DNA of 64,000 nt, from positions 1-64,000 of the forward strand of contig JAGONM010000005.1 in the NCBI GenBank assembly GCA_017993055.1. The letters run 5' to 3'. The notes beneath the pieces were generated by a model. That model was not told the origin of the DNA, did not search any database, and saw only the letters and a program-made list of their open reading frames with translations. Shown here in pieces: positions 1 through 64,000 of the stretch. The translations under genes and the position numbers were made by a program. Each line of letters begins with the position of its first letter. Positions within the stretch are counted from its first letter, which is position 1. Origin of the DNA: Armatimonadota bacterium (GTDB lineage: Bacteria; Armatimonadota; UBA5829; DTJY01).

Positions 1-59
1 ACGGCGGGAATACGGTAACATAGGCCGGGCGTGGGCACGGACTCACGCGGGAGGAAGCC

Positions 60-1298
60 ATGGCAGGACCGAAAGCGATCCTACTGATATGCGACGGAAT
101 GCCGGACCGGCCGGTAGCCGAGTTCGGAGGGCGCACCCCGATCGAGGCCGCCGACAACGTGAACATGAACACCCTGGCGTTTGACGGCGAGTGCGGGATG
201 ATGGACCCGATCGCGCCGGGGATCAGGGCCGGCAGCGACACCTCGCACCTGGCGATACTCGGGTTCGATCCGTTCACTACATACACCGGGCGCGGCCCGT
301 TCGAAGCCGCCGGGATCGGCATGGACGTGAAGCGGGGCGACGTGGCGTTCAGATGCAATTTTTCGACCGTTGACGACAAGCTCGTCATCCTGGACCGCAG
401 GGCGGGCCGCATCGAGTCGGGCACGGACCAACTTGCCGCGGCTGTGAACGGCATGCAGATCGAGGACGTGACCGTCTTCTTCAAGGAGTCGGTAGCGCAT
501 CGAGGCGCGCTGGTGCTGAGAGGGCCCAGGCTCGGCGCGGACATCTCCGACGTGGACCCGCACGAGGTCGGCGAGAGAATCCACGAGGCCCATGCGGTTG
601 ACCCGGAGGACGCGGCGGGGGCCAAGACGGCGCGGATCGTCAACGCTTTCGTGTCGAAGTCCTACGAGCTTCTGAAGGACCACCCGGTGAATCAGGCCCG
701 CGAGGCGGAGGGCAAGCCCCCCGCCAACATCATTCTCCCGCGAGGAGGAGGAGTCGCCCCGAACCTGCCGAGCTTCGAGAAGAAGTACGGCCTGAAGCCG
801 GCGGCGGTGGTGGAGACCGGGCTTATCGCCGGAATCGCGTGTTACCTCGGCATGGACATCATCGAGACGCCGGGGGCGAACGGCGGGCTCGATTCCGACA
901 TCATGGCGATGGGGAGAGCGATACTGAAGGCGCTCGACGACCACGACTTCGTTCTCTGCAACATCAAGGGCGGAGACATCGCGGGCCACGACGGCGACGC
1001 GTTCGCGAAGGTGGGATTCGTGCAGAAGGTGGACAAGGTAGTCGGGCTGCTGCTCGAGAAGGCCGACCCCGAGACCTACATAATCCTCACCGCCGACCAC
1101 GCGACGCCGATCTCGGTGAAGGATCACTCCGGCGACTCGGTCCCTATCGCCATGCGGGGGCCGGGAGTCAGGCCGGACTCGGTGAGGGAGTTCAACGAGC
1201 GGTCCGTCGTGGGCGGAGGACTTGCGCGCATACGCGGAATTGACGTGATGAACATTCTGACGAACCTGATGAACGTTCAGGAGAAGTTCGGGGCTTAG
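60..1298 (+). CDS. apgM: Cofactor-independent phosphoglycerate mutase, archaeal ApgM type
   Basis: This 412-residue protein should interconvert 3- and 2-phosphoglycerate in cytosolic glycolysis and gluconeogenesis without 2,3-bisphosphoglycerate. It belongs to the alkaline-phosphatase superfamily branch typical of archaea, not the roughly 510-residue bacterial GpmI. The N-terminus has the metal-binding stretch ILLICDGMPDRP, followed by GSDTSHLAILGFDP, which carries the catalytic serine region. The C-terminal metal site is visible as KGGDIAGHDGD and LTADHATP. Length is normal for ApgM. The start is supported by GGGAGGAAG just upstream. The prs gene follows 26 bp later on the same strand, so the two may be co-transcribed. 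The 59 bases before the start contain no recognisable gene. Confidence 0.95.
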   Translation: MAGPKAILLICDGMPDRPVAEFGGRTPIEAADNVNMNTLAFDGECGMMDPIAPGIRAGSDTSHLAILGFDPFTTYTGRGPFEAAGIGMDVKRGDVAFRCNFSTVDDKLVILDRRAGRIESGTDQLAAAVNGMQIEDVTVFFKESVAHRGALVLRGPRLGADISDVDPHEVGERIHEAHAVDPEDAAGAKTARIVNAFVSKSYELLKDHPVNQAREAEGKPPANIILPRGGGVAPNLPSFEKKYGLKPAAVVETGLIAGIACYLGMDIIETPGANGGLDSDIMAMGRAILKALDDHDFVLCNIKGGDIAGHDGDAFAKVGFVQKVDKVVGLLLEKADPETYIILTADHATPISVKDHSGDSVPIAMRGPGVRPDSVREFNERSVVGGGLARIRGIDVMNILTNLMNVQEKFGA

Positions 1299-1324
1299 CG
1301 ACCCGGGATCAGGAAGGTAGCACT

Positions 1325-2437
1325 ATGGCGGTAACGGACGCGAGCAGAGAGAGCAAGAGCACGTTCTTCACGCCGGAACTGCTGGCCAGAGAGCAGGCGC
1401 AGAGCATGGTCGCGCCGCGAGGGCGGCTGCTCATCGCGGGATGCCGATCGGGATCCAGGCTATCGCAGCGCGTGGTCGAGCGATACCGGGAACTCCTGCA
1501 GGGAGCCGGCAGCCGGGAGGACGTTCTCCACCTCGAGAACATTGACCGCCGCTTCTCCGATGCGGAGACGGTCACACGGCTCGAGATGCACGTCAGCGGG
1601 TGCGACGTCTACCTGCTGCAGGCGTTGTTCGACCCGACCTCGGACCTCAGGATCGACCAGAACTACATGGCGTTTCTGGCGGCGGTGAGGGCGTTCCGGG
1701 AACACGGGGCGCAGCACGTGACGGGCGTGCTCCCCTATCTCGCTTACGCCCGCCAGGACAAGCCGACCGCGTTTACCCGGGAAGCGACCACCGCGCGCCT
1801 GATGGCCGACCTGAGCATCACCGCGGGGATCGACCGCCTGATCGTATGGGACCCGCACTGCGACCAGATACGCGGATTCTACGGCGGACTGCCGGTCGGC
1901 ATGCTGGAGTCGCTCTCTCTGTTCATCGAGGAGTTCAGCCGGTTCGAGGGCCGGGACGACGTGATTGCGGTGGCACCGGACGCGGGACGGTCGAAGTTCG
2001 TGACGCACTTCGGCCGCGGCATTGACGTCAAGTGCGCGATCGCGGCAAAGTATCGGCCGGAACCGGAGGTCGTGACGATATCCGAGATCATCGGCGACTT
2101 CGAAGGGAAGACCATCGCCATCGTTCTCGACGACATGATCAGCAACGGCGGGACGATGCACGGCCTCGTCCGCAAGCTCGTCGAAGAGAAGGGCATCAAG
2201 GAAGTCTACCTGGGCGCGTCGCACAACCTCTGCGTCGGCAAGGCCAAAGAGAGGCTCTGCGACCTTCACGAGAACTACGGGCTGAAGCAGGTCGTGGTAA
2301 CGAACAGCATTCCGCAGACCGAGGAGTTCGAGAGCCTGCCGTTCGTGACCGTGCGCTGCCTGTCGGACACGCTCGCCCGGACGATCAACCGCATCCACTA
2401 CAACCGATCGGTGAGCGAGGCCTTCTACAAGCCGTAG
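1325..2437 (+). CDS. prs: Ribose-phosphate pyrophosphokinase (PRPP synthetase)
   Basis: This 370-residue protein should transfer pyrophosphate from ATP to ribose 5-phosphate, making PRPP for purine, pyrimidine, histidine and NAD synthesis. It is longer than the usual 310-320 residues because of an N-terminal extension of about 50 residues. The catalytic region YLAYARQDKP is present. The PRPP-binding loop reads VLDDMISNGGTM in place of the common DDMIDTGGT, so the acidic-plus-glycine framework is kept with a Ser-Asn substitution. GGAAGGTAG precedes the start. A strong terminator follows the stop. It could be a divergent paralogue rather than the main enzyme, because the loop and N-terminus are atypical. 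Confidence 0.85.
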   Translation: MAVTDASRESKSTFFTPELLAREQAQSMVAPRGRLLIAGCRSGSRLSQRVVERYRELLQGAGSREDVLHLENIDRRFSDAETVTRLEMHVSGCDVYLLQALFDPTSDLRIDQNYMAFLAAVRAFREHGAQHVTGVLPYLAYARQDKPTAFTREATTARLMADLSITAGIDRLIVWDPHCDQIRGFYGGLPVGMLESLSLFIEEFSRFEGRDDVIAVAPDAGRSKFVTHFGRGIDVKCAIAAKYRPEPEVVTISEIIGDFEGKTIAIVLDDMISNGGTMHGLVRKLVEEKGIKEVYLGASHNLCVGKAKERLCDLHENYGLKQVVVTNSIPQTEEFESLPFVTVRCLSDTLARTINRIHYNRSVSEAFYKP

Positions 2438-2482
2438 GCAGTAACGGGGAACTCGAGGCCGAAGAGACGAGAGCTGAAAGCC

Positions 2483-2511
2483 GGGGCGGGAGCGCGACTC
2501 CCGCCCCTTTT
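2483..2511 (+). terminator. Rho-independent terminator after prs
   Basis: A perfect 10-bp stem (GGGGCGGGAG / CTCCCGCCCC) with a 5-nt loop is followed by TTTT. It closes the apgM-prs unit and lies just before the convergent PHP genes. Confidence 0.85.
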
Positions 2512-2563
2512 CGCATTGCGCGGTGACGGCCGGCACGGAGGCGCGGCCGCTACGGTCCAGGCG

Positions 2564-3553
2564 TTACAGCCGCTCGGCCTGGGTCCACGCGGTCGTCAGG
2601 TCGCTGGAGATGACCTTGCAGCGGATGTAATCGTTCCGATCGGGAGCGCCGGTCACGCGATACGTTGCGGAGAGGCCCTCGACCTCCTTCAGAATCCGCC
2701 CGTGCTTCCCGACGAACCGGATCACGCAGGTCCGCCCTTCCTTCGGCGCTACGGACACCTTCATCGTCCTGCCGTCCCAACGGTAGTCCGCCAGTTCGAC
2801 ACCGGTCGAGGAATAGAACCTGCCCTTCGCCAGCGCATCGAGCACGGCACCGGGGGTCAACTCCGGCACGCGGCAGACTACCCACCCCAGACCGGGGTTG
2901 GAGCCGCCGGGCCTGAAGTCCTTGTAGTCGTGCGCGTCATCGGTCGCAGTCGCGTAGACGGTCCGGCCCTCCGAGAGCAGGATGTCCCAAGTCTGCTCGA
3001 GAGGCAGGTATGCGGCGCTTCCCTCGTTGTAGCTCGTGGGGCCGCCCATGTTGGCGATCTCGAGCAGGTACATTCCCTCGATCCGCAGGAGTTCGCGGTG
3101 CGTCAGGGCGAAATACCAGTTCGGATGGTTGACCATCGGGAGCGCGCCCGCGTCGCGGATGTAGTCCACGAGGTTGGCGACACTCCTGGCGGGAGTGATT
3201 AGTCGGGGCGGCACGCCTATCGTCTGCTTCAAGCCGAGGGCATTGGCGTGGATCGGCCTGCCCTCATCGGGGAGATCGAGTTCTTCACCGTGAATGCAGA
3301 TGAACTGATCGTTCGGGTCCTTGTCGAGCGGGCCGACGTCGGTCACCGTCCTGTGGTCGGTCAGGAAGACGAACTCGAAGCCGTGATCCCTGTACCAGTC
3401 CATGACCTCCTGTGGCGAGACGTTGCCGTCGCTGTTGGTGGAGTGGCAGTGCAGTTGGCCCTTAGCCCACATATCGGCCGCGATGACCGCGCCGCCGCAC
3501 GAGGCGAACAACAGGACGATAGCGAGCGCTGCGGACGCTGATCTGTTTCTCAT
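2564..3553 (-). CDS. Exported PHP-domain (metal-dependent phosphoesterase-like) protein
   Basis: This 329-residue protein begins with a signal peptide (cleavage probably after AVIAA) and then a PHP fold. The metal-binding pattern of the PHP superfamily is visible: LHCHSTNSDG (HxH), FLTDH, HGEE, VNHPN and ATDDAH. The last 80-90 residues form a beta-rich domain (WVVCRVPELTPGAVLDAL onward). Family members cleave phosphoesters, but the substrate here is unknown. It acts outside the cytoplasm. The neighbouring gene is a tandem paralogue of identical length 6 bp upstream, so both probably form one operon. Function beyond hydrolase is not supported. Confidence 0.8.
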   Translation of the reverse strand: MRNRSASAALAIVLLFASCGGAVIAADMWAKGQLHCHSTNSDGNVSPQEVMDWYRDHGFEFVFLTDHRTVTDVGPLDKDPNDQFICIHGEELDLPDEGRPIHANALGLKQTIGVPPRLITPARSVANLVDYIRDAGALPMVNHPNWYFALTHRELLRIEGMYLLEIANMGGPTSYNEGSAAYLPLEQTWDILLSEGRTVYATATDDAHDYKDFRPGGSNPGLGWVVCRVPELTPGAVLDALAKGRFYSSTGVELADYRWDGRTMKVSVAPKEGRTCVIRFVGKHGRILKEVEGLSATYRVTGAPDRNDYIRCKVISSDLTTAWTQAERL

Positions 3554-3559
3554 GTCAAG

Positions 3560-4549
3560 CTACCTCCCCGGCCTGTATGCCTGCGTCCAGGCGACCGTCT
3601 CGTCGGATGCGATGACCTTGCACCGCACATAGTCGTTCTTCTCCCGTTTCCCGGCGGCAGTGTAGACTGCCGAAGCGCCCGTGCTCTCCTGGAGTATGCG
3701 GCCCCACTTGCCCACGAATCTGATCCAGTACTTCAGGCCGACCTTCGGCGCCACCTGCACTCTCATCGTATTCCCTTCGAACGAGCAGTCCGCCAGTTCG
3801 ACGCCAGTGGATGCATAGAAGTCGCCGCGCCGGAGGGCGTCGAGGATGTTCTCCGCGGAGGGCGTGGGGACGCGCGCGCAGATCCATCCGCGGCCGGGGT
3901 TTGACTTGTTCGCCGCCATCTCCTTGAACGCGTGAGCATCGTCCGTGGCGGTGGCGTACACTTCGATGCCGTCCGACAACAACATGTCCCACACCTGCTC
4001 GACGGACATGACGGCCTCGCTGCCGTGGTTGTTCACCGAGGGATTGCCGTTGTACACCTCGAGGAGGTACGGCCCCTTCAGGCCTCTGAGTTCCCTGTAT
4101 CCGAAGGACCAGCGGAAGTTCGGGTGGTTGACCTGCGGGACTCCGCCCGCCGCCCGGATCTGCTGAACCATCTTCGACAAGCTCTTCGCCGGAGAGCCCG
4201 CATACTGAGCGCCTCCCACAATCCGTGAGACGCCTATCGCGTTGCCGTGGATCGGCTTCGGCGCGCCCTTCACGCCGGTCTCCTCGCCGGGAATGAGAAC
4301 GAAGTCGTCGCCCGGCTTGTCGAGCGGCGCCGGGTCGGTCACCTTCCAGTGGTCGCTGATCACCAGGAACTGGTACCCGTTCGACTTGTACCATTCGACC
4401 ACGACGTCCGGCGCGCTGTCGCCGTCGCTGTTCGTCGTATGAGTGTGCAGATTACCCCTCGCCCAGACGAAGCCGGCGGATGACGCCGCGCCGGCGAGGA
4501 GAAGAGGCAAGGCAAGAACTGCGAGTAGCCGCACGAAGTGCTGGCGCAT
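3560..4549 (-). CDS. Exported PHP-domain protein, paralogue of the next gene
   Basis: This 329-residue protein has a signal peptide (hydrophobic core LLAVLALPLLLAGAASS) followed by a PHP domain with LHTHTTNSDGD, VISDHW, IPGEE, VNHPNF and ATDDAHAF, so all expected metal ligands are retained. It matches the downstream gene along its whole length, including the C-terminal beta-rich segment ending in AWTQAYR, and the pair is clearly a tandem duplication. GGGAGGTTGTC precedes the ATG. As first gene of the pair it probably carries the promoter, but I could not identify one with confidence. Substrate unknown; secretion suggests a periplasmic or envelope role. Confidence 0.8.
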   Translation of the reverse strand: MRQHFVRLLAVLALPLLLAGAASSAGFVWARGNLHTHTTNSDGDSAPDVVVEWYKSNGYQFLVISDHWKVTDPAPLDKPGDDFVLIPGEETGVKGAPKPIHGNAIGVSRIVGGAQYAGSPAKSLSKMVQQIRAAGGVPQVNHPNFRWSFGYRELRGLKGPYLLEVYNGNPSVNNHGSEAVMSVEQVWDMLLSDGIEVYATATDDAHAFKEMAANKSNPGRGWICARVPTPSAENILDALRRGDFYASTGVELADCSFEGNTMRVQVAPKVGLKYWIRFVGKWGRILQESTGASAVYTAAGKREKNDYVRCKVIASDETVAWTQAYRPGR

Positions 4550-4652
4550 GACAACCTCCCATCACATCTTCGGGGATTCCTGAAGTCGGGGGCGATTTCG
4601 GGGACCCACAACGTAAGGTTAGGCCAGGGCCATCGCGAATCCTCCGTCGGAC

Positions 4653-4681
4653 TTGTTCGGTGAAGCGATGGAGGCTATAAT
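4653..4681 (+). promoter_or_regulatory. Sigma-70-type promoter for the URO-D-like gene
   Basis: TTGTTC, a 17-bp spacer and a perfect TATAAT lie about 30 bp before the start codon. Transcription should begin near 4688. Confidence 0.75.
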
Positions 4682-4710
4682 CAGACCAGCATGAAGGCTG
4701 GAGGTTCGGC

Positions 4711-5868
4711 ATGCCCGAGGTGAGTTTTCGAGCGCACAACGACGAAGTGAAGCAAGTCTGGGACGCCTACCACGCGGGGAGGCCGATCCGGGTGCCATTG
4801 GTGCTGGGGCTGAACGTGCGGTACTATCTGTTCAGTTTCTGGCTGAACCCTCGAGGCATCAGCTTCGAGGCGTACAGCGAAGACCCGGAAGTGATGCTCC
4901 AAACTCAACTCGAGTTCCAGCACTACGTCAGGCACAACCTTCTCTTCGACCAGCAGATGGGGATGCCGGAGGAGGCATGGGGGGCCGTCGGCGTGGACCT
5001 TCAGAACTACTACGAAGCGGCCTGGTTCGGCTGCCCGGTTCACCATCGCGATGGGCAGGTGCCCGACACCTCGCCGATACTGGCGGACGGCAACAAGCGG
5101 ATGCTATTCGACAGAGGCATTCCCGACCCGTTCACCGGCGGAATCATGGCGAAGAACCTGCGATTCTACGAGCATCTGACCGAGCGGATCAGGGGATACG
5201 AGTTCATGGGACTGCCGGTCGCCGGAGTCAGCCCGTCCGGTCTCGGCACCGACGGGCCCTTCACGGCCGCCGCGAATCTCAGAGGGGCGACGGAGATATG
5301 CCTCGACATCTACGAGGACCCGGACTTCGCAAGAGAACTGCTGGACTACATCACCGAGGCGACGATCGCGCGGATCAGGGCGTGGAGGGAGAAGCTCGGA
5401 CATGACATGAAGCCGCAGAACTGGGGATTCGCGGACGACAGCATCCAACTGCTCTCGACCGAGACATACCGCGAGTTCGTTCTTCCGTGTCACAAGCGGC
5501 TGGTCTCGGAACTGGCGGGTTCGGGGCCTCACAGCATCCACCTGTGCGGGGATGCGACCCGGCATTTCAGGACGATCCGCGACGAGCTGAACGTGAACGC
5601 CTTCGACACGGGCTATCCCGTGGACTTCGCGCGGCTGCGCGAGGAACTGGGCCCGGACGTTCACATCAACGGCGGACCTACGGTGGCGCTCCTGCAGAGG
5701 GGGACGCCGGATGAGGTTCGATCCGAGGTGAAGCGCATACTCTCAACCGGAATCATGGACGGCGGGAAGTTCGTGCTTCGCGAGGCGAACAATATGTCGC
5801 CCGGGATACCCGAGGAGAACGTCGCGGCGATGTACCTGGCGGCGAAGGAGTTCGGGTGCTACCAGTAA
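4711..5868 (+). CDS. Uroporphyrinogen decarboxylase-family protein (URO-D/MtaA-like)
   Basis: This 385-residue protein belongs to the URO-D fold superfamily, which includes heme-pathway decarboxylases and cobamide-dependent methyltransferases of the MtaA/MtbA type. The segment SIHLCGDATRHF resembles the His-x-Cys zinc motif of MtaA-like methyltransferases more than HemE, and the typical HemE N-terminal arginine motif is not seen. The C-terminus ends NNMSPGIPEENVAAMY, a common ending in this superfamily. No corrinoid protein or methyltransferase partner is nearby, so substrate and reaction remain open. It has its own promoter and GGAGG before the ATG, and is convergent with htpX. Confidence 0.75.
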   Translation: MPEVSFRAHNDEVKQVWDAYHAGRPIRVPLVLGLNVRYYLFSFWLNPRGISFEAYSEDPEVMLQTQLEFQHYVRHNLLFDQQMGMPEEAWGAVGVDLQNYYEAAWFGCPVHHRDGQVPDTSPILADGNKRMLFDRGIPDPFTGGIMAKNLRFYEHLTERIRGYEFMGLPVAGVSPSGLGTDGPFTAAANLRGATEICLDIYEDPDFARELLDYITEATIARIRAWREKLGHDMKPQNWGFADDSIQLLSTETYREFVLPCHKRLVSELAGSGPHSIHLCGDATRHFRTIRDELNVNAFDTGYPVDFARLREELGPDVHINGGPTVALLQRGTPDEVRSEVKRILSTGIMDGGKFVLREANNMSPGIPEENVAAMYLAAKEFGCYQ

Positions 5869-5874
5869 CGCGAA

Positions 5875-5899
5875 GGGGCGGAAGCATGACTCCCGCCCC
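5875..5899. terminator. Candidate bidirectional hairpin between convergent genes
   Basis: GGGGCGG and CCGCCCC form a 7-bp stem between the URO-D-like gene and htpX. Neither side has a good T-tract, so termination is likely but not certain. Confidence 0.45.
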
Positions 5900-5916
5900 G
5901 ACTGACTGCATCTCGA

Positions 5917-6765
5917 TCACTGCCCCATGCGGTCGGCCATCTCGCGGAGTCGCCTGACCCGCTCCGGGATGGCGGGATGCGTACTGAAAAGACTCCCGAT
6001 CCCGCCGTGAAGAGGATTCACGATCATCATGTGCGCGGTCGCGGGACTCGCCTGCGCGGGGATGATCTTCGAGGCGCCCTCCAGTTTCAGAAGCGCATCC
6101 GCCAGGCCGAGCGGCTTGCCGCTTATGGAAGCGCCGGTTGCGTCGGCCTGATACTCCCTCGATCGGGAGATAGCCATCTGGATCAACAGCGCGGCCAGCG
6201 GCGCCACTACCGCGAGCGCCAGCATGCCGAGTGCGCCGCCACCCCGATCGCTGTCGCGGCCGGTGCCGAGAATGGCCGCCCAGCGCGCCATGTTGCCGAT
6301 CAGCATGATCGCGCCCGCGAAGGTAGCCGCGATCGTACCGATCAGGATATCGCGGTTCTTGACGTGCGCCAACTCGTGAGCCAGAACGCCCTCCACCTCA
6401 TCTCGGTCGAGGATTCGCAGCAACCCTTCCGTCACCGCGACGGCCGCGTGTTGAGGGTTGCGCCCGGTGGCGAAGGCGTTGGGCGATTCGCCGGGAACGA
6501 CGTAGAGTTTGGGCATGGGGAGACCCGCCTCTTGGGTCAGCCGGGCCACTATGGCGTAGAGTTCGGGCGAATCGGCCTCGGTGATCGGCCTGGCTCGGTA
6601 AGTGGCAAGCACGATCCTGTCGCTGAACCAGTAGCTCCCCACGTTCATGACGATCGCAATGCCGAAGGCCCAGACCATGCCGCTCATCCCGCCGACCATG
6701 CGTCCGATCCAGAGGGCGAGGGCGGTGAGCGCCGTGAGAAGAATGCCCGTCTTGAGTGCGTTCAT
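5917..6765 (-). CDS. htpX: Zinc metalloprotease HtpX (M48B)
   Basis: This 282-residue membrane protease should degrade misfolded or surplus inner-membrane proteins. Two N-terminal transmembrane segments come first, followed by [12 protein letters not shown] (HExxH zinc and catalytic site), another membrane pair and [11 protein letters not shown], which supplies the third zinc ligand. The frame is open further upstream, but the ATG at 6765 is chosen because it gives the family N-terminus [10 protein letters not shown] and has GCAGGAGGAC in front. The gene has a clear sigma-70 promoter and a leader of about 185 nt with a strong hairpin. Confidence 0.93.
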
Positions 6766-6911
6766 GCAAGTCCTCCTGCAAAAAAGACCCTCTCCGCGGA
6801 CCGCTCGCGTTGCGAGGGCGGCGCGGCGAAGGTCTCGCGTGTACGATTTCCATCGAGTTCCGAACGAGGCCGGTCCGCGCCTTGCGGCCGAACGTGTTGA
6901 CGACCCGTTCA

Positions 6912-6930
6912 CCCCGGGACGATCCCGGGG
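6912..6930 (-). promoter_or_regulatory. Perfect hairpin in the htpX 5' leader
   Basis: CCCCGGGA and TCCCGGGG form a perfect 8-bp inverted repeat with a 3-nt centre, about 20 nt downstream of the predicted htpX transcription start and about 150 nt before the start codon. It could be an operator or an RNA stem; the sequence does not decide between them. Confidence 0.5.
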
Positions 6931-6956
6931 CGCTACTCCCCTTCAGAGCCGTTTCT

Positions 6957-6985
6957 ATTATAGCTCCATTTCGGCTGCGGGTCAA
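6957..6985 (-). promoter_or_regulatory. Sigma-70-type promoter of htpX
   Basis: Read on the minus strand: TTGACC (6985-6980), a 17-bp spacer and a perfect TATAAT (6962-6957). Confidence 0.85.
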
Positions 6986-7062
6986 CTGCCCGGCGGCGGC
7001 GCTTTCGCCTGCGGCGCTCGCCCGGGAGGGCCTAGCGGACACACGGCGGAGACCAAATATGT

Positions 7063-7091
7063 TTGACAAAACGCGCTCACTGTGGTACAAT
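7063..7091 (+). promoter_or_regulatory. Strong sigma-70-type promoter of greA
   Basis: Consensus TTGACA (7063-7068), a 17-bp spacer and TACAAT (7086-7091). Transcription should start near 7098, leaving a leader of about 95 nt. Confidence 0.9.
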
Positions 7092-7120
7092 CCATGTGAA
7101 TCTGGACATGACAAGCATTC

Positions 7121-7164
7121 TAAGCACTGGTTGCTCGTATGAATGGCGGGGCAACCAGTGCTTA
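7121..7164 (+). promoter_or_regulatory. Long hairpin in the greA leader
   Basis: TAAGCACTGGTTGC and GCAACCAGTGCTTA form a perfect 14-bp inverted repeat around a 16-nt loop, wholly inside the greA leader and ending 30 nt before the start codon. There is no U-tract after it. A small open frame starts in the loop in frame with greA, but its start would be buried in the stem. Confidence 0.7.
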
Positions 7165-7193
7165 TGTTATTAGGAAGTCGAGGTGCAAGCCCT

Positions 7194-7673
7194 ATGACCA
7201 CTGAGAACGAGATCGTCCTTACTGCGGAAGGCTTCAAGAAGATCGAGCAGGAACTGGAGCGCCTTCGCACCGTGCAGAGGAAAGAAGTGGCCGAGAGGAT
7301 CAGGGAATCTAAGGATTTCGGTGAGCTCTCGGAGAACTCTGAGTACGAAGACGCGAAGAACGAGCAGGCCTTCGTGGAGGGACGCATCATGGAACTGAAG
7401 CGGATCCTCCACAACGCGCTCGTAATCGAGAAACGCGACGTCAAGACCAACCGCGTCAGCATCGGGTCCAAGGTCACGGTGCGCGACATGGACACGAAGG
7501 ACGAGTGGGTCTACACCATAGTCGGTTCGATTGAAGCGGATCCCGCGGAGGACCGGATTTCCAACGAATCGCCCGTCGGGGAAGCCCTGATGGAGCAGAA
7601 GGTCGGCGACCTGGTGACGGTGGAAGCCCCCGCCGGGGAGATGCACCTGAAGATCGTAAAGATCGCCAAGTAG
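7194..7673 (+). CDS. greA: Transcription elongation factor GreA
   Basis: This 159-residue protein rescues backtracked RNA polymerase by stimulating cleavage of the 3' end of the transcript through the secondary channel. The N-terminal coiled coil is evident (residues ~10-75), with the acidic tip around FGELSENSEYEDAKNEQ that carries the functional Asp-Glu region. The C-terminal FKBP-like domain follows (~80-159). The frame is open 51 nt further upstream, but the ATG at 7194 gives the normal family length and is preceded by an AAGTCGAGGTG site. It is the first gene after a strong promoter and may be co-transcribed with lysS. Confidence 0.95.
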   Translation: MTTENEIVLTAEGFKKIEQELERLRTVQRKEVAERIRESKDFGELSENSEYEDAKNEQAFVEGRIMELKRILHNALVIEKRDVKTNRVSIGSKVTVRDMDTKDEWVYTIVGSIEADPAEDRISNESPVGEALMEQKVGDLVTVEAPAGEMHLKIVKIAK

Positions 7674-7702
7674 CGCCGTCCCGGGATCGAAGATCCTTCA
7701 AC

Positions 7703-7780
7703 GAACAGCGTATAGCCGGTCGTGCCGCATCGGGAACGAGCATTCGCCGCCCGACGGCAAGGACAAGCTGTACGCTGTTC
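7703..7780 (+). repeat. Inverted repeat in the greA-lysS spacer
   Basis: GAACAGCGTA (7703-7712) is matched by its perfect reverse complement TACGCTGTTC (7771-7780), and a partial third copy (CAGCGTATGG) follows. The arms are separated by 58 nt and may close a leader structure before lysS. No T-box signature was seen. Confidence 0.4.
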
Positions 7781-7805
7781 AGCGTATGGGAAGAGGGGCA
7801 CGCCA

Positions 7806-9290
7806 GTGTACGAAGACAATGACCTCGTGGAGCACAGACTCGAGAAGCTGTCGAGGCTTCGGGAACTCGGATCAGACCCGTTTGCCATAGAGCGCTACGA
7901 ACGGACACACGCGGCGCAGGAAGTCCTCGACTCCGCCGACGACCTGGAAGGGCAGACGGTGTCGGTGGCGGGCCGGGTGGTTTCGCTTCGGCCGATGGGA
8001 AAGGCCTCGTTCGCGCACATACAGGACGGAAGCGGCCGAATCCAGGTCTACCTGAAGACCGACCAGATCGGCGAGGACAGTTACCGCCTCGCGCGCGAGT
8101 TGGACATCGGAGACTTCATCGGCGCGCGCGGGACGGTCGGCAGGACGCGCATGGGAGAGACGTCGGTCTTCGCCACCGAGTTCGAGTTCCTCGCGAAGTC
8201 GCTCCGGCCGATCCCTATCGGCAAGCAGAAGGGCGACGCTGAGTGGTACACACTGCACGACGTGGAGCAGCGGTACCGGCAGAGGTATCTCGACCTGATC
8301 GTGCACCCGGAAGTCATGGAGACCATGCTGAACCGCAGTCGAATCGTGCAGGCGGTGCGCGAGTTCCTGAACGCAGACGGGTTCATCGAGGTCGAGACCC
8401 CGGTCCTACAGGCGGTCGCGGGAGGCGCGGCGGCACGGCCGTTCACGACATATCACAACGCGCTGGACCACGATTTCCACCTTCGCATTTCGCTCGAGCT
8501 CTACCTCAAGCGGCTGATCGTCGGGGGGTTCGACAAAGTCTACGAGATGGGCCGGGTGTTCCGCAACGAAGGCATCTCGACGCGGCACAACCCGGAGTTC
8601 ACGATGCTGGAACTATACCAGGCATACGCGAACCTCGAAGACATCATGGGTCTCGTGGAGCGGATGTTCGCGTTCGTGAGCGAGAAGATTCACGGAGGGC
8701 CGCGGTTCGAGTTCCAGGGACAGACGATAGATCTCACCCCGCCGTGGAAGCGTCTGCCGCTGCTGGAAGGAATCAAGCAGTACGCGGGCGTGGAGCCAGA
8801 GGAGTTCCGGAGTGTAGAGACGGCGAAGGCGGCGGGCGAGCGGCTCGGCCTGCCGATGGAGCAGGAGACGACGATCGGCGGGATCATAGACAAGATACAC
8901 GAGCGGTTCATGCAGCCGAACCTGATTCAGCCGACGTTCATCACCGACTTTCCGCTGGACATTTCTCCGCTCGCGAAAAAGAGGCAGGACGACCCGACGC
9001 TCACGAGGCGCTTCGAGCCGTACATAATCGGTCAGGAGATGGGCAATGCATTCTCGGAGATCAACGACCCGATTGACCAGCGCGAGCGGTTCGTGGCTCA
9101 GGGAAGGATGCGAGCATCCGGGGACGAGGAAGCTCACCCGATGGACGAGGACTTCCTGAGGGCGCTGGAGTACGGGATGCCGCCGACCGGAGGACTCGGC
9201 GTCGGGATTGATCGCCTGGTGATGATGTTCACGGACTCGCCGTCAATCCGCGACGTGATACTGTTCCCACAGCTCAAGCCGGAGCAGTGA
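7806..9290 (+). CDS. lysS: Lysyl-tRNA synthetase, class II
   Basis: This 494-residue enzyme charges tRNA-Lys. The N-terminal OB-fold anticodon-binding domain (~50-150) is followed by the class II catalytic core. Motif 2 is around GRVFRNEGISTRHNPEFTM and motif 3 is GVGIDRLVMMFTDSPSIRDV. The frame is open to an ATG at 7722, but the GTG at 7806 is preferred: it has AAGAGGGG in front, gives normal family length, and removes a 28-residue basic extension unlike any LysS N-terminus. It lies 132 bp downstream of greA, an order found in many bacteria. Confidence 0.93.
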   Translation: MYEDNDLVEHRLEKLSRLRELGSDPFAIERYERTHAAQEVLDSADDLEGQTVSVAGRVVSLRPMGKASFAHIQDGSGRIQVYLKTDQIGEDSYRLARELDIGDFIGARGTVGRTRMGETSVFATEFEFLAKSLRPIPIGKQKGDAEWYTLHDVEQRYRQRYLDLIVHPEVMETMLNRSRIVQAVREFLNADGFIEVETPVLQAVAGGAAARPFTTYHNALDHDFHLRISLELYLKRLIVGGFDKVYEMGRVFRNEGISTRHNPEFTMLELYQAYANLEDIMGLVERMFAFVSEKIHGGPRFEFQGQTIDLTPPWKRLPLLEGIKQYAGVEPEEFRSVETAKAAGERLGLPMEQETTIGGIIDKIHERFMQPNLIQPTFITDFPLDISPLAKKRQDDPTLTRRFEPYIIGQEMGNAFSEINDPIDQRERFVAQGRMRASGDEEAHPMDEDFLRALEYGMPPTGGLGVGIDRLVMMFTDSPSIRDVILFPQLKPEQ

Positions 9291-9291
9291 C

Positions 9292-10167
9292 CTAAGCCAC
9301 GCGGACTACAACCTGCCTGGGGCGGGGGCCGTCGAACTCGCACAGATAGATGACCTGGTACTCTCCGAGAAGCAACCGGCCGTCCTCCACTATGACGTCT
9401 ATGGACGAGCCGATCAGGCTGGCTTTGGCATGGGCGTCGGCGTTGCCCTGGGCATGCTGGTAGGAGCCGAGCCTGGGGACGAGACCGTTCAGAATGTCTA
9501 TGATGTCGCGCAGGACGTAGGGATCCACGCTCTCGTTGATCGTGACTCCCGATGTGGTGTGGGTGACGAAAACGGTGCAGTTCCCTTCTCTGACACCGCT
9601 GGCCTGAACGACCTCCTGTATCCTGTCGGTGATATCAATGAACTGAGTCCTCGCCGACGTATCTATGCTGATGCGCTTGATCATGGACTTACCCCCGGAA
9701 CGTGCCTGTTTCCCCGGCCTGCGCGGCTTCTCATCGCTCCCGTCGAACAGCCCCGGCTGTTCGGACCGCTCGGCGGCGGCACTCGCGAGATTGTCGGCGG
9801 CTTTGTTCTTCTCCCTCGGAACATGATGGACCGAGGCGTCGTCGAAACCGCGGATGAGATCCACCGCGGACTGATACAGCGGCTGCAGGCCTGGAGACTT
9901 CACCTTGTAGCGGCCGGCGATCTGGCGCTGCATCAGTTCGCTGTCCGTGTATACCGCGACCTCCGAGAATCCCATCTCGCGGACTTCGGAGAGGCCTCGG
10001 ATCAGGGCCGTGTACTCGGCGAAGTTATTCGTCGCACGGCCTATGTGCGAGCCGATCTCCTTCAGCACCTTGCCCGACTCGTCACTGATGACCACTCCTA
10101 TGCCGGCGGGACCGGGGTTGCCCTTTGCCGCTCCGTCAACGGCGAGGATCGCGCGGCCCGGCTTCAT
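9292..10167 (-). CDS. RNase HI-like domain fused to a YjbQ (UPF0047) domain
   Basis: This 291-residue protein is a two-domain fusion. Residues 1-135 form an RNase H fold of the short bacterial type, with acidic active-site candidates D11, E51, D75 and D125, expected to cut RNA in RNA-DNA hybrids. A basic linker (~136-160) leads to a complete YjbQ domain (162-291) with HTTSGVTINE and HAQGNADAHAKAS; YjbQ proteins have been reported to have low thiamin-phosphate synthase activity, and their main role is unclear. An ATG at codon 162 (9684) could also start free YjbQ. The gene overlaps the zinc-ribbon gene by 4 bp, so the two are translationally coupled. Confidence 0.85.
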   Translation of the reverse strand: MKPGRAILAVDGAAKGNPGPAGIGVVISDESGKVLKEIGSHIGRATNNFAEYTALIRGLSEVREMGFSEVAVYTDSELMQRQIAGRYKVKSPGLQPLYQSAVDLIRGFDDASVHHVPREKNKAADNLASAAAERSEQPGLFDGSDEKPRRPGKQARSGGKSMIKRISIDTSARTQFIDITDRIQEVVQASGVREGNCTVFVTHTTSGVTINESVDPYVLRDIIDILNGLVPRLGSYQHAQGNADAHAKASLIGSSIDVIVEDGRLLLGEYQVIYLCEFDGPRPRQVVVRVA

Positions 10168-10874
10168 TTGCTCTCCTTGAAGAGAATCCGGCCGCAGTTC
10201 TCGCAGGTCAGGATATCCTTGTCCGTATCAAGCTGACGCAACTGAAACGGCATGAGGCCGGTGTGACATCCGCCGCACTGATTTCCCTCGATCTTGCCGA
10301 CCGCGAGGACGCCGACCCGCGCCTGAAGGGACTGGTAACGCTTCAAGAGGCCGGGATCAACGTGCGACAGGGCGGTGTCGCGCCGGTGAGTGAGTATCTC
10401 GATGTTCTTCTGCAGTATCCGCGTGTTCTCGGCCAGCTTGGCCGTGTGCGCCGCCAGTTTGTCCTCGCTCTGCCGGAGCCTTTCGGCTGCTTCGGCGTGA
10501 ACGGCCTTCCTCTCCTCGATCAGGTCCATCAACTCCAGTATGCGCTCCTCGAGCTTGCCCCGCTGACGGTCGAGCATTGCGATCTCGTCCTGCATGCTCT
10601 GGAGTTCCTTGGGATTCGCGACCTTGCCGGAGTACATCTTCTCCTGGAACTGCTTCTTCTTGTCCTCGACGGCCTTGACGTTCAGTTCCTTGTCGCGCTG
10701 CTCTGTGGACGCTTCATGGAGAAGCTGCTCGGCCTCAGCAGAAAGAACTCGCAGGCGCTCGACCTGTTCCTTTCTGGAGGAGCCGTCGTCGAGCGCGGCG
10801 AGGGCCTTCCTGTACTTCTCGAGGTCAAGGTCCACGAGTTGCAGTTGGTAGAGCGCGTCGAGCTGTTCGCTCAT
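10164..10874 (-). CDS. Coiled-coil protein with C4 zinc ribbon (DUF164/CdsZ-like)
   Basis: This 236-residue protein is mostly a long charged coiled coil (residues ~5-165) followed by a C-terminal zinc ribbon with two cysteine pairs, NQCGGCH and LTCENCGRIL. The architecture is that of the DUF164 zinc-ribbon family, whose molecular role is poorly defined; binding to nucleic acid or ribosome-associated factors has been suggested. It is followed by the RNase H fusion with a 4-bp overlap, an association I have seen described for these two families, which hints at a shared role in nucleic-acid metabolism. A consensus promoter lies upstream. Confidence 0.8.
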   Translation of the reverse strand: MSEQLDALYQLQLVDLDLEKYRKALAALDDGSSRKEQVERLRVLSAEAEQLLHEASTEQRDKELNVKAVEDKKKQFQEKMYSGKVANPKELQSMQDEIAMLDRQRGKLEERILELMDLIEERKAVHAEAAERLRQSEDKLAAHTAKLAENTRILQKNIEILTHRRDTALSHVDPGLLKRYQSLQARVGVLAVGKIEGNQCGGCHTGLMPFQLRQLDTDKDILTCENCGRILFKESK

Positions 10875-10915
10875 GTCGAAATCCCTTCCTCTCGCGATGC
10901 AGGCGAGGCTGGGGA

Positions 10916-10944
10916 ATTCTAACAGAAGCGCCGGGCGGTGTCAA
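10916..10944 (-). promoter_or_regulatory. Sigma-70-type promoter of the zinc-ribbon/RNase H operon
   Basis: On the minus strand TTGACA (10944-10939), a 17-bp spacer and TAGAAT (10921-10916) lie about 42 bp before the start codon, just after the tonB stop. Confidence 0.88.
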
Positions 10945-10956
10945 CGCGCGCCGGAG

Positions 10957-12000
10957 TCAATCAAGGGTGAAGTGGAACGTCTCACGCTTGCGGTAGTTCC
11001 TGGGGATGCCGTCCTGAACCGCAGGCTTGTATTTCCGGCTGTTCACACAGTCGGCGGCCGCCCTGTCGAGATCGGAGTTGCCGGACGAATTGCTGACCTT
11101 GACGGCGGTGACTCTGCCCTCGGTGTTGACGGTGTACTCGACGGTGACCGAGCCCTGGATGTCACGCTGCTTGGCGGACTCGGGGTACTTCGGACGCCTG
11201 GAGCCGCTCACGAGTTCGGGGACCGATCTGTCAGCCAGGGTCGAGACATGCTTCGGCTTGCAGACGGTGCACTTCGACTCCGGCTGCCTGCCCGGCCGAT
11301 AGGACTTGACTACGGTATGCTCGCAGTCCGGCCCGGGGAGCATCCCTGAGGCTGCGCAGACGCGCACATCAACGTCCGGGGGAGGAGGCGGAGGCGGCGG
11401 TGGCGGGGGAGCAGGCTCCTTGCCCGGACCGGGAGCCGCGTCCTGGACGGGCTCCGGCTTGCCGGTCCCTTCGCCGCTGCCCGACCCGGAGCCTCTGCCG
11501 CCGGGCGAGCCCGGCACCCATCCTACGGGAGTCTTCCCGCTGCCGCCGAGATCCTGCCCGCGGCCGCTTCCCGTGCCGGTGTTCAGGTCGCCCCCCGGAT
11601 CGCCCGCGGGCTTGCCGGATGCAGTATCCGGAGGACGCTTGAATACGTTGGCAAGCCCCGAGAGTAATCCGGGTCTGGGCGAAGGCTTCGGCTGCGGCGG
11701 AACGTTCGTCGGCGGGTTGACGTTTGTCGGCCTCGGGCGCGGGGGCGGGGCCGTCCGCATCTTCTCGGGCGGCGGTACCCGGACCTGGCCACTGTCAGCG
11801 GGAGAAGGCGTCGCGGCGGGCTTGACCTCCTCCGGCACGGATGTCGGTTCTTCCGGAAGGGTCACGACCTTGACCTGGACGAGCTTGAGACTGTCGGGGT
11901 CGAACTTGCGAGCGGCGTAGCTCGCACCGACGAGCGCCAGCACGACCAGGTGCAGGCCGACGGATACGGCTATGGTGCGTCTGAGAAGCTTGTCCCCCAT
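10957..12000 (-). CDS. tonB: TonB-family energy transducer with extra cysteine motif
   Basis: This 347-residue protein should carry proton-motive-force energy from ExbB/ExbD to outer-membrane receptors. It has an N-terminal membrane anchor (residues ~8-30), a long Pro/Gly-rich periplasmic spacer (~50-210, including an 11-proline run) and a C-terminal TonB domain (RRPKYPESAKQRDIQGSVTV to the end). Unusually, residues 210-250 contain four cysteines in VCAASGMLPGPDC and CTVCKP, a pattern resembling the C-terminal tail of class A penicillin-binding proteins. It is the third gene of exbB-exbD-tonB on this strand. The TonB-dependent receptor at 39 kb is a possible client. Confidence 0.88.
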   Translation of the reverse strand: MGDKLLRRTIAVSVGLHLVVLALVGASYAARKFDPDSLKLVQVKVVTLPEEPTSVPEEVKPAATPSPADSGQVRVPPPEKMRTAPPPRPRPTNVNPPTNVPPQPKPSPRPGLLSGLANVFKRPPDTASGKPAGDPGGDLNTGTGSGRGQDLGGSGKTPVGWVPGSPGGRGSGSGSGEGTGKPEPVQDAAPGPGKEPAPPPPPPPPPPPDVDVRVCAASGMLPGPDCEHTVVKSYRPGRQPESKCTVCKPKHVSTLADRSVPELVSGSRRPKYPESAKQRDIQGSVTVEYTVNTEGRVTAVKVSNSSGNSDLDRAAADCVNSRKYKPAVQDGIPRNYRKRETFHFTLD

Positions 12001-12003
12001 CGG

Positions 12004-12417
12004 CTAACTCTTCTTTGCCTTAGGCTCGGTGGCGATGGTGAGAAGCTCTGCGCCGGCGCGCTTGGCCTCGTCCATGACCTCGATACCCTTGCCCCAGTTG
12101 TTCTCCTTGTCGCAGTTGATGACGACGACCATCTTCGGATTGTCCCGCAGGCGCGCCTGCAGCAGAGGATATATCTCCTCAAAGCTGACCCGGCGCTTGT
12201 CAACGTAGTACGACCCGCCGCCGGTGATGGTCACGACGGTCTTCACGACGGAGCGGTCGGTCGCCATCTCGGACTTGGGCAGGTTGACCGGCATGCCCTT
12301 CATCGTCGTCATAGCAAGCGACGCGATCATGAAGAAGACGAGGAGGAAGAAGACCGTGTCAATCATCGGGATGATCTCGATGCGAGCCTTTCTAGGCTCC
12401 GACCGCTTCAGCCTCAT
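12004..12417 (-). CDS. exbD: Biopolymer transport protein ExbD
   Basis: This 137-residue inner-membrane protein forms the proton channel of the TonB motor with ExbB. One N-terminal transmembrane helix (IIPMIDTVFFLLVFFMIAS) carries the conserved aspartate needed for proton transfer. The periplasmic domain follows (~40-130). The start overlaps the 3' end of exbB by 26 bp, and tonB begins 3 bp after the stop, so the three are one translational unit. Confidence 0.92.
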   Translation of the reverse strand: MRLKRSEPRKARIEIIPMIDTVFFLLVFFMIASLAMTTMKGMPVNLPKSEMATDRSVVKTVVTITGGGSYYVDKRRVSFEEIYPLLQARLRDNPKMVVVINCDKENNWGKGIEVMDEAKRAGAELLTIATEPKAKKS

Positions 12418-13051
12418 TGCGCTCCTCCGTGTCGGTCGAGAGAATGTTGACGAGCCGGGTGCCGTATACTTCCATGTCGCTGACGATCATCTTTGCACGC
12501 TCGGTCAGGTAGTTGTACCCGACGAGCGTGACGATGGCGATGGCAAGACCCGTAGCGGTGGCGATCAGGGCCTCCGCAACTCCGCCGGTGATCGCGGTCG
12601 GCGTACCGATACCGGCCTTGTTCGAGATCACGCTGAACGCACGGATCATGCCGGTGACGGTCCCCAGGAGCCCGAGCAGCGGCGCGATGGTGATGATGGT
12701 GTCGAGCATGTGCAGGCGCTTGAAGACCTCAGGGGTCAGCTTCAGCGCGTGCTCTTCCATGCAGTGCTCGACCGACCGCGCGTCGCTCCGGGCGCACTTG
12801 AGCCCGCTCGCGAGCATCGAGCCGAGCGGGGTGCCGTCGCGCTCGCAGGCCTGTTCGGCCTCACGGTACTTGCCGAGCGCGAGATGGTTCTCGACGCGCG
12901 CCATAAGGCCCGCCGAATCACCCGCGGACTCCTTGAGCCGCTTCCACCGTTCGATCATCACCGCGACCGAGATCACCGAGCATGCCACCAGCGGCACCAT
13001 AACCGGGCCGCCCTTGCACAGGAAACCGAAGGCGTCACCTAACCAGGTCAT
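12392..13051 (-). CDS. exbB: MotA/TolQ/ExbB proton channel family protein
   Basis: This 219-residue protein has three membrane segments (residues ~10-35, ~110-140 and ~150-180) and the family signature around TIAPLLGLLGTVTGMIRAF. With ExbD it powers the TonB protein encoded downstream. The frame continues upstream, but the ATG at 13051 is chosen because GGAGGAGAC lies 7 bp before it and the upstream residues look like non-coding translation. It is the first gene of the exbB-exbD-tonB operon. The 221-bp spacer to the divergent mscS shows no promoter of clear quality. Confidence 0.92.
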   Translation of the reverse strand: MTWLGDAFGFLCKGGPVMVPLVACSVISVAVMIERWKRLKESAGDSAGLMARVENHLALGKYREAEQACERDGTPLGSMLASGLKCARSDARSVEHCMEEHALKLTPEVFKRLHMLDTIITIAPLLGLLGTVTGMIRAFSVISNKAGIGTPTAITGGVAEALIATATGLAIAIVTLVGYNYLTERAKMIVSDMEVYGTRLVNILSTDTEERNEAEAVGA

Positions 13052-13272
13052 CGAGCAGTCTCCTCCTCCAATATCAAGACTCCGACGCGGGATTCCCCGC
13101 CCGCGCGGCGGAAATGCCTGCACTTGGATTATCGGCAGACGCCTCGGCAAAGCACAGGGCGAGCGCATCCGGCAGGACTGCCGGACGGTAGCGGCGAACA
13201 CCCCGGAGGGGGCCATGCCGGATCAGGCCTCTACCCTTCGAGCATGTCCCGGCAGGGAGGCGGTACTCGGAT

Positions 13273-14094
13273 ATGAACGTTGACCTCTTCTCGCAGGTCT
13301 TCTGGAGCGGCGCGGTGGCGCTGATTCTGTCGCGTATCTGGGATATCGCTAAGATACTGATATTCTTCCTGGTCGTGCGCTGCATCGCGTACCGACTTGT
13401 GGACCGCGTCACCCGCGCAATCGAGAGCAGGGAGACGAACCTGACGCCGCCGATCTCCGCGGGCCGCGTCCGGACTCTCGGCAGCCTCGTCAAGAGCACC
13501 GTTTTCTACGTGCTGACGTTCATCTCGGGCGTGATGCTTCTCAGGGTCTTCAACGTGGACATCGCCCCGGTGCTGACCGCCGCCGGCGTAGTCGGCCTGG
13601 CGGTCGGGTTCGGCGCGCAGAAACTGGTGAGGGACATTATCTCAGGCTTCTTCATCGTGCTGGAAAACCAGTACGCCGTGGGCGACTATGTCACGATCGG
13701 CGTGGTGACGGGGACGGTCGAGGAACTGGGAATGCGCATTACGCGTATCAGGGACGATGTCGGCAAGCTGATCATCATCGCAAACGGAGATATCGTACTG
13801 GTGACGAACCACTCGCGCGGACCGGTTCTCGCGAGCCTGGAGGTCAGCGTCGCGCGAGACACGGACCTGGACCGCGCGCGCTCGGTCATTGACGAGATCG
13901 GCAGGGAGATCGAGTCGAGCGTGAGCGGAGTGGTGACGGCCCCGAAGGCGGACGGCCTCACCGCGGCGGACGCGGCGAAGGTCACGATCCGGGTATCGGG
14001 CGAGGTGAAGCCGGGAAGATCGGATGCCGTCCAGTCCGCCCTGCGCGAGCGGATCATGAGCCGCTTCGAGCAGGAAGGGATCAAGCTAGTCTAG
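13273..14094 (+). CDS. mscS: Small-conductance mechanosensitive channel, MscS family
   Basis: This 273-residue protein should release solutes on hypo-osmotic shock. It has three N-terminal membrane helices (~15-40, ~75-97 and ~103-130); the pore-lining third helix and its continuation are recognisable in GVVGLAVGFGAQKLVRDII. The beta domain follows (ENQYAVGDYVTIG, residues ~135-195) and then an alpha-beta C-terminal domain ending at about residue 270. Length is close to E. coli MscS (286). It is divergent from exbB and followed by the hisS promoter. Confidence 0.9.
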   Translation: MNVDLFSQVFWSGAVALILSRIWDIAKILIFFLVVRCIAYRLVDRVTRAIESRETNLTPPISAGRVRTLGSLVKSTVFYVLTFISGVMLLRVFNVDIAPVLTAAGVVGLAVGFGAQKLVRDIISGFFIVLENQYAVGDYVTIGVVTGTVEELGMRITRIRDDVGKLIIIANGDIVLVTNHSRGPVLASLEVSVARDTDLDRARSVIDEIGREIESSVSGVVTAPKADGLTAADAAKVTIRVSGEVKPGRSDAVQSALRERIMSRFEQEGIKLV

Positions 14095-14121
14095 GGATTC
14101 GTCGGACCGGAGTCCCGCACG

Positions 14122-14151
14122 TTGACATTCCGCCTCCCGATGGCCTAGAAT
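14122..14151 (+). promoter_or_regulatory. Sigma-70-type promoter of hisS
   Basis: TTGACA (14122-14127), an 18-bp spacer and TAGAAT (14146-14151). The -10 element overlaps an upstream in-frame ATG at 14150, which argues against that codon as the hisS start. Confidence 0.85.
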
Positions 14152-14173
14152 GAGGCTGGGAGGTAAGCAACCG

Positions 14174-15436
14174 ATGAGATATGCCGCGCCGCGCGGGACG
14201 GCCGACGTTTTGCCGCGCGAGAGCCCCAAATGGCAGTACGTCGAGAGCAAGTTTCGCGATGTCTGCCTCCTATACGGTTACAATGAGCTCCGTACGCCCA
14301 CATTCGAGGAAACGGAGCTTTTTGCGCGCAGCATCGGCCAGCATACCGACATCGTAAGCAAGGAGATGTACACGTTCCTCGATCGCGGCGAGCGGAGCAT
14401 GACTCTCCGGCCCGAAGGCACCGCGCCAATCGTGCGCGCGTACCTCCAGCACAGTCTTTTCGGCGAGATGCCGGTCACGAAGGTGCACTACGTCGCAAGC
14501 ATCTTCCGCTACGAGCGGCCCCAGGCCGGACGATTCCGCGAGCACCACCAGGTCGGGGTCGAGGCGCTCGGCTCACAGGACCCGGCGATAGACGCCGAGG
14601 TCATATCGCTCCTGATGCAGTACCTGACATCGCTCGGGCTCCAGGGTCTCGAACTCAAGATCAACTCGGTCGGCTGCCCGGAGTGCCGCCCGGGATACCG
14701 CGAGGCGCTCAGGAAGGCGGTCGAGCCCTACCTGGCCGAACTCTGCGGAAACTGCCAAACGAGATACGACGCGAACCCACTGAGGATGCTCGACTGCAAG
14801 GTTCCGGGCTGCCGGGAGCTGACCGTGAACGTCCCGGACATCGCGGACCACCTCTGCGAGGAATGCTCGGGGCACCTGGGATCGGTCTTGCGTTACCTGG
14901 AACTGCTCGGCATCGGATACGTTCTCGACCCCAGGCTTGTGCGCGGATTCGACTACTACACCAAGACGGCATTCGAGGTCGCGAGCAGTCATCTCGGCTC
15001 GCAGAACGCGGTCGGTGGAGGAGGCCGTTACGACGGCCTGGTCGAGGAGATGGGCGGGCAGCCGACGCCGGGAGTCGGATTCGGGTCGGGCATCGAGCGG
15101 ACGCTCGCGATCATGGAGGCGCAGGGAATCGAGACCCCGGACACCGCGCGCCCGGATATCTTCGTGGCCACGCTCGGCGAAGGGTCCCGCGAGGCGGGAA
15201 TCAGACTGGTGGCGGACCTGCGCCGGGCCGGGATCGCCGCTGAGACCGACTATTCGGGCAAGAGCCTCAAAGCTCAGATGAAGGCGGCCGGACGCGAGCA
15301 GGCTCGCTTCACAGCGATCATCGGGGACGACGAGATGAGCCGAGGCCTGGCAAAGCTGAGGAACATGGAGACGAGAGAAGAGACGGACGTTCCGCTCGAT
15401 CAGGCGGTGGAGAAGATAAGACGCCTTTTGGCATAG
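14174..15436 (+). CDS. hisS: Histidyl-tRNA synthetase
   Basis: This 420-residue class II synthetase charges tRNA-His. The N-terminus [14 protein letters not shown] is typical. Motif 2 lies around [20 protein letters not shown], the histidine-binding segment [12 protein letters not shown] is present, and motif 3 is [15 protein letters not shown]. The C-terminal anticodon-binding domain covers about residues 325-420. The ATG at 14174 has GGGAGGTAAG upstream; the alternative at 14150 lies in the promoter. The gene is followed by aspS after a spacer made of 9-nt repeats. Confidence 0.95.
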
Positions 15437-15486
15437 GTCGCATGCGTCCCACGGGACCTATGGGGCGGATCGGACACACAGGAGTG
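15433..15486 (+). repeat. Nonanucleotide repeat array, hisS-aspS spacer
   Basis: Six consecutive degenerate 9-nt units (for example ACGGGACCT, ATGGGGCGG, ATCGGACAC, ACAGGAGTG) fill the spacer from the hisS stop codon to 5 bp before aspS. The last unit contains AGGAG, which is the ribosome-binding site of aspS. It belongs to the same family as the arrays at 30241, 49927, 61770, 62674 and 63398. Confidence 0.7.
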
Positions 15487-15491
15487 AGACA

Positions 15492-17282
15492 ATGGACTGG
15501 CAGAGGACGAGGAAATGCGGCGAACTGACGGCTGAGGACATCGGCGCGGAGGTCCGCCTCAACGGATGGGTTCAGAAGCGGCGCGACCACGGCGGGCTGA
15601 TCTTCATTGACCTGCGCGACCGATGGGGAATCGTGCAGGTCGTGGTTGACCCGAGCACCGCGAAGGCTGCCCACAAGGAGGCCGAGACCGTCCGGAGCGA
15701 GTTCGTCCTCAGCGTGCAGGGCAAGGTAAGAAGGCGCCCGGAGGGAACCGAGAACCCACAACTCTCGACGGGCGAGATCGAGGTCGCAACTGAAGAGATA
15801 CAGATTCTCAACACTTCCAAGACGCCGCCGTTCCACATCTCAGACGAGACCGGCGTAGATGAACTCGTGCGCCTCAAGTACCGCTACCTCGACCTTCGGC
15901 GCCCGGCAATGCAGGAGAAGCTGATCCTGCGGCACAAGCTCATCAAGCTGATGCGCGACTTCCTCGACGCACGCGAGTTCGTCGAGATCGAGACGCCGAT
16001 CCTGATCAAGAGCACACCCGAGGGCGCAAGGGACTACCTCGTGCCGAGCCGGCTCTACCCGGGGAACTTCTACGCGCTGCCCCAGTCGCCCCAGCAGCTC
16101 AAGCAGCTTCTGATGGTTGCGGGCATCGAGCGCTACTTCCAGATCGCGAAGTGCTTCCGCGACGAGGACCCGAGAGCAGACCGCCAGCCGGAGTTCACTC
16201 AGCTCGACCTCGAAATGTCGTTCTGCAAGCAGGACGACGTGTTGGAGATCATCGAGGCGCTGATGATCGAGATCGTCGAAACGCTCTCCGACAAGAAGAT
16301 CGTGAAGCCGTTCCCGCGCCTGACATACGCCGAGGCGATGGAGAGGTACGGGACCGACAAGCCGGACCTGCGATTCGGGCTCGAACTCGTGAGCTTCGCG
16401 GATATCGTGGCCGGCAGCGAGTACATGGTGTTCAAGAACGCGCTCGAGAAGGGCGGCGAGGTGAAGGGCGTGCTCGCGCCGGGATGCGCGAGTTACAGCC
16501 GAAAGGACATTGACGACATCACGGCGCTCGCCCGAACGTTCGGGGCCAAAGGCCTGCTGACGATACAGGTCACGCCCGAGGGCATCAGGTCGCCGAGCGC
16601 GAAGTACCTGACCGAGCAGGAGATGTCCGGCATCGTGGAGCGCTCGGGTGCGAAGGTCGGCGACATGATCATGATCGTCGCGGACGAGCCGGCGGTCGCC
16701 GCGAAGGCGCTCGCCGGGCTGCGGCTGGAGATGGGCAGACGGCTGAACCTGTGCGACCCGGAGATGCTCTACTTCGCGTGGGTCGTTGACTTCCCGATGT
16801 TCGAGTGGGATGAAAAGGCGAACCGATGGGACTCAGCGCACCACCCGTTCACCTCGCCGCATGAGGACGACATCCCGCTGCTCGACTCCGATCCGGGCAA
16901 GGCGCGCTCGAACGCATACGACCTCGTCTGCAGCGGAGCGGAGGTCGCCAGCGGGAGCATCAGGATCCACCAGCGCGAGGTACAGGAGAAGGTCTTCCGC
17001 CTGCTCAACATCCCTGAAGAGGAACAGAAGGCCAGATTCGGCCACATGCTCGAGGCCTTCGAGTACGGCGCCCCACCCCACGGCGGGATCGCTCCGGGCA
17101 TTGACCGCCTTGTGATGCTGATGCTCGGAGAGGAGAACATCCGCGAGGTGATCGCGTTCCCCAAGACCGCGACGGCGTACGATCCGATGACGGAAGCCCC
17201 ATCGGCGGTGACCGAGGACCAGCTCAAGGAACTGCATATCAAGCTGCGCGAGGGGGCGGCGTCGGAGATACGCACCGTGTAG
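15492..17282 (+). CDS. aspS: Aspartyl-tRNA synthetase
   Basis: This 596-residue enzyme is the bacterial type of AspRS: N-terminal OB-fold anticodon domain (~1-110), class II core, and a GAD insertion (~290-415). Motif 2 is at [20 protein letters not shown] and motif 3 at [19 protein letters not shown]. Whether it also charges tRNA-Asn was not determined; no asnS or gatCAB is in the window. It follows hisS, a widespread gene order, and is probably in the same transcript. Confidence 0.95.
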
Positions 17283-17297
17283 TGACGGGGGCTGAGG

Positions 17298-18908
17298 ATG
17301 AGATACGGAAAGCCGGCATGCCTACAGATCATGCTCCTGCTTCTCGCTTCCGGCGCCGTTCGGGCGGTTGATGACTACGATCCGCGCCTGGAGCAGAGGG
17401 TGAGCATCCGCTCGACAGGACAACCCCTGGGGAGCTTCCTGGGAGCGCTCGCGATCGAGACGGGCGTCACCGCAAAGGCCGATCCGAGCGTCGCGCACCA
17501 CAAGCTCACGGTGCTGACCAAGGACCTTCCTCTGTCTCAACTCCTCTCCGGGGTCGCCGAAGCCCTGCACCTTCAGCTGAAATCAACCAAGAGCGAAGAC
17601 GGCACGTTCACACACCAGTTATACGAGGACCGCGACTCCAAGACCAAGGCCGACCAGCTCTACTACCTGGACAAATCGGCTCTGAGAAGGCAAGCGGACC
17701 GCGCGGCCGAAGTGCTGAGGCTCGGGCTCTCGGAGGAAGAACTGCAGAAGAGGATTGAAGGAGACGCCGTCTTGAAGCCGTACATCGGCGAGAAGAGCTT
17801 CCGCACCGCGATCGAGGTCTACAGCACGCTGTCGGCAGGGGATCGAGCGAGGCTCTGGGAGATCGGCCTGCTGCAGGTTGCCCTGACTGCGATTCCCTCC
17901 GACACGCGGAAGAAGGTCACCGCGCTGTTCGATGAGAACCGGAGACAGCGCGAGACGGCGGACAACGTCAAGCTCGACGAGAGCGCCAGTTCGACGATGT
18001 TCGAGACCCACGACGACCCCCTGGCGGGCCGGTCGCTCGCCTTCCACATCGTCGGGACGGGGACCCACGGCATCACCTATATGTTCATGCCTTCGCCCGA
18101 GGCCGGTCGCGACCTGCTGGGCAACGACGAGTTCTTCACGCTCAAGGAAGACGCCAAGACCGGCGAGTATTCGACCGAGGCGAGGAACCTGCCGGAGAGG
18201 TTGGCAGGCGACGCCAACACGGAACTGCCCGAGGTCACGATGACGGAGGCACTCCAGCGCATTCACGAGGCGTCCGGAATCAGCATCATCGCCGATCATT
18301 ACACCCCCCGCTATTCGTCGAAGGGATACGTGGACCGATGGTCAATCACGCGCGGGGAGACGATCGCGCACGAGATCGAGAAGGTAGCGGAGGTATACCA
18401 ACTCAAGTGGAAGTTTGCAGGCGACGCGTGCATCGCCTGGAGCAAGACATGGTACGAGGACCGACGGGTCGAGATTCCGACGGCCACGATCCAGCACTGG
18501 CAGTCCGTATACCAGAAGAACCAGGGTCTGGACCTACCGACTCTGCAGGAGATGGCGCTGCTCAACGACAGGCAGCAGAAGACCTTCAGGTACTACGGGA
18601 TTTCCGTACCGGAGTCGTTCTACCCGTGCATGCGGGCGCTCAGGTTCTACTCGACACTCGCGCCCTCGGAGGCGGAGCAGGCGGCGACAGGGAGCGGGAT
18701 TGAGGCCGACAAGCTCGCGGACGACCAGAGGCAGGCCCTCATCCACTGGCTGACGTCGCCGGTCGGATCGGAGCGGACGCCTTCGCGGTTCTCCGATGCC
18801 GATGCGAAGGGAGCGGTCATCCGGGTGACGCCGACCGACTCCGGCATGGCGTTTCGGGCGATGACATCCGACGGCCGCATCCGCGAAGATGTTTTGACGC
18901 TCAGGTGA
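17298..18908 (+). CDS. Secreted protein with STN-like (secretin/TonB short N-terminal) domain
   Basis: This 536-residue protein has an N-terminal signal peptide (LQIMLLLLASGAVRA) and then a segment (~45-95) with the pattern of an STN domain: PLGSFLGALAIETGV, LTVLTKDLPLSQLLSGVAEAL. A second similar segment is near residues 310-370 (VTMTEALQRIHEASGISII). The rest is not recognisable and has no membrane helix, so the protein is probably periplasmic. It starts 15 bp after aspS and could be co-transcribed. It has no secretin or receptor domain, so its role is unknown. Confidence 0.6.
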   Translation: MRYGKPACLQIMLLLLASGAVRAVDDYDPRLEQRVSIRSTGQPLGSFLGALAIETGVTAKADPSVAHHKLTVLTKDLPLSQLLSGVAEALHLQLKSTKSEDGTFTHQLYEDRDSKTKADQLYYLDKSALRRQADRAAEVLRLGLSEEELQKRIEGDAVLKPYIGEKSFRTAIEVYSTLSAGDRARLWEIGLLQVALTAIPSDTRKKVTALFDENRRQRETADNVKLDESASSTMFETHDDPLAGRSLAFHIVGTGTHGITYMFMPSPEAGRDLLGNDEFFTLKEDAKTGEYSTEARNLPERLAGDANTELPEVTMTEALQRIHEASGISIIADHYTPRYSSKGYVDRWSITRGETIAHEIEKVAEVYQLKWKFAGDACIAWSKTWYEDRRVEIPTATIQHWQSVYQKNQGLDLPTLQEMALLNDRQQKTFRYYGISVPESFYPCMRALRFYSTLAPSEAEQAATGSGIEADKLADDQRQALIHWLTSPVGSERTPSRFSDADAKGAVIRVTPTDSGMAFRAMTSDGRIREDVLTLR

Positions 18909-18935
18909 CGGGATGTTGCCGGTATGTTTACCGGG

Positions 18936-18964
18936 TTGCGGAAACAGGCCACTTGTGCTATCAT
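18936..18964 (+). promoter_or_regulatory. Sigma-70-type promoter of the 6S RNA
   Basis: TTGCGG (18936-18941), a 17-bp spacer and TATCAT (18959-18964) place the transcription start near 18971. Confidence 0.75.
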
Positions 18965-18970
18965 GGGTGC

Positions 18971-19186
18971 GTACAGAGAGTACGAAGCATTCTGAAAAGT
19001 ACCCTGCTGTGTTCGTGATAGCTGAGGGGGTTTTGAGCCGACACTCAAACCTGATGGAGCCGGATTCGTCCGCGGAGTGGCAGCTTCGAGCAATCGAGGA
19101 ATCGCGTAAGCGTACGTGAAGGCATCCGCCCGTTTTTCTACGGGTTCAAAAACCTGATAGGCACACGGCACGGCGGGGTTCTTTTT
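18971..19186 (+). ncRNA. ssrS: 6S RNA (regulator of RNA polymerase)
   Basis: This 216-nt region has no protein gene but a promoter and the 6S architecture. A long closing stem pairs 19001-19011 with 19169-19179 without mismatch (two G-U pairs), extended after one mismatch by 18994-18999 with 19181-19186. A central bubble (19012-19028 and 19155-19168) is followed by an upper stem, 19029-19039 with 19143-19154. The apical part holds a UUCG-capped hairpin (19061-19072) and a GCAA-capped hairpin (19084-19099). CUGNNRUGUUCG and UGAGCCGAYA stretches recall E. coli 6S. 6S genes commonly precede rarA homologues. The U-rich 3' arm probably also ends transcription. Confidence 0.82.
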
Positions 19187-19211
19187 CGCCTCGCCGGACT
19201 GAGGTTAAGCG

Positions 19212-20588
19212 ATGCGGCGATCCGACGACGATCAGCCAACAGACCTCTTCGACCACGCGGCCACGAAGGCCGCGGAGAGCGAAGCCCCCCTTGCAGCCCG
19301 CATGCGGCCGCGCACCCTCGACGAGTTCATCGGACAAGAACACATCGTGGGCCCCGGGAAGCTGCTTCGCAGGGCAATCGAGACCGACGAGCTTCGGTCG
19401 GTGATATTCTGGGGGCCCCCCGGCTGCGGCAAAAGCAGCCTGGCATCCATCATAGCCCGAACCACGAAGAGCCACTTCGATAACTTCAGCGCCGTGACTT
19501 CCGGGGTCGCCGACATCCGCAAGATCATCGAGAAGGCCCGAGAGCGGAGGAAGTTCTACGGCCACAAGACGATCCTCTTCGTGGACGAGATCCACCGCTT
19601 CAACAAGGCACAGCAGGACGCCTTTCTGCCGCACGTCGAGGACGGTACCATCGTCCTCATCGGGGCCACCACCGAGAACCCATACTTCGAGGTCAACTCG
19701 CCGTTGATCTCGCGATCGCGGATATTCCGGTTCGAGCAACTCGGCGACGAACAGATGGAACAGATCATCCGGCAGGCGATCGAGGACGAAGAGCGCGGAC
19801 TGGGAAAGTTCCGCGTCGAGGTAGCGGAGGAGGCGATGCGTTTCATGGTTGGCATCGCGAACGGCGACGCGAGGGGCGTGCTCAACGCGCTGGAACTCGC
19901 GGCGCTCACGATACCGCCGGACGAGGAGGGCAGGCGCCTGGTCACCGTGGAGTTGGCAGAGGAAGCAATCCAGCAGAGGGCGATCAGCTACGACAAGGAC
20001 GGCGACAACCACTACGACATCATATCGGCATTCATCAAGTCCATGCGCGGCTCGGACCCGGACGCGGCCCTCTACTGGCTGGCGCGGATGATCTACGCGG
20101 GAGAAGACGCGAGGTTCATAGCGCGCAGGATCGTCATCCAGGCGGCGGAGGACGTCGGGAACGCCGACCCGATGGCGCTCGTGCTGGCGACGGCCGCGGC
20201 TCACGCGGTGGAGTACGTCGGGATGCCAGAGGCGCAGATCCCCCTCGCGCAGGCGGCGGTCTATCTCGCGTGCGCGCCGAAAAGCAATGCCTCGTATCTT
20301 GGGATCAGCAGGGCGCTGAAGGACGTCGCGGAGAGGCGCACGGAGCCGGTCCCACTTCACCTCAGGGACACAAACTACCGGGGCGCTCGCCAGATGGGCC
20401 ACGGCAGAGGATACAAGTACCCGCATGACTTCCCCGGCGGGTATGTCGAGCAGAGGTACGTACCGGAGGGTGCGCAGTCGCAACCCTACTACGAGCCCAC
20501 CGAGCGAGGGCGGGAAGCGAAGTTCAAGGCGCGGCTGGACAGAATCAGGGGCAAGTCGGAGGGGTCGGACGAGCCGGAAGGCGAGTAG
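19212..20588 (+). CDS. rarA: Replication-associated recombination protein RarA (MgsA)
   Basis: This 458-residue AAA+ ATPase acts at stalled replication forks and is related to clamp-loader subunits and RuvB. Walker A is [14 protein letters not shown], Walker B is [16 protein letters not shown], and sensor regions follow in [21 protein letters not shown]. The C-terminal MgsA tetramerisation domain spans about residues 270-430 ([38 protein letters not shown]). It lies 25 bp after the 6S RNA. The stop codon lies inside the start of a hexanucleotide repeat, so the last few residues (SDEPEGE) border the array. Confidence 0.95.
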
Positions 20589-20698
20589 GAGTGGGAGCCG
20601 GGTGCGAGTACGATCAGGAGTACGAGTAGGAGTAGGAGTGGGAGCCGGGTGCGAGTACGATCAGGAGTGCGAGTACGAGTAGGAGTGGGAGTGGAGGA
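20583..20698 (+). repeat. Hexanucleotide (GAGTAC/GAGTAG) repeat array between rarA and mnmA
   Basis: The array consists of 6-nt units GAGTAC, GAGTAG and GAGTGG with short interruptions. It also contains a perfect 39-bp direct repeat (20583-20621 and 20630-20668). It begins within the rarA stop codon region and runs up to the Shine-Dalgarno of mnmA. Related arrays are at 26062, 41599 and 45401. Confidence 0.85.
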
Positions 20699-20713
20699 AA
20701 GGTAATCGTCGCG

Positions 20714-21775
20714 ATGAGCGGGGGAGTGGACAGCTCCGTCGCGGCGGCGATGCTGGTGCGCGAGGGCTACGACGTCTTCGGCGTGACCATGAACCTGCGG
20801 CCGATTGAGTCCGAGCCGGACGAGACCGGCCGCGCGTGCTGTTCGCCGGCGGCGGCCGCAGACGCTCGCCGGGTCGCGGACCTGCTCGGCATCCCGCACT
20901 ACGTGCTGGACTTCTCGGACGTATTCAGGGAAGCCGTGATCGGCGACTTCATCGAGGAGTACCGTCGGGGGCGGACCCCTAATCCCTGCGTGAGATGCAA
21001 TCGGTTCGTGAAGTTCGAGGCGCTGATGGAGAAGGCCCGCGCACTCGGGGCGGACAGGATCGCAACAGGACACTACGCCAGGATCGTGTTTGACGCGCTT
21101 CGCGGGCGATGGCTGCTCAAGCGGGGGACGGACTCCTCCAAGGACCAATCGTACGCCCTATACGCGATGACCCAGGAACAGCTTGCGCGCACCCTCATGC
21201 CGCTCGGAGGGCTGACTAAGACCGAGACGCGAGCTATCGCCCGCGAACTCGGGCTGGAGGTGGCTTCCAAGGCGGAGAGCCAGGACATATGCTTCGCGGA
21301 CGGCCGCGACTACGCCGGATTCCTGAGCCGGGCGGCGCCGGAACTCGTGTCGCCCGGGCCGATCCTCGACACATCGGGCAGAGAGATCGGCCGGCACAGG
21401 GGCATCGCGTTCTACACGGTCGGCCAGCGCCGGCGCATCGGAATCGCGGCCCGCGAGCCTCTCTACGTCGTCGAGATAGACACCCGACGCAACGCGGTGG
21501 TCGTCGGAACGAACTCGGAGCTGTATTCGGGCGGGCTCGTCGCCTCGGAGATGAACTTCGTCTCGATCGAGCGCCCGGGGGGTACAATTGCGGGCACGGC
21601 GAAGATCAGGTATAATATGCAGGATTCGGAGGCGCTGCTGAGCGTGCAGGCGGATGACACGGCGCTGATCAGATTCGAGCGGCCTCAGAGAGCCGTCGCG
21701 CCGGGGCAGGCCGTGGTCTTCTACGCCGGCGAGGACGTCGTCGGAGGCGGAACGATCGAATCCGCCCTGAGGTAA
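20714..21775 (+). CDS. mnmA: tRNA-specific 2-thiouridylase MnmA
   Basis: This enzyme installs the 2-thio group at U34 of Lys, Glu and Gln tRNAs using persulfide sulfur. The PP-loop SGGVDSS, the first catalytic cysteine region NPCVRCN and the second in AESQDICFADGRDY are all present, and the C-terminal beta domains are complete (353 residues). The first ATG gives MSGGVDSS, which lacks the usual preceding strand: family members normally begin with a segment like KVIVAMSGG. The codons just before the ATG do encode KVIVA, but no ATG, GTG or TTG precedes them in frame. The start may be non-canonical or lost to repeat expansion. Confidence 0.9.
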   Translation: MSGGVDSSVAAAMLVREGYDVFGVTMNLRPIESEPDETGRACCSPAAAADARRVADLLGIPHYVLDFSDVFREAVIGDFIEEYRRGRTPNPCVRCNRFVKFEALMEKARALGADRIATGHYARIVFDALRGRWLLKRGTDSSKDQSYALYAMTQEQLARTLMPLGGLTKTETRAIARELGLEVASKAESQDICFADGRDYAGFLSRAAPELVSPGPILDTSGREIGRHRGIAFYTVGQRRRIGIAAREPLYVVEIDTRRNAVVVGTNSELYSGGLVASEMNFVSIERPGGTIAGTAKIRYNMQDSEALLSVQADDTALIRFERPQRAVAPGQAVVFYAGEDVVGGGTIESALR

Positions 21776-21793
21776 CACATCGGAGGTGCAACC

Positions 21794-22201
21794 GTGCAGG
21801 CACTACAGGCGATTCTGATGGTGACGGCGATTGTCGCCGTCGCGGCGATCGCGTGGGCGGTCGTAACGCTGGTCAGGGGAGTCCTGAGCGAACTGAACAG
21901 GCTTACCAAGATGATTGATGAAGAGATAGTCCCGGTGATCCGGGATGCGCGCACCACGGTGAACGACACCGACCGGTTGATCGCAAGCGCGGCTGAGACC
22001 GTGCGGCGTGTTGACCGCCTGACCGGCGGCGCCGAGGGACTGATTGACGGATCGGTGGCCGGCCTGGCCGCGAACAAGACCGTGCAATCGGCATCCGTTC
22101 AAGTGCTGAGTGTTTACGAGGGAATCAGGCGGGGAATAAGGTTCCTGCGTGGTTCATCCGACGAAGTCCAAGACAAGGGGGGTACTACTGATGAGCAATG
22201 A
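21794..22201 (+). CDS. DUF948-like membrane protein (YtxG type)
   Basis: This 135-residue protein starts with GTG after CGGAGGTG. It has one N-terminal transmembrane helix (MQALQAILMVTAIVAVAAIAW) followed by an amphipathic helical stretch (LNRLTKMIDEEIVPVIRDAR and a repeat-like continuation to residue ~100), the pattern of DUF948 proteins. It overlaps the YtxH-like gene by 11 bp. In Bacillus subtilis ytxG and ytxH are general-stress genes under SigB; here the homologous pair lies next to a SigB-like module, suggesting a stress role at the membrane. The molecular function is unknown. Confidence 0.7.
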   Translation: MQALQAILMVTAIVAVAAIAWAVVTLVRGVLSELNRLTKMIDEEIVPVIRDARTTVNDTDRLIASAAETVRRVDRLTGGAEGLIDGSVAGLAANKTVQSASVQVLSVYEGIRRGIRFLRGSSDEVQDKGGTTDEQ

Positions 22202-22526
22202 CGATGAGAGAAACGTGTTGTTGAGCGTGCTGGCAGGCATCGGGCTGGGCGCAGTGATCGGCGCGACGGCGGGGCTGCTTCTGGCGCCGAGAGCCGGTTC
22301 GGAGACACGCCAGGACCTCAGGAAGACAGCGGAGGACCTCAAGGCCAGGGCAGAGGAACTAGCCGGCCAGTTGAGTGAGTCGGTTGACAGCCTCGTCGGC
22401 AAGAGCAGGGAGATGGTTGACTCTGCCAAGACAAAGGTTCAGCAAGCAGTGGACGCCGGCAAACAGGCTGTGGCGGAGAAGCGCCAGGAACTCGAGCAGC
22501 AGATAGAAGGCACGACCGAGGCCTAG
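22191..22526 (+). CDS. YtxH domain-containing protein
   Basis: This 111-residue protein has a glycine-rich membrane helix (SVLAGIGLGAVIGATAGLLL) followed by APRAGSETRQDLR, the hallmark of the YtxH/gas-vesicle-like family, and then a long charged helix (~40-105) likely to form a coiled coil. The ATG at 22191 is preferred over an upstream in-frame ATG (22149) because it follows GGGG and gives the usual family start. It overlaps the preceding DUF948 gene, indicating translational coupling. Its role is unknown beyond association with envelope stress in relatives. Confidence 0.8.
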   Translation: MSNDDERNVLLSVLAGIGLGAVIGATAGLLLAPRAGSETRQDLRKTAEDLKARAEELAGQLSESVDSLVGKSREMVDSAKTKVQQAVDAGKQAVAEKRQELEQQIEGTTEA

Positions 22527-22532
22527 CCTCGC

Positions 22533-22547
22533 GTCGGATCATCCGAC
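22533..22547 (+). promoter_or_regulatory. Short perfect hairpin between ytxH-like and STAS genes
   Basis: GTCGGA and TCCGAC form a 6-bp inverted repeat with a 3-nt centre, 66 bp before the STAS start. It could be an operator or a weak stem in the operon. Confidence 0.3.
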
Positions 22548-22613
22548 CGGGTGCGATGCGCGCACGAATCAACGCCGCGCCCGGTTTCGGGTGTCGTCGA
22601 AAGGTGGATTCGG

Positions 22614-22961
22614 ATGAACCTCAAGGTCAACGCGAGCTCGCTCGGCGAGAAAGCCTCGGCGATCAGCCTCGAAGGCGAGGTGGACGTTTTCACAGCGCCC
22701 CTGCTGAAGCAGCAGATCATCAGCCTGCTCGACGACGGCGTCACCGACATCACTGTAGACCTCGGAGCCGTAGAGTACCTCGACAGCACGGCGCTTGGAG
22801 TACTCATCGGAGGCCTCAAGCGCCTGAGAGAACGCGACGGAACGTTGAGCCTCGTCATCCCCAACCCCAGAATCAGGCGAATCTTCGAGATCACAGGCCT
22901 GGACAAGATCTTCGACATATACCAGACGCAGGATGAAGCACTTGGTAGCAAGGGAGGTTAG
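22614..22961 (+). CDS. STAS-domain anti-sigma factor antagonist (RsbV/SpoIIAA-like)
   Basis: This 115-residue single-domain protein should release the downstream sigma factor by binding its anti-sigma factor. The phosphorylatable serine motif DSTALGVL is intact (Ser58), and the rest follows the STAS fold (VDVFTAPLLKQQI, NPRIRRIFEITGLDKIFDIY). The ATG at 22614 has AAGGTGG upstream; the longer frame from 22551 is not supported. It is the first of three partner-switching genes (STAS, RsbW-like, sigma), 3 bp before the second. Regulation in relatives depends on the phosphorylation state of this serine. Confidence 0.9.
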   Translation: MNLKVNASSLGEKASAISLEGEVDVFTAPLLKQQIISLLDDGVTDITVDLGAVEYLDSTALGVLIGGLKRLRERDGTLSLVIPNPRIRRIFEITGLDKIFDIYQTQDEALGSKGG

Positions 22962-22964
22962 CAA

Positions 22965-23399
22965 GTGAACAATCACGATCAAGCTGCGGTGGTTGAACTC
23001 AGGATGCCCTGCAGGCCCGAGTTCGTCGGAGTCGCCAGGCTGATGATCCTCGGCGTTGCCGGGCGGAGTTCGTTCTCTTACGACGAGATCGAGGACATCA
23101 GGCTCGCCGTCGGTGAGGCATGCACCGCCGCTGTGGAGCGGGCAGTCAAGGCCGAGCAGACCGACACCGTCCTCTGCATCACGTGCCGGATCAACGACAG
23201 TCAACTCACAATAGACGTCACGGACGAGGTTGAGCGGGAGCCGGCGACGGCACCCGAGGATGATCAGCCCGTGGACGGGCTGGACGAAGAGAGCATCAGC
23301 GCGCTCCTGATGGAGCTGCTGGTAGACGAAATCCGGGTCGAGCCGACGGGTCCCCGCGGCACCCGGATTCATATGTCCAAGCATGTAGGACAGGCATAG
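22965..23399 (+). CDS. RsbW-like anti-sigma protein with degenerate ATP site
   Basis: This 144-residue protein (GTG start after GGAGG) aligns along its length with RsbW serine kinases: RPEFVGVARL, SYDEIEDIRLAVGEACTAAV, DVTDEVE, LLVDEIRVE, GTRIHMSK. RsbW binds and silences SigB and phosphorylates RsbV. Here the N-box asparagine is alanine (EACTAA at ~51-56), the glycine of the first G-box is valine (DEVE, ~87-90) and the second glycine loop is replaced by GLDEES. These residues bind ATP-Mg in the GHKL family, so kinase activity is doubtful although the sigma-binding fold seems kept. The sigma gene starts directly after the stop codon. Confidence 0.82.
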   Translation: MNNHDQAAVVELRMPCRPEFVGVARLMILGVAGRSSFSYDEIEDIRLAVGEACTAAVERAVKAEQTDTVLCITCRINDSQLTIDVTDEVEREPATAPEDDQPVDGLDEESISALLMELLVDEIRVEPTGPRGTRIHMSKHVGQA

Positions 23400-24173
23400 A
23401 TGGCAACCCGAAGGAAAGGGGGCTTGGCGGACTGGACCGATGAGAACGCCGAGTTCCTTTTCGCGCAGTACCTGGAGTGCAAGGATTCGGCGATCCGCGA
23501 CCGACTCGTGCTGATGCACCAGAATCTCGTCAGGTTTCTCGCCGGCAAGTTCATGAACCGCGGCGAACCGATCGAGGACCTGGTGCAGGTCGGCACGATC
23601 GGGCTGATCAACGCCATAGATCGGTTCGACCCATCAAGGGGCACGAAGTTCTCCACATACGCGACACCCACGATCGTCGGGGAGATACGCCGGCATTTCC
23701 GGGACAAGGCGTGGAGCCTCAAGGTGCCCCGCCGCCTGCAGGAGTTGAACCTCGCCGCAAACAAGGCGGCTGAGAACCTCTCCCAGAAGCTCGGCCGATC
23801 CCCCTCCATACAAGAGATCGCGCAGGAGGTCGGCGCAAGCGAGGAGGAGACCCTCGAGGCCATAGAACTCGGCAACGCGTACGACACGGTATCGCTGGAC
23901 AGCAGACTCGCCTACGAGAGCGAGTCGGCGCTGCTGCCCCTCACGGACTTCGTCGGAAACACGGACGGCTCGCTAGAGAGCCTGGAGAAGTACGGCGACC
24001 TCAACCAGGCGCTTGACTGCCTCGATCCGCGCGAGCGTTCGATAATATACCTGAGGTTCTACCGCGACATGTCGCAGACCGACGTCGCGAGAAAGCTCAA
24101 GATTTCCCAGATGCACGTCTCGAGACTCCAACAGAAGGCGCTCGCGCGCCTGAAGGAACTCCTGTCCGGCTAG
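23400..24173 (+). CDS. SigB/SigF-type alternative sigma factor
   Basis: This 257-residue sigma-70 family protein has regions 2, 3 and 4. Region 2 reads LVRFLAGKFMNRGEPIEDLV and GLINAIDRFDPSRGTKFSTY, with TIVGEIRRHFRD in 2.4; region 3 is near RLGRSPSIQEIAQEV-like sequence (~125-150); region 4.2 is QTDVARKLKISQMHVSRLQQ. It groups by pattern with SigB/SigF-type general stress or sporulation sigmas. The ATG abuts the stop codon of the RsbW-like gene, as expected for a co-regulated sigma and anti-sigma pair. Target genes cannot be listed from this window; the flanking DUF948/YtxH genes are candidates. Confidence 0.9.
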   Translation: MATRRKGGLADWTDENAEFLFAQYLECKDSAIRDRLVLMHQNLVRFLAGKFMNRGEPIEDLVQVGTIGLINAIDRFDPSRGTKFSTYATPTIVGEIRRHFRDKAWSLKVPRRLQELNLAANKAAENLSQKLGRSPSIQEIAQEVGASEEETLEAIELGNAYDTVSLDSRLAYESESALLPLTDFVGNTDGSLESLEKYGDLNQALDCLDPRERSIIYLRFYRDMSQTDVARKLKISQMHVSRLQQKALARLKELLSG

Positions 24174-24180
24174 AGACACC

Positions 24181-25284
24181 ATGACCAACGGCAACCGACA
24201 TCAGACGGCTATCACAGTTACGGTCCTCACAGTCGTCATCGCCTTCCTGTACGCCGTCAGGAGCACGCTGCCGCCGTTTCTGATAGCCTTCGCGATCGCC
24301 TGGCTGCTCGATCCGGTGGTGGACCGCCTGCAGAAGCGCGGGCTGGCCCGGATATGGTCGGTTCTGGCCATCTATGCGATCTTCCTGGCCGCCTTCATCG
24401 TCGGCCTGCTGTTCCTCGTGCCCGCCGTGATAGATCAGGCGAAGCAGTTCGGGGCTGACTTCCCAAGGTACTCCGCTCGATTCCAGGATTACGTTTCGGG
24501 GGTAATGGTGCAGCATCACGACACGCTTGCGCGGCTCAAGCTGCCGACGACGCTTCGCGACGTCTTCGTGAGATACGGCGATCAGATGAGCGGCCAGTTC
24601 GGATCGGCGGTCAGCCTGGTGACGGCGTGGATCACGGCGAACCTGTCGAGGGCGCTGTGGTTCGTCCTCGTTCCGATCATCGCGTTCTACCTTCTGATGG
24701 ACATTGACCGCATGAGGGCGAAGTCTGCCCTGCTCATTCCGTCGAATATGAGACCGCGCGCGGTCGAGCTGCTCTCGCGGGTCGGCGCCGTTTTCAGCGG
24801 CTACGTGCGCGGGCTGATCACCGTCTGCCTGATGTACGGGATCGCGACGACGATCGTGCTCGAAGTGCTACACATGAGATACGGCATCATCCTGGGGCTA
24901 CTGGCCGGGATACTCTACGCCGTGCCATATCTGGGCGCGATAACCATCTCGCTTCTCGCATTCCTCGTCGGGCTTGCGACATACGACAACGCACTCCCCC
25001 AGGCTCTGCTGGCGGTGGGGGCGATGGTCGCGCTGAACCAGGTGTTCGACATGGCGGTGACGCCGAGAATCCTGGGAAAGTCGGTGGGACTGCACCCGGC
25101 ATTGAGCCTTTTCGCGCTGCTGTCGGGGGCGAAGCTCTTCGGGCTGGTGGGGATGATACTGGCCGTGCCGGTGGCGGCGAGCATTCAGGAAGTGATCTTC
25201 GAGTTCTGCCCCGAACTCAAAGCCGAGCCGAAACCGCCTCGGAAGTCGAGACTGAGACGCAGGAAGAAGCCCGCGGCGGAGTAG
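24181..25284 (+). CDS. AI-2E family transporter (PerM/YtvI-like membrane protein)
   Basis: This 367-residue integral membrane protein has about eight transmembrane segments in the arrangement of the AI-2 exporter/PerM family: two near the N-terminus, a soluble segment (~85-135), and a C-terminal bundle containing YGIILGLLAGILYAVPYLG and the conserved NQVFDMAVTPRILGKSVGL. Relatives include proposed AI-2 exporters and sodium/proton antiporters, so the substrate is not predictable. It begins 7 bp after the sigma factor gene and is probably the last gene of the stress operon. The C-terminal tail is strongly basic. Confidence 0.85.
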   Translation: MTNGNRHQTAITVTVLTVVIAFLYAVRSTLPPFLIAFAIAWLLDPVVDRLQKRGLARIWSVLAIYAIFLAAFIVGLLFLVPAVIDQAKQFGADFPRYSARFQDYVSGVMVQHHDTLARLKLPTTLRDVFVRYGDQMSGQFGSAVSLVTAWITANLSRALWFVLVPIIAFYLLMDIDRMRAKSALLIPSNMRPRAVELLSRVGAVFSGYVRGLITVCLMYGIATTIVLEVLHMRYGIILGLLAGILYAVPYLGAITISLLAFLVGLATYDNALPQALLAVGAMVALNQVFDMAVTPRILGKSVGLHPALSLFALLSGAKLFGLVGMILAVPVAASIQEVIFEFCPELKAEPKPPRKSRLRRRKKPAAE

Positions 25285-25290
25285 GCGGCC

Positions 25291-25977
25291 CTACCTGTAG
25301 ATCGTGCCGGAGAGGTTGATGTGATCCCACTCGCCCTCCTGAATCGGCTTGCCTTGGTAGAGGAATCGAACCCCGTCCACCCATTCACCCCGATAGCCCC
25401 TCTGCAAAAAGGTGTCCATCAGCTTCGTCTGCGTGATGCCCCCACCAGTCGAGCCCTGGAAGTACCCACCATACCAAGAGCGATAGTCGCTCCCTCGTTG
25501 TGACTCGCGGAGGTCAATGACCGCCACCTTCTTGCCCTTGACGGTCTCAATCCGGACGACGTTGATGGGCAAATCAGAGAACTCCAGTCGGGAGAGCCTG
25601 TCCGCGAGCAGACGCAGCTTCTCGATTACCGTAAAGTGCCTCGGCGAGGCGACGTAGTACTCGACGACGGGAGTGTCGGGTTCGTCGAGCGTGGCGCCGC
25701 AGACGGCGAGGAACTCCGGCGGGACGTTGCCGACGGGCGGATACCTGCGCAGACCAGCCAGTTTCTTCTCCAGCAACGCGATCCTGGCTTCGAGCGAAAG
25801 TGAGTCGTTCGAGCGCCTATTGTCGCCCGCGGTCAGCCGCTGTGCAGCGATATGCAGTTCGTTCCGCAGACGCGCGACCTTACTGTGCTGCCAAGAGTAG
25901 ACGACTCCGCCGGCGATCAGGGCGGTCAGGACGGCGGTGATGACGATCGTTCGAACTCGCGCACTTCTCTCGCTCAT
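25291..25977 (-). CDS. Membrane-anchored protein, possibly GerMN-like
   Basis: This 228-residue protein has one N-terminal transmembrane helix (IVITAVLTALIAGGVVYSW), a short coiled coil (~28-75) and a C-terminal globular domain. The end of the domain (KVAVIDLRE, GGGITQTKLMDTFLQRGY, WVDGVRFLYQGKPIQEG) resembles GerMN domains, which occur in envelope lipoproteins, but the match is by eye and weak. It ends 7 bp from the convergent AI-2E gene. No function is proposed. Confidence 0.45.
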   Translation of the reverse strand: MSERSARVRTIVITAVLTALIAGGVVYSWQHSKVARLRNELHIAAQRLTAGDNRRSNDSLSLEARIALLEKKLAGLRRYPPVGNVPPEFLAVCGATLDEPDTPVVEYYVASPRHFTVIEKLRLLADRLSRLEFSDLPINVVRIETVKGKKVAVIDLRESQRGSDYRSWYGGYFQGSTGGGITQTKLMDTFLQRGYRGEWVDGVRFLYQGKPIQEGEWDHINLSGTIYR

Positions 25978-26061
25978 AGTACACCTCGCGTGATACGGAC
26001 CTGGAGCTTCAAAGGATGGTTACGCCGGCGCGCGGGGATTTGTTATGTGATACCCATTGTT

Positions 26062-26094
26062 GAGTACGAGTAGGAGTACGAGTACGAGTAGGAG
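26062..26094 (+). repeat. Hexanucleotide (GAGTAC/GAGTAG) repeat downstream of alr
   Basis: Five and a half 6-nt units, GAGTAC or GAGTAG on the plus strand, end 4 bp from the alr stop codon. Same family as the arrays at 20583, 41599 and 45401. Confidence 0.85.
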
Positions 26095-26097
26095 CGC

Positions 26098-27225
26098 TTA
26101 GAGGCAGACTCGGGGGATGCGGCTGGAGGTGGTGGTTCTGCGCGCAGGGACGATGACCTCGTCGCCGACCTGTACGCCGGGGATGTCGGTGACGTCCACC
26201 GAGGTCATCTGCATCGAGACGCGGCCGATGACCGGGGCCTTCGCTCCCCTGACGGTCACACACTCGCCCCGGCGGCGAAGAAGCCTGCGGGCAAGCTGCT
26301 GGATCGGCGACGAGGCGCGCCGGGCGAGGCTCTCCGGGATCAGGGTGAAGCCGTCGCAGTAGCCGATCGGGATCACGGCAGCCTTCGTGACCCGTGCTGT
26401 CGTGTGTTCACTCCCATAACCGACCTTCGAGCCCGCGGGAAGCTCCCTCAGCGCGACGATGCGCGTCTTCAGCCGCCAAGTGTCTTCGAGTTCTATCTTT
26501 CGCTCGGTGTGGGCGGTCGGGAACTGCCCGTAAAGGATGGTGCCGGGGCGAACCATGCCGTAGTGTGAATCGGGCAGATTCAGGATCGCCGAGCTGTTCG
26601 CCGCGTGACGCAGGCCGGTCGGCAGTCCGAGTTCATCGAGTTGCGACAGGAGTCGTCCGAACCGCTCGTTCTGCCTGCGCGCGCTCGACAAATCCTTTGC
26701 GCCGGCGTTGGCGAAGTGAGTGTAGATGCCGGCGACCTCGACGCCGGGAGAGCCTGCCGCCTGCGAGATGAAACCCGCGCACTCGGAGGGCATCAGCCCG
26801 AGGCGGCCCATGCCGGTGTCCACCTTGACGTGGACACGCGCGGCCTTGCCGGCCCTCTTCGCAGCCTGAGAGATACCGCGAAGGGATTCGGGCGAGAACG
26901 AGGTAAGATCGAGGTCGGCATCGAGCGCCGCGGACATCTGATCGGGCAGGAGCGGACTGAACACCAGAGTCGGTGTGCCGATCCCAGCCTCACGAAGCTC
27001 CATCGCCTCTTCGAGCGTAGTGACAGCAAGGTAGTCGGCAGACGGTTCCAGCGCCTTGGAGACCTCGACCGCACCGTGGCCGTAGGCATCAGCCTTGACG
27101 ACGGCCATGATCCTGACCGTCGGGCCGACGAGGCCCCGGATCTGCTCCAGGTTGCGGACGATGCTCTTCAGGCTTACTTCGACCCAGTGCGTGTTCACAG
27201 CTTGCAGCCTCTGTCGGACCGACAC
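26098..27225 (-). CDS. alr: Alanine racemase
   Basis: This 375-residue PLP enzyme makes D-alanine for peptidoglycan. The PLP lysine motif VVKADAYGHG is at ~43-52, and the catalytic tyrosine region is KVGYGSEHT with VIPIGYCDGF. The start is GTG, in line with the M14 gene 11 bp upstream. The C-terminus (VIVPARRTTTSSRIPRVCL) is unlike the usual GDEV-plus-short-tail end and stops within a few bases of a hexanucleotide repeat, so the last ~12 residues may be remodelled. It clusters with an M14 peptidase and a FemAB-like protein, consistent with cell-wall work. Confidence 0.93.
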   Translation of the reverse strand: MSVRQRLQAVNTHWVEVSLKSIVRNLEQIRGLVGPTVRIMAVVKADAYGHGAVEVSKALEPSADYLAVTTLEEAMELREAGIGTPTLVFSPLLPDQMSAALDADLDLTSFSPESLRGISQAAKRAGKAARVHVKVDTGMGRLGLMPSECAGFISQAAGSPGVEVAGIYTHFANAGAKDLSSARRQNERFGRLLSQLDELGLPTGLRHAANSSAILNLPDSHYGMVRPGTILYGQFPTAHTERKIELEDTWRLKTRIVALRELPAGSKVGYGSEHTTARVTKAAVIPIGYCDGFTLIPESLARRASSPIQQLARRLLRRRGECVTVRGAKAPVIGRVSMQMTSVDVTDIPGVQVGDEVIVPARRTTTSSRIPRVCL

Positions 27226-27236
27226 CCGCGACCGCC

Positions 27237-28199
27237 CTACCTCGGCCGGCGCTTTCCCCGCGAGGCGAGCATGCGCTGGTTCTCCAGCTTCCAGTCCGCG
27301 ATACGCTGGGCCAGCTGGCTCTCGCGGCCCGCGAGGTACTTGGCAATCGTCATCGCGCCGACGATGTGCAGGTGCATCCTGTATTCGATGTAGCCCGACC
27401 TCGCTCCTGCCTGTCGGGTCTCGAACAGGAATGTCTTGGTGTTCGCGCAGGTGGGGAAATGCCGATGGGCGAGCTCGGTCCCGCGCAGGTTGTCAATGTG
27501 ATAGCTGGTTACCTCGATGCCGTGAGTCTGAAGCATGCCCACCATGAGGCTCTGGATACGAACCGACTCCTCAACGACCTCGGCGCTCGCGCCCGACGAC
27601 GGCCCGGCGCACTGGAGATAGTCACTGCCGCGATTCGTCGGGCTGAGCTCGTGCGCGTCAACGATCACCTCGGGCGCGACGAGGTCTATCGCGGCCCTGA
27701 CGGCACGGGTCTCCGGCTGGGCGAGAGCGACCCAGTCGCGGTTGAGATCCACGCCCTCAGCGTTCCGGCGCTGCTTCCGTTCGGCCCCGTCCGGGTTGAC
27801 CATCGGCACGATGAAGAACGACACCCTGTCAAGCAGGTCGGCGTCTTCATCGCTCGGACTGGTCACCAGGTCGGTGATGAGCTTGAGCATCGCCTCGGTG
27901 GTCGCGGGCTCGTCGCCGTGCTGACGGCACATGACGAACATCCGCCTGGTGTCCGCCAGAGCGACCCCCGGACTTGCCAGGACGACCATAGGTATCTCGC
28001 GGCCCTGAACCGAGCGGCCCACGGAAACCAGGGTCATGCGGCCCTGCCCCACGGACCCGTCGGCCAGCTCGAGCGACGCGAGCCGCGTCATCATCTCCTT
28101 GTGTGAAGTGAGCGCGGGCGCCGAGAGCGACGCACCCGCGATGAGAACGGCGAGCGCCAATGAGAGCGCGGCGCATGCCGGTAACGACTTGCTCTGCAC
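27237..28199 (-). CDS. Secreted M14-family zinc carboxypeptidase
   Basis: This 320-residue protein starts with GTG after AAGGAGC and has a signal peptide (ALSLALAVLIAGASLSA). Zinc and catalytic residues of M14 peptidases are visible: the HxxE pair in RQHGDEP, the later histidine in VIVDAHELSP, the substrate-binding VDLNRDW, and the general-base glutamate in FLFETRQAG. M14 members include peptidoglycan D-glutamyl-diaminopimelate endopeptidases and succinylglutamate-type amidases. Its place between alr and a FemAB-like gene suggests a peptidoglycan peptide substrate, which is inference from context. Confidence 0.83.
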   Translation of the reverse strand: MQSKSLPACAALSLALAVLIAGASLSAPALTSHKEMMTRLASLELADGSVGQGRMTLVSVGRSVQGREIPMVVLASPGVALADTRRMFVMCRQHGDEPATTEAMLKLITDLVTSPSDEDADLLDRVSFFIVPMVNPDGAERKQRRNAEGVDLNRDWVALAQPETRAVRAAIDLVAPEVIVDAHELSPTNRGSDYLQCAGPSSGASAEVVEESVRIQSLMVGMLQTHGIEVTSYHIDNLRGTELAHRHFPTCANTKTFLFETRQAGARSGYIEYRMHLHIVGAMTIAKYLAGRESQLAQRIADWKLENQRMLASRGKRRPR

Positions 28200-28241
28200 T
28201 ACTTGCTCCTTACTTGCCGTGTCCGAGAACCAGATCCCGAA

Positions 28242-29345
28242 TCACAAATCCGTTCCGCCCGGGGCATGCCGTCCACCACCCCGCCGGTTGAGCGACTTCA
28301 TCAGCACCGAGACGCGCGGCTTGGCGGTCACCCAGAGCCAATACCAGGGCGTCGAGTACGGCAGATCGAACTCCCCGACGTACTCGACGAACTGCGCGCC
28401 GAAACCCGCCTTGAAACGGTTCAGGCCCTGCAGGTGATCGTCCTCGGCGTCGGAATCCTGCTTCTGGGAGACCCCTCGGAAGTCGTAGACGGCGCAGCCG
28501 GATTGCTTCGCCCACTCGATCATGCGCCACTGCATGAGATGGTTCGGCATGACGTTGCGATGCTCGTTGCTCGAAGCGCCGTAGGTGTACCAGCACTTGT
28601 CACCGAAGACGAACGACAGCGCCCCGGCGATGACCCGGCCCTCGTACTCCGTGAGGAATAGCTTCGCGTATCCCGGCTCGACGAGGTGCGTCCACATCTG
28701 ATCGTAGTACTCGAAGCCGCGGACGAGGAAGCGGTCGCGCACGGCTGTCTCCCGAAGCACTTTGTAGAAAGCCTTCAGGTCGTCTCGCGTGCACGAGGAG
28801 CGCACGGTGACATCCTTCTTCTCTGCGAGGCGGATGTTGTAGCGCCACTTCGGCTTGAACCCGGCGAGAATCTCATCGAGCGTTGGCCGGAGATCGAGCT
28901 GCATCACGCACCTGGGCTGGACGCCGCCGAACCCGTCCTCGTCGGCGATCCTCTTGAAGCCCAACTGCTCGAACGGAGGCGCTTCGTCTTCGATCCGTAT
29001 CGGCGGGTCAATCTTGAGGAGAATCGCCCCCTCTCGGGATGCGCGCTCTCGGACACCATCCAGGAGTGCTGAGAGCACGTCGGTCGAGCCGGAGAAGTCG
29101 CACACGGGGCCGCGCGGGGCATAGAAGATACACTTGTTCACCAGGCGGTGAAGCCGGCGCTCGAGGACGGAGACCGCGCCGACGATCCGCCCGTCGTCCT
29201 CGGCCGCGAGGCGGATGGGCCGCCAGCCGCCGGATGCCTTGAGATCGCCCCATTCGAAGGACTGGAGGAGGTCGCCGGTCTTCTGCGCGGCGACGAAGTC
29301 GTTCCAGCGCGTCCTTTCGCTCTCGGGGATCTCTCGCACCTGCAT
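28242..29345 (-). CDS. FemAB/FemX-family peptidyltransferase (GNAT fold)
   Basis: This 367-residue protein has the two-domain GNAT-like fold of FemA/B/X enzymes, which add amino acids from aminoacyl-tRNA to the lipid II stem peptide. Recognisable stretches are LLQSFEWGDLKASGGW near the N-terminus, KWRYNIRLAEKKDVTV in the middle, and YDFRGVSQKQD with GLNRFKAGFG near the C-terminus. The ATG at 29345 follows AGAGGCAGG; an upstream in-frame ATG overlaps the promoter leader. It is the first gene of a femX-M14-alr group and carries a consensus promoter. Amino acid and acceptor specificity are unknown. Confidence 0.85.
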   Translation of the reverse strand: MQVREIPESERTRWNDFVAAQKTGDLLQSFEWGDLKASGGWRPIRLAAEDDGRIVGAVSVLERRLHRLVNKCIFYAPRGPVCDFSGSTDVLSALLDGVRERASREGAILLKIDPPIRIEDEAPPFEQLGFKRIADEDGFGGVQPRCVMQLDLRPTLDEILAGFKPKWRYNIRLAEKKDVTVRSSCTRDDLKAFYKVLRETAVRDRFLVRGFEYYDQMWTHLVEPGYAKLFLTEYEGRVIAGALSFVFGDKCWYTYGASSNEHRNVMPNHLMQWRMIEWAKQSGCAVYDFRGVSQKQDSDAEDDHLQGLNRFKAGFGAQFVEYVGEFDLPYSTPWYWLWVTAKPRVSVLMKSLNRRGGGRHAPGGTDL

Positions 29346-29380
29346 GAAACCTGCCTCTGGGGGTGAAACCATCCGAGGGG

Positions 29381-29409
29381 ATTCTAACACAGACGGCAAT
29401 CCGTGTCAA
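29381..29409 (-). promoter_or_regulatory. Sigma-70-type promoter of the femX-M14-alr group
   Basis: On the minus strand TTGACA (29409-29404), a 17-bp spacer and TAGAAT (29386-29381). The transcription start should lie near 29375. Confidence 0.9.
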
Positions 29410-29418
29410 AAGCAGAAC

Positions 29419-29445
29419 GGGCGATGGAGAGGGTATCCATCGCCC
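29419..29445 (-). terminator. Terminator candidate of the ABC/OPT operon
   Basis: GGGCGATGGA and TCCATCGCCC form a perfect 10-bp stem with a 7-nt loop, followed on the minus strand by a T-rich stretch (GTTCTGCTTTTG). It lies between the last gene of the operon and the femX promoter. Confidence 0.65.
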
Positions 29446-29476
29446 GAGAGGTCGTCCATTGCGGCGGCCGGGGAGC

Positions 29477-30217
29477 CTACTGCTCCTCGCCTTCGATCGC
29501 GCCGACCTTGAGGTCGAGGTCGGCGCGCTCTTCGATGCGCTCGATCTTGCCGTCACGGATCCACACGACCCGATCCGATATGTCGAGCATCTTGAGGTCG
29601 TGGGTGGCGGAGATGATCGTGACGCCCCTCTTCTTGTTCAGTTCCTTGAGAAGGAGGATGATCTCCTTGCCGGTCTTGAGGTCGAGGTTGCCGGTCGGCT
29701 CGTCGGCTAGGATGATCGCGGGGTCGTTGGCGAATGAGCGGGCGATCGCGACGCGCTGCTGCTGGCCGCCGGAGAGCTCGGTCGGCTTGTGGAAGAGCCG
29801 GTCGCCGAGGCCGACCATGTTGAGCAGGCCGATGCCCTTTTCGTTGGCCTCATCGGTCGGAGTGCCGGCGAAGATCATCGGCAGGGTGCAGTTCTCCAGC
29901 GCGGTCATAACCGGGATGAGGTTGAAGGACTGGAATATGTAGCCGATGGTGCGGCATCGGAGGTACGCGAGTTCGTGCGCGTCGAGCTGGGCCATGTCTA
30001 CGTCGTTGATGAACACCGAGCCTTCGGTCGGCTTATCGAGACCGCCGATCATGTTGAACAACGTGGACTTCCCCGAACCGGACGGGCCCATAATGGAGAT
30101 GTACTCTCCGCGGCGGATGTCCAGATGCACGCCGTCGAGCGCGCGCAGGGACTGGTCGCCCATGAAGAACTCCTTGGCGACATCCTTGGTCCTGACTACG
30201 TATTCGTTTGCGGACAT
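29477..30217 (-). CDS. LolD/MacB-type ABC transporter ATP-binding protein
   Basis: This 246-residue ATPase has Walker [12 protein letters not shown], a Q-loop in [10 protein letters not shown], the signature [14 protein letters not shown], Walker [13 protein letters not shown] and the H-switch SATHD. The sequence pattern is that of ATPases that drive FtsX-type (type VII) permeases such as LolCDE and MacB, which extrude substrates from the membrane or periplasm and do not transport through the membrane. The ATG at 30217 is 9 bp after AAAAGG. It is the last gene of the six-gene operon, separated from the permease by an array of 9-nt repeats. It probably serves both FtsX permeases of the operon. 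Confidence 0.92.
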
Positions 30218-30240
30218 GTGCTTCACCTTTTGTTAGGCCC

Positions 30241-30285
30241 GTGGGACTCATGGGACGCATGAGACCGATGAGACGCCGCAGACCG
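30241..30285 (+). repeat. Nonanucleotide repeat array, permease-ATPase spacer
   Basis: Five exact-period 9-nt units (GTGGGACTC, ATGGGACGC, ATGAGACCG, ATGAGACGC, CGCAGACCG). This is the clearest member of the family and defines the consensus ATGRGACSN. Confidence 0.85.
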
Positions 30286-30287
30286 GG

Positions 30288-30920
30288 CTAGATTTCTACT
30301 CGCAAGGCCATGGCGGGAGGCATCTTGGCCGCGCGGATGGCGGGCGCGATCGTCGCGACGAGCGTCAGGCCGACGCCCACCGCCATCGCTATCCCGAGCG
30401 TGCCCAGAATCGGCAGGAAGCCGATCTTGCCGAACACCGCCGCGCCGTGGCTACCGAGGGCCAGCAGCAATATGATGCCCGAGCCGACGAACCATCCGAT
30501 GAACGACGCGATGACCCCGAGCAGGCCCGATTCAAGGATGAACAGCTCGACAACGAACGAGTCGAGCGCGCCGAGGCACTTCATGGTGCCGATCTCCTTG
30601 TAGCGCTCCGTGACGGACATCAGCATCGAGTTCGTGATGCCGACGGTGCAGACGAGGAGCGACATGATGACCAGCCACGTCTGGCGGTTCTGCGCGGCCT
30701 GGAGCGCCCTCGCATCCATGTTGGCGTCAGGCATGTGCGCCTGGATCAACGCCGTAGTGAGTACCGAGGCGAGGAACGCGATCCCGAGCATGATGCCGCC
30801 GGCGGTGATCATCGAGCGCCAGAACCGAATCCTGATGCTCCGCAGGCTAATCTCGAACGCCTTCCGGAGCGGCAGTTGAACCTGCCGTCCTACTTGTGCA
30901 CTGTCAGTGGTCTTGTTCAT
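30288..30920 (-). CDS. Minimal FtsX-like ABC permease
   Basis: This 210-residue permease has the FtsX core: a first membrane helix (RSMITAGGIMLGIAFLAS), then three C-terminal helices with the coupling segment ERYKEIGTMKCLGAL and the ending PAIRAAKMPPAMALR. It lacks the large periplasmic MacB-type domain; only about 25 residues separate the first two helices, while relatives usually have 200 or more. The start (ATG 30920) overlaps the stop of the PqqD-like gene by 4 bp. It may pair with the giant FtsX fusion encoded upstream as an unequal heterodimer driven by the LolD-like ATPase. Confidence 0.85.
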   Translation of the reverse strand: MNKTTDSAQVGRQVQLPLRKAFEISLRSIRIRFWRSMITAGGIMLGIAFLASVLTTALIQAHMPDANMDARALQAAQNRQTWLVIMSLLVCTVGITNSMLMSVTERYKEIGTMKCLGALDSFVVELFILESGLLGVIASFIGWFVGSGIILLLALGSHGAAVFGKIGFLPILGTLGIAMAVGVGLTLVATIAPAIRAAKMPPAMALRVEI

Positions 30921-31387
30921 TGCTTCTTTCGTGTCTTTGGACGCTTGTCCGCCGGTTCCCCCCGCTTGCCCTCTTCGAGACTTCGCCGCGAAACGCGCAG
31001 CCCCACGAGATTGCGGTCGCCCAGGGTCTTCAGATATGCACCGATGGAGGTTTCGCACTCCCTCCGCGTAATCTTGTACTTCTTCGAGACGGCGGTGACT
31101 ATCGCTTCGACGCTGTTCACTCCGTCGCACAGATCCCAGACATCCGAGCCGACCTCGTCGAGCACGATCTCCTTCTCGGGCGGCGCCCGGAGCACAAACA
31201 TCAGCGCGCGGGAGAGGCGATCCTTCCGGCGCGGCAGATACAGGTTGATCTCCCCGTCATCGTTCCGCTCGAAGCGCACCTGAGGATGCCTGACCGGGCA
31301 CGCCTTCAGCGCCTTCTCACGGTCGAGGACCGGCTTCCTGCGCACGAACGGAAGGTACTGCGAGACTATGCTGTAGAAGGCGCCCAT
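30917..31387 (-). CDS. PqqD-like protein (peptide-recognition fold)
   Basis: This 156-residue cytoplasmic protein contains a PqqD-like winged-helix domain at ~55-135: IVLDEVGSDVWDLCDGVNSV, EAIVTAVSKKYKI, IGAYLKTLGDRNLVGL. PqqD domains bind precursor peptides in PQQ and RiPP pathways, but many PqqD-like proteins sit in other contexts. No radical SAM enzyme or precursor peptide was found here. It has a basic C-terminal tail and overlaps the permease gene by 4 bp and follows the unknown protein with a 1-bp gap, so it is firmly part of the ABC/OPT operon. A binding role for an exported peptide is possible but unproven. Confidence 0.78.
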   Translation of the reverse strand: MGAFYSIVSQYLPFVRRKPVLDREKALKACPVRHPQVRFERNDDGEINLYLPRRKDRLSRALMFVLRAPPEKEIVLDEVGSDVWDLCDGVNSVEAIVTAVSKKYKITRRECETSIGAYLKTLGDRNLVGLRVSRRSLEEGKRGEPADKRPKTRKKQ

Positions 31388-31388
31388 G

Positions 31389-32291
31389 TCAATGGCACTC
31401 GACCCGATCTATGACGTCGTCCATGATGCGCTCCCGACGGGTGTGCATACTCTGGACTGAGTATATCTTGTTCGATTCCTCGCAGACCCATGCGTAAGCA
31501 TCGAGCCTGAGCGCCGGCACGCGGAACTTGCTGAGATCCCCGATCGTCCGGTAGACCCCCAGAATCCCCGACCGCCGCCCGAGCGCCTGGATCGCGGTCT
31601 CCGGCTCCTCGGGCAATTCCTCGATGCGGTACGAGAATCCCGTCAGGTCGTTCCTCATGCGCCGGCCGAACCATTCGGCGAGAGTCGTGTTCTTCAGCGC
31701 GACGTTCGCGAGTCCCCAGCGCTCGACTATTAGTTGATTCGCGCCCCTGCGAAACTGGAGCTGAAGATACCCGGCCATCAGCTTGTGCTTGTCGAGACGA
31801 TAACCGCCGGGCACGTCGGTACGCAGATCGTACATCGCCCATCTGCGCCAACCGCCCTCGATGTGGTCCGTCACCGAAGGCAGCACGAATGAAGCGACTG
31901 CCGATACGGGATCGCCGGGGACCCCGCTCACCTGGACGATCACGGCGCGGTTGCACTCGGCACATCGAAAGAGCCGCCCCTCGGCCTTTCGGTCGGCGCG
32001 CCAGGTGAAGAACAGGTCGCCACTCTTCTCGCGCGTCTTGCTCTGAAAGTCCAGTTTCCGCTTGCGCGACTTGCGATCGAGATCGCGCAGGAAGGAGTCG
32101 AGCTTCGCCGCGAGATCTACCTTTTCCGAAGCCTCAGACCAACGCACCTCGATGGCGGTCGTGCCTGGACTGGACACCCGGTAGTAGCCGGACTTCTCGT
32201 CGCCACTGACGGAAGAGAGACTCCACTCGGCCGGCGACTCGATTGCTATACCGTGCCAGGCTACGATCGTTCGGCGGTCAGTATCGTTCAT
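31389..32291 (-). CDS. Conserved-context hypothetical protein
   Basis: I do not recognise this 300-residue protein. It has no signal peptide or membrane helix. It shows a C-x-x-C pair in RCAECNRAV (~residues 108-116) and further cysteine and histidine at the very end (VECH), and looks like an alpha-beta protein with two similar-sized halves (~1-150 and ~150-300). It is located between the OPT-like gene (36 bp) and the PqqD-like gene (1 bp) in a tight operon, so it should act with the transport system, perhaps in the cytoplasm or at the membrane. The cysteines could bind a metal. Confidence 0.6.
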   Translation of the reverse strand: MNDTDRRTIVAWHGIAIESPAEWSLSSVSGDEKSGYYRVSSPGTTAIEVRWSEASEKVDLAAKLDSFLRDLDRKSRKRKLDFQSKTREKSGDLFFTWRADRKAEGRLFRCAECNRAVIVQVSGVPGDPVSAVASFVLPSVTDHIEGGWRRWAMYDLRTDVPGGYRLDKHKLMAGYLQLQFRRGANQLIVERWGLANVALKNTTLAEWFGRRMRNDLTGFSYRIEELPEEPETAIQALGRRSGILGVYRTIGDLSKFRVPALRLDAYAWVCEESNKIYSVQSMHTRRERIMDDVIDRVECH

Positions 32292-32327
32292 ATATGTTAT
32301 AGGCTCCGAGCGCCCGATGTCAAAGAG

Positions 32328-34325
32328 CTAGTAAGGCAGGTACGACACCGACTTAGAGATCAGGGCGAGGGCGATGGCGCTCATGCCCATCAGTCCCATG
32401 CCGCAGGAGAACCCCGCCAGGAGCACGGGGGTGTATTTTCGCCAGTTCTCGAGCCCGAAGCGTCTCGCGAAGTAGTAGCGTCCGAGGAGCGCGCCGCCGA
32501 ATCTCGGGATTATCGCGTGCGGCAGCATACCCACTCCGCTTGCCAGACCGTAGAAATACAGCACGGGCAGTTTCAGGGCGGCCGTCGCACCGTATAGAGC
32601 AAAAGTCGCTATGCCGCCGTAGACGGCCACATCGGGCTTGAGCGCCTTCATGAACCAGTTGGCCCCGCCGGGCTTGTTGGCCGTCAGCCAGATGCTCTGC
32701 ATCGTAGCGTGAAGCGGCCAGAACTTCTGAGCGAACGGGAACTGCGGCGACGGGACGGGGCTGGTGTGCCAGAAGAACGCCCAGAACATGAAGCTCGAGA
32801 TCAGCATGATCGGGAGCATAAACAACTCTGCTTTCAGGATACTGGTAAACTTCGTGCCGGTGAGTTCGACCTCGCGGAATCTCTGCGCGGCCCAGCCCAT
32901 ATCGTACATCGGGATCGGCGCGAACCAGATATCCGCCTTCTGGTAGCCGCTCTTGATGATGACGGCCTCCTTCACAAACGGGAAGCCGACACCGTGGCCG
33001 GTGAGACCGATCAGCCTGGCGGAGACATAGGACATCAGCGGCGAGTAGAAGAGACCGAAACCGACGAGGAACAGCAGAGGGAACGCCGGGACGAGCCTGT
33101 GCGCGATCGTGATGTACCCGAGAGATGCGAAGAGCCACGCGCCGACCGCGAGAGCGATCGGGAAGTCGCCGCGGCCTTCCGGGATCGAGTAATCGGCAGT
33201 GCGCTTCTCCTTCATCGCCCTGCTGGCCTTTCGGGCAGAGGCGATGACGCTGAATATGCCGATCACCGCAACTGCGACGCCGACACCGATCCCGACGCTC
33301 ATCCAGAAGTCAATGCTGGTGGATATCTGCGTGTCTATGGTGCCCATGCCGTGGCGCCATGTCGGAAGCATCCCGTGGCGGTACAGAATCGGGTTCGTGA
33401 AGATCTGGCAGGCAATAGAGGTGACAATCTGGCCCGCCATTATCTCGAACGGAAGCACGAAACCGATCAATACGTTGCCCAGGTCGCCGCTGAGGCCGGT
33501 AAGCGCGCCCGGGAGTATGTTCTCTGTGTTGCGGGTGAAATCTATGAACGGAATAGGTATCAGCATCAGAGGCTTGCTGAGCAGTACGCCGGTGAATATC
33601 GGCACCGCGAGATAGAAGAACCCGAAGACGAGGCCAACCATGGTGCCGATGGAGAAGACCTGCCAGCGCCAGGACTCCTCTTTCGAGCCTGCCTCGGCGA
33701 GAGCGGTCGCCCCGGACGCCGCGACGGGAGCCATGGGGAACGGGAGCCGCTCGGTGTCGGATGTCACACGGAAGAGTATGTACCCGAGGCCGAGCCAGTT
33801 CAGTCGGCCGAGGATCTCGCCGACGACGAGCAACATGATGGGAACGGCCCACGCCGGGTCGAAGAAGGTCCGCTCGATGAGAGCGCGCGATCCGGGCGCG
33901 GGAACGACCCATCTCGGGATCTCGTGTGCGATCTGCTGGGCCTGAGGCGACTGGACGAAGTACTGCTGCCATATGAGCCCACCGAACGACCCGCCTGAGA
34001 TGCCCCTGTCGCCCAGGCTCATGTGAGCCAGCGCGCCGGCGACGTAGAAGAGGATGTATATCTCCTGGCGCTTCAGCGGCACGAACGAGCGGCGAGCGAC
34101 TTCGGCGAAAAGCACGATCGTCACCCACTGAGCCGCCGGGCCGAGGTCCTGCCCCGCGACGAGTCCGAGGTACAGCGCTCCGGGCAGCATGAACAGCACC
34201 ACGAAGATCGCGCCGATGACCGTCTTAATGGTGAACCCGTCCTCGAACTTCGTCGGTTCACCCGTGTCAGTCGACTCCTCTATGCGTTCCCTGACGTCTT
34301 CCATGCCGCTAGCTTCAGGTGCCAA
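32328..34325 (-). CDS. OPT-like multi-pass membrane protein (DUF6785/DUF6784 type)
   Basis: This 665-residue protein has about 14-16 transmembrane helices and resembles the oligopeptide-transporter-like DUF6785/DUF6784 proteins of environmental bacteria. Characteristic stretches are LPGALYLGLVAGQDLGPAAQ near the N-terminus, RVTSDTERLPFPMAPVAASG (~residues 180-200), and GLASGVGMLPHAIIPRFGGA near the C-terminus. The substrate is unknown; OPT proteins move peptides or metal chelates. The start TTG (34325) has AGGGGGAAG in front; ATG at 34304 is the alternative. It follows the giant FtsX gene by 15 bp in the same operon. Confidence 0.78.
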   Translation of the reverse strand: MAPEASGMEDVRERIEESTDTGEPTKFEDGFTIKTVIGAIFVVLFMLPGALYLGLVAGQDLGPAAQWVTIVLFAEVARRSFVPLKRQEIYILFYVAGALAHMSLGDRGISGGSFGGLIWQQYFVQSPQAQQIAHEIPRWVVPAPGSRALIERTFFDPAWAVPIMLLVVGEILGRLNWLGLGYILFRVTSDTERLPFPMAPVAASGATALAEAGSKEESWRWQVFSIGTMVGLVFGFFYLAVPIFTGVLLSKPLMLIPIPFIDFTRNTENILPGALTGLSGDLGNVLIGFVLPFEIMAGQIVTSIACQIFTNPILYRHGMLPTWRHGMGTIDTQISTSIDFWMSVGIGVGVAVAVIGIFSVIASARKASRAMKEKRTADYSIPEGRGDFPIALAVGAWLFASLGYITIAHRLVPAFPLLFLVGFGLFYSPLMSYVSARLIGLTGHGVGFPFVKEAVIIKSGYQKADIWFAPIPMYDMGWAAQRFREVELTGTKFTSILKAELFMLPIMLISSFMFWAFFWHTSPVPSPQFPFAQKFWPLHATMQSIWLTANKPGGANWFMKALKPDVAVYGGIATFALYGATAALKLPVLYFYGLASGVGMLPHAIIPRFGGALLGRYYFARRFGLENWRKYTPVLLAGFSCGMGLMGMSAIALALISKSVSYLPY

Positions 34326-34340
34326 GGTTGCGTCTTCCCC

Positions 34341-37300
34341 CTATCCCGCCGGGCCGGGCTCGACGGCCGGACGACCGGCGCCGACCGCCGCCGTGTCGGC
34401 CTGTGAGCCCGACAAGTACTTGTCGCGCTCTTCGGCTCGCAGAGTCCGCCAGATCAGGAACTGCTTCCTGAGCGTGTTGAGGAACCTGCGGTTGACCCGT
34501 TTCCAGTTCGATATGTCACCACTCTCGCGGTTGATTGTCAGATGAACCTCGTAGACGTCCTCCATCGAGGTGGGGACCGTCTCCAGAGTGACGTACTGGC
34601 TCACGCCGAGATCGAACGGAGCCAGCCACGCTCGGCAGTGGACGCAGTGGGCCGCGCCGTGCTCGCACTCGCGCAGTGAGGTCTTCACATCCTGCGTGAC
34701 GAAATCGCCTACGGAGTACTCCTCATAGGCCGCGAACCACTCCGAGATGAAGCTCGTGACCCCCTTCGCCTGCTCGCCGGTGACCGCGAACGGAAGCATT
34801 ATCTGCCAGACGTCGCCGACCGGGTCCGGAACCTTCCAACTCCGCTCGATGGCCGGCGTGGCGACCTCGGAAGCCTTCCTTGCGGGGTAGATCGTCGAGA
34901 GCAACACGACTGCAACCACGATCAGGGTCGAGAGAACCGCCGACAGCGAGCTGAAGTTGAGATAGAGGCCCTCCAAGAGGTTGAAGGTGTATATCAGCTT
35001 AGAAGCGATCTGGCCGATCAGGTAGCCGGCTACGGCGCCGAGGATCGCGTAGACCATCGCTTCGGCGATAAACAGCATGGCGATGTGGTTCGGCGCGAGA
35101 CCAAGCGAACTGAAGATGTGGATCTCCTTCACGCGCTCGTAGACCGATCCGAGCATCGTGTTGAGGACGATCAGCGCGGCAATCAGAATCGGCACGAATA
35201 CCGTGCCGAACCCCTTGCCCGACTTCGTGGCGATCGAACTGTAACGGTAGGTCCTGTCGCCGAGCCCCGCGTAGAGGTTCAGGCCGAGCCTCGGCATCAG
35301 TTTGTCGAGAACGGTCTTGACCTCGTCAGGCGTCACGAAGTCTATGCCGATCGAGCGGATCTCACCACCGAGGTTGATCAGAGTCTGATACGGAACGAAG
35401 AACGTGGTATCCGGCTCGAGGTGCGTGTACTCGCGGAAGCCGGCCTCGCCCATTGACTTGCCCTGAGACGTGAGCTTGTTCATCAGGATGAAGTCCACCG
35501 GGGTCAGCGTCTCGTTATCCAGGTCGGTAATCGCCTTGACCTTCGCGTTGTCGAGAATCCCGATGACCGTGTACTCGACCCCGCTGAACGTGAGCTTGGC
35601 CTTGCCGACATCCTCGTCGGTTATCTCCAGCGCCTTTGCGATGGCGCCGGGAACGACCATCGAGTAGGTGTCCTGGCTGTTGAACCACCGACCGGCGACC
35701 AGCGCTTTGGTAATACCCGTGACCTTGTCCTCTTCCGGAGAAGCGCCGACCGCGCCCTTCGCGTCGTAGGTCTTGTCGTTTCGCTTCAGGGTGAGGAAGG
35801 TCTGCTCTCCCAGGAACGCCCCGAAGAACCATGCTCTCGGAGCGACCGCCCGGGTCTCGCCGAACTCGTCCTTCAACAGACGGACGGCCGGTTCCTGGAG
35901 CGGCTCCCACATTGCGGTGCGGAGCATCAACCCGTTGTATGCCGGCTTGCCGGGAGCGGGGACCTTGTTGAAGCGCATCGTCTGGACGATGGAGGTGAAC
36001 GAGAGCACGGTGAACGTCAGGAGGACCAGGGTGATGCAGGTCAGCACGGTCCTCGCCTTGCGGCGCCTCATGTTCGAAATGCCTAGGGAGAACGCCGCGG
36101 CGGCGATGCTCATACGGCCTATGTCAACCTTGTGCACGCCGCTCATGCTGCGGTTGAGCGCCTTCAACTGCTCCTCGAACTTGTTAGCTACCAGCACCGT
36201 GACCATCACGCTGAGGGCCAGCATGATGAAGGCGATGAACACGATCGCCGGGTTCATCGTGATGTCGAACGCGGGGTGGAAGTACCGGAACAGCATGAAG
36301 ATGATCAGGAAGATGCCGAACACGCCGATGATCTGCCGCTTGAGGTCCGGGAACGCGAAGAACAGCCTCTCGCAGAAGTAGGCGAACGGAAGGAGCAGCG
36401 CGAGGTAGAACAGCACCCCGTTGACCACGTCCTTCGCGGTCTTCTGGACATCGGGGTACGCCCTAGCCTCATAGCCCCACGCGGCCCTGGAGTGAGCGTC
36501 GAACGTCGAGTACTGGTTCGCGGCGAGGGCCGACTCCGCGAGCTTGATCTCCCCGCCCGCGAGGCCGTGAAGCTCGTTGATTCCCTCGTTGATGATGCGG
36601 TACTTCTCAAGACGCCGGATGCGGAACTCGTCGAGGTTCCACATGTCCTGCGCGACCTTCAAGGATGTGTTGATGATCGCCTTTCCGTTGCCGACGAGGT
36701 AGCCGTTGCCCTCCGGCTCCTCCTTGGTGGAGTTGACGAGGACGAGCCTGACCGCCGCAGGGCCGGCCGCCATGACGATCTTGAGGCGCGTCTCCGGCAT
36801 GGTGAAGATGACGGCCACGTCCTCCACGTGTGACACCTGCCACTCCGGCACGGCCAGAGAGTAGCCGTACATCCGCGGGCGGCCGTTCGTGGCGCCGTCG
36901 TAGATGTCTATCATCGGCAAGGTGCGAAGGGCCTGCGGGTCAATGAGGTCGAAGACCGAGGTCGCCTTGCACTTGAAGAGGACGATCGGTATATCCTTGA
37001 TGCCCGAGGCGACCGTCACGGCAGTCGGGTAATAGTCGGCACCGAACACTCCCATATCCGGGGAGAACGTGATCTCACCGTCGCTCGGATCGAGCTTGTA
37101 GGCGGCGACGTTCGTCATGCGCGCCGGGCCCTGATAGGCGGTAAGCGGCGCCGCGCCGGGGAAAGAGAACTTCGCCTTGTCGTCCACCATGCCGATCATA
37201 TTGCCGCGGACGCCCATCAGCGTCTTGTTCAGGCCGACGTGCCGGATGACGACGAGCGAGCCGGTGACGGGGGAGTTCGGGATGAAGCCTTCCTTCAGGT

Positions 37301-38909
37301 TCAGGATGAGCGTCTGACCCTCGAGCCGCGCGAAACCTCCCTGAAGCGTCATTCGCGAGAAGATCGAGGGCTCGGTGATCGGGAACTTCGGCGCGTCCAC
37401 GACCTCGGGCGCGTTCGTGTCGTTCAGAATGTGGCTGAAGAGGCACGCGAGCAGCCGGGTCTGCTGGGCGAGGTTGGCGAAGTTCACCTTGTCCGCGGTG
37501 TCGAACGGGGTATCCACGAGCGCGCGTGAGTCGTCGGTACTGACAAACGATATGCCTCGCGCGCCCGCGAGAGTCCACGCCTCCGCATCGAGGCCGATCT
37601 TGCCGGGGATGAAGTTGCGCCAGTTCTTGCCGGCGATCGGGTTCACGCCGTCCGCGAACGCCTTCGCCGGGTCGAAGCCGAGCACGGCGCCGATCGCCTC
37701 GGAATTCTCGCGGCAGACGCGCGCTATGTCCGAAAACTTGTTCTGGATGTCCTCGCGGAAGTCGTAGAAGTAGCCCTTGTAGAATATGCCGACGCCCTTG
37801 GTCTGACTGGTGAGATCGAGGCCCGCCATGAGGTAGATGTGCGGCGGCTTGCGGACGGTCCGACGCTTCATGCCGGGGATCCATCGGCTGAACCACGCGC
37901 CGAGCCTCGCGCCCGCGCCGGGCTTCTGGAGTTCGGGCAGGTGAAGCTCCAGGTACTCGCGCATGCCCTGCAGGCTCTGGAAGTGCCCGCTCGTGGCAAT
38001 GAACCAGACTGTGCGGGCGGGCGGATGCTTTTTGTAGATGCGGGCAAGCTCCAGCATCGAGGCGATGCCGCACGCGCTCTCCGCGCCGGGGGCGAGGCTC
38101 GGGACGACGGAGGTCGAGTCGTAGTGGGCCTGGATAACGATTATCTGATCGCGCAGTTTCGGGTCGCTGCCGGGGATGACCCCGGTGATGTTGCTGGTCG
38201 GAAGCCGCTTCCACTTCGAGTCGCAGGTGAGCTTGACCCTGGGCATGCCCTTCGCGCAGAGCGCCTGGAGGGACGCCGCATCGGCCTTCGAGATCCAGAA
38301 GCGCGGGATCGAGATCGGGATCGAGATGAACTTCGCCTCCGCCTCGCCGCGCATCGTCGTGTCCGGCTCGATGAAGACGACTGCCGTCGCGCCGAGCCTG
38401 GGGGCGTTGAGCCACTCCGAGCCGGAGTTGAACTCCATCAGGACGACGCTGCCCTCGACCGGGTAGCCGTCGAACTCAGAGAGCTTGCCGGAGCCGGCGT
38501 ACATCATCGGGCCGCCGATGCCCTCGCGGGGAAGCTGGGTGGTGCGGACGAGGTTCGGCCACATCGAGTGGAGGCGGTATGACTTGCCGCTGACGGTAAG
38601 CGATGCGCCCTCGTCCACGGGCACGGTAGCGTAGAAGGGCTCGCGCTTGACGTCCGTGAGGCCGATCTGCTTGAACTGCTGCTCGATGTAGTCGCCGGCG
38701 GACTCGCATCCGGGGTAGCCGGCGATCCGCGAGCCTTTGGCCGCGAAGAGCTCGACGGTGCGGGCGAGATTGGACGCCTGCACCTCGGCGGCGAGGGTCT
38801 CGTAGACCTTCGCAAGCTTCGGGTTAACCTTGGGCTTGGGAGCCGCGCACGCGGTCGCAGTCAGCAGACATGCCAGGAAGACGAGTGTGGTAACCCTACG
38901 GTTGGTCAT
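34341..38909 (-). CDS. Giant fusion: degenerate M28 peptidase domain plus FtsX permease
   Basis: This 1522-residue protein begins with a signal or anchor (VTTLVFLACLLTATAC). Residues ~30-500 form an M28-type domain with a PA-like insert (~130-240). The first metal site is partly kept (QAHYDS), but PGAESACG lacks the bridging aspartate, the two glutamates expected after VWFIAT are absent (SGHFQS) and the last zinc histidine is missing (LVDTPFDTADK), so it should be inactive. A periplasmic region (~500-825), three membrane helices (~830-910) and an FtsX unit (~940-1370) with coupling helix ERVKEIHIFSSLG follow, plus a cytoplasmic tail with CEHGAAHCVHC. ATG at 38909 is preferred over TTG at 38918. 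Confidence 0.85.
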   Translation of the reverse strand: MTNRRVTTLVFLACLLTATACAAPKPKVNPKLAKVYETLAAEVQASNLARTVELFAAKGSRIAGYPGCESAGDYIEQQFKQIGLTDVKREPFYATVPVDEGASLTVSGKSYRLHSMWPNLVRTTQLPREGIGGPMMYAGSGKLSEFDGYPVEGSVVLMEFNSGSEWLNAPRLGATAVVFIEPDTTMRGEAEAKFISIPISIPRFWISKADAASLQALCAKGMPRVKLTCDSKWKRLPTSNITGVIPGSDPKLRDQIIVIQAHYDSTSVVPSLAPGAESACGIASMLELARIYKKHPPARTVWFIATSGHFQSLQGMREYLELHLPELQKPGAGARLGAWFSRWIPGMKRRTVRKPPHIYLMAGLDLTSQTKGVGIFYKGYFYDFREDIQNKFSDIARVCRENSEAIGAVLGFDPAKAFADGVNPIAGKNWRNFIPGKIGLDAEAWTLAGARGISFVSTDDSRALVDTPFDTADKVNFANLAQQTRLLACLFSHILNDTNAPEVVDAPKFPITEPSIFSRMTLQGGFARLEGQTLILNLKEGFIPNSPVTGSLVVIRHVGLNKTLMGVRGNMIGMVDDKAKFSFPGAAPLTAYQGPARMTNVAAYKLDPSDGEITFSPDMGVFGADYYPTAVTVASGIKDIPIVLFKCKATSVFDLIDPQALRTLPMIDIYDGATNGRPRMYGYSLAVPEWQVSHVEDVAVIFTMPETRLKIVMAAGPAAVRLVLVNSTKEEPEGNGYLVGNGKAIINTSLKVAQDMWNLDEFRIRRLEKYRIINEGINELHGLAGGEIKLAESALAANQYSTFDAHSRAAWGYEARAYPDVQKTAKDVVNGVLFYLALLLPFAYFCERLFFAFPDLKRQIIGVFGIFLIIFMLFRYFHPAFDITMNPAIVFIAFIMLALSVMVTVLVANKFEEQLKALNRSMSGVHKVDIGRMSIAAAAFSLGISNMRRRKARTVLTCITLVLLTFTVLSFTSIVQTMRFNKVPAPGKPAYNGLMLRTAMWEPLQEPAVRLLKDEFGETRAVAPRAWFFGAFLGEQTFLTLKRNDKTYDAKGAVGASPEEDKVTGITKALVAGRWFNSQDTYSMVVPGAIAKALEITDEDVGKAKLTFSGVEYTVIGILDNAKVKAITDLDNETLTPVDFILMNKLTSQGKSMGEAGFREYTHLEPDTTFFVPYQTLINLGGEIRSIGIDFVTPDEVKTVLDKLMPRLGLNLYAGLGDRTYRYSSIATKSGKGFGTVFVPILIAALIVLNTMLGSVYERVKEIHIFSSLGLAPNHIAMLFIAEAMVYAILGAVAGYLIGQIASKLIYTFNLLEGLYLNFSSLSAVLSTLIVVAVVLLSTIYPARKASEVATPAIERSWKVPDPVGDVWQIMLPFAVTGEQAKGVTSFISEWFAAYEEYSVGDFVTQDVKTSLRECEHGAAHCVHCRAWLAPFDLGVSQYVTLETVPTSMEDVYEVHLTINRESGDISNWKRVNRRFLNTLRKQFLIWRTLRAEERDKYLSGSQADTAAVGAGRPAVEPGPAG

Positions 38910-38961
38910 TGCGATCAACTCTCTAGCTACTGGAATGCGTCAGGGCCGGAGCACGGCACAG

Positions 38962-38990
38962 ATTATAGCATAGGGAAAATCGAAAAGCAA
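38962..38990 (-). promoter_or_regulatory. Sigma-70-type promoter of the FtsX/OPT/PqqD operon
   Basis: On the minus strand TTGCTT (38990-38985), a 17-bp spacer and a perfect TATAAT (38967-38962), about 50 bp before the start of the giant gene. Confidence 0.82.
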
Positions 38991-39200
38991 CAAGCGGCAT
39001 CCTGGGGGACTGAGATGATATGGGAAGACAACCGATCCCAGCAGGAATACCTAAGGAAACCCAGTAGGAATACCGAAAATCGAAGTGCGGAACAGTGTAT
39101 GACGCGCATCTACGACCCGGGAGGGCGGATTGCAGTACGGAAGGTCGTGGGCCGAAGCACCGCCGACGGCCCTGTATCGAGCAACAGGAGGGGGAGGAGC

Positions 39201-41477
39201 TTGAAAAAGAGCAGATTTCTTCGCATCGTCGTGTCCGCGGCGTTCGCGCTGCAGATGGTGATCGGTTTCAGCATGCCCGTTTACGCGGGCACCACCGGCA
39301 TCATCGCGGGCACGATCACGGACGGCGCGACCGGCGAGAAACTCGCCGGCGTCAACGTTATCGTGGAGGGCACGAGACTGACGACAGTGACCAACTCGCA
39401 GGGTTACTTCGTCATCACGAACGTGCCGCCGGGCGACTACACCGTGTCAGCGAGCCTGGTCGGTTACTCCGACAGCATATCGGAGCAGGTTTCCGTGCTG
39501 ATGGACGTGACCGCGACGACGGACTTCGCGATGGAGACGGCGGTCGCGGAGGAGGAGACGGTTATCGTCTCGGAGAGCAGGCCGATGGTCCGCCCGGACG
39601 TGGTGCCGACGATGTACGTCGTCAGCTCCCAGCAGGAGAAGGAGATCCTGGGCCAGCCCTCTAGCCGCTACCAGGCGCCTTCGATCGTCCTCACCCAGCC
39701 GGGCGTAGTGGCCGATGCCGACGGGTACCCGCACATCCGCGGCGGGCGCGTCAACCAGATCGGCTACATGCTGGACGGCATACCGATCACGGAGCCGGTC
39801 ACCAACGGGTTCGGAACGAACCTAATGACCCTGGGGATGGACAAGATGGAGGTCTACACCGGCGGATACAGGCCGGAGTACGGCAACGCGATCAGCGGAG
39901 TCTTCAACCAGGTAGTGAAGACCGGCCGCACGGCCCCGGGGGTCGCGCTCGAGATGACCGGGGGCAGCAACTCATACTCCTGCGTGTTCCCTGAGATCGG
40001 CGGAGGCACGACCGGCGGACTCGAGTATTACGTCGGCGCATATATGCAGAAGAGCGACCTGGAGAGCATGTCCTACATCAACCAGGACAACATGGACCTG
40101 ATCGGAAAGTTCGCCCACCCGATCGGCGGCAGGGGAGCCCTGACGTTCCTGACCGCGAGCGGCCAGGGCAAGTACGAGATGGACACCGCCCACACATGGA
40201 CTTACGGGACCGGCGGGCTGGTGGAGATCCCGGAAGAGCAGGACTTCGTGAACCAGAGCTACGTGCTGCACGCCCTGACCTACAACCACACCATCAACTC
40301 GTCCTCGTTCTTCACACTGCGGCCGTACTACTTCCGCAACGCCTGGAAGCTGGACGCAATCTCGGACGACGTCGGGACGTGGTGGGACGCCGAGTCCGCA
40401 ACTACGGGCCTGCTGTTCGACTACACGAACCAACTGGACGACAGACACCTGCTCAAGGTGGGCGGACAGTGGATGAAGAGCGAGAACAGCTACTGGGTGA
40501 TCGTGCCGCCGTACGGCGACTACGAGTACACGGCCAACACTGACACTCTGCAGACAGCATGGTTCATCCAGGACCAGATGAAGCTGAGTTCCATGATGGG
40601 GCTCGAGGCCGGCCTGCGCTATGACCGGATGAAGTACGACAAGGTCATCAACGACGACACATCGGAGTCTCAGGTCAGCCCGAGGCTCGGCCTGACCTAC
40701 GCGATGAACGGCAGGACCAACCTGCGGGCATCGTGGGGCAAGATGATCCAGTTCGTGTACACACAGGCCGTCGAGCGCAACTACGTCAACCCGGACTGGA
40801 TTGACTGGATGGGTCTCGACAACGCCGACCTCCAGCCGGAGCGGGCGACTCAGTGGGACATCGGCTGGGAGAGCCAGGTGGCCGACAACCTGGCCGTCAG
40901 CGTGACCCCGTTCTACCGGGAGTTCGACAATATGCTGCAGGTGATCTCGCTCGATCCGACGGACCCGGAAGGGTATCCGAGGGCATTCGAGAACCTGGGC
41001 AAGGGAGTCAGCAAGGGGATCGAGTTCCAGGCCCGTAAGCGCATGAGCGACAACTGGTCGGGATGGCTCTCCTACACGTACCAGAGCGCCAAAGCCCAGG
41101 CGAACAACGACCGGGAGACGATCACCTCGGACGACATGAACTATGTGGACTGGGACCAGCGGCACACGCTCGTCGGAGTGGCGAACTTCAAGGGCGGCGA
41201 CTGGATGTACAGCCTGATGGGCGAGTACGGCAGCGGCCTGCGGTACAACCTCGCCACCGATACAGCGCCGAACTGCCGACGCGTCGGCTCGCATCTCACC
41301 TTCAACCTGAACGTCGGGCGGAAGGTGTCGGGAGGCTGGCTGCCTCAGGGCACGATGAACTTCAGCATCGCGAACATATTCAACAGCCGCGCGGCCCTGG
41401 ACCGGGACTACGACGGCGCTCCCAGCGTCAAGATACCCCCGAGATTCGTGGCCGCATCGTTCACCAGGCAGTTCTAG
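39201..41477 (+). CDS. TonB-dependent outer-membrane receptor with carboxypeptidase-regulatory-like domain
   Basis: This 758-residue protein starts at TTG 39201, with GGGGGAGGAGC in front and a signal peptide (IVVSAAFALQMVIGFSMPVYA); the upstream frame lacks these. A carboxypeptidase-regulatory-like domain (TGIIAGTITDGATGEKLAGV, ~30-110) precedes the plug (~140-250, with GGRVNQIGYMLDGIPITEP and NAISGVFNQVVKTG), followed by a 22-strand-type barrel ending in phenylalanine. The ligand is unknown. It is divergent from the FtsX/OPT operon, and a strong terminator follows. The 290-bp upstream region holds the operon promoter but no recognised riboswitch. Confidence 0.88.
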   Translation: MKKSRFLRIVVSAAFALQMVIGFSMPVYAGTTGIIAGTITDGATGEKLAGVNVIVEGTRLTTVTNSQGYFVITNVPPGDYTVSASLVGYSDSISEQVSVLMDVTATTDFAMETAVAEEETVIVSESRPMVRPDVVPTMYVVSSQQEKEILGQPSSRYQAPSIVLTQPGVVADADGYPHIRGGRVNQIGYMLDGIPITEPVTNGFGTNLMTLGMDKMEVYTGGYRPEYGNAISGVFNQVVKTGRTAPGVALEMTGGSNSYSCVFPEIGGGTTGGLEYYVGAYMQKSDLESMSYINQDNMDLIGKFAHPIGGRGALTFLTASGQGKYEMDTAHTWTYGTGGLVEIPEEQDFVNQSYVLHALTYNHTINSSSFFTLRPYYFRNAWKLDAISDDVGTWWDAESATTGLLFDYTNQLDDRHLLKVGGQWMKSENSYWVIVPPYGDYEYTANTDTLQTAWFIQDQMKLSSMMGLEAGLRYDRMKYDKVINDDTSESQVSPRLGLTYAMNGRTNLRASWGKMIQFVYTQAVERNYVNPDWIDWMGLDNADLQPERATQWDIGWESQVADNLAVSVTPFYREFDNMLQVISLDPTDPEGYPRAFENLGKGVSKGIEFQARKRMSDNWSGWLSYTYQSAKAQANNDRETITSDDMNYVDWDQRHTLVGVANFKGGDWMYSLMGEYGSGLRYNLATDTAPNCRRVGSHLTFNLNVGRKVSGGWLPQGTMNFSIANIFNSRAALDRDYDGAPSVKIPPRFVAASFTRQF

Positions 41478-41502
41478 CGCCAGCGATCACCTCCTCCGCC
41501 CG

Positions 41503-41538
41503 AAGCCCCGGGGACTCTTCCCCGGGGCTTCTTTGTTA
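41503..41538 (+). terminator. Rho-independent terminator of the TonB-dependent receptor
   Basis: GAAGCCCCGGGG and CCCCGGGGCTTC form a perfect 12-bp stem with a 6-nt loop, followed by TTTGTT. Confidence 0.92.
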
Positions 41539-41598
41539 TCCGAGCCCGAGTCATCGGAGAGCGGAGACGCGGCGGGCGGGCGGTGGTTGGACCGGATC

Positions 41599-41695
41599 GA
41601 GTGCGAGTACGAGTACGAGCAGGAGTACGAGTAGGAGTGGGAGTACGAGTAGGAGTGGGAGTACGAGGAGTACGAGTAGGAGTACGAGTAGTAGT
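41599..41695 (+). repeat. Hexanucleotide (GAGTAC/GAGTAG) repeat downstream of the lipid kinase gene
   Basis: About sixteen 6-nt units of GAGTAC, GAGTAG, GAGTGG and GAGCAG, with a few 3-nt slips, end at the stop codon of the minus-strand lipid kinase gene. It is the longest array of this family in the window. The DNA between the terminator (41538) and the array holds nothing recognisable. Confidence 0.88.
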
Positions 41696-41696
41696 C

Positions 41697-42608
41697 CTAG
41701 GGGACGATGAGGGGAAGGGCCTGCGGGAGGATTAAGACCTCGGCCGGGGTCACGCCGCACGCGTCGCCGTCGAGCTGCACCATGACGTCGGGATGCGACC
41801 GCACAGTCACCGTAGGAGTCTTGAAGTACTTTACCGCCGGGTTGTGAACGTGCGTTCTGATCAGGACATCCACTATCTGATGTGCGAAACCGATCTGCTT
41901 GGAGGAGGACTGCTCCTCAAAGACGATCACATCAAACAGCCCATCCTCCGTCGAGGCGTACGGGGCAAGGCGGAGCTTGTAGGCGTAGGTCGGCGAGTTG
42001 GCGACGACGACGAGGTAGGCGCGGCAGGAGTACGTCTCGTTCGGCATTTCGAGCGTCAGATCCGTGGCTTCGTACCTGGAGAGCATCTCGAGACCCTTGA
42101 GTACGTACGCCGACGCGCCGATCACGTCCTTGAGCGGTCTGAGCACCCCGGCGACCACCTCCGCATCGAACCCGAAACCGGCCATCAGGGTGAAATAGCG
42201 GTCGTTCGAGCGCCCGATGTCAATGCGGCGCACCTTGCCAGACGCCAGTGTCTCTACGGCCGGCCGAACCTTCATGGGAATGCCGAACTGCCGCGCGAGG
42301 ACATTGACAGTACCGATGGGGATGATGCCGAGGGAGACGTCTGCGCCGACCATGCCGGCCACGACTTCATTGACCGTGCCGTCGCCGCCCGCCGCGACGA
42401 CAAGGGCGTGTCCGGATGAGACCGCCTCCCGCGCGAGTTGCGTGCCGTGGCCCGGCCTCTCCGTCAGCGCGATCTCGCACTTCAGACCGCACTCCCGGCA
42501 GGCGCTCTCGACTTGCGCGCGGGGATCGGCCAGAAGTTTCTGGCCGGCGGCGGGATTCATGATGAGGAATGCGTTCCCTGAATCGGCGATCGGAATCGCC
42601 TCCTTCAC
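41697..42608 (-). CDS. Diacylglycerol/lipid kinase family protein (YegS/DagK type)
   Basis: This 303-residue protein begins with GTG. The nucleotide-binding motif VVAAGGDGTVNEVVAGM is intact, with LGIIPIGTVNVLARQ after it and TLMAGFGFDAEVV further on, the three hallmark blocks of the DAG-kinase catalytic domain; the C-terminal beta domain (~150-303) is complete. It should phosphorylate diacylglycerol or a related lipid at the membrane surface. It follows glmS by 82 bp, with a strong hairpin in the spacer, and is the last gene of the long minus-strand run. Confidence 0.88.
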   Translation of the reverse strand: MKEAIPIADSGNAFLIMNPAAGQKLLADPRAQVESACRECGLKCEIALTERPGHGTQLAREAVSSGHALVVAAGGDGTVNEVVAGMVGADVSLGIIPIGTVNVLARQFGIPMKVRPAVETLASGKVRRIDIGRSNDRYFTLMAGFGFDAEVVAGVLRPLKDVIGASAYVLKGLEMLSRYEATDLTLEMPNETYSCRAYLVVVANSPTYAYKLRLAPYASTEDGLFDVIVFEEQSSSKQIGFAHQIVDVLIRTHVHNPAVKYFKTPTVTVRSHPDVMVQLDGDACGVTPAEVLILPQALPLIVP

Positions 42609-42624
42609 AACGCACCGGACTCGA

Positions 42625-42652
42625 TGCCCTGACGACGGAAGTCGTCAGGGCA
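42625..42652 (-). promoter_or_regulatory. Perfect 12-bp hairpin in the glmS-lipid kinase spacer
   Basis: TGCCCTGACGAC and GTCGTCAGGGCA pair perfectly around a 4-nt loop. There is no U-tract on either strand, so it is more likely an mRNA-processing or stability element, or an attenuator, than a terminator. Confidence 0.55.
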
Positions 42653-42690
42653 CGCGCATCCGTTGGGCCGCGATCGGCCGCTATCATTCC

Positions 42691-44511
42691 CTACTCTACG
42701 GTCACGCTCTTGGCAAGGTTCCTCGGCTGGTCAATCTCGCGACCGAGAATCTGCGACGTCCAGTACGAGAGTAACTGCAGAGGGATCATCGTCGGGACAG
42801 GCATGAAGAGGTCGGCCATCTTCGGCACCCACACCACATAGTCCACTACCTCGCTCAGGTCGGGGTCGCCTTCCTTGAGCAGGGCAAGGATCGTCGCGCC
42901 ACGAGCCTGCATCTCCTTGACGTTGGAGATGGTCTTCTCGCGGACGTGCTCCTGGGTGATCGGAACGATGACCCATGTGTCGTCGGTGATGAGGGCGAGC
43001 GGGCCGTGCTTCATCTCGCCGGCGGCGTATGCCTCGGCATGGATGTAGGATATCTCCTTGAGCTTCAGCGCGCCCTCGAGGCCGACGGCGTAGTCGAGCC
43101 CGCGGCCGAGGAAGTACGCATGCTCCTTCGGGGAGAGCGCCCTGGCGATCTCCTTGATCTGCTCCTCGGTCTTCATCGCTTCGGCGGCCAGTTCGGGGAA
43201 CTTGCGAAGCTCCCGAACGTATTCCTTCTCCTGCTCGGCAGAGATGGTCCCTCTGGCGCGAGCCAGGAAGACACCCATCACGTAGAGGCCGATGATCTGG
43301 GTGATGTACGCCTTGGTCGAGGCGACGCATATCTCCGGGCCGGCCTTCGTGTAGAGGATACTGTCGCACTCTCGATAGAGCGAGCTTCCCACCACGTTGA
43401 CGACGGCGGCCGTGGTCGAGCCGTGCTGCTTGGCGAGTCGGATCGCGGCCAGCGTGTCGGCGGTTTCGCCGGACTGGCTGATGGCAATGACCAGGCTCTT
43501 GTCGTCCAGGATCGGTCCCCTGTATCGGAACTCGGATGCGAGGTCCACCTCTACCGGCACGCCGAGGACCTTCTCGAAGAAGTACTTGCCGACGCACCCG
43601 GCGTAGTATGCCGTGCCACATGCCACGATGTAGATGCGGTTGAACTTCTGGAGCTGCTCAGGAGTGAGCTTCATCTCCTCAAGGTTGATCGTATCATCGG
43701 CGGTCAGCCTGCCTCGGAGGGCGTCCTTGATGACGGCAGGCTGTTCGTGGATCTCCTTGATCATGAAGTGCTCGTAGCCGCCCTTCTCAGCCGCTCCGGC
43801 GTCCCACGTGATCTCGAGCGTTTCGCGCTCGACGGGCGCGCCGCTGACCGAGTTCAGGGTGATGCCGTCCTTGGTCAGAACGGCCATGTCGCCGTCTTCG
43901 AGCACCTTGAAGAAGCGGGTATGTCCCAGCAGGGCCGGGATGTCGGAGGCGATGTAGTTCTCGCCTTCGCCGACGCCAAGGATCAGCGGGCTGTCCTTGC
44001 GCGCGGCGACGAGCATGCCCGGATTGCCGCTGCAGACGACGCCGATCGCGTACGAGCCCTCGACTTCCTTCACGGCGCCGCGGACGGCCTCGAGCAGATC
44101 GCCCTTGTAGTGCTTCTCGACGAGGTGCGCGATGACTTCGGTATCAGTCTCGGACTTGAAGACGTGGCCCTGCTCCATCAACTCGGCCCGAAGATCGAGA
44201 TAGTTCTCGACGATGCCGTTGTGCACGACCGCGATGCTCTCGTCGCAGCTCGTGTGAGGATGCGAGTTCGGGGTCGAAGGCGCGCCGTGGGTCGCCCATC
44301 GGGTGTGGCAGATGCCCAGCGTGCCCTTGAGGTCCTGAGTGATGGCCTGCAACTTCTTGATCTTGCCTACGGTCTTAACCACCTCAAGCCCACCGTCATT
44401 GACGACGGCAACTCCGGCCGAGTCGTAGCCGCGGTACTCCAGCTTTGAGAGCTGATCAAGCAGGGACTCGACGCAGTTCCTGCTTCCAACGAATCCTACG
44501 ATTCCACACAT
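42691..44511 (-). CDS. glmS: Glutamine-fructose-6-phosphate aminotransferase (isomerising)
   Basis: This 606-residue enzyme makes glucosamine 6-phosphate, the first step to UDP-GlcNAc for peptidoglycan and lipopolysaccharide. The N-terminal glutaminase begins with the catalytic Cys2 (MCGIVGFVG) and contains RWATHGAPS; two SIS domains follow (VACGTAYYAGCVGKYFFE, ISQSGETADTLAA; and LGRGLDYAVGLEGALKLKEI), ending in PRNLAKSVTVE. Length is standard. The 242-bp space to purN shows no glmS ribozyme; it does contain scattered degenerate CGCAGAG and CACGGAAG motifs. Confidence 0.96.
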   Translation of the reverse strand: MCGIVGFVGSRNCVESLLDQLSKLEYRGYDSAGVAVVNDGGLEVVKTVGKIKKLQAITQDLKGTLGICHTRWATHGAPSTPNSHPHTSCDESIAVVHNGIVENYLDLRAELMEQGHVFKSETDTEVIAHLVEKHYKGDLLEAVRGAVKEVEGSYAIGVVCSGNPGMLVAARKDSPLILGVGEGENYIASDIPALLGHTRFFKVLEDGDMAVLTKDGITLNSVSGAPVERETLEITWDAGAAEKGGYEHFMIKEIHEQPAVIKDALRGRLTADDTINLEEMKLTPEQLQKFNRIYIVACGTAYYAGCVGKYFFEKVLGVPVEVDLASEFRYRGPILDDKSLVIAISQSGETADTLAAIRLAKQHGSTTAAVVNVVGSSLYRECDSILYTKAGPEICVASTKAYITQIIGLYVMGVFLARARGTISAEQEKEYVRELRKFPELAAEAMKTEEQIKEIARALSPKEHAYFLGRGLDYAVGLEGALKLKEISYIHAEAYAAGEMKHGPLALITDDTWVIVPITQEHVREKTISNVKEMQARGATILALLKEGDPDLSEVVDYVVWVPKMADLFMPVPTMIPLQLLSYWTSQILGREIDQPRNLAKSVTVE

Positions 44512-44753
44512 TCTGAATCTCCCTCGATTCTTTCTAAGAACACGGAAGCACGGAAGGGGATGGAAAAACAGGAATCATTCTAAGCAAATGCCCTGTTCCC
44601 TCTGTATCTCTGCGTTCTTTGGTTTAGTAAACTTCTGCCGCCTGACACAATAAGGCGACGCGGCACGACATGCCCGCGTCGTCGCGACAACTAAGTCAGT
44701 CGTTGGATATGATACCACAGGAGAACGGGTTCGTAAAGGGGTTGCGAAAACGA

Positions 44754-45389
44754 TTACACAGACGGAAGCACGCGAACAATACGTCCCTCGACCTTGAGAC
44801 GGCCCTGGGCGAAGAGCTGTACGGCTTCGACGTAGGACTGGTGCTCCAAGGGCAGGATTCGGGCGGCGAGCGTTTCGGGAGTGTCGCCCTCCTCGACGGG
44901 GACGCACTTCTGGATGATGATCGGGCCCGTGTCGTACTGCTCGTCAACGAAATGTATCGTGCAACCGGAAACCTTCGCGCCGTACTCGATCACGGCATTG
45001 TGGACGTGCTCGCCGTACATACCCTTGCCGCAGAACGAGGGGATCAGCGCGGCATGGGTGTTCATGATGCGCGCGCGGTAGGCCTTGACGATCTCCAGGG
45101 GCAGGATGCGCATGTACCCGGCGAGGCAGATAAGGTCTACCTGATGCTCCGAAAGGAAGTCCATGATTCGGCGGCCGTAGCCCTCGTCGGTGTCGAACTC
45201 TTTGGGGCGCACCTCGACCGCCGGGATGCCGTTGTCGCGGGCGCGCTGCATGGCGGGCGCATCGTCCTTGACGCCGATGACGACGGCGACGCGTCCGTCA
45301 ATGCGACCGTCCTTGCAGGCGTCTATGATCGCCTGGAGGTTGCTCCCACGGCCGTGGCCGGAGATCATTACGGCGATGTTGATGCTCAT
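44754..45389 (-). CDS. purN: Phosphoribosylglycinamide formyltransferase
   Basis: This 211-residue enzyme transfers a formyl group from 10-formyl-tetrahydrofolate to GAR, the third step of purine synthesis. MISGHGRGSNLQAIID, LAGYMRILP, NTHAALIPSFCGKGMYG and HFVDEQYDTGPII are the known active-site and folate segments. The usual loop Pro-Ser-Phe-x-Gly is followed here by KGMYGEHVHNAV. ATG 45389 has GGAGGGCG upstream; the longer frame runs into the repeat between purM and purN and is rejected. Confidence 0.95.
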   Translation of the reverse strand: MSINIAVMISGHGRGSNLQAIIDACKDGRIDGRVAVVIGVKDDAPAMQRARDNGIPAVEVRPKEFDTDEGYGRRIMDFLSEHQVDLICLAGYMRILPLEIVKAYRARIMNTHAALIPSFCGKGMYGEHVHNAVIEYGAKVSGCTIHFVDEQYDTGPIIIQKCVPVEEGDTPETLAARILPLEHQSYVEAVQLFAQGRLKVEGRIVRVLPSV

Positions 45390-45400
45390 GCGACGCCCTC

Positions 45401-45476
45401 CTACTCGTGAATCGTACTCGTAATCGTAATCGAAAACTTCGATTACGATTACGATTTGGAGCACGACTACGAACGT
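45401..45476. repeat. Hexanucleotide-type repeat with perfect palindrome between purM and purN
   Basis: Degenerate 6-nt units (TACTCG, TAATCG, GATTAC) fill the purM-purN spacer. In the middle, AATCGTAATCGAA (45422-45434) and TTCGATTACGATT (45438-45450) form a perfect 13-bp inverted repeat with a 3-nt loop. It starts at the purM stop and ends 11 bp from the purN start, with the purN Shine-Dalgarno beside it. Confidence 0.75.
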
Positions 45477-46511
45477 CTAGACGATCTGGACTTCGCGGCT
45501 GCCCTTGCGGACCTCGCCGATGTACAACGCAGTCTCGCCCATCTCAGCCAGGCGGGTTAGAACCGCGCTCTCATCTTCCTTGGGTACGATCAGCACGAAG
45601 CCGATGCCCATGTTGAACGCGCGGTACATCTCTCGATCCGAGACGTTGCCAAGTTCCTGGATCAGCTGGAAGATGGTCGGCGGGGTGAAGGTCCGGCGCT
45701 CGACCACGGCCTGGCAGTCCGCCGGAAGCGCCCTCGGGATGTTGTCGTAGAAGCCTCCGCCGGTGATGTGGGCCATCCCGTGGACATCGAACTCGCCGAG
45801 GATCGCCTGCACCGATCGGCAGTAGCTCCTGTGCGGACGCAGCAGTTCCTCGCCCAGAGTCATGTCCAGGCCCGGCACGAACTGGTCCACTCGAAGCTTC
45901 GCCTTCTCGAGGAAGATGTTCCTCACCAGCGAGAAGCCGTTAGTATGCAGGCCGTTTGACGCGAGCCCGATGAGCACGTCGCCGGGAAGGGCCTTCGAGC
46001 CGTCCACGATCTTCTCCCGGTCAACGACGCCGACTATGCACCCCGCGAGGTCGTATTCGCCGGCGAGATACATTCCCGGCATCTCGGCGGTCTCCCCGCC
46101 GAGCAGAACGCAGTCGTGAGCCTTGCACGCCTCCGAGAGCCCCTTCACGACATCCACGACCACGGACGGCAGCAGTTGCCCGGTGCCGAAGTAATCGAGG
46201 AAGAAGAGAGGCCTGGCGCCCTGGACCAGGATGTCGTTGACGCAATGGTTGACGAGATCAATGCCGATGGTGTCGTGCTTGTTCATGGAGAAGGCGATCT
46301 TCAGCTTCGTGCCGACGCCGTCTATGCTCGAGACCAATATGGGCTCGCTGATACCCGCCAGATCGAGCCTGAACATCCCGCCGAACGCGCCGACATCGGC
46401 GAGCACGTTCGACGTGAACGTCCCGCGGATGTATTCTTTCATGCGTAGAACGGCCTCGTTGCCGGCATCTATGTTTACTCCCGCATCCTTGTAGGTCGAG
46501 ATGTCGTCCAT
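45477..46511 (-). CDS. purM: Phosphoribosylformylglycinamidine cyclo-ligase (AIR synthetase)
   Basis: This 344-residue enzyme closes the imidazole ring of AIR using ATP. Recognisable stretches are YKDAGVNIDAGNEAV at the N-terminus, VSSIDGVGTKLKIA, LLGGETAEMPGMY and ITGGGFYDNIPRALP. The ATG at 46511 has GGAGGAATCC at the right distance; the ORF is open 15 nt further. It follows purF by 99 bp and precedes purN after a repeat spacer. Confidence 0.95.
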   Translation of the reverse strand: MDDISTYKDAGVNIDAGNEAVLRMKEYIRGTFTSNVLADVGAFGGMFRLDLAGISEPILVSSIDGVGTKLKIAFSMNKHDTIGIDLVNHCVNDILVQGARPLFFLDYFGTGQLLPSVVVDVVKGLSEACKAHDCVLLGGETAEMPGMYLAGEYDLAGCIVGVVDREKIVDGSKALPGDVLIGLASNGLHTNGFSLVRNIFLEKAKLRVDQFVPGLDMTLGEELLRPHRSYCRSVQAILGEFDVHGMAHITGGGFYDNIPRALPADCQAVVERRTFTPPTIFQLIQELGNVSDREMYRAFNMGIGFVLIVPKEDESAVLTRLAEMGETALYIGEVRKGSREVQIV

Positions 46512-46610
46512 GGTGGATTCCTCCAATCACCGTGATTCGGAGCGAGGCGGAGAACCTCCCGCGGTCGAAACAGGATTCCTCGCTTCGCTCAGAACGACGG
46601 GGGTCGTGAG

Positions 46611-48095
46611 CTAACTCGCCCGCGACTTCGGCTTCCTGTGGCTAAGAACGGCGGTCTTGCCGTGGTCGGCAGGCTGATCTCCGCCGTCTTCCAGCGCAAA
46701 CTTGCACACCTTGAGGTCTTCGGGAATCTCGATGGGGTATTTTCCATCGAAGCAGGCCAGGCAGAACTTGTCGCGCCTGCAACCAAGGGCCTTCACCAGG
46801 CCCGGAATACTCAGGTACCCGAGGCTGTCTGCACCGATGTGGTCCTTGATATCGTCGTTCGTTCGGCCCGAGGCGATCAGTTCCTTCTGCTTGGCCATAT
46901 CTATGCCGTAGAAACACGGGTACTTGATCGGCGGCGAGCTGATCCTGACGTGGACCTCCCGGGCGCCCGCATCCTTCAGCATTTTGATCGTCGGACCGGT
47001 CGTCGTGCCGCGCACTATGCTGTCCTCGACCATCACTATCTTCTTTCCCGCGAGCGTCTCCTTGAGCGGGGCGAACTTCATCTGCACGCCGAGTTCGCGC
47101 ATCCGCTGATCAGGCTCGATGAACGTGCGGTGGACGTAGCGGTTCTTGATGACGCCCTCGCTGTAGGGTATCCGCGAGGCCTGCGCGTAGCCGATAGCTG
47201 CGGGCGTGCCGGTGTCCGGGATCGGGATGACGACGTTGGCGCCGGGAGCGGGGCACTCCTCGGCCAACTCGTGGCCCATCCGCTGCCTGGCGAGATGGAG
47301 CGTCTTGCCGTACATGTGGGAGTCGGGCCGCGCGAAGTAGATGAACTCGAAGACGCAGAGCGCGTGGCGCTTGGTCGGGACAACCTGAGTCTCGGTGATG
47401 CCGTTCGTGTCAATGACGACCATCTCACCCGGCTCGACCTCGCGCAGGTACTTGCTGCCGACGAGGTGGAGCGAGCACGTCTCGGACGACAGGACGTAGG
47501 AGCCGTTTAGCCGTCCGAGACTGAGCGGCCTGATGCCGTATGGGTCCCTGACCCCGATCAACTTGTCCTGCGCGAGGATAACCAGCGAATACGAGCCCTT
47601 GGCCTTGTGCATCATATCCTCGATGGCCCGCTCGATGGTGGTCTCGCCGCTGCGGGCAATCAGCCGCGCCATGACCTCGGTGTCGCTGGTTGACTCGAAC
47701 GTCTCGCCCTGAGCGACGAGATCGGCGCGAAGCTCCGAGGTGTTGATGAGGTTGCCGTTGTGGCCGAGGGCGATCGTGCCCCAGGGCGACTCGCAGACCA
47801 CCGGCTGGGCGTTGCAGAGGACGCTCGATCCCGTGGTGGAGTAGCGGTTGTGCCCGATGGCGATGTGGCCCTTGAGATCGAGCAGGATGTGCTCGTCGAA
47901 GACCTGAGTCACGAGGCCCATGTCCTTGAAAACGCGCACCGTCCGGCCGTCGGACACGGCCATGCCGGCACTCTCCTGCCCTCGGTGCTGGAGGCCGAAC
48001 AGGCCGAAATACGTCAGCCTGGCGACATCCTCGCCTTCAGCGTAGACACCGAATACTCCGCATTGTTCACGTGGCCGGTCGAGTGAATCTGACAA
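46611..48095 (-). CDS. purF: Amidophosphoribosyltransferase, Fe-S type
   Basis: This 494-residue enzyme commits PRPP to purine synthesis. A short propeptide (SDSLDRPREQ) precedes the catalytic Cys (CGVFGVYAE). The C-terminal PRPP site is VMVEDSIVRGTTT. Four cysteines match the [4Fe-4S] ligands of the Bacillus-type enzyme: one in KRHALCVFEF, one in KYPCFYGID, and the pair CLAC near residue 450; this form is matured and is oxygen-sensitive in relatives. The start TTG (48095) has GGGGGAC upstream and is consistent with propeptide length. It is 30 bp after purB. Confidence 0.95.
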   Translation of the reverse strand: MSDSLDRPREQCGVFGVYAEGEDVARLTYFGLFGLQHRGQESAGMAVSDGRTVRVFKDMGLVTQVFDEHILLDLKGHIAIGHNRYSTTGSSVLCNAQPVVCESPWGTIALGHNGNLINTSELRADLVAQGETFESTSDTEVMARLIARSGETTIERAIEDMMHKAKGSYSLVILAQDKLIGVRDPYGIRPLSLGRLNGSYVLSSETCSLHLVGSKYLREVEPGEMVVIDTNGITETQVVPTKRHALCVFEFIYFARPDSHMYGKTLHLARQRMGHELAEECPAPGANVVIPIPDTGTPAAIGYAQASRIPYSEGVIKNRYVHRTFIEPDQRMRELGVQMKFAPLKETLAGKKIVMVEDSIVRGTTTGPTIKMLKDAGAREVHVRISSPPIKYPCFYGIDMAKQKELIASGRTNDDIKDHIGADSLGYLSIPGLVKALGCRRDKFCLACFDGKYPIEIPEDLKVCKFALEDGGDQPADHGKTAVLSHRKPKSRAS

Positions 48096-48125
48096 TGTAG
48101 TACGTCCCCCTGTTGATCACAGGAC

Positions 48126-49415
48126 TCAGAGCCCCAACCTCTCGAAGACCACGTCAACGTTGCGGACATGGTGCTTGTAGTCGAACAGTTCGTCAAGGTC
48201 GTGCTTGCTGAGAAGGCCGAGAACACGCTGGTCGGACTCCAGGGCGTGCCGGAAACTCTCGCCGGCCCAGGCCTTCGCGGCGTTCTCCTGCGCGATGACG
48301 TAGGCTTCCTCGCGGGACAGGCCCTTCTCGACCATCTTAAGCATGATCCGCTCCGAAAAGACGAGCCCGCCCATCTGCTGCATGTTGCGAGTCATGTTCT
48401 CCGGGTAGACGACCATCCGCTCGACGACCCGCGCGAACGTGTGCAGCAGGTAGTCAACGAGGATGCAGTTGTCCGGGATGACGATTCGCTCGACGGACGA
48501 GTTGGTCAGGTCGCGCTCGTGCCAGGAGACGATGTTCTCGAGCGCCGGGAACGAGTTCGCGCGCACGACCCGCGACAGACCGGCAACCTGCTCCGACAGG
48601 CGCGGGTTGCGCTTGTGCGGCATCGCCGACGAGCCCTTCTGACCCTTGAGGAAGTATTCCTGGACTTCGAGTATCTCGGTGCGCTGAAGGTTTCGCAGTT
48701 CGGTAGCAAAGCTCTCGAGCGAACCGGCGATGATCGCCAGCGCAGTGAGGTACTCGGCGTGGCGGTCGCGGGCGATGATCTGGGTGGAGTGCTCCGCTAC
48801 CTTCAGGCCGAGCGTGTCACAAACATACTGCTCGATGCGGGGGTCTATGTTCGCGTATATTCCGACCGCACCCGAGACCTTGCCAAAGCTGATGGCCTCT
48901 CGCGCGGAGTGCATCCTCTCGAGGTCGCGGAGGACCTGCGCGTACCATCCAGCGAGCTTGAACCCGAAGGTGATCGGCTCGGCGTGGATTCCATGGGTCC
49001 GCCCGATCATGAGGGTGTACTTGTGCTCCCGCGCCTTCTCCGCCACGACCTCCGCGAGGTGACCGAGGTCTTCGATGATGAGGTCGGCGGACTGCTTCAT
49101 CAGCAGGCACAGCGCGGTATCCACGATATCATAGGAGGTAACACCGTAGTGGACGTACTTTCCCTCCTCGCCGAGGTTCTCCGTGACGGCCTTCACGAAA
49201 GCCATCACATCGTGCTGGGTGGTCTCTTCGATCTGGAGGATGCGCTCGACCGTGAACTTCGCGCCGGCCTTGATCTTCGCGGGGGCATCCGCGGGGATGT
49301 AACCGTACCGCGCCAGCCCCTCAGCGACGGCGATCTCGACGTCGAGCCACGCCTGGAAGCGGTTGTGCTGGTCCCAGATGGCCCTCATCTTCGGGAGCGA
49401 GTAGCGTAGGATCAT
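48126..49415 (-). CDS. purB: Adenylosuccinate lyase
   Basis: This 429-residue enzyme of the fumarase/aspartase superfamily releases fumarate twice in purine synthesis, from SAICAR and from adenylosuccinate. The signature GSSAMPHKRNP is exact, with RTHGIHAEPITFG and TSYDIVDTALC. The ATG at 49415 overlaps the purE stop by 4 bp and gives the family start MILRYSLPKMRAIW; the longer open frame is rejected. It is part of the purD-E-B-F-M-N order. Confidence 0.96.
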   Translation of the reverse strand: MILRYSLPKMRAIWDQHNRFQAWLDVEIAVAEGLARYGYIPADAPAKIKAGAKFTVERILQIEETTQHDVMAFVKAVTENLGEEGKYVHYGVTSYDIVDTALCLLMKQSADLIIEDLGHLAEVVAEKAREHKYTLMIGRTHGIHAEPITFGFKLAGWYAQVLRDLERMHSAREAISFGKVSGAVGIYANIDPRIEQYVCDTLGLKVAEHSTQIIARDRHAEYLTALAIIAGSLESFATELRNLQRTEILEVQEYFLKGQKGSSAMPHKRNPRLSEQVAGLSRVVRANSFPALENIVSWHERDLTNSSVERIVIPDNCILVDYLLHTFARVVERMVVYPENMTRNMQQMGGLVFSERIMLKMVEKGLSREEAYVIAQENAAKAWAGESFRHALESDQRVLGLLSKHDLDELFDYKHHVRNVDVVFERLGL

Positions 49416-49891
49416 ACCGGTTTCTTGCCCTTCTCCTCTATGCTCTTTTCGAGTCCGCTCTTGTAATCCTTGATCTTCTGACGCAACCCGGGATGCTTGA
49501 GCGACAGAATCTGAGCCGCCAGCACACCGGCGTTCTTCGCGCCGTTGATACCGACGGTAGCTACGGGAACGCCCGACGGCATCTGCACGATGGAAAGCAG
49601 AGAGTCGAGTCCGTCCAGTACCGTCTTGATCGGTACGCCGATGACCGGCAGAGGCGTGAGCGAGGCAATGACTCCCGCGAGGTGGGCCGAACCGCCCGCC
49701 CCGGCGATGATCGCGTCGAACCCGGCATCCTCGGCACCCTCGGCGAACCGCGCCGCGAGATGAGGACTTCTGTGCGCAGAGACTATTCTGACCTCGCACT
49801 CCACGCCGAGGTCGTTCAAGATATCCGCTGCTTCCTGCATGACCGGGAGGTCCGAATCACTCCCCATGACTATCGCGACTTTGCCGGCCAA
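49412..49891 (-). CDS. purE: N5-carboxyaminoimidazole ribonucleotide mutase (PurE, class I)
   Basis: This 159-residue enzyme converts N5-CAIR to CAIR. MGSDSDLPVMQ, the catalytic histidine region SAHRSPHLA and AGAGGSAHLAGVIAS are all present. The start TTG (49891) has GGAGGG upstream. No purK is visible in the window; class I enzymes normally use PurK product, so purK is expected elsewhere. It overlaps purB by 4 bp. Confidence 0.93.
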   Translation of the reverse strand: MAGKVAIVMGSDSDLPVMQEAADILNDLGVECEVRIVSAHRSPHLAARFAEGAEDAGFDAIIAGAGGSAHLAGVIASLTPLPVIGVPIKTVLDGLDSLLSIVQMPSGVPVATVGINGAKNAGVLAAQILSLKHPGLRQKIKDYKSGLEKSIEEKGKKPV

Positions 49892-49926
49892 CGGTTCTTT
49901 GCCCTCCGGGGAAGAGTACTGGTCTG

Positions 49927-49962
49927 ACGGGACTCACGGGTCGTATGGAATCTACAGGATCA
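49927..49962 (+). repeat. Nonanucleotide repeat array, purD-purE spacer
   Basis: Four degenerate 9-nt units (ACGGGACTC, ACGGGTCGT, ATGGAATCT, ACAGGATCA) fill the 68-bp spacer and touch the purD stop codon. Confidence 0.6.
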
Positions 49963-51243
49963 CTCTATCACGCGCGCGCCGATATCGGTGCGAAAGTGCA
50001 TGTTCTCGAACTTGATCCTGCTGGCGCCGACGTATGCCCTGTCCCGAGCCTCGCGGAACGATCTGCCGACCGCGGTAACTCCGAGCACGCGCCCTCCGGC
50101 AGTCAACGTCCGGCCGTCAACCATCCTGGTGCCGGCGTGAAAGACGGTTACGCCCTCAACCGCAGCGGCTTCATCGAGGCCGGTAATCGGCTTGCCCGTC
50201 TCGTACTTGCCGGGGTATCCGCCGGACGCCAGCACAACGCAGACTGCACTGCCATTATAGCATTTCACGTCGAGCGAGTCGAGCCGGCCATCCAGGGAAG
50301 CCTCGATCAACTCGATCAGATCGGTCTCCAGCAGAGGGAGCATCACCTGTGTCTCGGGGTCGCCGAACCGGGCGTTGTACTCGATGACCTGAGGGCCCTC
50401 TGCCGTGAGCATAATTCCGCAGTAGAGGGTGCCGGTGTAGGTGCGACCCTCGGCCTTCATCGCGGCGACGGCAGGCTTGATGAGGGTCTCGATGCACTGA
50501 TCGTACATCGCCGGCGGGACGACCGGCACGGGTGAGTAGCAACCCATCCCGCCGGTGTTAGGGCCCTTGTCACCATCGTAGACGCGCTTGTAGTCCTGCG
50601 CGGGAGTCAGGGGCGCAACGTGCGTGCCATCTGTGATGACGATCAGCGAGGCCTCCTGGCCGGAGATGCGCTCCTCGACCAATATGCGTTCGCCCGCTTC
50701 GCCGAAGACCTTCTTCACCATCATGTCGTCTACGGCATCGAGCGCCTGGGACTTCGTGTCGCAGATGATGACTCCCTTCCCGAGCGCCAGCCCGTCGGCC
50801 TTGACGACGATCGGCAGATCCTGGGACCCGCCGGACAGATCCTCGATGTATGCGTTCGCCCTGGCAGGATCGTCGAAGACGCGGAAATCGGCGGTCGGGA
50901 TGCCGTACTTCTTCATCAACTCCTTGGAGAAGACCTTGCTGCCCTCGATAGCGGCGGCGGCCTTGCCGGGGCCGAAGGTTCGAACCTCGGCGGCACGGAG
51001 AGCGTCGGCCATGCCGTCGAAGAGCGGGTTGTCGGGGCCGATGATGACGAGGTCAATCGCCTGCTCCTTCGAGAACGCCACGATGCCCGGGGTGTCCGTG
51101 ACCTTGATATCAACGCACTCGGCGAGTTGGGCCGTCCCCGCGTTGCCGGGGGCGCAGTATATCTTTTCGACTCTCGGGCTTTGCGCTGCCTTCCAGGCCA
51201 ATGCGTGCTCGCGGCCCCCTGAGCCGACGATGAGGACTCTCAT
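49960..51243 (-). CDS. purD: Phosphoribosylamine-glycine ligase (GAR synthetase)
   Basis: This 427-residue ATP-grasp enzyme joins glycine to phosphoribosylamine. The N-terminus is VLIVGSGGREHALAWK; the grasp domain contains PIVVKADGLALGKGV, GMGCYSPVP and EYNARFGDPETQVM. Length and order of domains are normal. Its ATG overlaps the dnaB stop by 4 bp, so purine synthesis genes are coupled to replication genes here. Confidence 0.96.
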   Translation of the reverse strand: MRVLIVGSGGREHALAWKAAQSPRVEKIYCAPGNAGTAQLAECVDIKVTDTPGIVAFSKEQAIDLVIIGPDNPLFDGMADALRAAEVRTFGPGKAAAAIEGSKVFSKELMKKYGIPTADFRVFDDPARANAYIEDLSGGSQDLPIVVKADGLALGKGVIICDTKSQALDAVDDMMVKKVFGEAGERILVEERISGQEASLIVITDGTHVAPLTPAQDYKRVYDGDKGPNTGGMGCYSPVPVVPPAMYDQCIETLIKPAVAAMKAEGRTYTGTLYCGIMLTAEGPQVIEYNARFGDPETQVMLPLLETDLIELIEASLDGRLDSLDVKCYNGSAVCVVLASGGYPGKYETGKPITGLDEAAAVEGVTVFHAGTRMVDGRTLTAGGRVLGVTAVGRSFREARDRAYVGASRIKFENMHFRTDIGARVIE

Positions 51244-52652
51244 TCGCGTGCCTCCCTGGGTGATGCCAGATTGCCGAACGATGCGTACTGCTGAAGGAAC
51301 TTCAGCTTGATCATGCCGGTGGGGCCGTTCCGCTGCTTGCCGATGATGATCTCAGTCACACCCTTCTCCTGCTCGGAGTCATCGGCGGCGGCGGGAGGCT
51401 CCTCGGCGGGCACTCCGTCCTCGTCCACCGCAATCTCCTTGCGCTTGTAGTAGTCGGCGCGGTAGAGGAACATCACGAGATCCGCTTCGGCCTCTATGGA
51501 GCCGCTCTCGCGCAGGTCGGAGAGCATCGGGCGCTTGTCCTGCCTCTGCTCGACCGCACGGCTGAGCTGCGAGCATGCGATCACCGGGACCTGCATCTCG
51601 CGCGCGAGGCTCTTCAGCGCGCGGGCCATCTCCGCTATCTCCTGGGTGCGGTTCTCCACCCGCCGGTGAGACTGCATGAGCTGAAGGTAGTCTACGACAA
51701 CCAGGCTGAGCCCGTGCTCGGCCTTGAGCCGCCGGCACTTGGACCGCATCTGCAGCGCGGTGACGTCGGTGGTGTCATCTATGAAGATGGGGGCGGTATA
51801 CAACCTCCCGACTCCCTCCGCGAGCTTCGGCCAGTCGCGATTCTCCATGTAGCCGGTCCTAAGTCGGTGAGCGTCAACGTGCGATTCGGAGCAGATCAGG
51901 CGAAGTGTGAGTTGTTCCTTCGACATCTCGAGGCTGAACACCGCCACCGGTTTCTGCTCTTTGACCGCGGCATGCCGGGCGATGTCGAGCACGAACGCGG
52001 TCTTACCCATCGAGGGCCGCGCGGCGACGATCACGAGGTCGGAGTTCTGCAGGCCGGAGGTGATGTTGTCGAGATCGCGAAAACCGGTCGGCAGACCGGA
52101 GACCTTGGCCTTCTCGTTGTACTGCTTCTCGATCCGCTCGAAGGCCTCCTGAGAGAGGGAGCTGATCGGCGAGAAATACTGTCCGACGCGTCTCTGGGAG
52201 ACTTGAAAGACCATCCGCTCAGCGCGGTCCATCACATCGTCTATTGACTCGACTTCGCCGTGACTGATTCCGATGATCTGCATCGAGGCGTCAATGAGCC
52301 GCCTGAGGATGGACTTCTCCTCGACTATGTGAGCGTAGTACTCGACGTTCGACGCGGTGGGAACACTGTCAATCAGCGACATGATGTACTCGATGCCGCC
52401 GACGGCTTCCAGTTTGCCGCTCCCTCGAAGCTCCTCCTGAATGGTGATGATGTCAACCGCCTCGCTGCGCTCCGCCAGCGACAGGAGGGCGTTGAAGATC
52501 ACCTGATGGGCCTCCCGATAGAAGTCCTCGGGTCTGAGGATGTCCATCGCCTTCTCGAGACCGGCGCGGTCAATCATCATGGAGCCGAGCGTTGACTGTT
52601 CGGCCTCCAGATTCTGAGGCGGGACTCTGTCCAGTAACTGAGTTAGCTGCAT
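51240..52652 (-). CDS. dnaB: Replicative DNA helicase
   Basis: This 470-residue hexameric helicase unwinds DNA at the fork. An N-terminal helical domain (~10-110, PPQNLEAEQSTLGSMM) and a RecA-like motor (~175-440) are present. Walker A is VAARPSMGKTAF, the Walker B strand is SLVVVDYLQLM, and the arginine-finger region lies in IIIGKQRNGPTG. No intein interrupts the gene. The rplI gene lies 78 bp upstream, the common rplI-dnaB order. Confidence 0.96.
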   Translation of the reverse strand: MQLTQLLDRVPPQNLEAEQSTLGSMMIDRAGLEKAMDILRPEDFYREAHQVIFNALLSLAERSEAVDIITIQEELRGSGKLEAVGGIEYIMSLIDSVPTASNVEYYAHIVEEKSILRRLIDASMQIIGISHGEVESIDDVMDRAERMVFQVSQRRVGQYFSPISSLSQEAFERIEKQYNEKAKVSGLPTGFRDLDNITSGLQNSDLVIVAARPSMGKTAFVLDIARHAAVKEQKPVAVFSLEMSKEQLTLRLICSESHVDAHRLRTGYMENRDWPKLAEGVGRLYTAPIFIDDTTDVTALQMRSKCRRLKAEHGLSLVVVDYLQLMQSHRRVENRTQEIAEMARALKSLAREMQVPVIACSQLSRAVEQRQDKRPMLSDLRESGSIEAEADLVMFLYRADYYKRKEIAVDEDGVPAEEPPAAADDSEQEKGVTEIIIGKQRNGPTGMIKLKFLQQYASFGNLASPREARE

Positions 52653-52730
52653 TGCGGTTCCTGATTGGCGCGGGCACCGGCAACCGCCAGGGTGACGGCG
52701 CCGGTACGACCACGAGCGTGAGCGGGGGCG

Positions 52731-53177
52731 CTACTCGCCCACTACCTCTACCGTCATGCCGACCGTGACGTCACGGTGCAAGTGGATGCGGATATCGTGC
52801 GTGCCGACGGACTTGATCGGCTCGTGAGAATCTATCTTCCTCTTGTCAACCTTGGCCCCAAGATCGTTCTGAATCGCCTCGGCGATGTCGGCCGGAGTAA
52901 CGGCCCCATAGAGCTTCGTCCCCTGCCCGACTTTGCCCTTGATCGTGACCTGCTTGCCCTCGATCTTCTCAGCGAGCGACTTTGCATCCTCGGCGAGCTT
53001 CTCGCCCTTCTGCTCCTCAGTCCGACGGCGCCGGTTCAACTCGGTCATGTGCCCGCCCTCGGCGGGAACGGCCAGATGCCGCGGAAACAGGAAGTTCCGG
53101 GCGTACCCCTCCGAGACGTTGACTATGTCATCGGGCTTCCCCAGACTCTTCACCTCACGGACCAGTATGACTCTCAT
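52731..53177 (-). CDS. rplI: 50S ribosomal protein L9
   Basis: This 148-residue protein binds 23S rRNA through its N-terminal domain (MRVILVREVKSLGKPDDIVNV) and has a long connecting helix (~42-75) and a C-terminal domain ending in a beta strand (VTVGMTVEVVGE). The RNA-binding N-domain YARNFLFPRHLA is typical. GGAGGAACC precedes the ATG. It is followed by dnaB. Confidence 0.97.
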   Translation of the reverse strand: MRVILVREVKSLGKPDDIVNVSEGYARNFLFPRHLAVPAEGGHMTELNRRRRTEEQKGEKLAEDAKSLAEKIEGKQVTIKGKVGQGTKLYGAVTPADIAEAIQNDLGAKVDKRKIDSHEPIKSVGTHDIRIHLHRDVTVGMTVEVVGE

Positions 53178-53221
53178 GGTTCCTCCTTGTTTTTCTACTT
53201 GTCTCGATCGAAAACCGCAGA

Positions 53222-54541
53222 CTATCTTGTCAGGCGCACGCCCAGCCCGGCCCTGTTCGCGCCCAGCAGTTCGTCCACGCCCAGCAGCACGGACCAGTCG
53301 TCGTTCAGACGATAGCCGGCCTTAGCATCGAGCCTGATGTGCTCCGCACCGTACAAATCCAGGCTGCCGAACGTCATCCCGGAGAAGCGGCGGTCGAGCC
53401 CCAGGCCCAGCTTGGACGAGTAGAAGCCGTATCGCAGATCCGTCCGGCTGTTGAGGGGCTTCGCGCCCTGCAGAATCAGCCTGTTGCCGGCCCCGACGTC
53501 GTACAGCCCAAGCCTGATGTAGTCATCACCCCGCAGAGGCACCTTCGTCGTCAGTTCGGCGCGCAGACGGTCATCGCCCGGCAGATACAGCACATCGAGG
53601 TCTACCCCCTCGGCGGGTGACTTGAAGCTCGGCCTCTTGGCGGAGAAGACCCTGTTGACCCGGTCTATGGTCTCCCGGGCTTCGCCGACGGCGGCCCTTG
53701 TCTCGGCGACTGTCTGGCGGATGTCCTCGTGGAACTTGGGATCGGTCATCAGGCTCTCGACTCCCAAGGCGCTCCTCTCGAGGCTCGAGACGACCCGTTC
53801 GAGCGTTTCGGCCGAACGGCGCGCAGACGCCGTCGTATCCCGCAGGTCTCCCTGTATGACACCCTCGGCAACAAACGACTCCAGTTCCGCGGTCATTCCT
53901 CGCACACTCTGTCCGGCGGAGCGCAAGCTGGACATGATAGCATCAATGTCGTCCTGGGAGCGTACCACAGTCTGACCGGCGGACGCCATTATCGCGTTCA
54001 GTTCCCCGGTAGCGCGGGCGATATTGGCCACCGATTGAGCGATGCCGGCGTTCAGCCTCTCATCGCCCATCATTTCCTTGAGACTCGCCGTCGCATCCGC
54101 AAGGTTCTCGAGAACTTCCTGCGCCTTAGGCATCATATCCTCCAGCCTGGCGGGAATGACGCCTTCCACAGTCGCGCCGTCCGACATGAAGCGCGATGAT
54201 TCGCGGTTCGGGATCACCTCGATAAGCTGCTGAGAGATGAGAATGCCGCTCTGCAGCGCGAACTGAGAACCCTCCGGAATGCGGTACTTGCGGTTGATGT
54301 CGAGCACGACCTTCGCGCGTTGATCGTCGTTGAGCGTCACGCTCGAAACCTGCCCGATCGTGACACCCGCCATGCGCACCTCAGCACCCGGCATGATCCC
54401 GAGTGCGTTGTCGAATGTCACGCGGACGCTGTACTTGTTGCGGCTGAACGTATAACCCTTGAGGAACAGGAAGACGCCCGCAAGGACCGCGACAGCCAAC
54501 AGGACCAATATGCCTACTCTGGCCGCAGGACTAAGTGTCAT
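53222..54541 (-). CDS. mlaD: MlaD-like MCE-domain periplasmic substrate-binding protein
   Basis: This 439-residue protein has an N-terminal membrane anchor (VGILVLLAVAVLAGVFLFLK), one MCE domain (~40-120, with VTFDNALGIMPGAEVRMAGV) and a long alpha-helical region (~130-300) likely to form a coiled-coil tunnel. The C-terminal ~130 residues are rich in alternating beta strands (LILQGAKPLNSRTDLRYGFY), an extra domain compared with E. coli MlaD (183 residues). It should carry phospholipid between membranes with MlaE and MlaF, encoded just upstream. The C-terminal part resembles barrel strands, which is unexplained. Confidence 0.85.
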   Translation of the reverse strand: MTLSPAARVGILVLLAVAVLAGVFLFLKGYTFSRNKYSVRVTFDNALGIMPGAEVRMAGVTIGQVSSVTLNDDQRAKVVLDINRKYRIPEGSQFALQSGILISQQLIEVIPNRESSRFMSDGATVEGVIPARLEDMMPKAQEVLENLADATASLKEMMGDERLNAGIAQSVANIARATGELNAIMASAGQTVVRSQDDIDAIMSSLRSAGQSVRGMTAELESFVAEGVIQGDLRDTTASARRSAETLERVVSSLERSALGVESLMTDPKFHEDIRQTVAETRAAVGEARETIDRVNRVFSAKRPSFKSPAEGVDLDVLYLPGDDRLRAELTTKVPLRGDDYIRLGLYDVGAGNRLILQGAKPLNSRTDLRYGFYSSKLGLGLDRRFSGMTFGSLDLYGAEHIRLDAKAGYRLNDDWSVLLGVDELLGANRAGLGVRLTR

Positions 54542-54550
54542 ACCCTACCC

Positions 54551-55306
54551 TCACTCCCTCACCGACGGCTTGATGGGGCCTTCGGCCCGGCCCTGGATGA
54601 ACTGCTGAACACGTTCATCACTGGAGGAGCGAATCTCGTCAGGACTCCCCAAGGCGATAATCGTGCCGTCATGAAGCATGGCGACCCTGTCGGAGATCGA
54701 GAAGACGCTCTTGATATCGTGCGAGACCACCACCGAGGTCACGCCAAGCTTGTCTCTCATATCCACTATCAGGTCGCCGATAACCTGCGTCATCACCGGG
54801 TCGAGTCCGCTGGTGGGCTCATCGTAGAACAGGAGTTCCGGGTTCATGGCGATGGCCCGAGCCAACCCTACCCGCTTTCTCATACCACCGCTCAGCTGAG
54901 CCGGGAGCATTTCCTCAGTGCCCGGGAGACCGACAAGATCGAGCTTCTCCGCGACTATGTCGCCTATTTCCTTCCTGCCGAGCCTGGTGTGCCTCGCCAG
55001 AGAGAAAGCGACGTTCTCAAAGACGGTCATCGAATCGAATAGGGCGCCGTACTGGAAGACCACGCCAGCTCGATGGCGAACGCGGTTCAACTCCTCCTCG
55101 GGCAGGCGGGTGATGTCCGTCTGGTCGAGTATCACTTGCCCGGACGCCGGCCGAATGAGTCCCGACATGATCTTCAAAAGGGTAGTCTTCCCCGATCCCG
55201 ACATACCCATAACGGTCACCGTCTCGCCCGCCCGGATGTGCAGGTTGAGATCACGCAGGATATCCCTGTCATCAACCCGGTAGTGTAGTCCCCTTACGGT
55301 AATCAA
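54551..55306 (-). CDS. mlaF: MlaF-type ABC transporter ATPase
   Basis: This 251-residue ATPase energises MlaE-dependent lipid transport. It has Walker A GMSGSGKTTLLKIMS, signature LSGGMRKRVGLARA, Walker B LLFYDEPTSGLDP and a switch histidine in VVSHDIKS. The start codon is TTG (55306) after GGGGCTGAG. It is located 26 bp after mlaE and 9 bp before mlaD. The C-terminal segment (~225-251) may interact with a partner such as MlaB, of which no gene is nearby. Confidence 0.92.
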   Translation of the reverse strand: MITVRGLHYRVDDRDILRDLNLHIRAGETVTVMGMSGSGKTTLLKIMSGLIRPASGQVILDQTDITRLPEEELNRVRHRAGVVFQYGALFDSMTVFENVAFSLARHTRLGRKEIGDIVAEKLDLVGLPGTEEMLPAQLSGGMRKRVGLARAIAMNPELLFYDEPTSGLDPVMTQVIGDLIVDMRDKLGVTSVVVSHDIKSVFSISDRVAMLHDGTIIALGSPDEIRSSSDERVQQFIQGRAEGPIKPSVRE

Positions 55307-55332
55307 CTCAGCCCCTATGCGGCCGCGAGGCC

Positions 55333-56145
55333 TCAGAAGCCCGGCGTGTTGCGCCCGAACATGACATACGCCAGGAAGAAGTTGGAGATATAGATCAGGA
55401 TCATCGAGATGACGACGGCGTTCATCGTCCGTCGACCCACTCCCGCCGCGCCGCCTGAAGTGGCAAGTCCCTGCTGAGTTCCCGCGATCGCGATAAACGC
55501 GCCGAAGAAAACCGTCTTGAGCAGACCCATCGCCACATCGTAGAAATCGAGCCAGATCCTGGTAGAGTTGAGACAGCTCGACCCGGACACTCCGTTCATC
55601 GTGGCGACCAGGTAGCCCCCGAAGCTGCCGACTATCATGCCCATCATGGTAAGCACGGGCAGCATTATCACCAGGGCGAGCAACCGAGGGGCCGCCAGGT
55701 ACTGGATGGGGCTCGTGCCCATGGAACGTAGGGCGTCAATCTGCTCCGTAACCTTCATCGTGCCGATCTCGGCCGCGATGGCCGACCCCGCTCTGGCCGC
55801 CACGACGATCGCCGTGAGCACCGGTGCAAGTTCGCGCGTGACCGAGAGCGAGACTCCACCGCCGACCAGGTTCCCGGCGCCGTACTGCACCAGCAACTGA
55901 GTGGTGTAGAGGGCGAGAACCGCTCCCGAGAAAGCCGTCGTAACGACTACGATCGGTATCGAATTGACCCCGACGGCCGCCATCTGGCAGATCGTGTCGC
56001 GCAGACTGACGTCGGCCTGGAGGATGCGCCTGATCGCCCCGCCGCCGACCAGGGTGGCCTCTCCGATGAACTCAAGGAATCCGCCGACGCTCTTCCCCAT
56101 CGCCCGTTCTGAGGCATCGCTCGCCAGTTCGCACCCGTTAGTCAC
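55333..56145 (-). CDS. mlaE: MlaE-type ABC permease
   Basis: This 270-residue permease of the MlaE family has five to six membrane helices. The conserved EQIDALRSMGTSPIQYL stretch and LVGGGVSLSVTRELAPVLT identify it. GTG at 56145, with GAGGTGG upstream, is preferred to the longer ATG, which lies upstream of the -10 element of the predicted promoter; ATG 56100 is also possible. It is the first gene of the mla operon, which may continue into rplI and the purine genes. It works with MlaF and MlaD. Confidence 0.9.
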   Translation of the reverse strand: MTNGCELASDASERAMGKSVGGFLEFIGEATLVGGGAIRRILQADVSLRDTICQMAAVGVNSIPIVVVTTAFSGAVLALYTTQLLVQYGAGNLVGGGVSLSVTRELAPVLTAIVVAARAGSAIAAEIGTMKVTEQIDALRSMGTSPIQYLAAPRLLALVIMLPVLTMMGMIVGSFGGYLVATMNGVSGSSCLNSTRIWLDFYDVAMGLLKTVFFGAFIAIAGTQQGLATSGGAAGVGRRTMNAVVISMILIYISNFFLAYVMFGRNTPGF

Positions 56146-56191
56146 ACCGCCACCTCGATCAACCGACGCTGGACGACTTCTTTGCGCGGTC

Positions 56192-56220
56192 ATTATACCG
56201 AACCGCAGGGGGTTTGTCCA
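56192..56220 (-). promoter_or_regulatory. Sigma-70-type promoter of the mla operon
   Basis: On the minus strand TGGACA (56220-56215), a 17-bp spacer and TATAAT (56197-56192). It is back-to-back with the hppA promoter, with only 5 bp between their -35 elements. Confidence 0.85.
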
Positions 56221-56225
56221 CCAGG

Positions 56226-56254
56226 TTGACATCGCCGGGAAGTGCCACTATAAT
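56226..56254 (+). promoter_or_regulatory. Consensus sigma-70 promoter of hppA
   Basis: TTGACA (56226-56231), a 17-bp spacer and TATAAT (56249-56254), a perfect match to both consensus elements. The leader is about 120 nt. Confidence 0.92.
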
Positions 56255-56285
56255 CTGTAGGGTTTTGACCTTGTTCGGTATCCCG

Positions 56286-56313
56286 GCGCCGATGTACACG
56301 GTTACATCGGCGC
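56286..56313 (+). promoter_or_regulatory. Hairpin in the hppA leader
   Basis: GCGCCGATGTA and TACATCGGCGC form a perfect 11-bp stem with a 6-nt loop, about 25 nt after the predicted transcription start. A 12-bp palindrome, GGCAGGCCTGCC, follows at 56340-56351. No known riboswitch class was recognised. Confidence 0.6.
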
Positions 56314-56379
56314 AAGACCGTTCAGAGCAGGCATGAAATGGCAGGCCTGCCCAATCTGAGAGAGGGGGAAGTATCTACT

Positions 56380-58806
56380 ATGCTTCACGCATCCGGGCGA
56401 GTCTCGGAGATCGGTCGTCGGCTCTTGTGCCGGCCGGTTACGCTTGCGGCCGCAGTCATCGGCATGATTGCCTCAGGAGGCATCGCACACGCATCCGAGG
56501 CTATCGAACTGCCAGTATTCAGTGAACTCGGCATGATGATGCCCGCGATCTGGATCGTATTCGTCAGCGCTATCATAGGCCTGCTTTTCGGGGCCAAGTG
56601 GTTCGTTTCGATCTCGAAGGAGGACCCCGGTTCGAGGGGAATGATCGAGGTCTCCCGCGCGGTACAGGAAGGGGCCTGGGCCTACCTGATGAAGCAGATC
56701 AAGACCATGATCTGGTTTGTCATCGCCATCGCAATCGGCCTGATATTCCTGTACAGGAACAACCCCGCGTACAACGTCGAGGGAACGGCGATGCCGCTCT
56801 ACATCGGCGTCGCGGTCGCTTTCGTGATGGGAGTCGCCGCGTCGTACCTTGCCGGCCTGATCGGCATGGCGATGGCGGTTCGAGCGAACTGCCGCGTCGC
56901 CAACGCCGCGCTCACCAGCTACAAGAAGGCTCTCTACATCGCATTCCGCTCGGGCGCCGTCTCCGGCATGGCGACCGTCGGCCTGGGGCTGCTCGGCGCG
57001 TGCATCGTGTTCTTCCTATTCGGCAACCAATCCATGAAGGTGCTGGTCGGCTTCGGCTTCGGCGGGTGTCTCGCCGCCCTTTTCATGAGGATCGGCGGAG
57101 GAATCTACACGAAGGCCGCTGACGTCGGCGCCGACCTGGTAGGCAAGGTGGAACAGGGTATTCCCGAGGACGATCCCCGGAACGCCGCCACCATCGCAGA
57201 CAACGTCGGCGACAACGTCGGCGACTGCGCCGGCATGGCCGCGGACGTCTTCGAGTCGTACGAGGTCACTCTCGTCGCCGCGATCATCCTCGGGGCGGCC
57301 GCGCACGCGGTCGTCGGCGGAGGAGCCGCGGTGCTGGCGCTGGTCGTCTACCCGCTTCTCATCAGAGCGGTCGGCGTCTTCGCCTCGATCATCGGCATCT
57401 ACTCGGTCGTCGGCAAAGACGACATGAACATGAACCCGATGCGCCCGATCAACATAGGCTACTGGGTTTCGGCGGCATTCGCCATACTCGGCTTCTTCGT
57501 CGTTTCCTGGTATGTCTTTGGAGTAGTTCATCCCGTGCAGGCGCACGGGGTTGACATCGCCTGGTGGAAGTTCGCCGCGGCGAACCTCATGGGCGTGATT
57601 CTTGCTCTCGTCATAGAGCGCACCACCGAGTACTTCACGGCGACGGAGAAGAAGCCCGTCACCGAGGCGGCAAAGGCCGCCAAGAGCGGACCTGCCACGA
57701 TCATCCTCAGCGGGTTCGCATCGGGGCTCGAGTCCGCTGTGTGGGGCGTGGTAGCGATCTGCGTCAGCATCCTGGCCTCGGCACTGCTCTTCAAGGATCC
57801 GATGATGGCCGCATACGGCGTGGCGCTATCCGGGCTCGGACTGCTGGCGACAACCGGCTTCATGCTCGCGATGGACACCTACGGCCCGATCTCGGACAAC
57901 GCGAACGGCGTCTTCGAGATGTCCGGCGCGCTGAAGGAAGAAGGCGTCAGCCCGAACGCCCACAAGATCGTCCACAAGCTCGACGCGGTCGGCAACACCA
58001 CCAAGGCTCTGACCAAGGGCTTGGCGATCGCGACCGCGGTCATCGCGGCGACCGCGCTTTTCAAGTCGTTCATGGCCGATGCCGGCCTGACGGCGATCCA
58101 GGTCAACCTGACCGAGGTGTTCATCGGCCTGTTGATCGGCGGAGCGGTGCCGTTCCTGTTCTGCTCGTTCGCGATCAACGCGGTAAGCCGCGCGGCATTC
58201 CAACTGGTTGAGGAAGTCCGCCGCCAGTTCCGCGAGATAGTGGGCATCATGGACTACGATCCGCGCTCGGGCTCCGACGTGGGCAAGCCGGACTACCAGC
58301 GGTGTGTCGAGATTTCCACGGCCGCGGCGCAGAAGGAACTCATGAGTCCGGCCGTCCTCGCCGTCTCGGCTCCGATCCTGGTGGCATTCGCCCTGGGATT
58401 CGAGGCGCTCGGCGGATTCCTGGCAGGCGCGATCCTCTCCGGTCAGCTGATGGCCGTCATGCTATCGAACACCGGCGGGCTGTGGGACAACGCCAAGAAG
58501 AAGATCGAGGACGGCATGTTCGGCGGCAAGGGCACCGACGAGCACAAGGCTGCGGTGGTAGGCGACACCGTCGGCGACCCGTTCAAGGACACCGCCGGCC
58601 CGGCGCTGAACCCGCTGATCAAGGTCATGAACCTGGTCGCGCTGCTTGTGGCGCCGATCTCGCTCGCGGACATGTCCATTACGGCTAGAGCGGTCGTGTC
58701 CATCGTGGCAATCCTGGCTCTGGTGGGTGCAACCCTCTGGAGCAAGCGAGGGGGTCTGGACGTGGACACAAGCGCTCCGGCCAAGATCGAAGAAGAGACT
58801 GCCTAG
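56380..58806 (+). CDS. hppA: K+-independent proton-pumping membrane pyrophosphatase
   Basis: This 808-residue, ~16-helix membrane protein couples PPi hydrolysis to ion pumping. The PPi-binding signature DVGADLVGKVEQGIPEDDPR and DNVGDNVGDCAGMAADVFES are exact, with GDTVGDPFKDTAGPA near the C-terminus. The determinant of K+ dependence reads GNTTKALTKG, with Lys542 and Thr545 in place of Ala and Gly, which marks the K+-independent, H+-pumping group. ATG 56380 is chosen over 56338 because GAGGGGGAAG lies before it; the N-terminus then includes a signal-like helix. A consensus promoter and a strong terminator flank the gene. Confidence 0.95.
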   Translation: MLHASGRVSEIGRRLLCRPVTLAAAVIGMIASGGIAHASEAIELPVFSELGMMMPAIWIVFVSAIIGLLFGAKWFVSISKEDPGSRGMIEVSRAVQEGAWAYLMKQIKTMIWFVIAIAIGLIFLYRNNPAYNVEGTAMPLYIGVAVAFVMGVAASYLAGLIGMAMAVRANCRVANAALTSYKKALYIAFRSGAVSGMATVGLGLLGACIVFFLFGNQSMKVLVGFGFGGCLAALFMRIGGGIYTKAADVGADLVGKVEQGIPEDDPRNAATIADNVGDNVGDCAGMAADVFESYEVTLVAAIILGAAAHAVVGGGAAVLALVVYPLLIRAVGVFASIIGIYSVVGKDDMNMNPMRPINIGYWVSAAFAILGFFVVSWYVFGVVHPVQAHGVDIAWWKFAAANLMGVILALVIERTTEYFTATEKKPVTEAAKAAKSGPATIILSGFASGLESAVWGVVAICVSILASALLFKDPMMAAYGVALSGLGLLATTGFMLAMDTYGPISDNANGVFEMSGALKEEGVSPNAHKIVHKLDAVGNTTKALTKGLAIATAVIAATALFKSFMADAGLTAIQVNLTEVFIGLLIGGAVPFLFCSFAINAVSRAAFQLVEEVRRQFREIVGIMDYDPRSGSDVGKPDYQRCVEISTAAAQKELMSPAVLAVSAPILVAFALGFEALGGFLAGAILSGQLMAVMLSNTGGLWDNAKKKIEDGMFGGKGTDEHKAAVVGDTVGDPFKDTAGPALNPLIKVMNLVALLVAPISLADMSITARAVVSIVAILALVGATLWSKRGGLDVDTSAPAKIEEETA

Positions 58807-58833
58807 CCTCGTCGTCATTCAGAGCAACGATCG

Positions 58834-58866
58834 AAGGCCGGGGGTCGAGCGACCCCCGGCCTTTTC
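58834..58866 (+). terminator. Rho-independent terminator of hppA
   Basis: AAGGCCGGGGGTC and GACCCCCGGCCTT pair perfectly over 13 bp with a 4-nt loop and end in a short T-rich tail (TTTTCC). It may also serve the convergent SDR gene. Confidence 0.9.
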
Positions 58867-58890
58867 CTCGTCTGATGGGACGCTCAGGTC

Positions 58891-59763
58891 TCACGTCTTG
58901 AGGGAGAGCTCCAGCGCCTCACGGAACGGTGTCGGCTCGATCTCGAACGACTCGGCGAACGCGTTGCGCTCCGTCACGCTGTCGCCGGCCATCATCGCGA
59001 GCTGGTCGCTCGTGATCGGGAAGCGGGCGGTCAGGCGCTCCATAGACGCTATCAGCGGCTTCATGAGCCAGAGCGGCAGATGGACCATCGGCTTGCGCAC
59101 GCCGAGGACTTCTGCTGTGACGCGCAGCATCTCATTGAACGTCAACTGCTCCGGCCCGCCGAACTCGTAGACGCTCCCCCACAACGAGCCGTCGGCCTGC
59201 ACCCTGACAAACGCGCGGGCAAGATCGCGGACGTAGAGCGGCTGGAGCCTGTACGTCCCCGTGCCGATGACAGGGATTACGGGAGGCCTGGTGACGAGAT
59301 CGCGGAGTATGCCGGTGAACTCGCCCCGCTCGCCGATGATCACAGACGGCCGGACGACGACCCACTCCATGCCGGACGCGCGCACGAGTTCCTCCGCCTG
59401 CCATTTGGTCGTCTCGTAGCGGGATACGCCGTCGGGTCGGGCGCCGAGCGCGCTCATGTGGATGATCCGCCTGACGCCGCGAGCTCCGGCGGCCTCGATG
59501 ACGTTTCGCGTACCCTCGACGTGGACTCGCTCGAAGGTGGCGCGGCCCCGCTCCCGGATGATCCCGACGAGGTGGACAATAGTCTCGACACCCGAGACGG
59601 CATCCGCGAGCGAACCCGGATCGGTGACGTCGCCGACTACCACCGACGCGCCCTCGATGGACGCAGGGGTCCGGGCCAGACACCGCACTTCGAGACGGGC
59701 CTCGGTCAACGCCCTGACAACGTGGCTTCCGACAAACCCCGTTCCCCCAGTGATAAGTATCAT
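58891..59763 (-). CDS. NAD(P)-binding atypical SDR / NDUFA9-like epimerase-family protein
   Basis: This 290-residue protein begins with the Rossmann motif ILITGGTGFVGSHVVRAL. It continues with HLVGIIRERG, HMSALGARPDGVSRYETTKW and VVRPSVIIGERGEF, which is the pattern of complex I NDUFA9-like atypical SDRs. The catalytic Tyr-x3-Lys is YETTK here. Substrate unknown; relatives are linked to quinone or lipid chemistry. ATG 59763 overlaps the stop of the DNA methylase by 4 bp, so translation is coupled to it. The longer frame upstream is rejected. Confidence 0.85.
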   Translation of the reverse strand: MILITGGTGFVGSHVVRALTEARLEVRCLARTPASIEGASVVVGDVTDPGSLADAVSGVETIVHLVGIIRERGRATFERVHVEGTRNVIEAAGARGVRRIIHMSALGARPDGVSRYETTKWQAEELVRASGMEWVVVRPSVIIGERGEFTGILRDLVTRPPVIPVIGTGTYRLQPLYVRDLARAFVRVQADGSLWGSVYEFGGPEQLTFNEMLRVTAEVLGVRKPMVHLPLWLMKPLIASMERLTARFPITSDQLAMMAGDSVTERNAFAESFEIEPTPFREALELSLKT

Positions 59764-61220
59764 CGGCAGGCCCCCTCCGATGAGATGCCTCCTTCGAGAA
59801 GCGCGACGGCTCTCCCGACTTTGCCTCGAGCGTACCGCCGGACAACCTCTCGGCGGATACCTGCGGGCAGGACCGGCATCAGAATGCCCCTGATCCGGTC
59901 GAAGTTGATACCGCACGCACCGACGCCGCATTTCTCACGCTGAATCTGCAGGCGGCCGAACCGCGTCTGCAGGTAGGCGGCGACGTACTCTGGCTCGATC
60001 CCTGCCAGCCGCATGAGGTTGATGTGTTGGCTGATGTTGCACGGCTCGTCCGAACAGAAGACGGCCGCCCGCCCGATGCACCCTACCCCGCTGTTTGCGA
60101 GGAGCAGGTCGCCTCTGCGCAGGCGGCTCCTCGGCGGATCGCTGTGCGATCCCTCCGCCACGAAACGCTCAGGACTGTGAACACCCACGCCGACGGTGTA
60201 CCCCTCATCGTCCAGAAGCAGGTTCGCAGGCGTAATATAGCGCACTCCGGATTGGGAGTATTTGCGCGAGCCGACCGCACCATAGGTAGTGAACCCGATC
60301 AGATCGCCGAGCGGGACCACAGCGGGGAGGCCCGAGAGGAATCGCGCGTTCTCGGTGAAATCGGGGTGATAGTAGGCCGGGTCGAGCCGATCGCCCGCGC
60401 GGAACGGGGGAACGGGGGAGTGCTGGAGTCGGTGCAGAACACCCGCATACTCCCATAGTTCCACGCCCCCGTATTCCCGTTCGTCCGTTTCGATTCTGTG
60501 CCTCTTGCGAAGAACTAGCACGGACGCCTTGGCGGCGGTTCCTTGGCGGTGAAATGTACGCTGCGGCAGACTGACGACGGCCATGATCTCGGCATGCTCA
60601 CAGAGCCACTCGCGGACGTATGACAGCCTCGCGTTGGAGAGGATGCCATCGGGGACTATGACGGCGATATGCCCTCCCGGCTTCGCCAGTTGGACGAACC
60701 GCTCCAGGAACAGGATCTCGATCGGGTAGCGGGAGGAACCTCTCACCCCATTTGCTCGCCAGACGCTGAAGTGGGCCTTCACCGGCTCGACGTCGCTCTC
60801 CCCACGACTGCCGAAAGGCGGGTTGCCGACGACCCAGTCGAACGCCATCTCGGATCTCGGACTGGGGATTTCGGATTTGGCAGGGCGCCAGTTGCTCGAC
60901 CGGCTGAGGCCGTCGCCGATGAAGATCCTGACACCGCTCAGATGGATGGTCTCAGCGACTGAGGGGTCCTTCTCGACGCCGAAGAGACGGTCGGGAGTGG
61001 TAAGCCCGCGATCGAGTGCGTGGGAGAGGAACGCACCCGACCCGCACGAGGGATCGATGATGCTCGGGTTGGTCGTGTCGGGATCCAAGTCGCGGAGCAT
61101 TCGGTAGCACAGCGCGACGACGGGCTCCGGGGTGAAGTACTGGCCGAGGATACGCTGGTGGCGTGATTCGTGATTCGTGATTCGTGAAGGGTCCGATGTT
61201 CGATGTTCGACTTCAATCAT
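59760..61220 (-). CDS. N6-adenine DNA methylase with specificity-like C-terminal domain
   Basis: This 486-residue protein has a methylase domain: RILGQYFTPEPVV, SAM motif IIDPSCGSGAFLSHAL, and catalytic VVGNPPFGSRG (NPPF, N6-adenine type). The C-terminal half (~300-460) contains LGDLIGFTTYGAVGSR and FGRLQIQREKCGVG, resembling type I specificity subunits, so one polypeptide may recognise and modify DNA. No restriction gene is nearby. The N-terminal ~20 residues are encoded by 7-nt repeats, and a repeat-like insert (~residues 105-128) precedes the NPPF motif. It overlaps fumarase beta and the SDR gene by 4 bp each. Confidence 0.8.
   Translation of the reverse strand: MIEVEHRTSDPSRITNHESRHQRILGQYFTPEPVVALCYRMLRDLDPDTTNPSIIDPSCGSGAFLSHALDRGLTTPDRLFGVEKDPSVAETIHLSGVRIFIGDGLSRSSNWRPAKSEIPSPRSEMAFDWVVGNPPFGSRGESDVEPVKAHFSVWRANGVRGSSRYPIEILFLERFVQLAKPGGHIAVIVPDGILSNARLSYVREWLCEHAEIMAVVSLPQRTFHRQGTAAKASVLVLRKRHRIETDEREYGGVELWEYAGVLHRLQHSPVPPFRAGDRLDPAYYHPDFTENARFLSGLPAVVPLGDLIGFTTYGAVGSRKYSQSGVRYITPANLLLDDEGYTVGVGVHSPERFVAEGSHSDPPRSRLRRGDLLLANSGVGCIGRAAVFCSDEPCNISQHINLMRLAGIEPEYVAAYLQTRFGRLQIQREKCGVGACGINFDRIRGILMPVLPAGIRREVVRRYARGKVGRAVALLEGGISSEGACR
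60847..60880 (-). repeat. In-frame short repeat inside the DNA methylase gene
   Basis: Repeats of the type GGATCTCGGA / GGATTTCGGA encode about 12-20 residues between the acidic end of the SAM fold and the NPPF motif, where family members usually have a short loop. Confidence 0.5.
61162..61214 (-). repeat. Heptanucleotide repeats at the 5' end of the DNA methylase gene
   Basis: CGTGATT occurs three times in tandem (61162-61182) plus a partial fourth copy, and CGATGTT twice (61194-61207). They lie between the ATG and the catalytic domain. Because 7 is not a multiple of 3, a change of copy number would shift the frame. Confidence 0.75.
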
Positions 61221-61771
61221 CGAGCGTACGCCTTCACGCCCTCCGCATAGAGATCCCCGCCGTAAGCATCATTGACCACGACGAGCGGGAAGTCCACGAC
61301 CTCCAGCCGGTGGATCGCTTCCGGGCCGAGGTCATCGTATGCGACGACTTCGGCCTTCTCGATGCGCCGAGAGATCAACGCCGCAGCGCCTCCGGTCGCG
61401 CCGAAGTAGACCGCCTTGTGCTCCTGCATGGCGTCGCGGACCGCCTGCGTGCGGAGTCCCTTGCCGATCATGCCCTTGAGGCCGTACGCGATCAGCGCCG
61501 GGGCGTAGGCGTCCATCCGGCCGCTCGTCGTCGGTCCGGCCGAACCGATGACGCGACCGGGTTTCGCGGGCGTCGGGCCGACGTAGTAGATCACCTGCCC
61601 GCGCAGATCGACAGGGAGAGGCTTGTCCTCCTTGAGCAGCTCGAACAGCCGCTTGTGGGCGGCGTCACGACCGGTGTAGATCACGCCGCTGAGGAGGACG
61701 CGGTCTCCGGCGCGGAGGGTGGTGACATCCTCGTCGGTCAGTGGAGTGCGGAGCATGATTGCGTCTGACAT
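61217..61771 (-). CDS. Class I fumarate hydratase, beta subunit
   Basis: This 184-residue protein is the C-terminal-type subunit of the two-subunit, [4Fe-4S] class I fumarase/tartrate dehydratase family. It has LRAGDRVLLSGVIYTGRDAAH near the N-terminus, VGPTPAKPGRVIGSAGPTTSGRMD in the centre, and FGATGGAAALISR and AYDDLGPEAIHRLEVVDFP in the C-terminal half. It works with the alpha subunit to hydrate fumarate to malate. ATG 61771 is chosen; two other ATGs lie nearby and the leader is made of 9-nt repeats, so the exact start is uncertain. The last codons overlap the DNA methylase. Confidence 0.92.
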   Translation of the reverse strand: MSDAIMLRTPLTDEDVTTLRAGDRVLLSGVIYTGRDAAHKRLFELLKEDKPLPVDLRGQVIYYVGPTPAKPGRVIGSAGPTTSGRMDAYAPALIAYGLKGMIGKGLRTQAVRDAMQEHKAVYFGATGGAAALISRRIEKAEVVAYDDLGPEAIHRLEVVDFPLVVVNDAYGGDLYAEGVKAYAR

Positions 61772-61805
61772 GGGACTCATGAGACCTATGTGACCTATGG
61801 GCGGA
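61770..61805 (+). repeat. Nonanucleotide repeat array between fumarase subunit genes
   Basis: Four exact-period 9-nt units (ATGGGACTC, ATGAGACCT, ATGTGACCT, ATGGGCGGA). They form the whole translation-initiation region of the beta subunit and overlap its start codon. Confidence 0.8.
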
Positions 61806-61818
61806 ACAAGGCACGCCC

Positions 61819-62661
61819 CTACAGCACGATCTCCTTGTGCCGGGCGGCGTGGCACTGGATGTTGACCGCGACCGGCAGGCCGGCGATGTGGCAAGGGTGC
61901 GTCTCGATGTTGACCGCGAGCGCGGTGATCCGCCCTCCGAGGCCGGCGGGCCCGATGCCCGTGTCGTTTACGAGCCCCAGGAGTTCGTCCTCGAGCGCCG
62001 CGTCCGTGGGATTCGCGTTGTGCTCCCCTACCCTTCTCAGTAGCGACTTCTTCGCCAGGATCGCCGCCTTCTCCATCGTGCCGCCGATGCCGACTCCGAC
62101 GATGATCGGCGGGCACGGGTTCGATCCGGCGGCCTTGACCGTCTCGACGACGAACCGCTTCACGCCCTCGACGCCGTCGGACGGCTTGAGCATCCGGACG
62201 CCGCTCATGTTCTCGCTGCCGCCGCCCTTAGGCGCGACCGTGATCTTGAGCTTGTCACCCGGCACGATCTCCGTGTGGATGACGGCGGGCGTGTTGTCGC
62301 CGGTGTTCTTCCGGTCGAGCGGGTGGCCGACGATTGACTTGCGCAGGTAGCCCTCGGTGTAGCCCTTCGCGACCCCGGCGTTGATCGCGTCGGTCAGCAG
62401 GCCGCCGGTGATGTGGACCTCCTGCCCGAGTTCGACGAAAACGACCGCGAAGCCTGTGTCCTGGCACATCGGGACCTGCTTCTCGCGGGCGATATCGGCA
62501 TTCTCGACGAGCTGTGCCAGTACCTCCCGGCCGACGGGCGACTCCTCGTTCGCGGCGCCGTCCTTCAGGGCCTGGAACACGTCGTCGCCGAGCGCATAGT
62601 TGGCAGTCATGCACAACTCGGCGACGGCGTCGGTGATCGTGGAAGCGTGTATGTCTCTCAT
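61819..62661 (-). CDS. Class I fumarate hydratase, alpha subunit
   Basis: This 280-residue protein binds the [4Fe-4S] cluster of class I fumarase. The three ligand cysteines are recognisable: PMCQDTGF (~residue 66), SNPCPPIIVGVGIGG (~180) and THPCHIAGLPVAVNIQCH near the C-terminus. KGGGSENMSG is another conserved stretch. ATG 62661 is preferred; an in-frame GTG at 62730 would add 23 residues (SDATDASD-type) encoded by 9-nt repeats. It precedes the beta subunit by 47 bp. Confidence 0.93.
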   Translation of the reverse strand: MRDIHASTITDAVAELCMTANYALGDDVFQALKDGAANEESPVGREVLAQLVENADIAREKQVPMCQDTGFAVVFVELGQEVHITGGLLTDAINAGVAKGYTEGYLRKSIVGHPLDRKNTGDNTPAVIHTEIVPGDKLKITVAPKGGGSENMSGVRMLKPSDGVEGVKRFVVETVKAAGSNPCPPIIVGVGIGGTMEKAAILAKKSLLRRVGEHNANPTDAALEDELLGLVNDTGIGPAGLGGRITALAVNIETHPCHIAGLPVAVNIQCHAARHKEIVL

Positions 62662-62673
62662 GGCAGGCTGGCG

Positions 62674-62727
62674 GTCGGACGCGTCGGTCGCGTCGGACAG
62701 ATCGGACCCCGGACCTTGCCGGACTTT
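62674..62727 (+). repeat. Nonanucleotide repeat array upstream of fumarase alpha
   Basis: Six 9-nt units (GTCGGACGC, GTCGGTCGC, GTCGGACAG, ATCGGACCC, CGGACCTTG, CCGGACTTT) fill the spacer between the UPF0173 gene and the fumarase alpha start. It is a divergent branch of the ATGRGACSN family. Confidence 0.6.
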
Positions 62728-63383
62728 CACAGAGCAGGCTTCAGGACGACTATCTCCGTCTCGGCGGGGAGCGTGTCCTTGGTCACCTCGATCTCGGAGA
62801 CGCCCGGTACCCTGACATTCGGCTTTCCTCTCAGGAAATCATCCACGGGGCCGATGGTGAGGTTGACCTTCTCGTTCTTGAAGTGCATCGGGATGGCGAC
62901 CCTCGGCTTCAGCATCTCGATAACCCGTGACGCCTGCTCCGGGCCGATGGTATAGTATCCGCCGACAGGGATCAGCAGCACGTCAACCTGCCCAATCTGC
63001 TCAACCTCCTGGGCCCTCAACTCATGTCCGAGGTCGCCGAGATGAGCGACCCTCACACCATCAACAGCGACCGTAAACATCATGTTCGGGCCGCGGATCG
63101 CACCCTTGTCCGGATCGTGAAAGGCGCTCACGCCGCTGATCGCGATACCCGCGATGGTCCTGTCGCCCGGAGTATTCACCACCTCGAATCTGCCCGGAAC
63201 TCCCTCGACGTAGCCATGATCGGAATGGTCGTGGGAGACCGTCACGATGTCCGGTTCGACATCGATGGAACGATGCATGATTCCTCCGCCGTACGCGCCG
63301 GACTGATACGGATCGGTGATGACCTTCGTCCCATCAGCCGCCTGCAGAAGAAAACTCGCGTGGCCAAGCCACTTGATCAGCAC
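62727..63383 (-). CDS. MBL-fold metal-dependent hydrolase, UPF0173 family
   Basis: This 218-residue protein of the metallo-beta-lactamase superfamily starts with GTG after AGGTG. The metal motif is VSHDHSDHGY (HxHxDH), further ligands lie in LGDLGHEL and PMHFKNE. UPF0173 members are widespread and their substrates are not known. Gene neighbours are fumarase and malate/lactate dehydrogenase, but there is no evidence of a shared pathway. Confidence 0.88.
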   Translation of the reverse strand: MLIKWLGHASFLLQAADGTKVITDPYQSGAYGGGIMHRSIDVEPDIVTVSHDHSDHGYVEGVPGRFEVVNTPGDRTIAGIAISGVSAFHDPDKGAIRGPNMMFTVAVDGVRVAHLGDLGHELRAQEVEQIGQVDVLLIPVGGYYTIGPEQASRVIEMLKPRVAIPMHFKNEKVNLTIGPVDDFLRGKPNVRVPGVSEIEVTKDTLPAETEIVVLKPAL

Positions 63384-63397
63384 TGTGCACCTACTCG

Positions 63398-63433
63398 ATG
63401 AGACCTATGGGACGCATAGGAAGTATGCGCGGC
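63398..63433 (+). repeat. Nonanucleotide repeat array between UPF0173 and mdh genes
   Basis: Four 9-nt units (ATGAGACCT, ATGGGACGC, ATAGGAAGT, ATGCGCGGC) lie in the 64-bp spacer. Confidence 0.75.
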
Positions 63434-63447
63434 CCTGCCGCAACCGA

Positions 63448-64000
63448 TCACTGCACTTGAGCAATCGTCTGCTTCAGGACGCCGGCGGAGTTGATGAGCG
63501 CCGCCTTCTCGTCGTCCGAGAGGGCGATCTCGATCAGCTTCTCGACTCCGCGGCGCCCGACCACCGTCGGCACGCTGAAGCACACATCTGTTATACCCAT
63601 GTAGCCCTGTATCAAAGAAGAGACCGGAAGAACCGCCTTCTTGTCGAGGATGATGGCGTCGACAACCACCTTGATCGCCAGGCCGACTGCATATCCCGCG
63701 CCGCCCTTGAGGCGGATGACCTCGGCGCCACTCTTCCTGGTGAAATCGAAGATGCCCTTGACGGTCGCCTCGTCGTAGTTCGGGAAACTGCGGAGCGGCA
63801 CACCGTTGATCGCGGCACAGCTCCAGATCGGGACCATGCTGTCGCCGTGCTCGCCGAGGATCAGGGCGTCCACATCGGTGGGATCGACAGCGAAGTGCTC
63901 TCCGAGGAGCGATCGGAAGCGCGTTGTGTCGAGGACCGTGCCGAGGCCGATGACCTGCTTGGCCGGGACGACGCCTGACTGGACGGCGAGGTGCGTCAGG
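63448..64000 (-). CDS. mdh: Malate/lactate dehydrogenase, C-terminal part (runs off the window)
   Basis: Only the last ~184 residues are inside the window; the gene continues past position 64000 on its 5' side. Visible motifs are GLGTVLDTTRFRS (substrate and subunit-contact region), ILGEHGDSMVP (catalytic histidine) and FSVPTVVGRRGVEKLIEI (C-terminal strand), all typical of the LDH-like MDH family. The coenzyme motif and the residue that separates malate from lactate are outside. Neighbouring fumarase subunits favour malate dehydrogenase in the TCA cycle. The 3' end is near 9-nt repeats. Confidence 0.88.
   Translation of the reverse strand, partial: LTHLAVQSGVVPAKQVIGLGTVLDTTRFRSLLGEHFAVDPTDVDALILGEHGDSMVPIWSCAAINGVPLRSFPNYDEATVKGIFDFTRKSGAEVIRLKGGAGYAVGLAIKVVVDAIILDKKAVLPVSSLIQGYMGITDVCFSVPTVVGRRGVEKLIEIALSDDEKAALINSAGVLKQTIAQVQ

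Follow-up and report, generated by a model that had tools for sequence, protein, structure and literature searches.

A giant MacB/FtsX-type permease of Armatimonadota with an M28-fold ectodomain that has lost its two-zinc site, probably a ligand sensor or gate

Here we report that a giant permease encoded in a 64,000-nucleotide stretch of an Armatimonadota bacterium genome (positions 1 to 64,000 of contig JAGONM010000005.1, assembly GCA_017993055.1; hereafter the window) carries an M28-fold, PA-containing ectodomain whose two-zinc peptidase site has been replaced throughout its family, and that this domain is probably a ligand sensor or gate rather than a peptide cutter. Non-catalytic receptors with the M28 fold are known mainly from animals, where they include the transferrin receptor, nicastrin and nicalin. 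Here a bacterial lineage appears to have followed the same course on an ABC permease. A single substitute site is preserved in two or more phyla, the operon is conserved, and the family offers a bacterial system in which to test how a peptidase fold becomes a gate or sensor. On a practical level, domain-based annotation would mislabel these giant proteins as M28 peptidases. A search for M28-FtsX fusions found, within the literature collection covered, no paper with both "peptidase M28" and "FtsX-like permease".

Results

Architecture and fold of the giant permease

The giant protein begins with an exported pseudo-M28 ectodomain containing a PA-type subdomain and continues through a β-rich region and three TM segments into a MacB/FtsX permease and a C-terminal cytosolic tail (Table 1). 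Hydropathy predicts further TM segments, one ahead of the MacB-like domain and three in the C-terminal permease part; by its Pfam matches and TM pattern, the protein has an FtsX domain combined with an extracytoplasmic core after the first permease TM segment, the layout of a Type VII ABC (MacB/FtsX) permease. Because of this topology the M28 domain would be extracytoplasmic. The export segment contains a lipobox-like TATAC, judged by eye only, and a Pfam search matched no family within aa 511-830.

Table 1. Features of the giant permease gene and its operon, in window coordinates
Feature	Position	Strand	Basis
Giant permease gene, 1525 aa	34341..38918	(-)	ORF; Pfam M28, MacB_PCD, FtsX; full-length homologues 40-78% identity
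N-terminal hydrophobic export segment, aa 9-27	38838..38894	(-)	hydropathy
Pseudo-M28 domain with PA-type insertion, aa 30-510	37389..38831	(-)	hhalign, AF2, Foldseek, PA-domain matches
His265, first His ligand position (AAP His97)	38124..38126	(-)	alignment, tree, codon
Glu280, bridging Asp position (AAP Asp117)	38079..38081	(-)	alignment
His312-Phe313, catalytic and ligand Glu pair (AAP Glu151-Glu152)	37980..37985	(-)	alignment
Asp368, AAP Asp179 (Asp of LNMDMVG), kept	37815..37817	(-)	alignment
Asp469, last His ligand position (AAP His256; His of YHTxxDT)	37512..37514	(-)	alignment
β-rich region, then helices near membrane, aa 511-830	36429..37388	(-)	AF2 secondary structure
Three predicted TM segments, aa 831-910	36189..36428	(-)	hydropathy
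MacB-like periplasmic core domain, aa 957-1141	35496..36050	(-)	Pfam PF12704, E 1e-8
FtsX permease C-terminal domain, aa 1241-1350	34869..35198	(-)	Pfam PF02687, E 9e-16
OPT-fold transporter, 665 aa	32328..34325	(-)	AF2 pLDDT 74.8; Foldseek
Conserved 300-aa protein, invariant CxxC (Cys110/Cys113)	31389..32291	(-)	alignment
PqqD-like protein, 156 aa	30917..31387	(-)	Pfam PqqD, 5e-12
Mini FtsX permease, about 210 aa	30288..30920	(-)	Pfam FtsX, 5e-17; homologues 210-250 aa
LolD/YbbA-like ABC ATPase, 249 aa	29477..30226	(-)	NCBIfam LolD 2e-67, YbbA 7e-63
Terminator-like hairpin just 3' of ATPase gene	29418..29446	(-)	11-pair stem

Pfam detects Peptidase_M28 at aa 243-326 (E 2.3e-12), a match that covers just positions 1-79 of the 193 in the profile. 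When the family is aligned by hhalign to ordinary M28 proteins of the phylum (23 sequences), the relationship extends over 399 columns, from the N-terminus of the domain to its end (probability 99.9, E 5e-32), and the domain falls within the M28 superfamily. The family profile matches the PA-containing M28 aminopeptidases 2ek8 (7e-23) and BSAP as well as AAP, and it also matches TfR1 and nicalin, M28-fold proteins that are not peptidases. An AF2 model of aa 30-835, built from 28 family sequences (mean pLDDT 87.5, pTM 0.86), retrieved 2ek8 (5.6e-29), BSAP, TfR1 and GCPII in Foldseek searches, and a PA domain was detected in 14 of 28 homologues. The Aneurinibacillus enzyme 2ek8 and BSAP/YwaD (6hc6) share both the fold and the PA insertion with the pseudo-M28 domain, and AAP (1amp) shares the fold and aligns over the domain. 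Unlike these three enzymes, the pseudo-M28 domain is fused to a permease and four of its six metal and catalytic residues are replaced. TfR1, nicalin and nicastrin likewise present an M28 fold without a peptidase site on a membrane protein, but they are eukaryotic and not ABC-coupled; the resemblance to nicastrin is marginal by sequence, being seen for one homologue at a Pfam E of 0.061.

The former active site

Positions were equated through profile-profile alignment with M28 enzymes, taking AAP numbering as the reference. The initial annotation of this region had singled out four motifs, and every letter of them is in place in the giant protein: AHYDS at aa 264-268 (window 38115-38129), PGAESACG at aa 277-284, SGHFQS at aa 310-315 and LVDTPFDTADK at aa 467-477. 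Its reading of SGHFQS as standing where the two Glu of M28 enzymes are expected, and of LVDTPFDTADK as lacking the final His, agrees with the alignment, which is unambiguous and puts His312-Phe313 and Asp469 at those positions. The bridging Asp is absent from PGAESACG, as proposed, but its site has been substituted by Glu280 and not deleted. The claim that the catalytic and zinc residues were lost holds for the two-zinc set, but not for the Asp179-type ligand, which is kept as Asp368 and had been overlooked. Where active M28 enzymes have the five metal ligands H, D, E, D and H, the window protein has H, E, F, D and D and the family mostly Y, E, F, D and D, and the general-base Glu beside the ligand Glu is likewise missing, its place being taken by His312.

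Across 117 distinct homologous domains, position 312 is His and position 368 is Asp in 116 each, while position 469 is Asp in 111, with three Asn and two Glu also occurring. Position 280 is more variable (Glu in 88, Asn in 16, Asp in 10), and the residue equivalent to the second-metal ligand Glu152 is Phe in most homologues. AHYDS had been described as a retained ligand motif; this is true of the window protein but not of the family, in which position 265 is Tyr in 89 domains, Phe in 15 and His in only 8. The codon is CAC in the window gene and TAC or TAT (Tyr) in sister genera, a one-base difference, and the tree places the change from Tyr to His on the terminal branch of the window protein, so His265 is a recent local substitution and not a remnant; parsimony over the whole tree counts four changes to or from His at this position.

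It is highly improbable that the domain is still a canonical two-zinc aminopeptidase drawing its ligands from shifted positions. The fold is kept, as are the second-shell Asp residues of HxD and HTxxDT, but the whole-domain profile-profile alignment contains no conserved Glu pair and no second conserved His nearby, His312 is the sole His conserved in more than 85% of the 117 domains, and no displaced Glu or His that could rebuild a two-zinc site was found in the domain.

The loss is shared by the family and is not decay

None of the 117 domains retains more than two of the six metal and catalytic residues (one residue is kept in 98, two in 18 and none in a single domain), and the two-zinc site is therefore gone family-wide. 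The losses are thus common to all homologues examined, a scope that the initial annotation understated, and the replacement set of His312, Asp368 and Asp469 was unforeseen there. The motifs AHxD, GA(D/N)D(N/G)ASG, GEE or GED, LDM and HTxxD are intact in the phylum's ordinary M28 proteins wherever our motif scan detected them, the scan being a simple one that overlooked some motifs in some proteins.

By column conservation over 54 clusters, Asp267, His312, Asp368 and Asp473 are all among the 21 best-conserved of 481 columns, and Asp267 and Asp473 are near-invariant in two phyla. The dN/dS ratio within the domain is about 0.01-0.08 for close pairs with finite dS, and the domain is under strong purifying selection. 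Random decay of the site is ruled out by column conservation and dN/dS together: the substitute set is nearly invariant in a domain under such selection, so the loss cannot be put down to decay. The earlier proposal of a pseudo-peptidase retained on an ABC permease is supported in part: the two-zinc site is lost family-wide and the domain is kept under purifying selection, and the binding or sensing role suggested for it is plausible. Conservation of the cleft residues suggests that the old active site serves a specific function.

It is distinctly unlikely that the domain is purely structural, with the M28 fold positioning the giant permease or its partners and the conserved polar residues forming an internal hydrogen-bond network. 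A paralogue at locus L082 (G097:C103) that lacks His312, Asp368 and Asp469 does retain an open frame of 1692 aa, as such a scaffold might. Against this, the former active-site residues match structural Gly, Pro and Trp in conservation across the 54 clusters, and pure scaffolds would rarely keep polar cleft residues. A divergent paralogue of the same kind, also with an open reading frame, occurs at L115.

Distribution

Of 101 Armatimonadota-type genomes, about 80 encode full-length homologues (E 1e-80 or better), while a further 20 gave weak FtsX-level matches or none and one gave a partial match. A species-wide genome collection yielded 35 loci, mostly from Armatimonadota/Chthonomonadia. In a second phylum, that of the Candidatus Zixiibacteriota locus, all 16 genomes examined encode full-length homologues in multiple copies each. 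The family has expanded there, with several paralogues per genome at loci L116, L120, L121, L123 and L138 (the phylum of G101), some of them carrying His at 265 and Asn at 280. Among the homologues and paralogues examined, no intact M28-FtsX fusion was found that could represent an active ancestor; one long ordinary M28 protein that we inspected (L179, 1016 aa) has intact M28 motifs by eye, and the family profile matched no FtsX-like part in it. Spread to Proteobacteria was considered and rejected: the family fragment at L069 lies at a contig end and looks like part of a chimeric contig, and 0 of 200 proteobacterial genomes matched in a search that had no positive control in that phylum.

A conserved six-gene operon

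The giant gene is the first of six genes on the same strand, followed by those for the OPT-fold protein, the CxxC protein, the PqqD-like protein, the mini FtsX permease and the LolD/YbbA-like ATPase, and some 20 loci keep this order. Zipacnadia loci differ in having the genes for the mini permease and ATPase ahead of the giant gene, which means that a close link with the CxxC and PqqD-like proteins does not hold everywhere. A terminator-like hairpin follows the ATPase gene, such hairpins being no more numerous in the region than in shuffled sequence.

Foldseek matched the model of the 665-aa protein to barley YS1 (7wst, E 7.6e-8), with TM scores of 0.60-0.68 to 7wst and 7wsr; it shares the OPT/YSL fold at 12-13% identity, and we assign it to the OPT family on the basis of that fold, Pfam OPT being reached by one homologue only (5.5e-7). 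The 300-aa CxxC protein has other invariant residues, Trp and Arg, across 17 aligned sequences and matches no family in Pfam or NCBIfam. The PqqD-like gene, which stands outside any recognised peptide-maturation cluster, adjoins the mini FtsX permease gene in about 20 syntenic loci; the start of the latter, chosen by inspection, is likely the ATG at 30918-30920, which overlaps the PqqD stop. The mini permease apparently lacks a periplasmic core domain, and the permease pair would for that reason be strongly asymmetric. The small FtsX permease ORF ranges from about 210 to 630 aa among loci L054, L057, L059, L061 and L064, and its extracytoplasmic part has therefore probably been gained or lost repeatedly.

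The ATPase shows 70-85% identity between syntenic loci and, as a LolD/MacB-type protein of the same conserved operon, is a candidate cognate ATPase of the giant permease. LolCDE, MacB, FtsEX and YbbAP-TesA share the FtsX/MacB permease domains and a LolD/YbbA-like ATPase with this system. In contrast to all of these, here one permease is a giant with an M28 ectodomain and the other is small and seemingly core-less, and the operon includes OPT and PqqD-like proteins. The NCBIfam equivalog cut-offs for LolCDE are missed, with lolCE at 24.6 and 37.9 bits against 362 and LolD at 227 against 308.

Past the hairpin, window positions 26098-29399 encode FemAB-like, M14/MpaA-like and alanine racemase proteins, all peptidoglycan-related, whose genes are not syntenic with the operon in other loci. 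On the other side, adjoining the giant gene, lies a divergent gene for a TonB-dependent receptor with a carboxypeptidase-regulatory-like N-terminus (39015-41477), which was not found near the giant gene in the other loci examined.

Discussion

We lean towards the explanation that the non-peptidase M28 ectodomain binds a ligand and serves for both recognition and gating in an asymmetric Type VII ABC complex. Such a complex would pair the giant permease with the mini FtsX permease and include the LolD/YbbA-like ATPase in two copies, and the former active-site cleft, lined by the conserved set of Asp267, His312, Asp368, Asp469 and Asp473, would bind a specific ligand. The M28 fold, OPT transporters and PqqD-like proteins are each tied to peptides or peptide-derived chelates in known systems. 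Since the operon combines all three, a peptide or a peptide-like metal chelate is the most probable ligand. Type VII ABC systems couple their ATPase to an extracytoplasmic domain by mechanotransmission, as described in PMC12646458 and PMC5985334, and we accordingly propose that permease helices moved by ATP may cause the cleft to capture, release or pass on its ligand. Nicastrin provides a precedent for a peptidase-derived site serving as a substrate receptor (PMC2647162), the analogy with the pseudo-M28 domain being functional only, and YbbAP-TesA, as described in PMC12646458, is an earlier example of the pairing of a Type VII ABC system with a periplasmic partner of catalytic fold.

The near-invariance of His312, Asp368 and Asp469 exceeds what a passive binder strictly needs and counts against the gating explanation. 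From sequence, the conserved set fits a specialised binding pocket, and it would also fit a rebuilt mononuclear metal site or catalytic site. A remodelled hydrolase is accordingly a possible, if not a probable, alternative, in which Asp368, Asp469 and His312 would form a mononuclear metal site together with Glu or Asn280, or His312 would act as a general base, on substrates presented by the permease. Besides the conservation of these three residues and of Asp267 and Asp473, it draws on the location of His312 exactly at AAP Glu151: the Aeromonas aminopeptidase 2anp has His at the same general-base position (His151), and the family profile scores it above wild-type 1amp (42.1 against 36.8 bits). 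The engineered E151H form of AAP (2anp) works with its zinc ligands in place, however, whereas the pseudo-M28 domain has lost them. A dinuclear mechanism would be impossible, given Phe at the Glu152 position in most homologues, Asn at the bridging position in some and Tyr or Phe in place of the first His, and the tolerance of three Asn and two Glu at position 469 also speaks against catalysis. The title of a paper cited in PMC4320195 calls AAP E151H functional, and since His312 occupies the Glu151 position, a one-metal or metal-free Asp-Asp-His hydrolase stays a candidate; presentation of lipids to TesA by YbbAP, as reported in PMC12646458, supplies a precedent for the delivery of substrates. 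We regard an Asp-Asp-His active site of this kind, on an M28 fold built into a Type VII ABC permease, as rather unlikely. If present, it would make each of these proteins a single-chain, ATP-driven membrane hydrolase, common throughout Armatimonadota and occurring in a second phylum, with a chemistry new to M28-fold enzymes.

The giants at L048, L050, L061 and L064 have an insert directly after the pseudo-active-site helix, in the stretch corresponding to aa 322-362, that contains one or two hydrophobic TM-like stretches and might tether the M28 domain to the membrane. The giant at L055 has a charged helical insert in place of the TM-like one.
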